DNA from: Alphaproteobacteria bacterium
GTDB taxonomy: Bacteria; Pseudomonadota; Alphaproteobacteria; M2410
Assembly: GCA_030614785.1 (NCBI GenBank)
Contig: JAUWTJ010000043.1
Span: 1 to 35,368, forward strand
Length of the DNA: 35,368 nucleotides
Direction: 5' to 3'
The notes beneath the pieces were generated by a model. The model saw only the letters and a program-made list of their open reading frames with translations. It was not told the origin of the DNA and did no database searches. Position numbers and translations under genes: made by a program. Of the stretch, positions 1-35,368 are shown one piece after another. How positions within the stretch are numbered: the stretch's first letter is position 1; the number at the start of each line of letters is the position of its first letter.

Positions 1-6
1 AATTTC

Positions 7-25
7 GCCCGCGCCCGTCGCGGGC
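7..25. other. GC-rich hairpin upstream of ilvB
   Basis: GCCCGCG (7-13) and CGCGGGC (19-25) form a perfect 7-base-pair stem with a 5-base loop. No T-run follows. It lies 55 bases before the ilvB start and could be the end of an upstream transcription unit or part of an ilvB leader. The window edge prevents a decision. Confidence 0.35.
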
Positions 26-80
26 GCCCTGGTATTGTGCAAGTGCGAAGAGTGATACGAAAGACCAAAGGTAAAGGACT

Positions 81-1838
81 ATGACCGAGACACAGCTCAG
101 CGGCGCGGAGATCGTCATCAAGGCTCTTAAGGATCAGGGCGTTGAGGTGATGTTCGGCTATCCCGGTGGCGCAGTGCTGCCGATCTATGATGCCTTGTTC
201 CAGAATAGCGGCATCCGCCACATCCTTGTCCGTCATGAGCAAGGTGCGCTGCATGCTGCTGAGGGCTACGCGCGCTCAACCGGCAAGCCCGGCGTCGTGT
301 TGGTGACATCTGGACCGGGCGCCACCAATGCGGTCACCGGTCTGGCGGATGCAATGCTCGATTCCATTCCTATCGTCTGTCTGACGGGGCAGGTCGCCTC
401 GCATCTGATTGGCGGCGATGCCTTCCAGGAAGCCGATACTGTCGGCATCACCCGCGCCTGCACCAAGCACAACTGGCTTGTAAAGGACGCAAACGATCTG
501 GCGCGCACAATCCATGAAGCCTTCTACATTGCCACCAGCGGTCGTCCGGGTCCTGTTGTTGTCGATATCCCGAAAGATGTTCAGTTCGCACCAGGCGATT
601 ATTGCGGACCGGACAGGGTCCAGCACAAGACCTATCGGCCCAGGGTCAAAGGCGATATCAATTCGATTACCCGGCTGGTCGAGATGATCGGCGAGGCGAA
701 GCGTCCGCTGTTTTATACCGGCGGCGGGGTTATCAATTCAGGTCCGGCTGCCAGTCAGCTCTTGCGCGAACTGGTTCGCGGGACCGGCGCTCCGATCACA
801 TCAACGCTGATGGGGCTGGGCGCTTTTCCTGCGTCCGACAAACAGTGGCTCGGCATGCTCGGCATGCATGGGACGGCAGAAGCCAACTACGCGATGCACG
901 ATTGCGATCTTATGATCTGTGTTGGTGCGCGCTTTGATGACCGGGTGACCGGTGTCATCGAGAAATTCTCGCCGGGCTCCAGAAAAGTCCACATCGATAT
1001 CGATCCGTCGTCCATCAACAAGAACGTCCTGGTCGATTTGCCGATCATTGGTGACGTCGCCCATGTTCTTGAAGATGTTCTGCGGATCTGGAAAGCACAG
1101 GGACGTCCAACCAACAGTGCGGCGATTGCCGACTGGTGGAAGACCATTGAGGGTTGGCAGGCACGCGATAGCCTGAAATTCGAGAACTCAGACACAATCA
1201 TCAAGCCGCAATACGCCATTCAGCGTCTGCAGGAGCTCACCAAAGACCGCGATGTCTACTTTACGACAGAGGTTGGTCAGCATCAGATGTGGGCAGCGCA
1301 GCATTTGCGCATTGAAGAACCCAATCGCTGGATGACCTCCGGCGGCCTTGGTACCATGGGATACGGGCTGCCCGCTGCGGTGGGCGTTCAGATTGCCCAT
1401 CCCAATTCTCTGGTCATCGACGTGGCTGGCGAAGCGTCAATTCAGATGATGACCCAGGAGCTTTCCACCGCTGTTCAGTACGGCGCGCCCGTTAAAGTCT
1501 TTATTCTGAACAATACCTATATGGGCATGGTCAGACAGTGGCAGGAATTACTGCACGGAAACCGCCATTCGGAGTCCGAAAGTCTTGCCATGCCGGATTT
1601 TGTAAAGCTGGCGGAAGCCTACGGTGCGAGCGGCATTCAGGTCAAAGACCCGGCGGATGTGGATGGCGCCATTGAGGAGATGATCCGCAGGGATGGTCCG
1701 GTTGTTGTCGATTGCCTGGTGGACAAATATGAGAACTGCTTCCCGATGATCCCGTCCGGCGCCGCACACAATGAAATGATTTTCGGCAAGGCCGGTCTTG
1801 ATGCCGGTGTTTCCGAAGAGGGAAAAATTCTTGTTTGA
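81..1838 (+). CDS. ilvB: Acetolactate synthase large (catalytic) subunit
   Basis: Thiamine-diphosphate enzyme that condenses pyruvate with pyruvate or 2-oxobutyrate, the first common step of valine, leucine and isoleucine synthesis, in the cytoplasm with IlvN. The 585 residues match the family length. An N-terminal ThDP pyrimidine-binding domain occupies about 1-170, with the catalytic glutamate E53 in RHEQGA. A central domain spans about 195-330, and a C-terminal ThDP diphosphate-binding domain about 385-540. The usual GDxS metal-binding motif reads GEAS at 450-453, a conservative Asp-to-Glu change I recall in other alphaproteobacterial enzymes. The ATG is preceded by AAAGGTAAAGG at a suitable distance. 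ilvN starts 71 bases downstream and ilvC follows, so this is probably one operon. IlvB/IlvI/IlvG naming cannot be settled from sequence alone. Confidence 0.95.
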   Translation: MTETQLSGAEIVIKALKDQGVEVMFGYPGGAVLPIYDALFQNSGIRHILVRHEQGALHAAEGYARSTGKPGVVLVTSGPGATNAVTGLADAMLDSIPIVCLTGQVASHLIGGDAFQEADTVGITRACTKHNWLVKDANDLARTIHEAFYIATSGRPGPVVVDIPKDVQFAPGDYCGPDRVQHKTYRPRVKGDINSITRLVEMIGEAKRPLFYTGGGVINSGPAASQLLRELVRGTGAPITSTLMGLGAFPASDKQWLGMLGMHGTAEANYAMHDCDLMICVGARFDDRVTGVIEKFSPGSRKVHIDIDPSSINKNVLVDLPIIGDVAHVLEDVLRIWKAQGRPTNSAAIADWWKTIEGWQARDSLKFENSDTIIKPQYAIQRLQELTKDRDVYFTTEVGQHQMWAAQHLRIEEPNRWMTSGGLGTMGYGLPAAVGVQIAHPNSLVIDVAGEASIQMMTQELSTAVQYGAPVKVFILNNTYMGMVRQWQELLHGNRHSESESLAMPDFVKLAEAYGASGIQVKDPADVDGAIEEMIRRDGPVVVDCLVDKYENCFPMIPSGAAHNEMIFGKAGLDAGVSEEGKILV

Positions 1839-1909
1839 TCCTGGTCGGGCAGGACCCGCCCGTATGATACCGAAACCGAAAGTAATTTTACTTGAAAGGG
1901 TAAAGGTCT

Positions 1910-2428
1910 ATGTCGCCGCTTCGCGATGAAACTCAGGAACGTCATTGTATCGCCGTGCTCGTGGACAACGAGGCGGGCGTTCTGGCGCGCGTGATTGGCT
2001 TGTTCTCCGGGCGTGGCTATAATATCGAAAGTCTCACAGTGGCAGAAGTGGACCACTCTGGTCATTCCTCCCGGATCACCGTTGTGACGACCGGGACCCC
2101 GATGATAATCGCCCAGATCAAGGCGCAGCTGGAACGGCTCGTGCCAGTCCATCGGGTCGTTGATCTCACTGTAGATCACGAAAGCATGGAGCGCGAAATG
2201 GCCATGATTAAAGTGGTCGGCACCGGAGAAAAGCGGGTCGAGAGCATGCGGCTGTCGGAGGTGTTTCGTGCCCATGTCGTGGACTCGACCCAAACATCAT
2301 TCGTCTTTGAGTTGACCGGTGCGCCGGGGAAAATTGACGCTTTTATCAACCTCATGCGCCCACTCGGGCTCGTGGATGTTTCAAGAACCGGAGTCGTCGC
2401 TATAGCGCGCGGCCCGGATGCGATGTAA
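1910..2428 (+). CDS. ilvN: Acetolactate synthase small (regulatory) subunit
   Basis: Regulatory partner of IlvB that carries the valine feedback site and raises activity of the catalytic subunit. Its 172 residues are typical of the longer bacterial type (IlvH/IlvN). An N-terminal ACT domain runs from about residue 11 to 85 (HCIAVLVDNEAGVLARVIGLF, then GYNIESLTV), followed by the C-terminal ALS_ss_C-type domain to about 170. The start region (GGTAAAGGTCTATG) is almost the same as that of ilvB, supporting this ATG and suggesting matched translation. It lies between ilvB and ilvC in the same orientation. Confidence 0.95.
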   Translation: MSPLRDETQERHCIAVLVDNEAGVLARVIGLFSGRGYNIESLTVAEVDHSGHSSRITVVTTGTPMIIAQIKAQLERLVPVHRVVDLTVDHESMEREMAMIKVVGTGEKRVESMRLSEVFRAHVVDSTQTSFVFELTGAPGKIDAFINLMRPLGLVDVSRTGVVAIARGPDAM

Positions 2429-2484
2429 GACCTCATCAGGAATTTAAATCCCGGGCCTCATCTGGCAGCGCTCGGACAAAGTAA

Positions 2485-3519
<1,035 letters not shown>

Positions 3520-3542
3520 TTTTGACGTGAAGATGAAGATCT

Positions 3543-3578
3543 GAATGGGGTCTGTTCAGCAATGAGCGGACCCCGTTC
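3543..3578. terminator. Hairpin between convergent ilvC and lipoprotein gene
   Basis: GAATGGGGTCTG (3543-3554) pairs with CGGACCCCGTTC (3567-3578) over 12 positions, two of them G-T wobbles, around a 12-base loop. It lies just after ilvC and overlaps the stop of the convergent gene, so it could end transcription from both sides. The T-runs are weak, so the terminator call is inferred from position and stem strength. Confidence 0.5.
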
Positions 3579-4239
3579 ATTTGGTTCTGACAAGATCCGC
3601 AATTTCAAAGCCGAACAAGTCTTTGACCTCAAGAGCGTGGCCACCAACAAATTTCGTCAGGGAACCGCTTGATGAGGTCAGATAGAGCAGCTCGCCTTGT
3701 TCATTTTCCTCATCATATACGACGACAGTGCCGCCCTTGAGAATACCGGACTCCAGCGCCGTCTTGACGATCTCGCTCTCCTCATCGATCAAATATATCT
3801 CGAGATGTTCGAGCCCTTCCTCTTCACGGAACTCGTAATAGCCCAAATAGTATCCGTTCATGCGTTTGTCGCGATTTCGGAACTTCCGGCGGGCCTCGGT
3901 GTGGGAAATATCGTTTACCGCTGCATAGTCTTCAAGAAACTCTGCCGGAAAAAACTGCGTCACACTCAGGAAGCGCTTCTCTTTGATCTGACTTGGGAGA
4001 ACCGTGTAATATAGGCTTTTCGGTTCGCCTGCAGTATCCTCATCAAGCGTAGAGAATTTTAGTTTGAGAGTGTTGCGCCCCGACCGGGTGAACTTCATCT
4101 CGACATCGTCATTTTGCCAGACGCCAACCAGTTGCTGATCGAACACGCGATTACCAAGGGGATGCCTGGAGGACAGCGGGAAACATGCTGTGAGAAAGAG
4201 GGCCAGGAAAACGACTGCAGATTGTCTGGTCTTTGGCAT
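3577..4239 (-). CDS. Putative lipoprotein of unknown function
   Basis: I do not recognise the family. The start at 4239 is chosen because GGGGGA lies about 7 bases upstream and because it places a classic lipoprotein signal at the N-terminus: a positively charged start, a hydrophobic stretch at about 7-17, then the lipobox LTAC with Cys19 as the predicted lipidation site. An upstream in-frame ATG at 4269 would add ten charged residues and spoil the signal. The mature part (about 200 residues) is rich in charged residues and beta-type segments with no catalytic motif I can name. The gene is convergent with ilvC and probably monocistronic. Confidence 0.75.
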   Translation of the reverse strand: MPKTRQSAVVFLALFLTACFPLSSRHPLGNRVFDQQLVGVWQNDDVEMKFTRSGRNTLKLKFSTLDEDTAGEPKSLYYTVLPSQIKEKRFLSVTQFFPAEFLEDYAAVNDISHTEARRKFRNRDKRMNGYYLGYYEFREEEGLEHLEIYLIDEESEIVKTALESGILKGGTVVVYDEENEQGELLYLTSSSGSLTKFVGGHALEVKDLFGFEIADLVRTK

Positions 4240-4506
4240 CGTCGGTTCCCCCGGTTTTCGCTTCTCCATCGCGAGGCAAAGCTAACATTGAGCGATGGGT
4301 GTGGCAACTGAGCCTCGAAGGAGCAGAGACAGGCCTCAAACCTTGATCTATTTTTCACGATTGTAATTCTGTGCTTGCCAAACCAGGGTAAGTTCATCTT
4401 AATTGGCGCCAGCGAACTTTTGACGTGTTCCAACGTATTCATTGTTCGTTAACCAGGCGTGTACCAGTCTTGGTTCGGAAGCGAAGTCGTTGTTTTGGAA
4501 GCAGAA

Positions 4507-4629
4507 ATGTCAGTATTAGTGACACAGTTTGAAGGACTTGACCGGAGCACACTCGTGCTGGCGGGCGGTCCTGTGCGTCCGACAACTCACCTTCTCCTGG
4601 CGGAACTTCTTCTCCTTATGCGCCCCTGA
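4507..4629 (+). CDS. leuL: Probable leucine attenuation leader peptide upstream of leuA
   Basis: A 40-codon ORF (ATG 4507, TGA 4627-4629) with GGAAG about six bases before the start. It ends in HLLLAELLLLMRP: 11 of 40 residues are leucine and 7 of the 9 codons at positions 29-37 are Leu (CTT, CTC, CTG, CTT, CTT, CTC, CTT). A leucine-rich mini-ORF 96 bases before leuA is the hallmark of ribosome-mediated attenuation of leucine genes. I do not see a strong terminator with a U-run after it. The Leu-codon region contains TCCTGG and TCCTTA, which are complementary to the purine-rich region just before leuA, so control may act on leuA translation. Initiation at an internal GTG (4555 or 4573) is possible. 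Confidence 0.7.
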   Translation: MSVLVTQFEGLDRSTLVLAGGPVRPTTHLLLAELLLLMRP

Positions 4630-4725
4630 TCGCATCGAGGTTTTCGGTCATAAAGACCTGAGCCAGCGTTTAGGGGAGAAGCTGAACAATCCCGACCTCT
4701 CATCGCATATATAAGGACCAGGAAG
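4630..4725 (+). promoter_or_regulatory. leuA leader with purine-rich RBS complementary to leuL codons
   Basis: The stretch between leuL and leuA ends with TAAGGA (4712-4717) directly followed by CCAGGA (4718-4723) and the leuA ATG at 4726. These match TCCTTA (4613-4618) and TCCTGG (4595-4600) in the Leu-codon run in the correct nested antiparallel order. A smaller stem GGTC/GACC around ATAAA is also present. Sequestration of the RBS when the leader ribosome has left would lower leuA expression. That mechanism is inferred; only the complementarity is seen. Confidence 0.45.
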
Positions 4726-6330
4726 ATGAGCACAGACTCAAAAAATGAATCCGTAAAAGAAACTGACACCAAACGAGAGCGCGTCTATATTTTTGATACG
4801 ACGCTGCGTGACGGCGAACAATCCCCCGGCGCGTCGATGAACCTGCCGGAAAAGCTCCGCATTGCAGAGATGCTTGAGACCCTCGGCGTGGACATCATTG
4901 AGGCGGGCTTTCCAATTGCCTCCAACGGTGACTTTGAAGCTGTCCGGGAAATAGCCAAACTCGTTCGCAAGCCTGTCATTTGTGGGCTCGCGCGCGCCGG
5001 AACAAAGGACATCCTGCGAGCTGCAGAAGCGTTGAAGGATGCCGAACGCAAACGGATCCATACCTTCATTTCCACAAGTCCGGTTCATATGAAGCACAAG
5101 CTTCAAATGACATCCGAGCAGGTCATGGAGGCCGTCATCGGATCGGTAACGCAAGCCCGCAATCTGGTTGATGATGTGGAGTGGTCGCCGGAGGATGCAA
5201 CACGCACGGATCATGATTTTCTCTGTGCCACAGTCGAAGCCGCTATCAAGTGCGGCGCCACCACGATCAACATCCCCGATACTGTCGGCTATTGTATTCC
5301 AACCGAATATGCTGACCTCATCAAAATGCTGATCAACCGGGTTCCCAATATAGATCAGGCAATCCTGTCGGTTCACTGTCACAACGATCTGGGTCTCGGG
5401 GTAGCCAATTCCCTGGCTGGCATCGCGGCTGGAGCACGTCAGGTCGAATGTACGATCAACGGGCTTGGCGAGCGAGCCGGCAATGCGGCCATGGAAGAAG
5501 TCGTCATGGCCATCAAGACCCGCAATGACATGATGCCTTATGACGTTGGTATTGAGACGACTGCGATTGCCAAGGCATCCAAACTGGTTTCGGGCATCAC
5601 AGGTTTTGCCGTCCAGTATAACAAGGCGATCGTTGGCAAGAATGCCTTTGCTCACGAGTCCGGCATTCATCAGGATGGCATGTTGAAGAACAACGAGACC
5701 TACGAAATCATGACGCCGGAAAGTGTTGGCGTCAGTGAGACTACACTCGTGCTTGGCAAATTGAGCGGCCGCCATGCCTTCCGGGCAAAACTGGAAGAGA
5801 TGGGCTATCAATTGGGCGCCAACGCTCTTGATGATGCCTTTAAACGGTTCAAGGATCTCGCCGACAAGAAACGTGAAGTCTTCGATGCGGACATCGTTGC
5901 ATTGGTGGATGATGAAATCATCAGCGAAAACGAGCGAATTCGTCTCGTGTCGCTTCGGGTTATCTCGGGCACCGAAGGCCCGCAGGAAGCCACTCTGACG
6001 CTGGAAATTGATGGTGAGGAAAAGACCACAACCTCGAGCGGCGACGGGCCGGTTGACGCGACCTTCAATGCCATCAAGGCACTCTTCCCGACCAAGGCCC
6101 GACTTGAGCTCTACCAGGTTCACGCCGTGACCAAGGGAACCGATGCGCAAGCCGAGGTGAGTGTTCGAATGGAAGAGGATGGCAAAATCGTCCTCGGGCG
6201 GGGCGCTGAAACCGATACGCTGGTGGCCTCTGCCAGGGCTTATGTCAATGCGCTCAACCATCTCCTGGTGAAGCGAGAGCGGACTGTGCCGCCGGCAATG
6301 GATGTGCTTGAAGGTGATATCGGTGCCTGA
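4726..6330 (+). CDS. leuA: 2-isopropylmalate synthase
   Basis: Condenses acetyl-CoA with 2-oxoisovalerate, the committed and leucine-inhibited step of leucine synthesis. The 534 residues match the LeuA type 1 enzyme. The catalytic TIM barrel spans about 20-290, starting with FDTTLRDGEQSPGASM (R28, D29) and including the metal-site VHCHND (H217, H219). A linker domain and a C-terminal LeuA allosteric dimer domain (about 390-515) follow, as expected for feedback-regulated enzymes. The ATG is preceded by AAGGACCAGGAAG. The leucine-rich leader ORF just upstream suggests leucine control of expression in addition to feedback inhibition. It is monocistronic here; mreB begins 269 bases later behind its own upstream region. 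Confidence 0.95.
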   Translation: MSTDSKNESVKETDTKRERVYIFDTTLRDGEQSPGASMNLPEKLRIAEMLETLGVDIIEAGFPIASNGDFEAVREIAKLVRKPVICGLARAGTKDILRAAEALKDAERKRIHTFISTSPVHMKHKLQMTSEQVMEAVIGSVTQARNLVDDVEWSPEDATRTDHDFLCATVEAAIKCGATTINIPDTVGYCIPTEYADLIKMLINRVPNIDQAILSVHCHNDLGLGVANSLAGIAAGARQVECTINGLGERAGNAAMEEVVMAIKTRNDMMPYDVGIETTAIAKASKLVSGITGFAVQYNKAIVGKNAFAHESGIHQDGMLKNNETYEIMTPESVGVSETTLVLGKLSGRHAFRAKLEEMGYQLGANALDDAFKRFKDLADKKREVFDADIVALVDDEIISENERIRLVSLRVISGTEGPQEATLTLEIDGEEKTTTSSGDGPVDATFNAIKALFPTKARLELYQVHAVTKGTDAQAEVSVRMEEDGKIVLGRGAETDTLVASARAYVNALNHLLVKRERTVPPAMDVLEGDIGA

Positions 6331-6352
6331 AGGGCCCCCGGTCTCCTTTTTT
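6321..6352 (+). terminator. Possible leuA terminator
   Basis: An imperfect GC-rich hairpin overlaps the leuA stop (CGGTGCC, short loop, GGCCCCCG) and is followed after a few bases by a run of six T (6347-6352). The stem is imperfect, so this is moderate evidence for an intrinsic terminator. Confidence 0.4.
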
Positions 6353-6370
6353 GACAAATACTTGTGATCT

Positions 6371-6409
6371 GGAGTGATTCACATACCAAATCCTGGGGTG
6401 AATCACTCC
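6371..6409. promoter_or_regulatory. Perfect 12-base inverted repeat upstream of mreB
   Basis: GGAGTGATTCAC (6371-6382) and GTGAATCACTCC (6398-6409) are perfect inverted copies separated by 15 bases. Each arm contains a GANTC site (GATTC, GAATC), the CcrM methylation target in many alphaproteobacteria. No T-run follows, so an operator or methylation-sensitive site is more likely than a terminator. Immediately after, CTCCATAAT occurs twice in tandem (6406-6424). The role is unknown. Confidence 0.5.
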
Positions 6410-6510
6410 ATAATGCTCCATAATACCGCATACATTTACTGAGTCGGTTCCCAGGGCGGGCCGTGGAGGCGCGGGTTTGCGCCAGGTTTTCATGGACTTT
6501 GTCAGCACGG

Positions 6511-6534
6511 CTTTAACCTTATTTTACTTTAACC
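6511..6534 (+). promoter_or_regulatory. Two CTTTAACC direct repeats upstream of mreB
   Basis: CTTTAACC occurs at 6511-6518 and 6527-6534, 16 bases apart start to start, about 70-90 bases before the mreB ATG. TTAACC resembles a half-site of the alphaproteobacterial cell-cycle regulator CtrA, but the spacing differs from the usual TTAA-N7-TTAA. A regulator binding site is plausible but unproven. Confidence 0.3.
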
Positions 6535-6596
6535 ATGAGAATATCGGCCTCAGCTTTTCTTTTTCACTTCAATAAGCCCGCAAAGGGCGGAGATAA

Positions 6597-7643
<1,047 letters not shown>

Positions 7644-7709
7644 TTGGCGGATACAGTCAAGTGTTGCCCGCTTTGATTAACGTGCAGAAATACACGCAGG
7701 TGAGGCGAC

Positions 7710-8612
7710 ATGTTTGACCGCAGGTTTGATAGTGAACAATCACAGGACTCAGTCTTCGTCGAAGGCAGGAGATTGCCCTTTGTCATTTTGCTATCTCTGG
7801 CCCTGGTCTTCATGATGCTGGATCGTGCCGAAGCTGATGTGCTGGATGACGCACGCGAGGCCATTACCGATTTCACATCTCCGATTTACGAGGCGGTGTC
7901 GCCGCCGATCAAGGCGATACGCGCCTGGTTCGGAAGAGTGCCCAGGCTTTTCTCGACGCTGGAAGAAAACGAACGCCTGCACCGCGAAAATGCGGAGCTG
8001 CGTGCCTGGAAGGATGCCGCGCTGCTGCTGGAAAAAGAAAATGCTCGATACGAGGCTCTACTCAACGTCGCGGTCGATCCCGAAATCGGGTATGTAACTG
8101 GCCGTGTTGTCACCGAGGCATCGGGCCCCTTCATTCGCACACTGGTCGTCAATCTGGGTAAGCGCAATGGTGTTTTTGATGGTTCCGCCGTTATTGACGA
8201 GGATGGTCTGGTTGGCCGGATTTTGGGATCAGGCCACAATGCCTCGCGGGTATTGCTTCTCAACGATCTGAACTCACACATACCCGTCGTTGTAGAGCCT
8301 GGAAATTATCGTGCGGTCCTGAGTGGAACAAACAAGGCCTATCCGACCATTGAATTTCTATCCAGAGATGCCCAGGTGCAAGTCGGCGACAGGGTCGTCA
8401 CATCAGGACATGGCGGACTTCTCCCCCCTCATCTCCCGGTAGGTCTCGTGTCCAGCATTGACGGGAAACACATTCGTGTACATCCGTTTTCAAATGAGAC
8501 CAAAGTTGAACGGGTTCGGGTATTGCAGTATGACTTTCCAAATCGCGTCGTTGAAACGAAAGGGAAGAAATCAGATCCAACGGCACCCGACGCCGATGGC
8601 ACTAACGGGTGA
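7710..8612 (+). CDS. mreC: Rod shape-determining protein MreC
   Basis: Bitopic inner-membrane protein of the elongation machinery that activates PBP2 in the periplasm. The 300 residues show a short cytoplasmic N-terminus, one transmembrane segment at about 22-38 (LPFVILLSLALVFMML), a periplasmic coiled-coil at about 78-120 with many E/K/R/L residues, and the two beta-barrel domains from about 125 to 275. A polar tail follows. GAGGCGAC precedes the ATG. It is in the mre operon, and mreD begins at its stop codon. Confidence 0.93.
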   Translation: MFDRRFDSEQSQDSVFVEGRRLPFVILLSLALVFMMLDRAEADVLDDAREAITDFTSPIYEAVSPPIKAIRAWFGRVPRLFSTLEENERLHRENAELRAWKDAALLLEKENARYEALLNVAVDPEIGYVTGRVVTEASGPFIRTLVVNLGKRNGVFDGSAVIDEDGLVGRILGSGHNASRVLLLNDLNSHIPVVVEPGNYRAVLSGTNKAYPTIEFLSRDAQVQVGDRVVTSGHGGLLPPHLPVGLVSSIDGKHIRVHPFSNETKVERVRVLQYDFPNRVVETKGKKSDPTAPDADGTNG

Positions 8613-8617
8613 CCACA

Positions 8618-9136
8618 ATGTTTACTCACTCCAGAGAAAGTAGTGGCAGCCGTCTGTGGTCACTTTTTCCGTTCCTGAGCGCCGTCTTTTGTATTTTGCT
8701 AACAATGGTTCCTCTCGGACTCTCGACTGGATACCTCGCGCCTCCATCTTTTTCCCTCGTTGCGATTTATATCTGGATTCTCGCCCGCCCGGACTTGATG
8801 CCACCGACAGCGGTTTTTCTTCTCGGCATCCTGCAAGACCTCTTCTGGGGTGGACCGGTGGGGCTATGGGGTGCGGTTTTTTTGATCGTCTGGGCTTTTA
8901 CGCTTTCGCAGCGGCAGTTTCTTGCAGGCAGAGGGTTTGGGTTGACCTGGGCAACGTTCGGCGTCGTTGCCATCGGGTCCAGTGTTCTGGCGTGGATCAT
9001 AGCTTCTGTTTTTTACGGTACGCCTATGCCTGTCATCCCAATTCTTTCGCTGACTATTTTGAGTTTCGCCGTCTATCCTGTCTTTGCAAGGGTCGCCCCT
9101 TTCTTCATGCGGCAAATGGGAGAGGCAGGGTCCTGA
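8618..9136 (+). CDS. mreD: Rod shape-determining protein MreD
   Basis: Small polytopic inner-membrane partner of MreC. About 172 residues with roughly five hydrophobic segments (around 15-35, 45-65, 75-95, 105-128 and 132-150), matching the family in length and hydrophobicity. The sequence is poorly conserved as usual, so the call leans on its place between mreC and mrdA. The ATG at 8618 lies just after the mreC stop and has a weak GGGTGA upstream. A GTG at 8609 overlapping the mreC stop is an alternative start. Either arrangement implies translational coupling. Confidence 0.88.
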   Translation: MFTHSRESSGSRLWSLFPFLSAVFCILLTMVPLGLSTGYLAPPSFSLVAIYIWILARPDLMPPTAVFLLGILQDLFWGGPVGLWGAVFLIVWAFTLSQRQFLAGRGFGLTWATFGVVAIGSSVLAWIIASVFYGTPMPVIPILSLTILSFAVYPVFARVAPFFMRQMGEAGS

Positions 9137-9137
9137 C

Positions 9138-11039
9138 ATGAAGTTTGATATACGTGACAGTGCTCGTTACGAGCAATTTAGCCGACGAACAGCGATTATG
9201 GGTTTCGGCACAGCGAGCATTTTCGCGGGCCTTGCCTCACGTATGTATTTTTTGCAGGTCATCGAAGGTGAGCAATATCGCCAGATGGCCGATGATAATC
9301 GCGTCAATCGGCGGATGGTTGCCCCTTTGCGGGGACGTATTTTCGACCGATTTGGTGTTGAGCTTGCATCGAACACCCAGAATCTCCAGGTGATGCTGAT
9401 CGCCGAAGACACCAATGATATTAACGAAACTCTGGAAGATATTGCGGCGGTGGTGCCCCTGTCGGCATCAAGGCGGCAACGCATTGCGCGGGAGATAAAG
9501 CGGAAACGCAAATTCGTCCCGGTTATGATTGCCGAAAATCTGACGTGGGAGCAGTTTGCCCGAATTAATGTTCGAGCACCTGATCTACCAGGTATTGTCG
9601 CGAATATCGGTGACGTCCGGCACTATCCTTTCGAGGGGCGCCTGGCTCACGTCCTTGGCTATGTTGCGAGGGTTTCCGAAAGGGATCTGCAGGAAAATGA
9701 CGACCCGCTCCTTCAGCTACCCGGTTTCAGAATAGGCAAGAGCGGCCTGGAAAAGTCACTTGATCTGGAATTGCGTGGCAGCACCGGGACGAGCCATGTC
9801 GAAGTCAATGCCTATGGCCGTGTCATTCGCGAGCTGGATCGCAAGGAGGGGGATGCAGGCCGCGACCTGGTTCTGACCCTCGATATGGGGCTTCAGAACT
9901 TTATCTATGACCGACTTGAAGGTAAAAGCGCTGCCGTTGTTGTCATGGACGTCAAGAATGGAGATCTTCTTGGTCTCGCGGCAACACCGGCGTTTGATCC
10001 CAATGATTTCACAAGGGGACTTTCGCAAGCCAAATGGGACAAGTTGCGGACAGATGATATGGATCCGCTGGTTAACAAGACAATCGCCGGCCAGTTTGCA
10101 CCTGGCTCTACTTTCAAGATCATATCGGCCCTTGCTGGTCTGGAGTCAGGTCAGATTGATCCCGACCATACGGTCTATTGCGGCGGCAAGATGCGCCTCG
10201 GGAACCGCGAGTTTCATTGCTGGAAACGTCATGGACACGGGGCAATGAACCTGCGTAATGCCATTAAGAATTCCTGCAATGTCTATTTTTTCGAAATGGC
10301 GAAACGTCTGGGTATTTCTGACTATGCCGAGATGGGCAAACGGTTTGGCATTGGCGAATTGCATGACATTGGCATTCCCGGTGCCAGAGAAGGACTGATG
10401 CCTACGGGAAATTGGAAACAAGCCTTCCGTGATGAAGCGTGGGTCAAGGGGGATACTCTCAACACAAGTATTGGCCAAGGTTTTCTGCTGGTCACTCCGC
10501 TCCATCAAGCTGTGATGACCGCGCGGCTCGCGAGCGGTGGTTTTGCAGTCAAGCCGCGCCTTATCAAAAGCCTTGGCGAGATGGCGAGCGAGCTGGAGGC
10601 GCCGGAGAGCATGGGCCTCACTAAAAAGTGGGTCGATCTCGTGCGGGAAGGGATGATCGCTGTCGTCAACGAACCTGGCGGTACAGCGTTTGGCAAGAAA
10701 CTGAGGGGCAAGGGGCTCTCGATGGCTGGCAAAACGGGCACAGTTCAGGTGCGGCGGATCACCAGGGAAGAGCGCGCCGCCGGAGTTACAAAGAACGAAG
10801 ATCTTCCCTGGAGGAGAAGGGATCACGGTTGGTTCGTTGGCTTCGGTCCGACAGAAGCACCACGCTACGCAATCTCTGTCCTCGTTGAACACGGAGGCGG
10901 TGGGTCGGCTGCCGCTGCACCCATCGGGCGCGACGTTATGCGCGAGGTGCTGCTTCGCGATCCCTCAAGCCGCCCGGCCTACTCCCCATCGCTCGAAGCG
11001 TCTTTGGCCAGTGGCCCTCGTTCAGGGAGGGAGGCATGA
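9138..11039 (+). CDS. mrdA: Penicillin-binding protein 2 (elongation-specific transpeptidase)
   Basis: Class B PBP that cross-links peptidoglycan during lateral growth together with the glycosyltransferase RodA. It has about 633 residues. A cytoplasmic tail and a single transmembrane anchor (about 18-36) precede the PBP dimerisation domain (about 60-240) and the transpeptidase domain (about 265-605). Catalytic motifs are complete: S324-x-x-K327 in PGSTFKI, S379-C-N381, and K532-T-G534. The ATG at 9138 is one base after the mreD stop and has GGGAGAGGCAGGG upstream. The longer in-frame ORF reaching 9084 would overlap mreD and is not needed. The stop overlaps the rodA start (ATGA). Confidence 0.96.
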   Translation: MKFDIRDSARYEQFSRRTAIMGFGTASIFAGLASRMYFLQVIEGEQYRQMADDNRVNRRMVAPLRGRIFDRFGVELASNTQNLQVMLIAEDTNDINETLEDIAAVVPLSASRRQRIAREIKRKRKFVPVMIAENLTWEQFARINVRAPDLPGIVANIGDVRHYPFEGRLAHVLGYVARVSERDLQENDDPLLQLPGFRIGKSGLEKSLDLELRGSTGTSHVEVNAYGRVIRELDRKEGDAGRDLVLTLDMGLQNFIYDRLEGKSAAVVVMDVKNGDLLGLAATPAFDPNDFTRGLSQAKWDKLRTDDMDPLVNKTIAGQFAPGSTFKIISALAGLESGQIDPDHTVYCGGKMRLGNREFHCWKRHGHGAMNLRNAIKNSCNVYFFEMAKRLGISDYAEMGKRFGIGELHDIGIPGAREGLMPTGNWKQAFRDEAWVKGDTLNTSIGQGFLLVTPLHQAVMTARLASGGFAVKPRLIKSLGEMASELEAPESMGLTKKWVDLVREGMIAVVNEPGGTAFGKKLRGKGLSMAGKTGTVQVRRITREERAAGVTKNEDLPWRRRDHGWFVGFGPTEAPRYAISVLVEHGGGGSAAAAPIGRDVMREVLLRDPSSRPAYSPSLEASLASGPRSGREA

Positions 11040-12226
11040 GTTTTGTCTATGGACAGACCGGCAGGGAAGTGCCGTTCCTGCAAAAACTTCGAGAGATCAA
11101 TTGGCTTTTGATCCTCACAGTGACCGCAATCTCCCTCATCGGAATTGCCATGTTGTATTCCACATCAACAACGCCGGTGGGACCCGCCGGAGAGCCGGCC
11201 ACCCGGGGGAGTTTTGACCCGTGGGCTTCTCGCCAACTAATACGATTTGGCTTTGGACTTGTTGTTCTGCTGGCGATCGGTCTCGTTGATATTCGTTTGT
11301 GGATGAAGCTTGCCTATCCAGCCTATGGCGTGGCCCTCATTCTTCTTCTGGCGGTCGAGTTCTATGGTGTCACGGGGATGGGCGCGCAGCGCTGGGTGGA
11401 GCTTCCTGTTGTCGGGATCACGCTTCAGCCCTCTGAAATTATGAAGATTGCAATGGTTCTCGCCCTTGCGCGGTATATTCACGGATTGGGCGACGGCGAC
11501 ATTTCGCACCTCAAAAGTCTTGCTCCGGCGGTTGTTATTATCATTTTGCCGGCCGTGTTGGTCTTGCGGCAGCCGGACCTGGGGACCGCGCTTCTTCTGC
11601 TCGCAGGCGGTTTCATCATCCTTTTTCTTGCTGGTCTGTCATGGCGTATTCTGGGCGGGGTCGGGGTCCTGGGGGTTGTCGGAGCTATCATCGGTTGGCA
11701 GTTCCTGCAGGATTATCAAAAACAACGGGTTCTGACCTTTCTCGATCCGGAAAGCGATCCGCTCGGTACCGGTTACCACATTCTCCAAGCCAAGATTGCT
11801 ATGGGGTCGGGCGGTGTTTTCGGCAAGGGTTATCTGCAAGGTACACAAAGCCAATTGAATTTCTTACCGGAAAAACATACCGACTTTATCTTTACAATGC
11901 TGAGTGAGGAACTGGGCTTGATGGGCGGGCTCTTCCTGCTTGTGCTCTACCTTATGATACTGGCCCGCGGCACGTCGATTGCGCTGTCCTCGCGGAACCA
12001 TTTCGGACGTCTCGTCGCAATGGGCGTTATGGCGACCTTCCTGCTGTATATTGTCATTAACACCGCCATGGTCATGGGACTTGTTCCTGTGGTCGGTGTT
12101 CCTCTGCCGCTTGTCTCCTATGGCGGAACAGCCATGATGACGATCCTCTTTGGTCTCGGGCTTGTCATGAGTGTCCACATCCACCGCGATATTGAAATTC
12201 CTGTTACGTCGGCAGGGTTCTGGTAG
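11036..12226 (+). CDS. rodA: Rod shape-determining protein RodA (SEDS peptidoglycan glycosyltransferase)
   Basis: Polytopic membrane glycosyltransferase of the SEDS family that polymerises lipid II for side-wall growth, paired with PBP2. The 396 residues carry about ten transmembrane segments. Family motifs are visible: RWVELP with LQPSEIMKIA, RQPDLGTALL, the loop LNFLPEKHTDFIFTMLSEELG, and the C-terminal PLPLVSYGGTAMM. The ATG overlaps the mrdA stop by four bases, showing translational coupling. It is the last gene of the mre/mrd operon, and a 9-base-pair hairpin begins 52 bases after it. Confidence 0.96.
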   Translation: MSFVYGQTGREVPFLQKLREINWLLILTVTAISLIGIAMLYSTSTTPVGPAGEPATRGSFDPWASRQLIRFGFGLVVLLAIGLVDIRLWMKLAYPAYGVALILLLAVEFYGVTGMGAQRWVELPVVGITLQPSEIMKIAMVLALARYIHGLGDGDISHLKSLAPAVVIIILPAVLVLRQPDLGTALLLLAGGFIILFLAGLSWRILGGVGVLGVVGAIIGWQFLQDYQKQRVLTFLDPESDPLGTGYHILQAKIAMGSGGVFGKGYLQGTQSQLNFLPEKHTDFIFTMLSEELGLMGGLFLLVLYLMILARGTSIALSSRNHFGRLVAMGVMATFLLYIVINTAMVMGLVPVVGVPLPLVSYGGTAMMTILFGLGLVMSVHIHRDIEIPVTSAGFW

Positions 12227-12278
12227 CTGCGTTATGGAATGTGTATCAATCCCGTGTACGAAGAGACGATTTTCCTCT

Positions 12279-12311
12279 AACCTCACCTGATCATTATTGT
12301 GGTGAGGTTTT
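12279..12311 (+). terminator. Hairpin after rodA, immediately before the symporter RBS
   Basis: AACCTCACC (12279-12287) and GGTGAGGTT (12301-12309) form a perfect 9-base-pair stem with a 13-base loop, followed by only TTC. It could terminate the mre/mrd transcript. It ends about three bases before the AGGGGAGG ribosome site of the symporter gene, so no room remains for a promoter after it. It may instead act as a 5'-leader control element for the symporter. Confidence 0.5.
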
Positions 12312-12325
12312 CAGGGGAGGTTGAT

Positions 12326-13591
12326 ATGAGTAGTGAAGCAGCAGCACCGAAGGGGCTATGGGCGCTTTGGCAGGGACTGACACTCTGGATCAAGGTCCTG
12401 ATTGGTCTTGCGCTCGGCGTCGTTGTCGGTGTGACGATCGGCGATGTGGTCAACCCGTACCTCGAGCCCGTCGGTGAAATCTTTAAACGCCTCTTCCGAA
12501 TGCTGATCGTCCCTCTGATCTTCTTCTCACTGGTATCGGGCATCACGTCCATGACCGACCTGAAAGAAATGGGTCGGATCGGGAGCAAGACGTTTGTGAT
12601 CTATCTTTTGACGACCGCCATTGCAGTGGCTATAGGCCTTGGCTTCGGCTTTGTGTTTCAGCCAGGCGCAGGCGCTTCTCTTGGCGGGGGCTATGAGATA
12701 CAGCCAAATGAAGCGCGCACCGTGGGCGAATTCCTGATCAATCTCATCCCGACGAACCCGGTCGCTGCTTTCGCGGAAGGCAACGTCCTCCAGATCATCA
12801 CATTTGCTTTGCTCATCGGCGTATCGATAAATCTTGCAGGCAAGAAAGCCAATCACGTCAGCCATTTCATGGATGAAGCTTCCGAAGTGATGTACAGTCT
12901 GACCCATATAGTCATCCAGATCACGCCTTACGGGGTCTTCGCCCTCATGGCTGTTATCTCGGCAAAATATGGTCTCGATGTTCTCCTGCCACTCGGCAAG
13001 CTCGTCCTTGTGGTCTATGGCGCCCTGATCTTCCACGCCCTGGTAGTTTACGGCAGCATAGTTCGCTACGTTGGCGGGATGCGCCTCAAACCATTCTTCA
13101 CAGGTCTGTTTGACGCTCAACTGGTGGCCTATTCGACGGCTTCAAGCGCGGCGACTCTGCCCGTCACCATGTCGTGTGTTCGGGATAATCTGGGGGTTTC
13201 AAAACGCATCTCAAGTTTTGTCCTGCCGCTCGGCGCGACAATCAATATGGATGGTACGGCGCTTTATCAAGGTGTTGCGGCGCTGTTCATCGCTCAGGCT
13301 TTCGGGATTGATTTGACTGTCATGGACGGGGTCACCATCATATTGACTTGCACTCTTGCGTCCATTGGTTCAGCTGCGGTGCCAGGCGCAGGCCTTGTGA
13401 TGCTCACTATGGTGCTGGGCTCTGTCGGCTTGCCGCTGGAGGGCATTGGCATGATCTTCGCTGTCGATCGCATCATGGATATGATGCGCACTGCTGTGAA
13501 CGTTACCGGTGATAGCATGGTCTCGGTTCTTGTGGCCAAGAGCGAAAATGAACTTGATCTAAAAGTCTTCAACAAGGATCCCGAGATCTAG
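12326..13591 (+). CDS. Dicarboxylate/acidic amino acid:cation symporter (DAACS family)
   Basis: Secondary importer of the GltP/GltPh/DctA family in the inner membrane. About 421 residues with six N-terminal hydrophobic segments, then the re-entrant hairpin motif STASSAATLP, the NMDGT motif, and the C-terminal motif DRIMDMMRTAVNVTGD. The DxxRTxxNVTGD form matches glutamate/aspartate carriers, in which the Arg binds the side-chain carboxylate, so an acidic amino acid substrate is more likely than C4-dicarboxylates. The ATG at 12326 has AGGGGAGG six bases upstream; an upstream GTG at 12299 would run through the hairpin. Its stop codon overlaps the stop of the convergent regulator gene. A decayed copy of its last 20 or so codons lies at 14048-14108. 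Confidence 0.93.
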   Translation: MSSEAAAPKGLWALWQGLTLWIKVLIGLALGVVVGVTIGDVVNPYLEPVGEIFKRLFRMLIVPLIFFSLVSGITSMTDLKEMGRIGSKTFVIYLLTTAIAVAIGLGFGFVFQPGAGASLGGGYEIQPNEARTVGEFLINLIPTNPVAAFAEGNVLQIITFALLIGVSINLAGKKANHVSHFMDEASEVMYSLTHIVIQITPYGVFALMAVISAKYGLDVLLPLGKLVLVVYGALIFHALVVYGSIVRYVGGMRLKPFFTGLFDAQLVAYSTASSAATLPVTMSCVRDNLGVSKRISSFVLPLGATINMDGTALYQGVAALFIAQAFGIDLTVMDGVTIILTCTLASIGSAAVPGAGLVMLTMVLGSVGLPLEGIGMIFAVDRIMDMMRTAVNVTGDSMVSVLVAKSENELDLKVFNKDPEI

Positions 13592-14022
13592 AACTGTACA
13601 CCGAGGATATCGGCAATTTCCTTGCGCAGGTCTGGCGCGGAAATCGGTTTTTGCATGACTTTGGCGGCACCGACCTGGGAAGCCACACCCTGGATAATGT
13701 CATCCGAATCTCCGGTCAGGATGACAACCGGGATCTGGCGGATAGCGAGGTCCTTGGATCGGCGGAGCCTGTTGATGAAGTCAAGTCCGTCCATGCCTTC
13801 CATGTGGATATCACAGATAATGAAATCCGGTATTCTCGGTGCAGGGCCAGTTAGATACTTCCAGGCCGCAGCGCCTTCCGAGTATTCGCCAATTGCCGTG
13901 ATGCCGATTGTCTGGAGTATCTGACGCACAATGCTGCGCATGGCTGTGTGATCATCAATCACGAGGCCAAACATCTCGTGGGCGACACTGCCGAATTCAT
14001 CCTGGTTTTGTGTACTCTGCAC
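13588..14022 (-). CDS. Single-domain response regulator (CheY-like), copy 1
   Basis: Stand-alone receiver domain of 144 residues with no output domain. Acidic pocket D23/D24 (VIDD), phospho-acceptor D71 (ICDIHMEGMDG), T103 (LTGD) and K125 (QKPIS) are all present, so phosphorylation is expected. It likely works in a phosphorelay or by protein-protein contact; no kinase is adjacent. GTG start at 14022 with AGGA about 7 bases upstream. It is about two thirds identical (97 of 144 by hand count, ungapped) to the next gene and arose with it by tandem duplication. It converges on the symporter, with stop codons sharing the sequence CTAG. Confidence 0.92.
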   Translation of the reverse strand: MQSTQNQDEFGSVAHEMFGLVIDDHTAMRSIVRQILQTIGITAIGEYSEGAAAWKYLTGPAPRIPDFIICDIHMEGMDGLDFINRLRRSKDLAIRQIPVVILTGDSDDIIQGVASQVGAAKVMQKPISAPDLRKEIADILGVQF

Positions 14023-14047
14023 TCTCTGGTTCCTGTGTCAGATGCTT

Positions 14048-14108
14048 CTTTTTGCCAAAAGCGAAAAGAAGTTCATGTGAAGGTCTTTAGCAAGGACCCA
14101 TAAATCTA
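14048..14108 (+). pseudogene. Decayed duplicate of the symporter 3' end
   Basis: Between the two regulator genes, the plus strand encodes LFAKSEKKFM, a stop, then after a one-base shift KVFSKDP. The intact symporter ends LVAKSENELDLKVFNKDPEI. The nucleotide alignment against 13529-13590 gives about 41 matches in 62 positions with one 1-base deletion. The fragment sits in the same position relative to regulator copy 2 as the true symporter end does to copy 1 (offset 518 bases). It is therefore a remnant carried along in a tandem duplication. It overlaps the end of regulator copy 2. Confidence 0.75.
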
Positions 14109-14540
14109 TGGTTGGAGACCCAGAATGGTGGCAATTTCCTTGCGCATATCCGGTGCCGAAATCGGCTTTTGCAGGACTTTGGCGGCGCCGACCTGGGCGG
14201 CGACATCCTGGATGAGGTGATCCGGGTCTCCGGTCAGAATGAGGACCGGGATGTCGTGGATGTTCTCGATTTTCGATCGGCGGATCTTGTTGACAAATTC
14301 AAGCCCGTCCATGCCCTCCATGTGAAGGTCGCAGATAATGAAATCCGGCACGTCTTTTGTGCAAGCGGTTAGATAATTCCAGGCGCTAGCGCCTTCTGAA
14401 TATTCCTCGACTTCCGTGATACCAATGTTGTGCAGCATCTGGCGGACGATGCTGCGCATGGTTTTTTGATCGTCGATCACGAGACCAAATAACTGGTCGG
14501 CGACACTGTCGAAATCTACTGTTTTTTGTATACTCTGCAC
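14106..14540 (-). CDS. Single-domain response regulator (CheY-like), copy 2
   Basis: Paralogue of the preceding regulator, also 144 residues. D23/D24, D71 (ICDLHMEGMDG), T103 and K125 are conserved, so both copies should be phosphorylatable. Differences cluster at residues 6-17, 25-27, 43-45, 59-64 and 91-96, mostly loops and surfaces likely to contact partners. That pattern suggests divergent specificity. GTG start at 14540 with GGGGA upstream. The first three codons and the bases up to about 14563 resemble the same region of copy 1. A promoter is expected in the AT-richer stretch beyond 14563. Confidence 0.92.
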   Translation of the reverse strand: MQSIQKTVDFDSVADQLFGLVIDDQKTMRSIVRQMLHNIGITEVEEYSEGASAWNYLTACTKDVPDFIICDLHMEGMDGLEFVNKIRRSKIENIHDIPVLILTGDPDHLIQDVAAQVGAAKVLQKPISAPDMRKEIATILGLQP

Positions 14541-15108
14541 TTTTAATTCCCCGTGTTAGGTGTGCTCAAACTAGGCTTATGGAATTAACGGCGAGTAAAT
14601 TTTCGCGATGCGAATGACTCTAAAGGTAAATGCCGGACATAAAATTTGGTATAATTACGCCCTTTCCGGACGGCAATTATTAACGGCGTAAAAGAATTAT
14701 GCCCTGAACCGGTTACCAGTACCGTACACGGAGGGCAGTTTCGATACAGAATTTGTTAACCGTGTTAGCGTTATTGGTGTATTTGATTTAGGGACGAAAT
14801 GACTTTCGCGTGAGGTCAATAATTGCCCTTGGCGGCATCCAGTTTTGTCCGGTTTCAGGACCTCTCTCATCCGCGCCGTTGTGGCCCTGTCAATCCAGAG
14901 GGGGTTTTATGATCTTTCCAATTCTTCGTAATCAGCTACCGCCGGTCACGGCTCGCGGCACCTATGGAGTGCATTTTTGGTGATCAGGCGCAGATTTCAG
15001 GCCCTCTTGAGGCTATGCCTGCTTGCCGCTAAATCCGGTGGACAGCACCAAACCCCCATGTTATCAGGGCGCTCTTCACCCGCCGGAGATCACAGATCTG
15101 CGGCTTGG
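14541..15108. other. 568-base gene-poor stretch with TTAACGGCG repeats
   Basis: No ORF of normal size lies here. ATTAACGGCG occurs twice (14584-14593 and 14679-14688), each followed by a TAAA-rich sequence, and a further TTAACCGTGTTAGCG lies near 14757. These TTAAC-containing sites lie upstream of regulator copy 2 and could be control sites. TATAAT at 14650-14655 is a -10-like hexamer without a good -35 partner. A 24-codon ORF with a strong ribosome site lies at 14909-14983. The rest leads into the tRNA gene and shows nothing I can name. Confidence 0.4.
14909..14983 (+). CDS. Possible 24-residue small protein or leader peptide
   Basis: ATG at 14909 preceded by AGAGGGGG four bases upstream, a very strong ribosome site, with the stop TGA at 14981-14983. 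The peptide begins MIFPILRNQLPP and ends in VHFW; I recognise no family. The strength of the ribosome site in an otherwise gene-free stretch is the only support. It could be a small protein, the remnant of a lost gene, or chance. Confidence 0.25.
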   Translation: MIFPILRNQLPPVTARGTYGVHFW

Positions 15109-15184
15109 GGGCCGTTAGCTCAGTTGGTAGAGCACCTGACTCTTAATCAGGGTGTCACTGGTTCGATCCCAGTACGGCCTACCA
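15109..15184 (+). tRNA. tRNA-Lys (anticodon CTT)
   Basis: A 76-base cloverleaf. The acceptor stem GGGCCGT/ACGGCCT has a G1-U72 wobble. The D arm begins TAGCTCAG. The anticodon stem CCTGA/TCAGG has the loop CTCTTAA, with anticodon CTT at 15142-15144. The T arm is ACTGG TTCGATC CCAGT, followed by discriminator A and an encoded CCA (15182-15184). It reads the lysine codon AAG. No integrase or repeated 3' end is visible nearby, so it is not evidently a phage attachment site. Confidence 0.95.
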
Positions 15185-15219
15185 ATTTCCCTCCGCCGGT
15201 CTCGCGCGTTTCAACCAGC

Positions 15220-16812
15220 CTAATGTCCCTGCTGAGTTTGCACTCCAGGCGGCACGGACGCGCTGATCATACCGCTTTCTTTCATGGCATTGGTCGCCGG
15301 AACCAGGAGCCAGAGGCACATGGCAAACCCGGTGATGCTCATGACAATCGTGTAGGGCAGGGCCAGCAGAACCATCTTCATGTAGGACAGGCGCACCAGA
15401 GGTGCGACCGAGGACGTCAGGAGGAAGAGGAACGCGGCCTGGCCGTTAGGCGTCGCAACACTGGGGATATTGGTCCCGGTATTGATGGCAACCGTGATGA
15501 GGTCACGCTGGGCCAGGGTGATGGTCCCGGCATCGAACGCATCGACCACTTCGTTGATATAGACCGTCGCGACAAAGACGTTATCGCTGATCGCTGACAG
15601 GACTCCGTTGGCAATGTAGAAACTGACAACCTGGGCATTGCCGTCGAGCGCGAGCGCCGCAGCGATGATCGGGGCAAACAGTTGCTGATCGTTGATCACG
15701 GCGACGATGGCAAAGAAGATGCCCAGCAGTGCGGTAAAGGGCAGGGCCTCTGTAAAGGCTTCCCCGATGTGGTGTTCATCCGTGACGCCGGTAAAGGCGC
15801 AGGCAAAGACAATGACGCTGAGACCGATGATGCCGACAGCGGCCAGGTGGAACGCCAGCGCGAAAATCAGCCAGAGTGCAACAACGCCCTGCATGGCAAG
15901 CGAGGCCTTGTCTTCAAAGGATCGCTCCGCCGTTGCCGTCTTTTCGAAGGCTTCAAGTTGGGTGCGAACCGCGCTCGGGAGTTGATGTCCGTAGTCGAGG
16001 ATCTTGAATCTCTCGACCGCATAGCAGGTCAACAGACCAGCGGCGAAAACCGGCAGGGTGACCGGCGTCATGCGGATAAAGAACTCGGCGAAGCTCCAGT
16101 TGACCTTTGTGGCGATCAAAAGGTTTTGTGGCTCGCCGACAATCGTCATCACGCCGCCAAGGGCTGTTCCCACGGCCGCATGCATGAGGAGATTGCGCAG
16201 AAACCCTCTGAAGTGTTCGAGATCCTCGTGGTGATGCTCTTTCACATGATGATCCAGCGAGTGATCGTGGTCGGTGTCCTGGAGCAGCTTGCCTGAGGCA
16301 AAGCGGTGATAGATACCGTAAAACCCGACGCAAATACTGATGATCACGGCGGTCACAGTCAGAGCATCAAGGAAGGCCGACAGGAAAGCTGCAGCGAAAC
16401 AAAACAGCAGCGACAGCATGATCTTTGAGCGGACGGACAAGAGGATTTTAGTGAAAATCATCAGAAGAAGGTTCTTCATGAAGTAAACACCGGCGACCAT
16501 AAAGATGAGCAGGAGGATGACTTCCAGATTTTCGCTGATCTCATGGTAGACGTGTTTTGAACTGGTCAGGCCAAGAAAAACGGCTTCGATGGCGAGCAGC
16601 CCGCCTGGAATGAGCGGATAACACTTCAGCGCCATGGCGAGCGTGAAAATGAACTGGAGGATCAGGATCCAGCCCGTGGCGACCGGCCCGACTGTGATAA
16701 CAAGCAGTGGATTGAGGACGAGAAAGCCCAGAATGACCTGTTTGTACCAGAGAGGCGATTGCCCCATAAAATTGGATGGAATCCCGCCCGGAACACTGGT
16801 CGCTTTTTTCAT
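15220..16812 (-). CDS. nhaB: Na+/H+ antiporter NhaB
   Basis: Polytopic inner-membrane antiporter that expels Na+ in exchange for protons, used in pH and salt homeostasis. About 530 residues. Strong NhaB features include an N-terminal [32 protein letters not shown] at about 56-78, and [20 protein letters not shown] at about 211-230. The start at 16812 has GAGGG upstream and places MGQSP near the N-terminus as in the family; the open frame continues to 16902 without family similarity. A cytoplasmic loop at 181-200 is strikingly histidine-rich (8 His in 20). It faces away from the carbonic anhydrase gene, with a 291-base divergent region between them. Confidence 0.93.
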
Positions 16813-17103
16813 GTATCGTACCCTCATCGTGAATTGACAAGGATACCACGCTGCTTCCCCGCCCAATCCTGGGGAGACATCGTAGTATCCATGAAAAACC
16901 ACGTGGCAAGACTTACGGACCGCTTGCCGATACTACCACATGGGCGGTGTAAAACAATTTTCAAGGGGTGCGCGCCGCTTTTTTTAAATCGGGTCTAACC
17001 TGGTGGGTCAATCGGGGCCCGCAAATTGTCGATTGCGAAGAGCGCTGTTGTGTGAGATCACAGGGACCAAGCCGGATGGCCAACCACAAGAGGAGCTGGG
17101 CCC
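16813..17103. promoter_or_regulatory. Divergent intergenic region nhaB / carbonic anhydrase
   Basis: 291 bases between divergently transcribed genes, which must contain both promoters. The left end holds the nhaB ribosome site (reverse strand). AGGAG at 17091-17095 is the ribosome site for the carbonic anhydrase TTG start. A T-rich run follows CGCGCCGC near 16970-16986. I see no convincing -35/-10 pair. Confidence 0.35.
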
Positions 17104-17742
17104 TTGACTACGATCGACGATCTGATTTCGCGCGCCCGTGCCTTTCGATCGACGTCCTTTGTCCAAAAACAACCCCTCTATGATCAGCTGGTTCGTGACG
17201 GCCAGGCACCCAAAATTCTCATGATCGCCTGTTCCGACAGCCGCGTCGATCCGTCCGTCATTTTCGATGCGGAGCCCGGGCAGATCTTCATGGTGCGCAA
17301 TGTCGCCAGTCTTGTCCCGCCGTCCTCGCCTGACGAGGGATGCCACGGGACAAGTGCGGCCCTCGAGTTCGGTGTCAGGGCGCTTGGCGTGGAACATGTG
17401 GTTGTGCTGGGTCACGGGCATTGCGGCGGAATTGATGCCCTGCTCGACGGCACGAAGGGCGACGACCCGACATCGGAATTTATCGGGCCATGGCTGTCCT
17501 GCGCGACCGGCGTGTGTGACCAGGTGGTGGAGGACATGCCGCAAGCCTCCCACGCGGAGCGGGCGCGCAGGCTGGAATATGAAACCGTGCGGATGTCGGT
17601 TCGAAATCTGATGACGTTTCAATGGATCGCAGAGCGTGTCAGCAAGGGCGACTTGTCACTGCATGGCTGGCATTTTGACATCGCCGAAGGCGTCCTGTCC
17701 GACGTCGGCGAAAGCGGCGACCCGGTTCGCATCAGCGGTTGA
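17104..17742 (+). CDS. Beta-class carbonic anhydrase
   Basis: Zinc enzyme interconverting CO2 and bicarbonate in the cytoplasm. The 212 residues fit the beta class. Predicted zinc and catalytic residues are C43, D45 and R47 (CSDSRVDP), H104 and C107 (GHGHCGG). The start is TTG at 17104, supported by AGGAG eight bases upstream; no in-frame ATG gives a better N-terminus. The CoA-transferase begins 11 bases after the stop, so the two are probably co-transcribed. An anhydrase supplying bicarbonate to a carboxylation step is possible, but no carboxylase is seen here. Confidence 0.93.
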   Translation: MTTIDDLISRARAFRSTSFVQKQPLYDQLVRDGQAPKILMIACSDSRVDPSVIFDAEPGQIFMVRNVASLVPPSSPDEGCHGTSAALEFGVRALGVEHVVVLGHGHCGGIDALLDGTKGDDPTSEFIGPWLSCATGVCDQVVEDMPQASHAERARRLEYETVRMSVRNLMTFQWIAERVSKGDLSLHGWHFDIAEGVLSDVGESGDPVRISG

Positions 17743-17753
17743 GGTCAGGCTCT

Positions 17754-18965
17754 ATGGATAACTATCTGTTCTCCGGCCTGAAGGTTCTCGATGTGGGGAC
17801 CTATATCGCCGGACCTGTGGCCGCAACGATGCTGGGCGACTTTGGCGCCGATGTCATCAAGATCGAGCGTCCCGGGGGCGGCGATCCCTTGCGCCATCTG
17901 TCTTACTTGCCGACAACGCCGGATGCACCGAGCAATTACTTCTGGCATATGGATGGCCGCAACAAACGAAGCCTCGCGCTTGATCTCAAGACAGCAGACG
18001 GGATGGACATCCTCCATAAGCTCATCAGCGAGTGCGATGTTTATATTACCAATCAACCGTTTCCTGTGCGGCGGTCATTGGGGCTGTCCTATGAGGATAT
18101 CAAACCTCTCAATCCCGGGATGATCTACGCGTCCCTGTCCGCCTACGGAGAAGACGGTCCTGACCGGGACGAGAAGGGGTTTGACCTCACGGCCTGGTGG
18201 GCTGGAAGCGGGCTCATGGATTTGATGCATGACCCCGATGGAGGCCCGACCTGGCCGCTGCCGGGCATGGGGGATCATCCAACCGCCGTCGCGCTCTACG
18301 CCGGTATTGTAACCGCCCTCCTCAAGAAGGAGCGCACAGGCGAAGGGTCCATGACCCATACCTCGCTGCTGGCAAATGGTGTGTGGTCGGCTGCGGCCGT
18401 AGGGCAGGGTGTTCTGGCTGGCGGCGATATGGCGGCATACCGGGAGCGCAACCGTATGCCGGGGCAGGGCGTACGGTTCTTCCGCACCCGGGACGGGCGC
18501 TGGTTGCAGTTTGATTTGAGCGGTCAGGGCGACGAGTTCGACAGGTTGTTTGGCGCGCTTGGTCTGGGCCATGTCCTGGAAGAGGCGCGGGCCGCAATGC
18601 GCGAGAATCGTCAGGGTGAGCCCGTCGACCTGGGCCGGATCATGCAGGAGACCTTGTTGAAGCGGACATCCGACGACTGGATCTATTCTTTCAAGGTCAA
18701 CCGGATTGCTGTCGACCGGATCCCCTCGATAGAGGAAGCCATGGCCAATGAACAACTTGCCATCAACGGGATTGTTGTCAAACCGACCGATCCGGAGGTG
18801 GACGTGCCCTGGATACTCAATCATCCGGTCAAGGTGGCCGGTATCGACCAGGTCGGGCCGAAACGGGCACCCGATCCTGGCGAGCATTCCGCAGAGGTTC
18901 TGCGCGAGCTGGGGTTTGATGACGACAAGATCCTGCTGCTGCGGGAGCTCGGCGTCATTGAATAA
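17754..18965 (+). CDS. Family III (CaiB/BaiF-type) CoA-transferase
   Basis: Transfers CoA between an acyl-CoA donor and a carboxylic acid acceptor. About 403 residues, the usual size. The N-terminal signature LDVGTYIAGPVAATMLGDFGADVIKIE is typical, as is GRNKRSLALDLK (about 68-79). The expected catalytic aspartate is D174 in GMGDHPTAV, followed by the family helix ALYAGIVTALLKKERTGEG. Start at ATG 17754 with GAGG upstream; a TTG at 17739 would overlap the preceding stop but lacks a better ribosome site. The substrate cannot be read from the sequence. Two crotonases and an SDR lie within 9 kb, suggesting acyl-CoA breakdown. Confidence 0.9.
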   Translation: MDNYLFSGLKVLDVGTYIAGPVAATMLGDFGADVIKIERPGGGDPLRHLSYLPTTPDAPSNYFWHMDGRNKRSLALDLKTADGMDILHKLISECDVYITNQPFPVRRSLGLSYEDIKPLNPGMIYASLSAYGEDGPDRDEKGFDLTAWWAGSGLMDLMHDPDGGPTWPLPGMGDHPTAVALYAGIVTALLKKERTGEGSMTHTSLLANGVWSAAAVGQGVLAGGDMAAYRERNRMPGQGVRFFRTRDGRWLQFDLSGQGDEFDRLFGALGLGHVLEEARAAMRENRQGEPVDLGRIMQETLLKRTSDDWIYSFKVNRIAVDRIPSIEEAMANEQLAINGIVVKPTDPEVDVPWILNHPVKVAGIDQVGPKRAPDPGEHSAEVLRELGFDDDKILLLRELGVIE

Positions 18966-18978
18966 TCCCGGTTAACTG

Positions 18979-19764
18979 TCAGAAAACCGAATAACCGCCG
19001 TCGATGACGAAGCTGTCGCCGGTATGGTACCTGGAGGCGCGCGATGCCAGATAAACAGCGACGCCGCCAAATTCCTCCGGCTCGCCCCAGCGCCGACCGA
19101 TCGGCACCCGGGAAATAACCTTCTTTGTAAAGACCTCGTAGTTCTGCGCACCTGCTGTCATATCCGTTGCGATCCATCCTGGCAAAATTGAATTCGCGGT
19201 AATGCCGTAGCGACCGAATTCAACGGCACATGATTTCATTGTCGAAACCACGGCGCCTTTGGACGCTGCATAGTGCTGGTTGTGAGCGGCGCCTTCAATG
19301 GCGGCAAGACTGGCGACGCCGACAAGTGAGCCACCGGGCTCTCCCGACTTCGAGCGGTCCACCATATAGCGCGCGGCTTCACGCAGGGTAAAGAGCATGC
19401 CTTCGATGTTGACAGCAAACAGCTTGCGCATTTGTTCACCGGTCATATTCAGAAAGGAATCCACGCCAAGTCCGATCCCCGCATTGGCGATGGCCTGGTC
19501 AATCCGGCCGAATTCCTCATGGGTCTCGGCCATGGCGGTATTGACGGCCTCTTCCTGGGAGACGTCGACCTTCTTTGCAGCAACACGGGTGCCATAGGCG
19601 CTTAATTTCTCAAGCGCAGCGGCATTCTTGTCTTCGTTGGTGCCCCAGATGACCACGTCGGCGCCAGCCTGAGCCAGCGCCTCTGCCATGCCAAGCCCGA
19701 TGCCGCCGTTACCGCCGGTGACCACCGAGACTTTACCTGTCAGATCAAAGGGTGCGTATGCCAT
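18979..19764 (-). CDS. Short-chain dehydrogenase/reductase (SDR)
   Basis: NAD(P)-dependent oxidoreductase of the classical SDR type, 261 residues from the chosen start. Cofactor motif TGGNGGIG at 16-23, NAG motif (AIANAGIG) at about 91-98, catalytic N119, S152, Y165 and K169 (HYAASKG). The C-terminus is of the usual IDGGYSVF form. The start at 19764 puts the Rossmann strand at the normal distance; an in-frame ATG at 19806 would add a 14-residue polar tail. The ribosome site is weak. It is convergent with the CoA-transferase (13 bases apart). Substrate unknown; hydroxyacyl-CoA or a sugar acid would fit the family. Confidence 0.88.
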   Translation of the reverse strand: MAYAPFDLTGKVSVVTGGNGGIGLGMAEALAQAGADVVIWGTNEDKNAAALEKLSAYGTRVAAKKVDVSQEEAVNTAMAETHEEFGRIDQAIANAGIGLGVDSFLNMTGEQMRKLFAVNIEGMLFTLREAARYMVDRSKSGEPGGSLVGVASLAAIEGAAHNQHYAASKGAVVSTMKSCAVEFGRYGITANSILPGWIATDMTAGAQNYEVFTKKVISRVPIGRRWGEPEEFGGVAVYLASRASRYHTGDSFVIDGGYSVF

Positions 19765-20092
19765 GGTGTTGTTCCACTTGTCTGATTTAGCTTGAAAGCT
19801 TTTCAATCAGGATAGCGGATCGACCTGAAAACCGCCAGCAACAGGTTTTCGCTGCGCGCTTGAGCCAGGATAAAACTCAATGGGATATTGATTCACGCGG
19901 CGATCCTGCCGCTGTATCAGCTTTCGGGGGGGAGGATTCTGAAGTTTGTCAGAAAAACTCGTAGACTCAACACAAACCATTCCCTGAATCGCGGTCAGGA
20001 TTAATCTGCCCTGACGCCAATCATGTCGCCGGTGGCCGGCGAGAGGGTGAAGCCGGGGAACGCAAAGGTTCCCCGGTTCGAATTATTGGGTA
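19765..20092. other. 328-base intergenic stretch between SDR and cold-shock gene
   Basis: Upstream of the SDR and downstream of the cold-shock gene. It contains a dyad GTCAGG/CCTGAC (19994-19999 and 20010-20015, 10-base spacer) and the strong hairpin at 20051-20078 listed separately. I see no coding sequence and no convincing promoter hexamers. Confidence 0.4.
20051..20078 (-). terminator. Terminator-like hairpin after the cold-shock gene
   Basis: CCGGGGAAC (20053-20061) and GTTCCCCGG (20068-20076) form a perfect 9-base-pair stem around GCAAAG, extended by two weaker pairs. It lies about 15 bases downstream of the minus-strand cold-shock gene. The T-run on that strand is poor. Confidence 0.6.
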
Positions 20093-20302
20093 TTAGTCGA
20101 GAACCTGTATGTTTTCGGCGGCTTCCTTGCCGTCGCGGCCAGGGGTCAGATCATAGCTGACTTTCTGTCCATCATTCAGAGTTGCGATGCCCGAGCGCTC
20201 GAGAGCGGAGATGTGAACGAAAGCATCCTTGCCGCCGTCCTCAGGTTCGATGAAGCCGTAGCCCTTGGTCGCGTTGTACCATTTCACCGTACCGTTTGCC
20301 AT
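20093..20302 (-). CDS. Cold-shock domain protein (CspA family)
   Basis: Small single-stranded nucleic-acid-binding protein and RNA chaperone. Its 69 residues form one five-stranded OB-fold cold-shock domain. RNP1 is KGYGFIEP (13-20) and RNP2 is DAFVHIS (26-32). AAGGA lies 8 bases before the ATG. A consensus-like promoter at 20460-20487 implies a leader of about 150 bases, as is common for cold-shock mRNAs that are regulated by structure. Whether it is cold-induced or constitutive cannot be told from the protein. Confidence 0.95.
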   Translation of the reverse strand: MANGTVKWYNATKGYGFIEPEDGGKDAFVHISALERSGIATLNDGQKVSYDLTPGRDGKEAAENIQVLD

Positions 20303-20804
20303 AGTCGTATTCCTTCTAAAGTCATAGTTTGTGCGTGACAGCAGTATGCAATCACGCGGGTACGACGTTCACAATGTCAGGAAAGCAGCTTGGCAGATCG
20401 CGCGTTCGCGAGGATCGTTCAGAGTGCGCACAAGACGAATGTGCAACGTGGTAAGGCCTCATATAAACTGTTACCTAACAATGTCAAGACGCATCCAGGG
20501 TGCCCAGGCGTTGCCGCATGCACGGAACGGAGAGCCGAAAATCCTTGATTCTCGTTTTGTCTTTGCCATCATGTCGAGCTGCAGAAAGTCCCGAGGGAAA
20601 TCTGCGGGGCCGACCGTCGGAACTGAGCCAACGAGGCATCTTGCAAAAACTTGTATATTATATGTTTAAAAGCAATGCATTGGCGAAGGAAGTTAACTTC
20701 CACAAAGCGTATCAAACGCTTAGGCCAAGTTGCAAATCTGAAAAATTCAATCCCAGGTATTATTTATTCGTGCATTGTTCAATCAAGTGACTTATTGTTT
20801 TTAC
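20303..20804. other. Divergent 502-base region between cold-shock and PAS genes
   Basis: The left part is the cold-shock gene leader and promoter. The right part (about 20640-20800) is clearly AT-richer than its surroundings and contains three dyads in 49 bases: CAATGCATTG (20673-20682), GGAAGTTAACTTCC (20688-20701) and AAGCGT-N5-ACGCTT (20705-20721). They lie 80-130 bases before the PAS-like gene and look like operator or control sites. Short ORFs here lack ribosome sites and family features. Confidence 0.45.
20460..20487 (-). promoter_or_regulatory. Sigma-70-type promoter for the cold-shock gene
   Basis: On the minus strand TTGACA (20482-20487) is followed after 16 bases by TATATG (20460-20465), a near-consensus -35/-10 pair. 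The predicted start near 20452 gives a 5' leader of about 150 bases before the ATG at 20302. Confidence 0.6.
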
Positions 20805-21290
20805 ATGGTCGCGACGAACTCTGGTCCTCTGGACGTTTCAGGAATGAATCTCAAACCCGTCAAATCCCTGGAGGATCTGGCGGGTGCTGTTTGTCGCGAG
20901 GTCTATGTCTACTGGGAAAAACTCAGGTCCTCAGGAAAGTTCGATGCTTTTGATTTGATCGATGTGCCGGATGTGATTCCCTACCTGGTGATTCTGGACC
21001 TTGAGGACGATGCGCCAACCTTCCGGTTTCGAATGTCAGGACAGGCCATTGTGGTGGCGTCTTCCGACCTGACCGGGCAACTTCTGGACAAGACCGGCAA
21101 GGTGGCACCTCTGACACTGAAGTTCTGTGAGGCCGTGGCGGAGACCATGGCTCCGGTATTTTCAAACGACAGGTTCGCCATCGAGTTTACGGGTCTGACA
21201 AGGCGGTTCAGTGAAAGCGTTGCTTTGCCTTTGCTTGACGGCAATGGAAAGTTGAGCCGTATTCTCCTGGTTCATTGCCCTGAAGTGTAG
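20805..21290 (+). CDS. PAS-like (PAS_5-type) domain protein
   Basis: About 161 residues. The middle part (IPYLVILDLEDDAPTFRFRMSGQAIV, then DLTGQLLD, and a C-terminal beta region VALPLLDGNGKLSRILLVHCPE) resembles the short PAS-like proteins widespread in Alphaproteobacteria, which usually have no output domain. The role is unknown; a sensory or regulatory function is inferred from the fold. The start is uncertain: ATG 20805 and ATG 20844 both lack a clear ribosome site, and a TTG at 20775 is also in frame. A small hairpin follows it. A histidine kinase lies 182 bases downstream in the same orientation. Confidence 0.7.
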   Translation: MVATNSGPLDVSGMNLKPVKSLEDLAGAVCREVYVYWEKLRSSGKFDAFDLIDVPDVIPYLVILDLEDDAPTFRFRMSGQAIVVASSDLTGQLLDKTGKVAPLTLKFCEAVAETMAPVFSNDRFAIEFTGLTRRFSESVALPLLDGNGKLSRILLVHCPEV

Positions 21291-21300
21291 GGCCTCAACG

Positions 21301-21317
21301 GGGTGATTCCATCACCC
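21301..21317 (+). terminator. Short hairpin after the PAS-like gene
   Basis: GGGTGAT and ATCACCC form a perfect 7-base-pair stem with a 3-base loop, 10 bases after the PAS gene stop. No T-run follows, so termination is uncertain. A second dyad, ATTGAC-N4-GTCAAT, lies at 21391-21406, about 70 bases before the kinase start. Confidence 0.4.
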
Positions 21318-21472
21318 TGCATCCGTATGATTCAAATCCCTTACAACTCGCAGTCAGACAGTTCTCCCGCGATGCCCCGGAATTTCAGCGATTGACCGCA
21401 GTCAATGCGAGTGTAGTCTGGTAAGGTGCTTTGGATTCGGTGTATGAGAAGCCTCTCAACAGAGGAGCGCGC

Positions 21473-22813
21473 ATGAGATTTTGGAGTGTCATTGACGCCA
21501 TTGGGCGCGTTGATTGCCATGGCGATCTGGTGCGTCTTGTCCGCCTTCGGCTGCTTGTTCTCTTTGCACTGATGATTGGCGGTTCCTCCACATTTGTGGT
21601 CGGCTATATGTTAATTACCGCCTCCGACACCGGCACTTCTCTGCAGATGTCTATAGTCATCGTCCTGCTCTTCTGGGCAATCCTTCCGATATTGTGGCTG
21701 AGCAAATCGATCAACAAAGCCAGCTGGTTTATGTTGATTGTGGGCACTAGCCCGTTGATATTGAGTGCTGCGTTGCGAGGCGGTGTAGATTCCCCGGCCA
21801 CAGTGTATCTCGTCGTTGCCCCGGTCTTTGGCGGGCTCTTGTTGGGATATCGCGGCGCTGTCATCATGTCGATTTTTAACGGACTTGGGATTGTTGGTCT
21901 GATCGCGTTGAGCTACACCAACCTGGAATTTGTTGAGCCCTTTTCGCCCGATGTTGCGCGGATATACTATTCCTTCTCCTATGTGATTACTCTTGCAGTG
22001 CTCAGTGGAGCAACAATCTGTTTTGTGGTTCTGTCCGGTTACACCCGGCAGCAACTGGAGTTGGCCAGGCTGGCTGCCGAGACTTCCGATCGTGCCAAGA
22101 GTGAATTCCTTGCCACCATGAGCCATGAGATCCGCACACCTCTTAATGGCATCCTGGGGATGACAGAGATATTGGCCAACGGTGATCTGTCCGACAAACA
22201 GCGCGCAAGAATGGGAATCATCAGGGAGTCCGGCGAGGGTTTGCTGGCAATCATTAGCGATATTCTTGACGTATCGAAGCTCGACGCTGGTCAGGTTGAG
22301 CTTGAGAACCTGGTTTTCTCTCCGGAAAGCATCATTCGATCAACCCATGAAATTCTCAGATCCAAGATGGAGGAGAAAAATCTGACTTTTGTGGTTGATA
22401 TTCACGAGGGTCTTGGAAAGATCAATGCTGATCCAACCCGAATAAGACAGGTTCTTATCAATTTGGTCGGCAATGCCACCAAGTTCACCAATGACGGATC
22501 AATCACAGTGTCCGCCGCCGTCGCTGAAAAATACGCCGACTACCAACTGGTCAGATTTGAGGTGCGAGACACCGGCATTGGTATTCCTGCCGAAGCACAG
22601 CACAGGCTGTTTCATGAATTTACACAGGCCGATAGTTCCACAGTCCGACAATATGGCGGGACCGGGCTCGGTTTGGCCATCTGTGATCGGTTGGCTTCCC
22701 TGATGGGCGGGGAGATCGGCGTTGAGAGTGAAGAGGGAGTGGGATCAATGTTCTGGTTCACGGTCAAGGCGGGGATGCCGCCGGAAGCGAGCATGGAAGC
22801 GACCAGGATTTAA
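21473..22813 (+). CDS. Membrane sensor histidine kinase
   Basis: 446 residues from ATG 21473, which has AGAGGAG upstream; a longer TTG start at 21431 lacks one. The N-terminal part (about 25-188) has about six hydrophobic segments with short loops and no large periplasmic domain, suggesting sensing within or at the membrane. The HisKA domain has the H box [10 protein letters not shown] with H218, and the HATPase domain has the N box ([13 protein letters not shown], about 330-342), G1 (DTGIGIP, 366-372) and G2 (GGTGLGLAI, 395-403). There is no attached receiver and no adjacent regulator gene, so it is an orphan kinase. The two single-domain regulators 7 kb upstream are possible but unproven partners. 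Confidence 0.92.
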
Positions 22814-22824
22814 TGTCCCGGGCT

Positions 22825-23964
22825 TCAACTCGGGGACGCGCCATTATAAATTTCATCAAGAGTGTCCCAGGTCGATGACGTGTTGATGGCCTGGTTGGTT
22901 GCTGCGGCTTCGTCGATCATCATGACGGTGAGACCGGCCTCGATGGCTTCCTTCGTTGTTTGCCCGAACGTGCCTTTGCCCTCGACCCATGACACAACTG
23001 CCTTCGCCATTTCATCGTCAGCGCCATAGTGATTGCTGAAGCCACCCGGGAACCTTGTTTCTTGCGGCGCGTCGAAGGTAAAGTTTCCATGCGCCATGGC
23101 GGAGTTCGTCTCAAAGTCAGCGCGGATGAGAGTATCGCGGCAAGTCAACATGAGGCGGCGCTGACGCATCGCTGCGTGCGAGTTGAGAAGGAAGGTGGCC
23201 ATGGTGCCGGACGGATATTTCAGGATCGCAACCTGTGCATCATGGATATCCTTGTCGGTCCCAAAGGCATCATCCGTCCCGGACCATCCCGCATCAATGA
23301 TCTGGTAGTTGTCTTCTGTGTCAGGGGGGCGATTGCCGGGTTTGAACACGGCGTTTTTGCCAAAGCTGGCAATGGTTGCGGGCCGTCCGCGCGCCAGAAG
23401 ATTGATCAGGTCAAGGTCATGGCACGCCTTGTCGAGAAGCAGCGAGCCGCCAAGGTCAGATCGACGGCGCCAGTTGCGCATGATGTAGGAGCCGTGCTCG
23501 GGATGGAGCAATTCGTTGGCCTCAATGGTTACGATCTGCTGATCTCGCGTTGTAGATGTGAGGTGTTTGACCAGAGGTGCAAAGCGCAGGACAAACCCGA
23601 ACACCAGCCCACACTCAAAATCATCCGCCATGTCTCGCCGGGCAAGGTCAAGGGATTGCTCCCTGTTAAGAACGGCCGGTTTTTCGCAAAAGATCTTCGA
23701 GTTGAACCGACGCGCCGCGTCAAGGTGTTCAAGGTGGAGATGATTGGGCGAGCCGATCAGAACGAGATCAAGCGCGCCTGGCTCCATAGTCAACTCCAGA
23801 TCATCGAAGATCCGCGCATCGGGGACCTTGAAATCACTGGCGATTTTCTCGAACAGATGTGTCGAGGGATCAGCGATAAAGGCGATCTCGACATCAACAC
23901 ATTTGGCGATGTTCCGGATGATGGTTTGCATTCTCTGTCCACATCCGATGATGCCAAGTCTCAT
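22825..23964 (-). CDS. Gfo/Idh/MocA family oxidoreductase
   Basis: NAD(P)-dependent dehydrogenase of the glucose-fructose/inositol dehydrogenase family, 379 residues. The N-terminal Rossmann fold has GIIGCGQRMQ (4-13), and the family signature EKP is at 94-96 with K95 the expected catalytic lysine. The C-terminal alpha/beta domain contains GGSLLLDKACHDLDLINLL, with the Asp and His expected near the substrate. The substrate is unknown. Its ATG overlaps the stop of the upstream deformylase-like gene by four bases (23961-23964), so the two are translationally coupled. It converges on the kinase gene with an 11-base gap spanned by a GTCCC/GGGAC dyad. Confidence 0.9.
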   Translation of the reverse strand: MRLGIIGCGQRMQTIIRNIAKCVDVEIAFIADPSTHLFEKIASDFKVPDARIFDDLELTMEPGALDLVLIGSPNHLHLEHLDAARRFNSKIFCEKPAVLNREQSLDLARRDMADDFECGLVFGFVLRFAPLVKHLTSTTRDQQIVTIEANELLHPEHGSYIMRNWRRRSDLGGSLLLDKACHDLDLINLLARGRPATIASFGKNAVFKPGNRPPDTEDNYQIIDAGWSGTDDAFGTDKDIHDAQVAILKYPSGTMATFLLNSHAAMRQRRLMLTCRDTLIRADFETNSAMAHGNFTFDAPQETRFPGGFSNHYGADDEMAKAVVSWVEGKGTFGQTTKEAIEAGLTVMMIDEAAATNQAINTSSTWDTLDEIYNGASPS

Positions 23965-24470
23965 GCGCCGCTTCTTTTCAGTCTCGCCATCTTCTTCAAC
24001 AACATGTTTCGTTTTGTCACCGACAGGTGATCAAGATAGATACGGCCATCAAGATAATCCATCTCATGCTGGATCACAGTCGAAAGCAAACCGGTCGCCT
24101 CGTGGGTTCGGGATTGCCCGTCGGTATCAAGACACGTGACTTCGATTGATGCAGGGCGTCGGATTTTGGCCGCGATGCCGGGAAAACTCAGTGAAGCTTC
24201 CTCGAAAACATGAGTTTCCTTCGATGCCTGCGTGACAACGGGGTTGATCATCGCCAGCGGGCTCTTCTTGCCGTCTTCCTGGAGATCCACGACAATAATT
24301 CGTCTCAGAAGCCCCACCATATTGGCGCCAAGACCGAGGCCTTGCTCCCGGTAAAGCGTCTCGAACATGGCGGCGACTTGCGCGCGGGTTTCATCATCGA
24401 CTGCTGCGACAGGCTCGGCGACCTGGCGAAAGACTGGATCGGGGGCAATAACAAGCGAGAGTGAAATCAT
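23961..24470 (-). CDS. Peptide-deformylase-like protein with altered active site
   Basis: 169 residues that align along their length with peptide deformylase: an N-terminal PDPVFRQVAEPV, a motif-1 region, the INP segment, a motif-2 region, and the C-terminal GRIYLDHLS. The catalytic motifs are degraded. Motif 1 GxGLAAxQ reads GLGLGANM (44-51), losing the Gln. Motif 2 EGCLS reads EASLS (91-95), replacing the metal-binding Cys by Ser93. Motif 3 QHExDHLxG reads QHEMDYLDG, keeping H135 and E136 but replacing the last His ligand with Tyr139. Normal deformylation is therefore unlikely; an altered metal site, a binding role or a pseudo-enzyme are options. It overlaps the following oxidoreductase gene by four bases. 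No clear ribosome site precedes the ATG. Confidence 0.85.
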   Translation of the reverse strand: MISLSLVIAPDPVFRQVAEPVAAVDDETRAQVAAMFETLYREQGLGLGANMVGLLRRIIVVDLQEDGKKSPLAMINPVVTQASKETHVFEEASLSFPGIAAKIRRPASIEVTCLDTDGQSRTHEATGLLSTVIQHEMDYLDGRIYLDHLSVTKRNMLLKKMARLKRSGA

Positions 24471-24647
24471 AGTTGATAAGTATCAGACAGGGTGGGCTGG
24501 AGGGCAAGGGCATTGTCGATGGGTTTTGAGTCTCTTCGTGCGGTCATGCTACCCCAAAGCTCGACCCATTCCAATCTGATGTTCACATCTTGACCGCGGG
24601 CGCGGAGGGGATAGGCTTCTCATTGACCAGATCATCAGGAGGGTTTA

Positions 24648-25562
24648 ATGAGCTACGAAACTGTCAAATACTCTGTTGCAGGCCGCATCGCCACCATCAG
24701 TCTCAACCGCCCGGACAAGTTCAACAATATTCGTCCCCCCATGCCGGACGATATTCATGAGGCGCTGGGTGAAGCCAACCATGATCCCGAAGTTCGCGTC
24801 ATCATACTGCAGGGCGAGGGGGACAGCTTTTGCGCCGGGTTCGACTTTTCCGATGGTCTTGAACAATACGGCGCCTGGGGGATAGGCAGTAGCGACAATG
24901 TGTTTGAAGGCGGGGACAAACACTGGAACCCCGGGGCTGATTTCATGACAACCACCAGCCCGTTTCATGGACCCGTCCCGAGATTTATGAGTATCTGGCG
25001 CAGCCCCAAGCCTGTGATCACAAAAATTCATGGCTGGTGTGTCGGTGGCGGCTCCGAGATGGGGCTGCTCGGCGATATCGTCATAGCCTCGGAGGATGCA
25101 CAGATCGGCACGCCCTATTCACGGGTCTGGGGGTGCCATCTTACCGGCATGTGGATCTACCGCCTCGGCCTAACGCGCGCCAAGGAGTATGCGCTGACCG
25201 GCAAGTCCCTTTCCGGCAAGGAGGCCGCCGAGATCGGTTTGATCAATCACGCGGTTACTCTGGAGGAACTCGACGACTACGTCCAGGCCTATGCGGAAAA
25301 GATGGCCGGAATTCCGGTGACGCAGCTCGCCGCCATGAAGCTTATCGTCAATCAAGCGTTCGATAACATGGGGCTGCAGACAACCCAGACCATGGGTGTG
25401 ATGATGGACGGCATGATGCGCAACACGCCGGAGGGCAGGGAGTTTATCCGCAAAGCGAAAGCCGAAGGCGTCGGCGCCGTTATCGCTGACCGCGATGGTC
25501 CGTTTGAAGACTATAGCCAGGGCGGCAAGGACAACAAGCCGAGGCGCAAAAGCGAGCTGTAG
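24648..25562 (+). CDS. Enoyl-CoA hydratase/isomerase (crotonase) family protein
   Basis: 304 residues, longer than the usual 260 because of an insertion at about 75-105 and a charged C-terminal tail. Oxyanion-hole elements are CAGFDF (about 64-69) and CVGGGSE (about 130-136). The first catalytic Glu position (GGGSE) is kept, but the second is not: IGTPYSR where hydratases have PE. Function other than simple hydration, for example isomerisation, dehalogenation or thioester hydrolysis, is therefore possible. AGGAGGG lies six bases before the ATG. It stands alone, convergent with a second crotonase across a palindromic repeat. Confidence 0.88.
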   Translation: MSYETVKYSVAGRIATISLNRPDKFNNIRPPMPDDIHEALGEANHDPEVRVIILQGEGDSFCAGFDFSDGLEQYGAWGIGSSDNVFEGGDKHWNPGADFMTTTSPFHGPVPRFMSIWRSPKPVITKIHGWCVGGGSEMGLLGDIVIASEDAQIGTPYSRVWGCHLTGMWIYRLGLTRAKEYALTGKSLSGKEAAEIGLINHAVTLEELDDYVQAYAEKMAGIPVTQLAAMKLIVNQAFDNMGLQTTQTMGVMMDGMMRNTPEGREFIRKAKAEGVGAVIADRDGPFEDYSQGGKDNKPRRKSEL

Positions 25563-25603
25563 GTTCTGCGGTGTTCTTTGGAGCCGTCTCTTTCCGAAAG
25601 GAA

Positions 25604-25709
25604 GTCATCCTCGGGCACCCGAAGGGTGAGCCGGGGATCTTCTCTCTGGTCATTCATTCTCCTGCCAGAAGATCCCCGGCCTCGACCTATCGGTCGAGCC
25701 GAGGATGAC
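25604..25709. repeat. Branched palindromic intergenic repeat (REP-like), 106 bases
   Basis: The outer arms GTCATCCTCGG (25604-25614) and CCGAGGATGAC (25699-25709) are perfect inverted copies. The inner arms CCGGGGATCTTCT (25631-25643) and AGAAGATCCCCGG (25667-25679) are also perfect. Between them lie two side hairpins: CACCC-GAA-GGGTG on the left and CTCGACC-TATC-GGTCGAG (25681-25698) on the right. The folded form is cloverleaf-like. GTCATCCTCGG and GGGGATCTTC resemble the core of dispersed alphaproteobacterial intergenic repeats. It lies between convergent genes and may also stop transcription from both sides. Only one copy is in this window. Confidence 0.8.
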
Positions 25710-25736
25710 AGAATCTGTATCAAGAATTAGCTATGC

Positions 25737-26540
25737 TCAACTCCCCGTAAAATCCGGCTCGCGGCGTTCCATGAAGCTCTTGATGCCTTCCTGGAAATCG
25801 TTCGATTTCATCAGCATCACGAGTTGTAGCAGCACATGGTGTGTGTGACTGGAGAAGTCTTCAGTCAAACCGTGGCGGAACAGTCGCTTCATGGCATTGA
25901 GGGCAAGCGGCGCATTTGATGCAATCTCTTCGGCCATAGCCATGGTCTGTTCTTCAAAGGTATTTGCGTCGAAGATCTGATTAACGAGGCCCATCTCTTT
26001 GGATTCTTCCGGGCTCATCGTCCTGCCGATGAAGGATATTTCACACGCCTTGGCCCAGCCGACGAGGCGCGGCAGATACCAGGTGCCGCCGCTTTCAGGC
26101 ACGATGCCGCGTTTGGCAAAACCGGGAGCCAGCTTGGCCGTGCTGCTCATGACGCGAATGTCGGCGCCTAGCGCAAGGTCCATACCGTAGCCAGCCGCCG
26201 CGCCATTGATGGCGCAAATGACCGGCGTGTCCATTTCGTGCAGGGTGACAGTGACGATGTCCCGGGTGTTCATATGGACCGCGCCGCCTCCTGGCGCCAA
26301 CGCGCCTTCGCCGCCAATGCCCTTGCCCTCGGCTGCCTGTTTCAGGTCCATCCCTGAACAAAAGCCCTTGCCCGCGCCGGTGATGATAACAACACGCACA
26401 TTGATATCGTTGTCGGCCTCCTTGAGCGCGGTGTTCATTTCGTGAAGCATCAGGCCTGTAATGGCATTCAGTCGGTCCGGTCGATTAAGCCGGATCGTAC
26501 GGACAAATCCTTTGTTCTCGATAAGTATTTCTTCCGCCAT
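25737..26540 (-). CDS. Enoyl-CoA hydratase/isomerase (crotonase) family protein
   Basis: 267 residues, normal crotonase length. Oxyanion-hole motifs are CSGMDLKQ (about 60-67) and INGAAAGYGMDLALGADIRV (about 110-129). The usual catalytic GGGCE reads AGYGMD and the PExxLG segment reads AKRGIVPESGGTWYLPRLVG, a form seen in crotonases of uncertain reaction. The C-terminal helix ends in ERREPDFTGS, typical of the family. It is only distantly similar to the neighbouring crotonase, so the pair is not a recent duplication. The gene is transcribed toward the repeat. Confidence 0.9.
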   Translation of the reverse strand: MAEEILIENKGFVRTIRLNRPDRLNAITGLMLHEMNTALKEADNDINVRVVIITGAGKGFCSGMDLKQAAEGKGIGGEGALAPGGGAVHMNTRDIVTVTLHEMDTPVICAINGAAAGYGMDLALGADIRVMSSTAKLAPGFAKRGIVPESGGTWYLPRLVGWAKACEISFIGRTMSPEESKEMGLVNQIFDANTFEEQTMAMAEEIASNAPLALNAMKRLFRHGLTEDFSSHTHHVLLQLVMLMKSNDFQEGIKSFMERREPDFTGS

Positions 26541-26678
26541 GGTCTTCTCCCTTGTTTTTGATTATTTGCCAAAGCCTGGCCTGAAAAAGCTGAAATGGAA
26601 AGGCTGAAATACTCGAGCGTCTCCGCCCGGCCGTTTTTGTGCTACCATGGCAGATCCAACGCAGATCGGGAGCACGCC

Positions 26679-26888
26679 ATGATCCGAATGTTTGTAGAGG
26701 TTTTTAGTTCAGTTTTGGGTCTGGCCCTAGGTGCCGTGGTTGTGTTTACGGCAGCAAAGGCGGGTCTGTGGGGCCTTCATACCTGGGGCTTTTGGGGCGG
26801 CATTGTGGCCTTTCCGGTCGTTTTACTCAGCGGTACCGGATTGCTATATCTGTGGCTTGGGGGCGGGAAGGATGAGGGAGACGCTTGA
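26679..26888 (+). CDS. Small two-helix membrane protein of unknown function
   Basis: 69 residues from ATG 26679, chosen because GGGAG lies upstream and the protein then begins MIRMFVEVF. Two hydrophobic segments (about 7-27 and 37-59) are separated by a Trp- and Gly-rich turn (AGLWGLHTWGFWGG), with a short charged tail GGGKDEGDA. I recognise no family. It starts about 138 bases from the divergent crotonase and precedes trhO by 63 bases, so it may be the first gene of that operon. Confidence 0.6.
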   Translation: MIRMFVEVFSSVLGLALGAVVVFTAAKAGLWGLHTWGFWGGIVAFPVVLLSGTGLLYLWLGGGKDEGDA

Positions 26889-26951
26889 TGAGGAGCCACG
26901 CGGTCGCTATAAGCCGCAGCTGTATAGTCAAAGCTCATTTGTGAAACTCCC

Positions 26952-27905
26952 ATGTCTGATATCCTCGTCGCAGCACTCTACAAATTTGTCACCTTGCCTG
27001 ATTTTGAGAATCTGCAGGCGCCACTCCTCGAAACCTGTAACGCCGGCGGCGTGAAGGGCACCTTGTTGCTCGCGTCAGAGGGGATCAATGGAACGATTGC
27101 CGGTCCCCGCGCAGGCGTGCGCACCGTGCTGGATTTTCTTGGCACCGACCCCAGGTTCGAAGGCATGTCGTGCAAGGAAAGCCATGCGGAGACGATGCCC
27201 TTCCGCCGCATGAAAGTGCGGCTCAAGAAGGAGATCGTCACCATGGGTGTGCCGGGCACGGACCCCAACAAGATCGTCGGCACCTATGTAAAACCCGAGG
27301 ACTGGAACGCGCTTATCTCAGCGCCCGATGTGGTTGTTATTGATACGCGTAATGACTATGAGGTGGGTATCGGATCCTTCGAAGGGGCGATCAACCCAAA
27401 AACGGAAACCTTCCGGGAGTTTCCGGCCTGGGTCGAGCAGGCGACAGCCCTGCAGAATAAGCCGAAGGTGGCGATGTATTGCACCGGGGGTATCCGTTGT
27501 GAAAAATCAACGGCCTATCTCAAGGAGCTTGGCTACGATGATGTCTATCACCTCGAGGGCGGCATCCTGAAATATCTCGAAACCGTGCCTGAGGCAGAAA
27601 GCCTGTGGCGCGGCGAATGTTTTGTGTTCGACGCCCGCGTCTCCGTCGGCCACGGCCTGGAGCTCGGGCACTATGACCAGTGTTATGCTTGTCGCCGCCC
27701 GATCGATTCTGAGGACATGGCCTCACCGGATTATGTGAAGGGTGTCAGCTGTCCCAAATGTATAGGGGAAATGTCAGACGACCAGCGCAGCAGCTTCGCC
27801 GAGCGCCAAAAGCAGATCGATCTTTCCAAAGCGCGAGGCGAAAAACATATCGCAGCAGAGTATGATCGGGACAGCAGGCCAGCGCGTGAGACCGATCCCG
27901 CATGA
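26952..27905 (+). CDS. trhO: tRNA uridine(34) hydroxylase TrhO (rhodanese-domain, YceA/UPF0176 family)
   Basis: Oxygen-dependent enzyme of the YceA family that forms 5-hydroxyuridine at tRNA wobble position 34. 317 residues: an N-terminal acylphosphatase-like domain (about 5-95), a rhodanese domain (about 115-215) with active-site C177 in [12 protein letters not shown], and a C-terminal zinc-like region with CYACRRPI and CPKC. C177 is the same position as in the E. coli protein as I recall it. Its stop overlaps the GST start (ATGA at 27902-27905). Confidence 0.92.
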
Positions 27906-28579
27906 CAGAAACGGTCCTGCCTATCCTCTATTCCTTTCGTCGCTGCCCCTATGCCATGCGCGCGCGCATGGGGTTGCGGGCGGCTGGTCAGCTGTGTGAG
28001 CTTCGTGAGGTCGTGCTGCGCGACAAGCCCGGGGAGATGATCGAAGCCTCACCCAAGGCGACAGTTCCCGTTCTTGTGTTGCCCGATGGCGAAGTCATTG
28101 ATGAGAGCTTCGACATTATGATGTGGGCGCTGAGGCAGCATGATCCGGATAACTGGCTTGCGCCGAAAGAGGGCATGCTTGCCGACATGATCGAATTGAT
28201 TGAGCAATGCGAAGCAGAGTTCAAACCACACTTGGATCGCTACAAATACACCAATCGTTATGAAGAGGCCGATCCGGCCACTCATCGCCGCGAAGCCGAA
28301 AAGTTCCTGGCTGTGCTGGAGTATAGACTGGTCAGTTCTGCGTTCCTGTTTGGCAACAGAAAAGCGCTGGCGGATTTTGCCATTGCGCCCTTCATCAGAC
28401 AGTTCGCCAACACAGACAAAGCCTGGTTCGACGCCAGTCCCTATCCCAAACTTCAGGTCTGGCTTGAGGATTTTCTGTCGTCAGATATTTTCGCTGCGGT
28501 GATGACCAAATACCCGCAGTGGCAGCCAGGCGACGACCCGGTGATGTTTCCTCTGGGTGAAGTTCATCAAGAATTGTGA
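27902..28579 (+). CDS. Glutathione S-transferase-like protein
   Basis: 225 residues with an N-terminal thioredoxin-like domain (about 5-80) and an all-alpha C-terminal domain. The active-site segment [13 protein letters not shown] has a single Cys (C15) followed by Pro-Tyr, as in Cys-type GSTs and glutaredoxin-like proteins, rather than the Ser or Tyr type. The cis-Pro region reads [24 protein letters not shown], with the ES pair that binds the glutathione gamma-glutamyl group. It overlaps trhO by four bases and is followed closely by a flavin-fold protein, so it is probably part of the same operon. Substrate unknown. Confidence 0.9.
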
Positions 28580-28650
28580 CAGCAGAACTTGCGCCGCGTC
28601 ATTCAAATGGTCATGCTTCCCCGGAACCATCACAAAGTCTGGAGAAACCC

Positions 28651-29088
28651 ATGTCGACCAAAATGAGTGTTGAGGAGCGTGACGCCTTTTTGGCTGCTGC
28701 GCGCATTGGTGTTTTGAGTATAGCCGACGAGGGGCGCGGTCCACTGTCGGCGCCAGTCTGGTACGGCTATGAGCCAGGTGGGGAGGTCTGGATTTTGACC
28801 GGGCAACTTTCGATGAAGGGCAAGGCCCTTGAGAAGGTGGACCGCATCAGCCTTTGCGTTCAAACCGAAGACCCGCCTTATAAATATGTCAGCATTGAGG
28901 GTCCGATTGTTGCCCGTGAAGCCCCGGATCCGGAAAAACATTCCCGCTTTCTGGCGCAGCGGTATCTTGGTGAGAAGATGGGCAATGCCTATGTCGCCGC
29001 CAATGAGGGAAGCGCCTCTTCCGTGCTCTTTCGTATCAAGCCGGAGCGCTGGTTGACGGTGGATTACTCGAAGATGAATTTGGGCTAA
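28651..29088 (+). CDS. Pyridoxamine 5'-phosphate oxidase-fold (PPOX) protein
   Basis: 145 residues from ATG 28651, which has GGAG six bases upstream. A GTG at 28576 overlapping the GST stop would add a 25-residue polar extension and is less likely. The split-barrel flavin/F420/heme-binding fold is suggested by the sequence FLAAARIGVLSIADEGRGPLSAPVWYGYEPGGEVWILT and the later CVQTEDPPYKYVSIEGPI. Reaction unknown; this family includes flavin-, F420- and heme-using members. Its TAA stop overlaps the stop of the convergent flavoprotein gene within CTAA (29085-29088). Confidence 0.85.
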   Translation: MSTKMSVEERDAFLAAARIGVLSIADEGRGPLSAPVWYGYEPGGEVWILTGQLSMKGKALEKVDRISLCVQTEDPPYKYVSIEGPIVAREAPDPEKHSRFLAQRYLGEKMGNAYVAANEGSASSVLFRIKPERWLTVDYSKMNLG

Positions 29089-30263
29089 ACCGCTTGTCCC
29101 GCAGCGAACCCGGACGCCCAGGCCCACTGGAAATTAAAGCCGCCCAGGTGTCCGGTCACGTCTACCGCTTCGCCGATAAAATAAAGGCCGGATACGGATC
29201 GTACCTCCATGGTCTTTGAGGAAAGCTCCTTGGTATCGACGCCTCCGACTGTGACTTCTGCGGTGCGATAACCTTCGCTGCCCTGTGGTTTGAGGCACCA
29301 GCGATTGATCCGTTCGGCGACGGCTTCAAGGGTCTTGTCAGTCATATCTGCCAGGCGTTCGGGGTCCTGAAACTCTTTACCAATCAGGCCGGCGAGGCGT
29401 TGTGGCAGAAATTCCGAAAGGGTAACCCGCAGGGTCTGGCGGGGCTGGTCGCGCTTGGCCTGGAGGAGTAGCGGCGCAAGGTCAAAATCGGGCGCAAGAT
29501 CAATCATGATCTCGTCGCCCTCTCGCCAGTAGGATGAAATTTGCAGGATCGCCGGGCCGCTGAGGCCGCGGTGGGTAAACAGGAGCGCCTCCCGGAACCT
29601 GATCTTGCCACAGGTCACCTGAACACCGACAGCGACACCGGTCAGCCCGCCAAGCGAGGCCTTCATGTCGTCGGAAAAGGTCAGGGGGACAAGACCCGGA
29701 CGCGGCGGTACGATCTTCAATCCAAATTGTGTCGCGATCTCATAGGCAAAGCCCGATGCCCCCATTTTGGGAATGGAGCGCCCGCCCGTCGCGATGACAA
29801 GGCTGCCAGCGGCGAGTTGTTCGCGGCCTGTATCAACAACAAATCCATCCTCATCGTGAGAAACCGAGTGAACCGAGGTCTCGGTCTTAAGATTGGCTGA
29901 CGCATCGCGGACACCGCTCAGCAACATTTGTATAATCTCATCTGAACTGTTGTCACAGAAGAGTTGCCCCAGCGTCTTCTCGTGCCATGCAATCCCGGCC
30001 TCATCGACGCGGTCGATAAAGTCCTGCGGCGTAAACCGTTTTAAGGCTGAAATACAAAACCGTGGATTGTCGGAGAGGAAGTCTTCCGGTCCGGCGTGAA
30101 TATTGGTAAAATTACAGCGCCCGCCACCGGAAATCCGAATTTTATCGGCAGGTTTTTTGGCATGGTCGAGAAGGAGGACACGGCGTCCGCGCTTGCCAGC
30201 TTCAATGGCGCACATCAGACCGGCGGCGCCGGCCCCGACAATGATCACGTCATAGTGTGACAT
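29085..30263 (-). CDS. HI0933/YhiN-type FAD-dependent oxidoreductase (BaiN-like)
   Basis: 392 residues. The N-terminal FAD-binding motif is IVGAGAAGLMCAIEAGKRG (about 8-26). The family signature KIRISGGGRCNFTN is at about 41-54. The second dinucleotide segment is SLVIATGGRSIPKMG. The C-terminal FAD segment GLYFIGEAVDVTGHLGGFNFQWAWASG is also typical. The physiological reaction of this widespread family is mostly unknown; some members reduce steroid or bile-acid enones. It is followed on the same strand (upstream) by parE with a 27-base gap, so the two may be co-transcribed. Confidence 0.92.
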   Translation of the reverse strand: MSHYDVIIVGAGAAGLMCAIEAGKRGRRVLLLDHAKKPADKIRISGGGRCNFTNIHAGPEDFLSDNPRFCISALKRFTPQDFIDRVDEAGIAWHEKTLGQLFCDNSSDEIIQMLLSGVRDASANLKTETSVHSVSHDEDGFVVDTGREQLAAGSLVIATGGRSIPKMGASGFAYEIATQFGLKIVPPRPGLVPLTFSDDMKASLGGLTGVAVGVQVTCGKIRFREALLFTHRGLSGPAILQISSYWREGDEIMIDLAPDFDLAPLLLQAKRDQPRQTLRVTLSEFLPQRLAGLIGKEFQDPERLADMTDKTLEAVAERINRWCLKPQGSEGYRTAEVTVGGVDTKELSSKTMEVRSVSGLYFIGEAVDVTGHLGGFNFQWAWASGFAAGQAV

Positions 30264-30290
30264 GAGGTGTCACTTGAGGCGTTTGCAGCA

Positions 30291-32291
30291 TCAGATATCC
30301 AGATCCCCGGCGAATTTGGCATTTTCCTGAATATAGGCAAAGCGTAGCTCCGCCTTCTTGCCCATCAGCGTTTCAACGAGCGAAGCGGTCTCCGCGATAT
30401 CATCTTCGTTGTCCGGCAGTTCGACCTTCAAGAGAGTGCGTGTCTTTGGAGCCATGGTCGTGACCTTGAGCTGCGCCGGCATCATTTCACCCAGCCCCTT
30501 GAACCGGCTCATCTCGACCTTGCCGCGACCGGTGAGTTCGTTCTTGATGATCTCGGCGCGGTGGTCGTCGTCCCGCGCATAGGCCGTTTTCGATCCCTGG
30601 CTGAGACGGTAGAGCGGCGGGATCGCAAGATAGAGATGACCGTCGCGAATAAGGCCCTTCATTTCCTGATAGAAGAAGGTGATCAGCAGCGCAGCAATAT
30701 GCGCGCCGTCGACATCCGCATCGGTCATGATGATGACCCGCTCATAGCGCAGATCATCCTCGCGGTATTGATCGCGCAGCCCGCAACCGAGCGCCTGAAT
30801 GATATCGGAAATTTCCTGATTGGCCTTTATCTTGGCAGAACCGGCCGAGGCAACATTGAGGATCTTGCCGCGCAGGGGAAGGATGGCTTGCGTCTTCCTG
30901 TTGCGCGCTTGCTTCGCCGAGCCACCAGCCGAGTCGCCTTCGACGAGGAAAATCTCTGTATCGTCGTTGGACCGGGACGAGCAGTCAGCCAGTTTGCCGG
31001 GCAGGCGAAGCTTGCGAACCGCACCCTGGCGGGCGACCTCCTTTTCCTGGCGCCGCTTCAGCCGTTCGTCGGACCGGTCGATTGCCCAGTCCATCAGCTT
31101 TTGTGCTTGTCCGGGCGAATTGGTCAGCCAGTGGTCAAAGTGATCGCGCACAGCATTTTCAACCAGCCGCGCTGCTTCTGCCGTGGAAAGTCTCTCCTTG
31201 GTCTGACCCTGAAACTCCGGCTCTCGAATGAAGACCGACAGGAGCGCGCCGGCAGTTCCCATGACGTCGTCGGCGGTAATCTGCGCGGCTTTCTTCGTAC
31301 CGGTGAGCTCGCCGTAACCCTTCAGCCCCTTGACCAGAGCGGAGCGAAACCCTGACTCGTGCGTGCCGCCCTCGGTCGTCGGGATGGTATTGCAATAAGA
31401 GTGGAAGAACCCGTCGGCGTTACCGATCCAGGACACTGCCCATTCTACAGCGCCGTGGCCTTTGGTTTTCTCGGTCCGACCGGTGAAGGCGGTGTCGGTC
31501 ACAGTGGTCAGCCCGTCAATCGAGGCACTGAGGAAATCACTGAGCCCACCGGGAAAGTGGAGAACGTCCTTTTCCGGTGTTGTCTTGTCCTTTTCGCCGA
31601 TGAGCGATTTGGGGCACTTCCATTTGATAGAGACACCGCCAAACAGATAGGCTTTTGAGCGGGACATGCGGTAGAGGCGGGCCGGTTTGAAATCCACCTG
31701 GGATCCAAAGATCTCCGCATCCGGGAGAAAGGTCACTTTCGTGCCGCGCCGGTTCGGGGCATCGCCAATGGCCTTGAGTTTGGTTTTTGCAAGCCCGCGA
31801 GAAAAGGTCTGGCTGTGGAGTTTCTTGTTTCTTGCGACTTCGACCACCAGGGTTTCCGAAAGCGCATTGACAACCGAGATCCCGACACCGTGAAGACCGC
31901 CGGATGTTTCATAAGCCTCGCCGCCGAATTTGCCGCCCGCATGGAGCGTCGTCATGATGACTTCGAGGGCCGACTTGTTCTTGAATTTCGGGTGAGGGTC
32001 TATGGGAATGCCGCGGCCATTATCGGTCACCGATAGACTGCCGTCTTCATTGAGTTCAACCTCAATTCGCGTGGCAAACCCGGCCACCACTTCGTCCATG
32101 GCATTGTCGAGCACTTCGGCAAAGAGGTGATGGAGGGCCCGCTCATCGGTGCCGCCGATATACATGCCGGGCCGGCGCCGCACCGGTTCGAGGCCTTCGA
32201 GGACCTCAATGTCTTTCGCACTGTACGCTGCTTCACTTGCGCGGGAGGCTCCGTCAAAGAGATCCTGCGATTTTTTACTGGCGCGGGCCAT
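30291..32291 (-). CDS. parE: DNA topoisomerase IV subunit B
   Basis: ATPase subunit of the decatenating type II topoisomerase. 666 residues: GHKL ATPase domain at about 25-250 (E59 and N63 in EVLDNAMDE, DNGRGIP, the ATP lid around GGKFGGEAYETSGGLHGVG), the transducer domain to about 420, and the Toprim domain with EGDSAGGSAKQ and the metal motif DADVDGAHI. PLRGKILNV is also present. ParE rather than GyrB is favoured by the length (no large insertion after Toprim) and by the RPGMYIGGTDERALHHL start. GGGAG precedes the ATG at 32291. parC is not in the window. Confidence 0.93.
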   Translation of the reverse strand: MARASKKSQDLFDGASRASEAAYSAKDIEVLEGLEPVRRRPGMYIGGTDERALHHLFAEVLDNAMDEVVAGFATRIEVELNEDGSLSVTDNGRGIPIDPHPKFKNKSALEVIMTTLHAGGKFGGEAYETSGGLHGVGISVVNALSETLVVEVARNKKLHSQTFSRGLAKTKLKAIGDAPNRRGTKVTFLPDAEIFGSQVDFKPARLYRMSRSKAYLFGGVSIKWKCPKSLIGEKDKTTPEKDVLHFPGGLSDFLSASIDGLTTVTDTAFTGRTEKTKGHGAVEWAVSWIGNADGFFHSYCNTIPTTEGGTHESGFRSALVKGLKGYGELTGTKKAAQITADDVMGTAGALLSVFIREPEFQGQTKERLSTAEAARLVENAVRDHFDHWLTNSPGQAQKLMDWAIDRSDERLKRRQEKEVARQGAVRKLRLPGKLADCSSRSNDDTEIFLVEGDSAGGSAKQARNRKTQAILPLRGKILNVASAGSAKIKANQEISDIIQALGCGLRDQYREDDLRYERVIIMTDADVDGAHIAALLITFFYQEMKGLIRDGHLYLAIPPLYRLSQGSKTAYARDDDHRAEIIKNELTGRGKVEMSRFKGLGEMMPAQLKVTTMAPKTRTLLKVELPDNEDDIAETASLVETLMGKKAELRFAYIQENAKFAGDLDI

Positions 32292-32496
32292 AGCACTCCC
32301 GATTGGTCAAGGCTTTGAATTCAAATGAAAAACTCGCACCGTGGCGACACGGCTGCGACTCACCGGGCAACCTATCACTTTTGGCAAGGTCGGTTAAGTC
32401 AAAGTCTGGATCTGCAAGTCCATACCCACGCCGGGGCTTTGTCTCAACCCAGGACTGTGCCATGTTTCCTTTTTGTTGATCACCCCGGAGACTGTC

Positions 32497-33789
32497 ATGC
32501 CCAATTCCATATCTTTGCCGCTTACGTTGCCTTGCGGTGCCACATTGCCAAACCGCATCGTCAAGGCCGCGATGACAGAAGGTCTGGCGGACCCGAAGAA
32601 CGCGGCGACGCCGGCCCATGCGCTGCTTTACAAGCGCTGGGCGAAGGGTGGCTCCGGGGTTCTTCTGACCGGCAATGTCCAGGTTCATCCGGATTATCTC
32701 GAGCGGCCCGGCAACATCGTTATCGCTGGTCCACAGAGCGAGGAGCAACTGGCGGGCTTGCGCGCAATGGCCTCCGCCGCGACAGACAATGGCGCTCACA
32801 TCTGGATGCAGATCTCCCACGCCGGTCGCCAGACGCCGGCCGCTGTAACAAAGGAGCCGGTCGCGCCTTCGGCCATCGCCGTCGCCATGCCCGGCGGCCA
32901 ATTCGGCGTGCCGCGCGCGCTCGAGGGAAGCGAGATTCTCGACACAATCGAGCGGTTTGCCTTTGTCGCCTCTATTGCGAAGGAAACAGGCTTCTCGGGC
33001 GTCCAGATCCACGCGGCGCACGGCTATCTCCTCTCGGAATTCCTGTCGCCTCGGGTCAACCAGCGCGCCGACCAATGGGGTGGATCGCTGGAAAATCGCG
33101 CGCGATTTCTTCTCGGAGTTGTCCTTGCTGCTCGAGCAAAGGTCGGACCGGGGTTTCCGATTTCCGTGAAGCTCAATTCGTCCGACTTCCAAAAGGGTGG
33201 CTTTTCATTTGACGAATGTCTTCAAGTCGTCGGGTGGCTTGAGGAGGCGGGCGTCGATGTGCTCGAAATATCAGGCGGTAATTATGAACAGCCCAGCATG
33301 ATGGGTTCTGAAGGCCTTGAGCCGGTCTTTGACGAAGCGATGCGCGAAAGCACCCGCGCCCGCGAGGCCTACTTTATGGATTATGCGGAGCGCATTCGAA
33401 AGGTTGCGAAAATCCCTTTGATGGTGACCGGCGGTTTTCGCTCCGTGAAGGCAATGGATGACGCCATTGAGCGGGACAATATTGATCTCATTGGTATCGC
33501 AAGGCCGCTTTGCGCCGATCCGGACGCCTCGGCCAGGATCCTTTCGGGCGAGCTTTCGGAAATGCGCAAATGGGAAGACAGCCTGCGCCTCGGACCGGGG
33601 TTCCTGGGTCCAAACTCCCGCATCAACATGATCAAGGCGATGAACGGCTGGGCGGCCCAAAGCTGGTTCTGCGTCCAGATCCTCCGCATGGGCAGAGGCG
33701 AGGATCCCGACAGGAAAATGAGCGCCTTCAAGGCCATGCGGCTTTACATGAAGAATGAAAAAGAAACCGCGGAACGCCTGTCTCGATAG
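32497..33789 (+). CDS. NADH:flavin oxidoreductase, Old Yellow Enzyme family
   Basis: FMN-dependent ene-reductase-type TIM barrel of 430 residues. The start at ATG 32497 has CGGAG upstream; a TTG at 32473 is less likely. Visible family motifs include ISHAGRQTPAAV (about 107-118), the substrate-binding HAAHGYLLSEFLSPRVNQRADQWGGSLENR stretch, KLNSSDF, and the phosphate-binding VTGGFRS and GIARPLC near the C-terminus. It lacks the C-terminal iron-sulphur and FAD domains of the larger 2,4-dienoyl-CoA reductases. Substrate unknown; activated alkenes are likely. It is divergent from parE. Confidence 0.92.
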   Translation: MPNSISLPLTLPCGATLPNRIVKAAMTEGLADPKNAATPAHALLYKRWAKGGSGVLLTGNVQVHPDYLERPGNIVIAGPQSEEQLAGLRAMASAATDNGAHIWMQISHAGRQTPAAVTKEPVAPSAIAVAMPGGQFGVPRALEGSEILDTIERFAFVASIAKETGFSGVQIHAAHGYLLSEFLSPRVNQRADQWGGSLENRARFLLGVVLAARAKVGPGFPISVKLNSSDFQKGGFSFDECLQVVGWLEEAGVDVLEISGGNYEQPSMMGSEGLEPVFDEAMRESTRAREAYFMDYAERIRKVAKIPLMVTGGFRSVKAMDDAIERDNIDLIGIARPLCADPDASARILSGELSEMRKWEDSLRLGPGFLGPNSRINMIKAMNGWAAQSWFCVQILRMGRGEDPDRKMSAFKAMRLYMKNEKETAERLSR

Positions 33790-33803
33790 TCAGGGATTAA
33801 ACG

Positions 33804-34841
33804 TCAGGCAACCGTCTTGAACGCATCGGGAACCAGCACGGGATGGGGTGGTGGAAAGTGAATGTAGGTCGAGATCAGCGCGTGCATAAGATCGTCGGCG
33901 GAAGGCTCCTCAGCGCCAAGGGCGCCGCGATCACGCAGGTCTTTGGCCAGGGTTTCAAGAATGAACGGCAGCGCCAGATCATCTGATTTGTCACGCCACA
34001 TCCGTTGTTCGGTTTCATCGCGGAAGCAATAGGCCTTCCAGGAAACTGACAGACGCATGTCCTGCCAGTCATAGCTCTCCATTTTAATATCACCATCTGT
34101 CAGCCGCCATTGACCTTTACCCTCCGGCACAATCTTCATGCTGCGCTTCAGCACGGGTAGGGGCCTGCCACGTTCCTGCATCCGGCCGACACCGTGAAAT
34201 ACGCTGTCTGTATCGATGATGACGGCAGTGTTCGCCTTGATTTCGTGCACCACGGCCTCACCGTCAGCCCCATCGGGGTAAAACACAAAGGCACCGCCGT
34301 CGGCATCGTGATACCAGGAAACGCAGGTCGCAATCGGCATGTGCCAGTCTTCAAACAGACCGGAGTGCTTCATCACAACAAGCAGCCATTGCGGCAGGAC
34401 TTTTCGATTGGCGCCGCGAAACTCGGGAACATCAGTATGGCAAGCCAGCTCCTGGCCCGGCAAAAAGAGATTGGCAAAGACAATCGCCGGCTCAATGACG
34501 GCCCGCCCATGAATGGCTTTGGCCGCTTCAATCATACCCTCATGGTGGACAAAGGGTTCAATGCCCGGCGCGTAGATCTCGTCACCATAGGCATAGGTCT
34601 CGCGGAAGTAGTTTGTCCGGCTGGCAATGAGCCTGTAGTCGCGTTCCGCATCCGGCACGTGGGCGTGGGCCGCCATGTAGTTCAGAACCGCATCGTACCT
34701 CTGTGGCTTGCTCTCGCCAATGCCCCGGTTAAGACCTTCCTGGGAATACATGCCATGAGCGCCGAAAGCCTCGGCCAGCTTTTTGACTCCGTCGGCCTCA
34801 TCTTCCAGGAACAGCGGGTCAAACAGCGTGTATTCGGTCAT
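33804..34841 (-). CDS. Putative 2-oxoglutarate/Fe(II)-type oxygenase
   Basis: 345 residues. ACHTDVPEFRG gives an H135-x-D137 pair and DSVFHGVGR gives a distal H216, spaced as in the facial triad of 2OG-Fe(II) dioxygenases. R226 lies 10 residues after the distal His, where the 2-oxoglutarate carboxylate is usually bound. The region between (WYHDADGGAFVFYPDG, VVHEIKANTAVIIDTDS) looks like the double-stranded beta-helix strands. I cannot name the subfamily or substrate. AAGGAGA lies 8 bases before the ATG. It stands alone on the minus strand, convergent with the OYE gene. Confidence 0.65.
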   Translation of the reverse strand: MTEYTLFDPLFLEDEADGVKKLAEAFGAHGMYSQEGLNRGIGESKPQRYDAVLNYMAAHAHVPDAERDYRLIASRTNYFRETYAYGDEIYAPGIEPFVHHEGMIEAAKAIHGRAVIEPAIVFANLFLPGQELACHTDVPEFRGANRKVLPQWLLVVMKHSGLFEDWHMPIATCVSWYHDADGGAFVFYPDGADGEAVVHEIKANTAVIIDTDSVFHGVGRMQERGRPLPVLKRSMKIVPEGKGQWRLTDGDIKMESYDWQDMRLSVSWKAYCFRDETEQRMWRDKSDDLALPFILETLAKDLRDRGALGAEEPSADDLMHALISTYIHFPPPHPVLVPDAFKTVA

Positions 34842-34919
34842 GTCTCGTTCTCCTTGCCAATGTAGGCGAGAACGATAACAGGTATCAATCGATATTGAAA
34901 ACCCTGGAAAGCGCAGCTT

Positions 34920-35368
34920 TTACCTGAACGTCCGCTTTACCGAGACCCCGATGCCGGTATCCGGATTATTATCCGTAAGCCCGAAGTTGCTATAGAAAGT
35001 CGTGGACCAGTCTTCGGCAGTTTTGACCGTGACATAGGCCAGAATATCCGCAGGGTCATCCGAGGTTCCGGTAGCAGATTCACGGAAACTGTAGATTACA
35101 CCAGCGCTGTTTTTGGAGGAATACTTCCACGACCCTCCAATGGAGCCGAGGTAGCCATCCTGTAGCACATAGGTATCGGGTTGTCCGCGCCAGCGATACC
35201 CGGCGTCACCAAAAATCATCAATCTCCCGAAGGACTGAAAGACCGATACCATGGCAGTGCTGTCTACCTCGCCGGTTCCCAGTCCCTTGGCATCATCAGC
35301 TGTCGGAGCTTTAATCTTGCCAGTCAACTCCAGAAACGGCCCGTTTTCGATCCACGGGTAGATGAGAT
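34920..35368 (-). CDS. Outer-membrane beta-barrel-like protein, 3' part (cut by window edge)
   Basis: The frame is open from the window edge at 35368 to the stop at 34920, about 149 residues. It reads through 35327 without a needed start (the upstream codons give IYPWIENGPFLELTGKIKAP), so this is the C-terminal part of a longer protein. Alternating polar and hydrophobic stretches, TGKIKAPTAD followed by KGLGTGEVD, GDAGYRWRG, and a last strand ending in SVKRTFR fit an outer-membrane barrel of the transporter/phenol-MetA-like type. No specific function can be given. Confidence 0.6.
   Translation of the reverse strand, partial: LIYPWIENGPFLELTGKIKAPTADDAKGLGTGEVDSTAMVSVFQSFGRLMIFGDAGYRWRGQPDTYVLQDGYLGSIGGSWKYSSKNSAGVIYSFRESATGTSDDPADILAYVTVKTAEDWSTTFYSNFGLTDNNPDTGIGVSVKRTFR

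Follow-up and report, generated by a model that had tools for sequence, protein, structure and literature searches.

A leucine-codon leader with two nested stems ahead of leuA in Alphaproteobacteria, a probable translational attenuator

The window analysed here, the whole stretch of 35,368 nucleotides of an alphaproteobacterial contig (JAUWTJ010000043.1), carries a short leucine-rich ORF upstream of leuA, which raises the question of whether this ORF controls leuA and, if so, at which level. In Proteobacteria, control of amino-acid biosynthesis is usually described as transcriptional attenuation. A preliminary description of the locus proposed another form, in which Leu codons of the leader pair with the leuA ribosome site and thereby govern translation. 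After following up this proposal in relatives, we consider it probable (about 0.77), judging from comparative sequence analysis, that the leuA leader is a leucine-responsive, ribosome-mediated translational attenuator. The features on which the argument turns all lie on the forward strand of the window:

4507 to 4629, + strand: Leu-rich leader ORF of 40 codons (ATG 4507, TGA 4627-4629), recognised from its sequence and from frame-specific Leu conservation.
4591 to 4617, + strand: putative regulatory Leu codons, CTT CTC CTG (4591-4599) and CTT CTT CTC CTT (4606-4617), recognised from sequence and frame specificity.
4606 to 4611, + strand: outer extension of stem B, with predicted partner 4720-4725, seen in the minimum-energy fold only.
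4613 to 4622, + strand: 5' arm of stem B, TCCTTATGCG, comprising the last Leu codons (window probabilities, own-versus-swapped test).
4623 to 4633, + strand: 5' arm of stem A, CCCCTGATCGC, comprising the last sense codons and the stop codon (covariation, window pair probability).
4666 to 4676, + strand: 3' arm of stem A, GCGTTTAGGGG (same covariation and window pair probability as the 5' arm).
4704 to 4717, + strand: 3' arm of stem B, CGCATATATAAGGA, which holds the leuA Shine-Dalgarno sequence TAAGGA at 4712-4717 (swap test, window probabilities).
4726 to 6330, + strand: leuA, 2-isopropylmalate synthase (NCBIfam NF002087, 867.7 bits; TIGR00973, 737.4 bits).

The Leu-rich ORF of the preliminary description is present ahead of leuA at 4507-4629. 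It is preceded by an SD-like GGAAG at 4497-4501 and encodes a peptide of 40 amino acids with the C-terminal end HLLLAELLLLMRP. The motifs from which the pairing had been proposed also lie exactly where they were placed (TCCTGG 4595-4600, TCCTTA 4613-4618, TAAGGA 4712-4717 and CCAGGA 4718-4723). For comparison, 59 genomes of the group and the genome collection were mined for leuA relatives, which belong mostly to Rhodobiaceae, Parvibaculum, 'Phaeomarinobacter', the PS1 clade, Rhodospirillales and other alphaproteobacteria. Most of these relatives have a short Leu-rich ORF that terminates 60-200 nt upstream of leuA, and the leader terminus is uniform across them, reading L-(L or R)-L-x-(R,C,S,G)-P or L-stop. 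The sequences of 89 thinned loci have in common a leader ORF rich in codons for the presumed regulating amino acid, as translational attenuators do. Specifically, codon -4 is Leu in 99% of these loci, codon -6 is Leu in 84%, with all four CTN codons occurring there, and codon -5 is Leu in 49%, the remainder being mostly Arg CGA. Leu at codons of about -5 to -9 is frame-specific and nearly absent from the two other frames. In-frame Leu with synonymous CTN variation is the pattern expected of a translated peptide, and we infer from it that the leader is translated. At 41 of the 89 loci, for example L008, L065 and L160, the Arg codon at -5, mostly CGA, stands between two conserved Leu codons (L-R-L).

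The most conserved part of the element is a hairpin over the leader stop codon (stem A), which the preliminary description had overlooked. The leader's final codons and stop (GCCCCTGAGCG) are matched by a complementary strand (CGCTCAGGGG) lying 30-60 nt further downstream, and the main pairs have probabilities of about 0.95-1.0 in the window's own ensemble. Where leaders end in TAG, the partner strand reads CTTAGGGG or CCTAGGGG, and CCTCTAG is matched by CTAGAGG. An alignment of 51 sequences showed both-sided changes in 7 of 11 pairs, with 92.7% of cells paired, an absolute percentage that is favoured because the loci were picked partly by this pairing. Double-sided changes numbered 51 cells versus 17.3 +/- 3.8 in shuffles, and were likewise fewer when the partner strand was slid. 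Locus choice alone does not account for this compensatory pattern. The loop between the two arms is conserved in neither length nor sequence.

At a few loci, namely L105 and L106 (Caulobacteraceae) and L146, the leader stop lies a few codons past the hairpin arm, which is otherwise kept. Retention of the hairpin in L105 and L146 despite the downstream shift of the stop codon indicates that selection acts on the RNA. We also considered nascent-peptide arrest by the conserved terminal Pro. However, L105 and L146 keep the CCC..GGG hairpin though their stop lies further on, which makes the RNA stem the better explanation of the Pro codon. On inspection of the window, AGGGGAGAAG (starting at about 4672) also looked like a good partner for the Leu codons CTTCTCCTT; since relatives retain only AGGGGA after the stem, we discarded this pairing and kept stem A.

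A hairpin in this position could instead act on transcription: at plentiful leucine, stem A or Rho would end transcription before leuA, and stalled ribosomes would prevent this. Amino-acid operons usually rely on transcriptional attenuation, and Rho-dependent ends would be invisible to a terminator scan. An alphaproteobacterial example is known in the ilv operon leader (PMC4117421). However, scanning 4260-4800 revealed no terminator-like site, including no U-run terminator between 4630 and 4725. The window therefore lacks the intrinsic U-run terminator that stands between leader and gene in attenuators of the trp/leu type, and its absence, already remarked upon from the sequence, is borne out. 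A U-run does follow stem A in a few relatives, strikingly in L142 (GGGGTTTTTTTT), but TTTT occurs within 8 nt after stem A at just 6 of 89 loci, and this rarity makes the transcriptional version less likely. Moreover, stem B reaches the leuA ribosome site with its 3' arm, and this arm has co-evolved with the Leu codons (see below); a terminator model needs neither. On this evidence we regard transcriptional control of leuA as unlikely. The L142 hairpin ahead of leuA (G147:C1:1413534-1413612) is an extended stem A that runs straight into eight T and so has the exact form of an intrinsic terminator, which sets it apart from nearly all other loci; from its sequence, the element may have turned into a terminator or transcriptional attenuator in that lineage.

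The RNA element might also bind a regulatory protein or an effector itself, the leader ORF being incidental. A protein was favoured for the actinobacterial LEU element, in which Leu-codon mutations had no effect in Streptomyces (Seliverstov et al. 2005, PMC1262725). For the present element such binding is most improbable: the reading frame keeps Leu while its codons change synonymously, and the stem A loop, being unconserved in length and sequence, offers no obvious ligand pocket.

The window alone was a poor guide to whether the Leu codons and the ribosome site are complementary by anything but accident, as pyrimidine-rich Leu codons would fit any purine-rich ribosome site even if the leader were functionless. 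The inner pairing of UCCUUAUGCG (4613-4622) with CGCAUAUAUAAGGA (4704-4717) had probabilities of about 0.54-0.92 in the ensemble. Shuffling the 5' arm gave z -1.9, weakly significant and barely beyond chance, and the whole-leader fold energy was unremarkable against shuffles (z -0.49). Since these statistics were insufficient, relatives were compared, and it is from them that significance stems. We employed a swap test, in which the pairing of each locus's own Leu-codon arm with its own leuA start region is set against pairing with other species' regions within G+C bins. Across 52 thinned loci, own arms gave -18.1 kcal/mol versus -15.4 +/- 0.43 kcal/mol for swapped arms (z -6.1). A further 37 thinned loci, independent in that they had no part in building the stem-A model and were found only through it, and that the model excludes the ribosome site, gave z -6.2, and 0 of 5000 permutations reached the observed mean; all 89 thinned loci together gave z -10.2. 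As controls, an upstream leader segment and the first 48 nt of leuA were null (z 0.06 to 1.05). Given also the covariation of stem A and the recurrence of the element immediately ahead of leuA in genome after genome, the chance alternative raised in the preliminary description is rejected and, as far as sequence comparison allows, refuted.

By the swap test and the window probabilities alike, codons of the leader pair with the ribosome site of the gene that they would regulate, as in translational attenuators. Pairing of the partner strand was most frequent at positions -11 to -12 relative to the start codon, on the Shine-Dalgarno site. Cases of compensatory type include CGACUUAGGUG with CACCUAAGUUG in L065, CUUCGACUUAGGUG with CACCUGAGUCGAAG in L068, ACUUACUC with GAGUAAGU in L160 and GGUCCUUCGA with UUCGAAGGACC in L188. 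Stem B is poor or imperfect in some close relatives; in L002 and L003 it reaches about -11 kcal/mol, no better than swapped arms. Two nested pairings had been proposed for the window. The inner one, TCCTTA with TAAGGA, held and extends to the stem B arms listed above. The outer one, TCCTGG with CCAGGA, falls outside the minimum-energy fold, in which CTTCTT (4606-4611) occupies 4720-4725 in its place. The leader ORF and the pairing of Leu codons with the ribosome site, whose conservation had been named as a check, are both kept in relatives.

Translational attenuation in response to leucine is thus supported, at the level of sequence, by the conserved Leu leader, the covarying stem A, the co-evolved stem B and the lack of a U-run terminator; the earlier proposal was essentially right, apart from the outer pairing and the missing stop-codon hairpin. 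The recurrence of the folded arrangement across many alphaproteobacteria suggests that it probably switches leuA on only when leucine is short. Ribosome stalling, the direction of the response and control of translation rather than transcription are what we infer for its action. With ample Leu-tRNA, ribosomes would complete the leader and depart. Stem A, formed by the last codons and stop with the AGGGG strand, would then close and bring the Leu codons beside the leuA start, where they would pair with the Shine-Dalgarno region as stem B and block initiation. As the two stems are nested and compatible, the RNA of a finished leader would keep the ribosome site closed. Under shortage of Leu-tRNA, a ribosome would stall on the last Leu codons and mask the 5' arm of each stem, which would free the ribosome site for translation of leuA.

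Fold computation was used to simulate such a stall. With a ribosome masking the last Leu codon, the average cost of opening positions -13..-5 fell from 5.64 to 3.57 kcal/mol, and in the window from 5.89 to 1.71 kcal/mol. Simulated stalling gained more than 1 kcal/mol at 52% of loci, i.e. about half, and a ribosome placed 17 codons upstream produced no significant drop in opening cost (5.25; P 0.09). An opening of this kind on a stall, here simulated, is a requirement of translational attenuation. A ribosome at the stop codon likewise opened the site in the window (1.73), so repression would need ribosome release.

The nearest description that we found is that of the LEU element of actinobacterial leuA, which comprises a Leu-codon leader, a base stem of Leu codons with the Shine-Dalgarno box, and an inner pseudoknot or alternative hairpin (PMC1262725). 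Judged against that description, the present element has the same base stem between the Leu-codon run and the leuA Shine-Dalgarno box, and shares the leader with its Leu-codon run before leuA and the lack of a terminator. The interiors appear to differ: that of the LEU element is described as a pseudoknot or alternative hairpin, and in the present alignment and covariation analysis we saw a single, simple covarying hairpin over the stop codon. One element is actinobacterial and the other alphaproteobacterial, and they are set side by side by description, not by sequence; by this analogy, both would work on the same plan. The proposed mechanism also resembles translational attenuation by leader peptides in erm genes (ermC; summarised in PMC10219788), where a ribosome stalled on the leader ORF frees the sequestered Shine-Dalgarno site of the next gene. 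There, however, the signal is an antibiotic with nascent-chain arrest, whereas here it would be scarcity of charged Leu-tRNA. Transcriptional attenuators, whether of the E. coli trp/leu type or the alphaproteobacterial ilv leader, have in common with the leuA leader the end-product codons in the leader peptide and a stalled ribosome that alters RNA folding. In contrast to these attenuators, the leuA leader showed no antiterminator/terminator pair with a U-run, and the 3' arm of its outer stem is the ribosome site.

Among leuA loci with 200 nt or more upstream, 80 of 102 carry the element by a strict sequence criterion; the other 22, some of them close relatives, are without it in this form. 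Six of the close relatives without it (L005, L035, L036, L038, L042 and L060; 72-73% leuA identity) have other inverted repeats upstream, such as CACTTCCTATCG..CTTAGGAAGTG ahead of leuA in L005, and leuA control may differ in them. A covariance model built on the leader end and stem A gave a single match in the window's own genome and, under strict filters, matches in 138 of 378 good-quality alphaproteobacterial genomes. The gene directly downstream was leuA at all of the best 30 matched loci, and also in most of the weak matches examined. Some weaker matches precede a non-orthologous leuA of the PRK03739/leuA_yeast-type isopropylmalate synthase subfamily (L203 and L205, with L141 and L146 by similarity), and the same leader and hairpin ahead of this type point to a regulator common to two leuA subfamilies. 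In the phylum sample there was one match beyond Alphaproteobacteria, in G448. It sits in an open frame resembling an AsmA-type protein with no leuA nearby, and was therefore set aside as a chance match.

Searches of the window leader against Rfam (4227 models, E up to 1) returned no match, and at the gathering threshold only tRNAs were matched in the window and ten relatives. In the literature searched we met with no account of a leuA leader from Alphaproteobacteria, although Vitreschak 2004 and Lopatovskaya 2010 might mention one. On balance we lean towards regarding the element as a class-wide, undescribed leucine-sensing translational attenuator of Alphaproteobacteria, in which two nested stems, with the stop-codon hairpin setting the Leu codons on the leuA ribosome site, serve two isopropylmalate synthase subfamilies and parallel the actinobacterial LEU element. 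If this is true, a widespread regulatory RNA absent from Rfam lies ahead of leuA in much of the Alphaproteobacteria and marks an unannotated leader gene in many genomes. It would also be an uncomplicated setting in which to study the opening of a start site by a ribosome that has stalled. Taken with the LEU element, it suggests that distant phyla evolved, or retained, leucine sensing through Leu codons that pair with the ribosome site of leuA.

Within the window, branched-chain synthesis genes adjoin a cell-shape cluster: the gene order across 81-12226 is ilvI (acetolactate synthase), ilvC, a small probable lipoprotein on the minus strand, the leader with leuA, mreB, mreC and the penicillin-binding protein gene mrdA.

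Follow-up and report, generated by a model that had tools for sequence, protein, structure and literature searches.

A conserved alphaproteobacterial family of peptide deformylase homologues without two metal ligands and the motif I glutamine

Results

A deformylase homologue with three altered motifs

The window, by which we mean the whole 35,368-nucleotide stretch of DNA analysed here, carries on its minus strand a gene for a protein of the peptide deformylase (PDF) fold in which each of the three catalytic motifs has a replaced residue. The features are as follows.

23961..24470, minus strand: pseudo-deformylase gene, a 169-amino-acid frame from ATG to stop; PF01327 at 2.7e-43
24318..24341, minus strand: motif I, GLGLGANM, residues 44-51, with Met51 (24318-24320) for the oxyanion Gln
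24186..24203, minus strand: motif II, EEASLS, residues 90-95, with Ser93 (24192-24194) for the metal Cys
24045..24071, minus strand: motif III, QHEMDYLDG, residues 134-142, with His135 and Glu136 kept and Tyr139 (24054-24056) for the second metal His
23973..24020, minus strand: C-terminal helix, residues 151-166 of the AlphaFold2 model, equivalent to the helix by which E. coli PDF docks at the ribosome
22825-23964, minus strand: neighbouring gene for a Gfo/Idh/MocA oxidoreductase

The plus strand of 23961-24470 contains stops. On the minus strand, the Pfam domain Pep_deformylase (PF01327) covers residues 6-154 of the protein (E 2.7e-43), and the curated cut-offs of two NCBIfam models are exceeded (TIGR00079, 144.3 against 103.95; NF001159, 141.2 against 125), while the score stays below the cut-offs of the other four models that match. 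By alignment with a solved PDF, Met51, Ser93, and Tyr139 stand at what we take to be Gln50, Cys90, and His136 of the E. coli enzyme, and His135 and Glu136 presumably correspond to E. coli His132 and Glu133. Measured against the motifs of ordinary PDFs, the protein has no Gln in motif I as worded in PMC12690207 (GLGLGANM), no metal Cys in motif II (EEASLS for EGCLS), and HEMDY in place of HEXXH in motif III, where the first His and the Glu are present and the second His is Tyr; our search pattern for motif III matches the window at 24052-24071. The initial annotation, which named no strand, had described a change of Cys to Ser, of the last His to Tyr, and of the motif I Gln to Met in a protein whose first His and Glu remained and which was otherwise intact. 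The minus-strand translation bears out all three replacements, His135 and Glu136 are indeed retained, and the open frame, the PF01327 match over residues 6-154, and the predicted fold agree with an intact remainder.

Structure prediction, a check suggested at that stage, gives an intact PDF fold: the AlphaFold2 model built with a 26-row alignment has a pLDDT of 96.6 and a pTM of 0.91, and its best solved matches are PDFs from Burkholderia and E. coli (VIA Z 27.8; Foldseek), with a Z of 27.8 and an rmsd of 1.5 over 167 residues to E. coli PDF and Foldseek TM values of 0.86-0.96, mostly 0.91-0.94, to E. coli PDF entries. The model also predicts the C-terminal helix of type 1B PDFs with its basic ribosome-docking face. 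In E. coli PDF this helix contacts uL22 and 23S rRNA, according to the available text of PMC12690207. The equivalents of E. coli K150, K157, and K160 are Lys or Arg in 26/27, 27/27, and 27/27 family rows, and the equivalent of R153 is not kept, as is also the case in most normal alphaproteobacterial copies; since the helix residues are identical in normal alphaproteobacterial PDFs, their conservation may reflect inheritance only.

The replacements are fixed across a family

Relatives with the same Met/Ser/Tyr pattern were sought, and 30 other distinct members were found. A scan of genome_contigs returned 44 loci, 25 with Met/Ser/Tyr and 19 encoding normal PDFs. The proteins of the 25 loci are 46-65% identical to the window protein, and their sources include Sneathiella chinensis, S. 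glossodoripedis, Kordiimonas marina, K. laminariae, and Pseudokordiimonas caeni, together with an Emcibacteraceae MAG and MAGs labelled Rickettsiales or Rickettsia typhi (labels as deposited). Five more distinct members (L084, L085, L146, L152, and L153) complete a family that spans Sneathiellales, Kordiimonadales, Emcibacteraceae, and several "Rickettsiales"-labelled MAGs. Positions 51, 93, 135, 136, and 139 are M, S, H, E, and Y in all 31 distinct members, window included, whereas Gln, Cys, and His occupy the three replaced places in 72/72 canonical rows; because the replacements occur in 31/31 family members and 0/72 canonical rows, chance is excluded for the pattern. As far as sequence can tell, the residue set needed for a Cys-His-His metal site is incomplete in the family protein, and the Gln that contacts the oxyanion is missing. 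Orthologues with normal motifs in close relatives, which would have spoken for recent decay, were not found; among relatives with normal motifs, the nearest are ordinary def copies and not orthologues. The occurrence of the same pattern in 31/31 distinct members also disposes of a sequencing error or single-genome oddity, and an in-frame stop in L152 was only apparent, being the natural stop of that protein.

The pocket around the replacements is altered as well. In a comparison of 27 family with 72 canonical rows, which was also used for the docking-helix residues and from which we dropped a spurious ORF (L041_0) and the distant canonical sequences L002, L075, L079, L080, L081, and L112, the clade has Val132, Ala92, Phe/Tyr96, Gly98, and Ile99 fixed or nearly so, which argues for a remade pocket and not random loss. 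The loop after motif II is newly fixed as FPGI, and both pocket cysteines of normal PDFs are gone, one replaced by Ser93 and the other mostly by Val132. Cys is found at position 95 in 10/31 members. Separately, motif II of L045:8001-8540 reads EEASRS, with Arg for the usual Leu beside Ser93.

In a tree built with the trait columns removed, the 31 family rows form one clade (SH-aLRT 99.7; L190, L023, and L184_rhodo3, the last of which represents one gene with L191, were left out). A more careful tree, built from 67 of the 131 rows, again unites the family, there represented by 17 rows, in one clade, with 97 bootstrap but 65 SH-aLRT. The clade branches among alphaproteobacterial normal PDF copies, and, judged by eye, normal PDFs from the same genomes tend to sit on shorter branches than its members. 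Synonymous sites are saturated in most family pairs; in the two closest pairs dN/dS is 0.096 and 0.087, and for the window gene against that of S. chinensis it is roughly 0.142, at a dS of 2.2. Among 26 genes, Ser93 is encoded by all four TCN codons and Tyr139 by both TAY codons, and mean column entropy is 1.42 bits in the family against 1.50 bits in normal PDFs. These substitution patterns show purifying selection acting on the replaced residues.

An accessory gene beside normal PDF copies

The exact motif is found in one of four genomes of the window's order, the window's own (the other three are 80-87% complete), in at least 3/385 genomes drawn from the class, and in at least 11/29 genomes of the family of the Kordiimonas marina genome. 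In the Sneathiella-type family (that of G044) it is found in 8/25 genomes and a variant in two more, at least 10/25 in total; 12 of the 17 genomes without the exact motif were examined by protein, and 2/12 had a member. The DNA pattern used for the exact motif misses HEIDYL and HEVDYL, so the counts for the class, the Sneathiella-type family, and the Kordiimonas-type family are lower bounds. This patchy distribution indicates that the gene is accessory and often absent.

The window genome has three PF01327 copies, of which the window copy is the accessory one. Of the others, that on contig C135 has GAGLAAPQ, EGCLS, and HECDH, and that on contig C5 has GIGLAAVQ, EEGCLS, and QHEMDH and is followed by fmt and truA (recognised from translations), so that the normal def next to fmt which the initial annotation had thought worth looking for is present, as def-fmt-truA. 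More broadly, at least one further PDF is found in 24/24 searched genomes carrying the family (the L036 genome lies outside the count); the best-scoring PDF copy has the Gln, the Cys, and both His in all 24, and in 17/24 an fmt motif lies in the same short locus as the canonical copy.

Roughly half of the family carries a C-terminal extension that is probably a metal-binding element. At least four His or Cys residues follow position 163 in 15/31 members (L037, L040, L042, L043, L045-L052, L055, L057, and L076), against 0/24 normal copies of the same genomes, in the form HVHxxxCxH or CxDPxC. The other 16/31, including the window protein and the Sneathiella members, have no such tail. In the one tailed member modelled, from Kordiimonas marina, it is predicted to be disordered (residues 169-195, pLDDT <50).

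Genomic context

The ATG of the Gfo/Idh/MocA gene overlaps the stop of the pseudo-deformylase gene by four bases, a possible case of translational coupling. This overlapping arrangement is absent from the other family loci compared, and no neighbour family recurs across lineages among 26 loci, so a conserved operon, including one with the Gfo/Idh/MocA gene, can be set aside. Promoter-like sites in 22600-25700 are not in excess (2 against a shuffle mean of 1.4). A viral or plasmid origin was rejected as well: viral_contigs holds no relative, and neither plasmids (994 records) nor phages (122 records) hold a match of ≥60% identity, identity being the sole measure used. Elsewhere in the window, three frames have no Pfam match, 33804-34841 (minus strand, 345 aa), 3577-4269 (minus strand, 230 aa), and 20775-21290 (plus strand, 171 aa), the last having no NCBIfam match either.

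Other PDF lineages with Ser for Cys

A Rhodobacteraceae-type family (that of G025; we infer the name from its tree neighbour, Amaricoccus/Paracoccaceae) has a third def copy in 12/13 genomes; in 12/12 copies the metal Cys is replaced by Ser and the catalytic Glu by Gln, and an fmt motif lies beside 10/12 (loci L191-L202, for example, L191:1501-1992). By these residues it is a second conserved, putative pseudo-deformylase. Like the family described here it is accessory and has Ser for the metal Cys in 12/12 copies; unlike that family it keeps the Gln and both His, has the catalytic Glu changed to Gln, and lies beside fmt. In the careful tree it groups with the normal copies of its own family (93/96). 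In a further family of three genomes (L188, L205, L206, L207/L208), the three catalytic places of a def-like protein are occupied by His, Ser, and Gln, and the member scanned scores 258.9 with NF009484 against a cut-off of 190 and would thus be named peptide deformylase. A single origin of the Ser-for-Cys PDFs is not rejected with the quick tree (p-AU 0.82, the tree constrained to one origin being 39.8 log units better), whereas with the careful tree (67 of the 131 rows) the constrained tree is worse by 32.3 (p-AU 0.10) and separate origins are favoured. These lineages probably arose in parallel.

Discussion

The same replacements in relatives from several bacterial orders point to a second job that has been kept, and not to a broken gene. 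The initial annotation had likewise suggested a repurposed protein rather than decay, a suggestion that gains support, at the level of sequence, from the shared pattern, the normal def beside fmt, the purifying selection, and the intact predicted fold. The patchy presence of the gene, and the freedom of a spare def copy to decay, would suit a recent decay; against this, 31/31 frames read through with the same replacements and dN/dS is about 0.09 in the closest pairs, and we reject decay as very improbable.

Our preferred but tentative interpretation is that the family is an old, conserved alphaproteobacterial clade of pseudo-deformylases that have been maintained to bind at the ribosome exit or to nascent N-termini, a function that we infer. 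Deformylation by the usual Fe(II) chemistry would be lost in such a protein. It might dock at the ribosome exit via its C-terminal helix and there perhaps hold nascent N-termini uncut, or occupy the docking site; it could then compete with or delay normal PDF, so that retention of N-formyl-Met would shift under some condition. These later steps are less sure than the loss of the usual chemistry. The retained docking-helix lysines count in favour of binding, as does the degenerate Rhodobacteraceae-type PDF beside fmt, and there is a precedent for blocked deformylation in SRP, which holds the nascent chain and so blocks the reaction, as the available part of PMC5454389 describes. Several observations count against it: the invariance of His135 and Glu136 goes beyond what docking needs and would suit a working site, no conserved neighbour points to translation, the patchiness of the family implies a dispensable job, and binding leaves the His/Cys tail unexplained.

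The main rival to binding is a rebuilt active site, in which Ser93, His135, Tyr139, and Glu136 (with Met51) would bind a harder metal, or act metal-free, and hydrolyse some other N-terminal or small-molecule acyl group. We consider this unlikely overall: we know of no precedent for a Ser/His/Tyr metal site in the PDF fold, and Cys at position 95 in 10/31 members misfits a thiol-free design. In its favour, 31/31 members share an invariant His135 and Glu136 alongside Ser93 and Tyr139; in addition, both pocket cysteines of normal PDFs are lost and the FPGI loop is fixed anew. A rebuilt site free of thiol at the old metal place would resist oxidation and NO, and in the passages available Cys90 of Salmonella PDF is the target of NO (PMC7683392) and PMC12690207 raises, as speculation, a switch of type 3 PDFs to other metals during oxidative stress. 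It is less probable, and in our judgement rather doubtful, that the protein is still a weak or conditional deformylase, as has been proposed for type 3 PDFs. All 26 scanned members match TIGR00079, with all three scores available over the cut-off, and the accessible text of PMC12690207 describes T. brucei type 3 PDFs that are active despite motif changes; against this, 31/31 members have lost two of the three metal ligands along with the oxyanion Gln, and in Salmonella PDF, by the portion of PMC7683392 at hand, Cys90 is required for activity and C90S alone abolishes function, the mutant copy failing to rescue. A role in metal handling, in which a metal-free PDF body would load or store metal for the normal PDF via the His/Cys tail, has the tail itself in its favour (15/31 members, 0/24 canonical copies, predicted to be disordered in the one modelled), but 16/31 members, the window protein included, are tailless and no neighbour family is recurrent across lineages, and we regard it as a poor prospect.

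A bolder picture that draws on several of these ideas, and that we offer as speculation more apt to be wrong than right, is of a PDF-fold protein with either a rebuilt Met/Ser/His/Glu/Tyr site that acts on nascent N-termini by a different chemistry or a role as a non-cutting guard of N-formyl-Met at the ribosome exit, the His/Cys tail in half of the family serving as a metal loader. Separate Ser-for-Cys origins in at least three alphaproteobacterial lineages would then make loss of the metal site a recurrent route to that job.

PDF is an essential enzyme and an antibiotic target, and automatic annotation gives the name "peptide deformylase" to copies with a PDF score; here, a whole conserved clade matches TIGR00079 although it is without two of the three metal ligands. 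Counts of def genes overstate the number of working deformylases. If deformylation is modulated at the ribosome, bacteria would have a means to tune N-formyl-Met retention, and if the chemistry is new, the fold of an essential enzyme would have been reused.

Comparison with known systems

The closest known system is the type 1B PDF (def; PF01327, TIGR00079; E. coli PDF), with which the family shares fold, length, C-terminal helix, the first metal His, and the catalytic Glu; the window protein is 38-40% identical to E. coli PDF and other type 1B structures. Unlike type 1B PDFs, the family has Cys changed to Ser, the second metal His to Tyr, and the motif I Gln to Met, along with Val132 and the FPGI loop. 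Among NCBIfam models, NF009484 (PRK12846.1-5) is the best-scoring specific model for some members and matches 26/26 (E up to 0.001), but the window protein (130.7) and L042 (161.8) are below its curated cut-off of 190 bits. The scanned member of the three-genome family described above exceeds that cut-off, and this lineage differs from the window's family in having other replacement residues and in being separate in the careful tree. Our literature search, with subscription papers and UniProt outside its scope, turned up no description of the clade; UniProt presumably holds entries named "peptide deformylase-like". The available text of PMC12690207, which gives updated motifs in 80% of bacterial PDFs and regards the activity of type 3 copies as absent, weak, or conditional, does not describe it either.

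Type 3 PDFs are weakly active or inactive PDFs, by the portions of PMC5591237 and PMC12690207 available to us, and like the family they are homologues with substituted motifs that in some bacteria are accessory beside a normal PDF. As the same sources have it, their changes lie in motifs I and II (PMC12690207) and the length of their C-termini is not conserved (PMC5591237), whereas the family is changed in motif III as well and keeps the type 1B helix; on these published descriptions it is provisionally set apart here from type 3. Accessory PDFs with lost catalytic residues are known as a kind, and the present family goes beyond what a random spare copy would show, both in its conservation and in the extent of its alteration.
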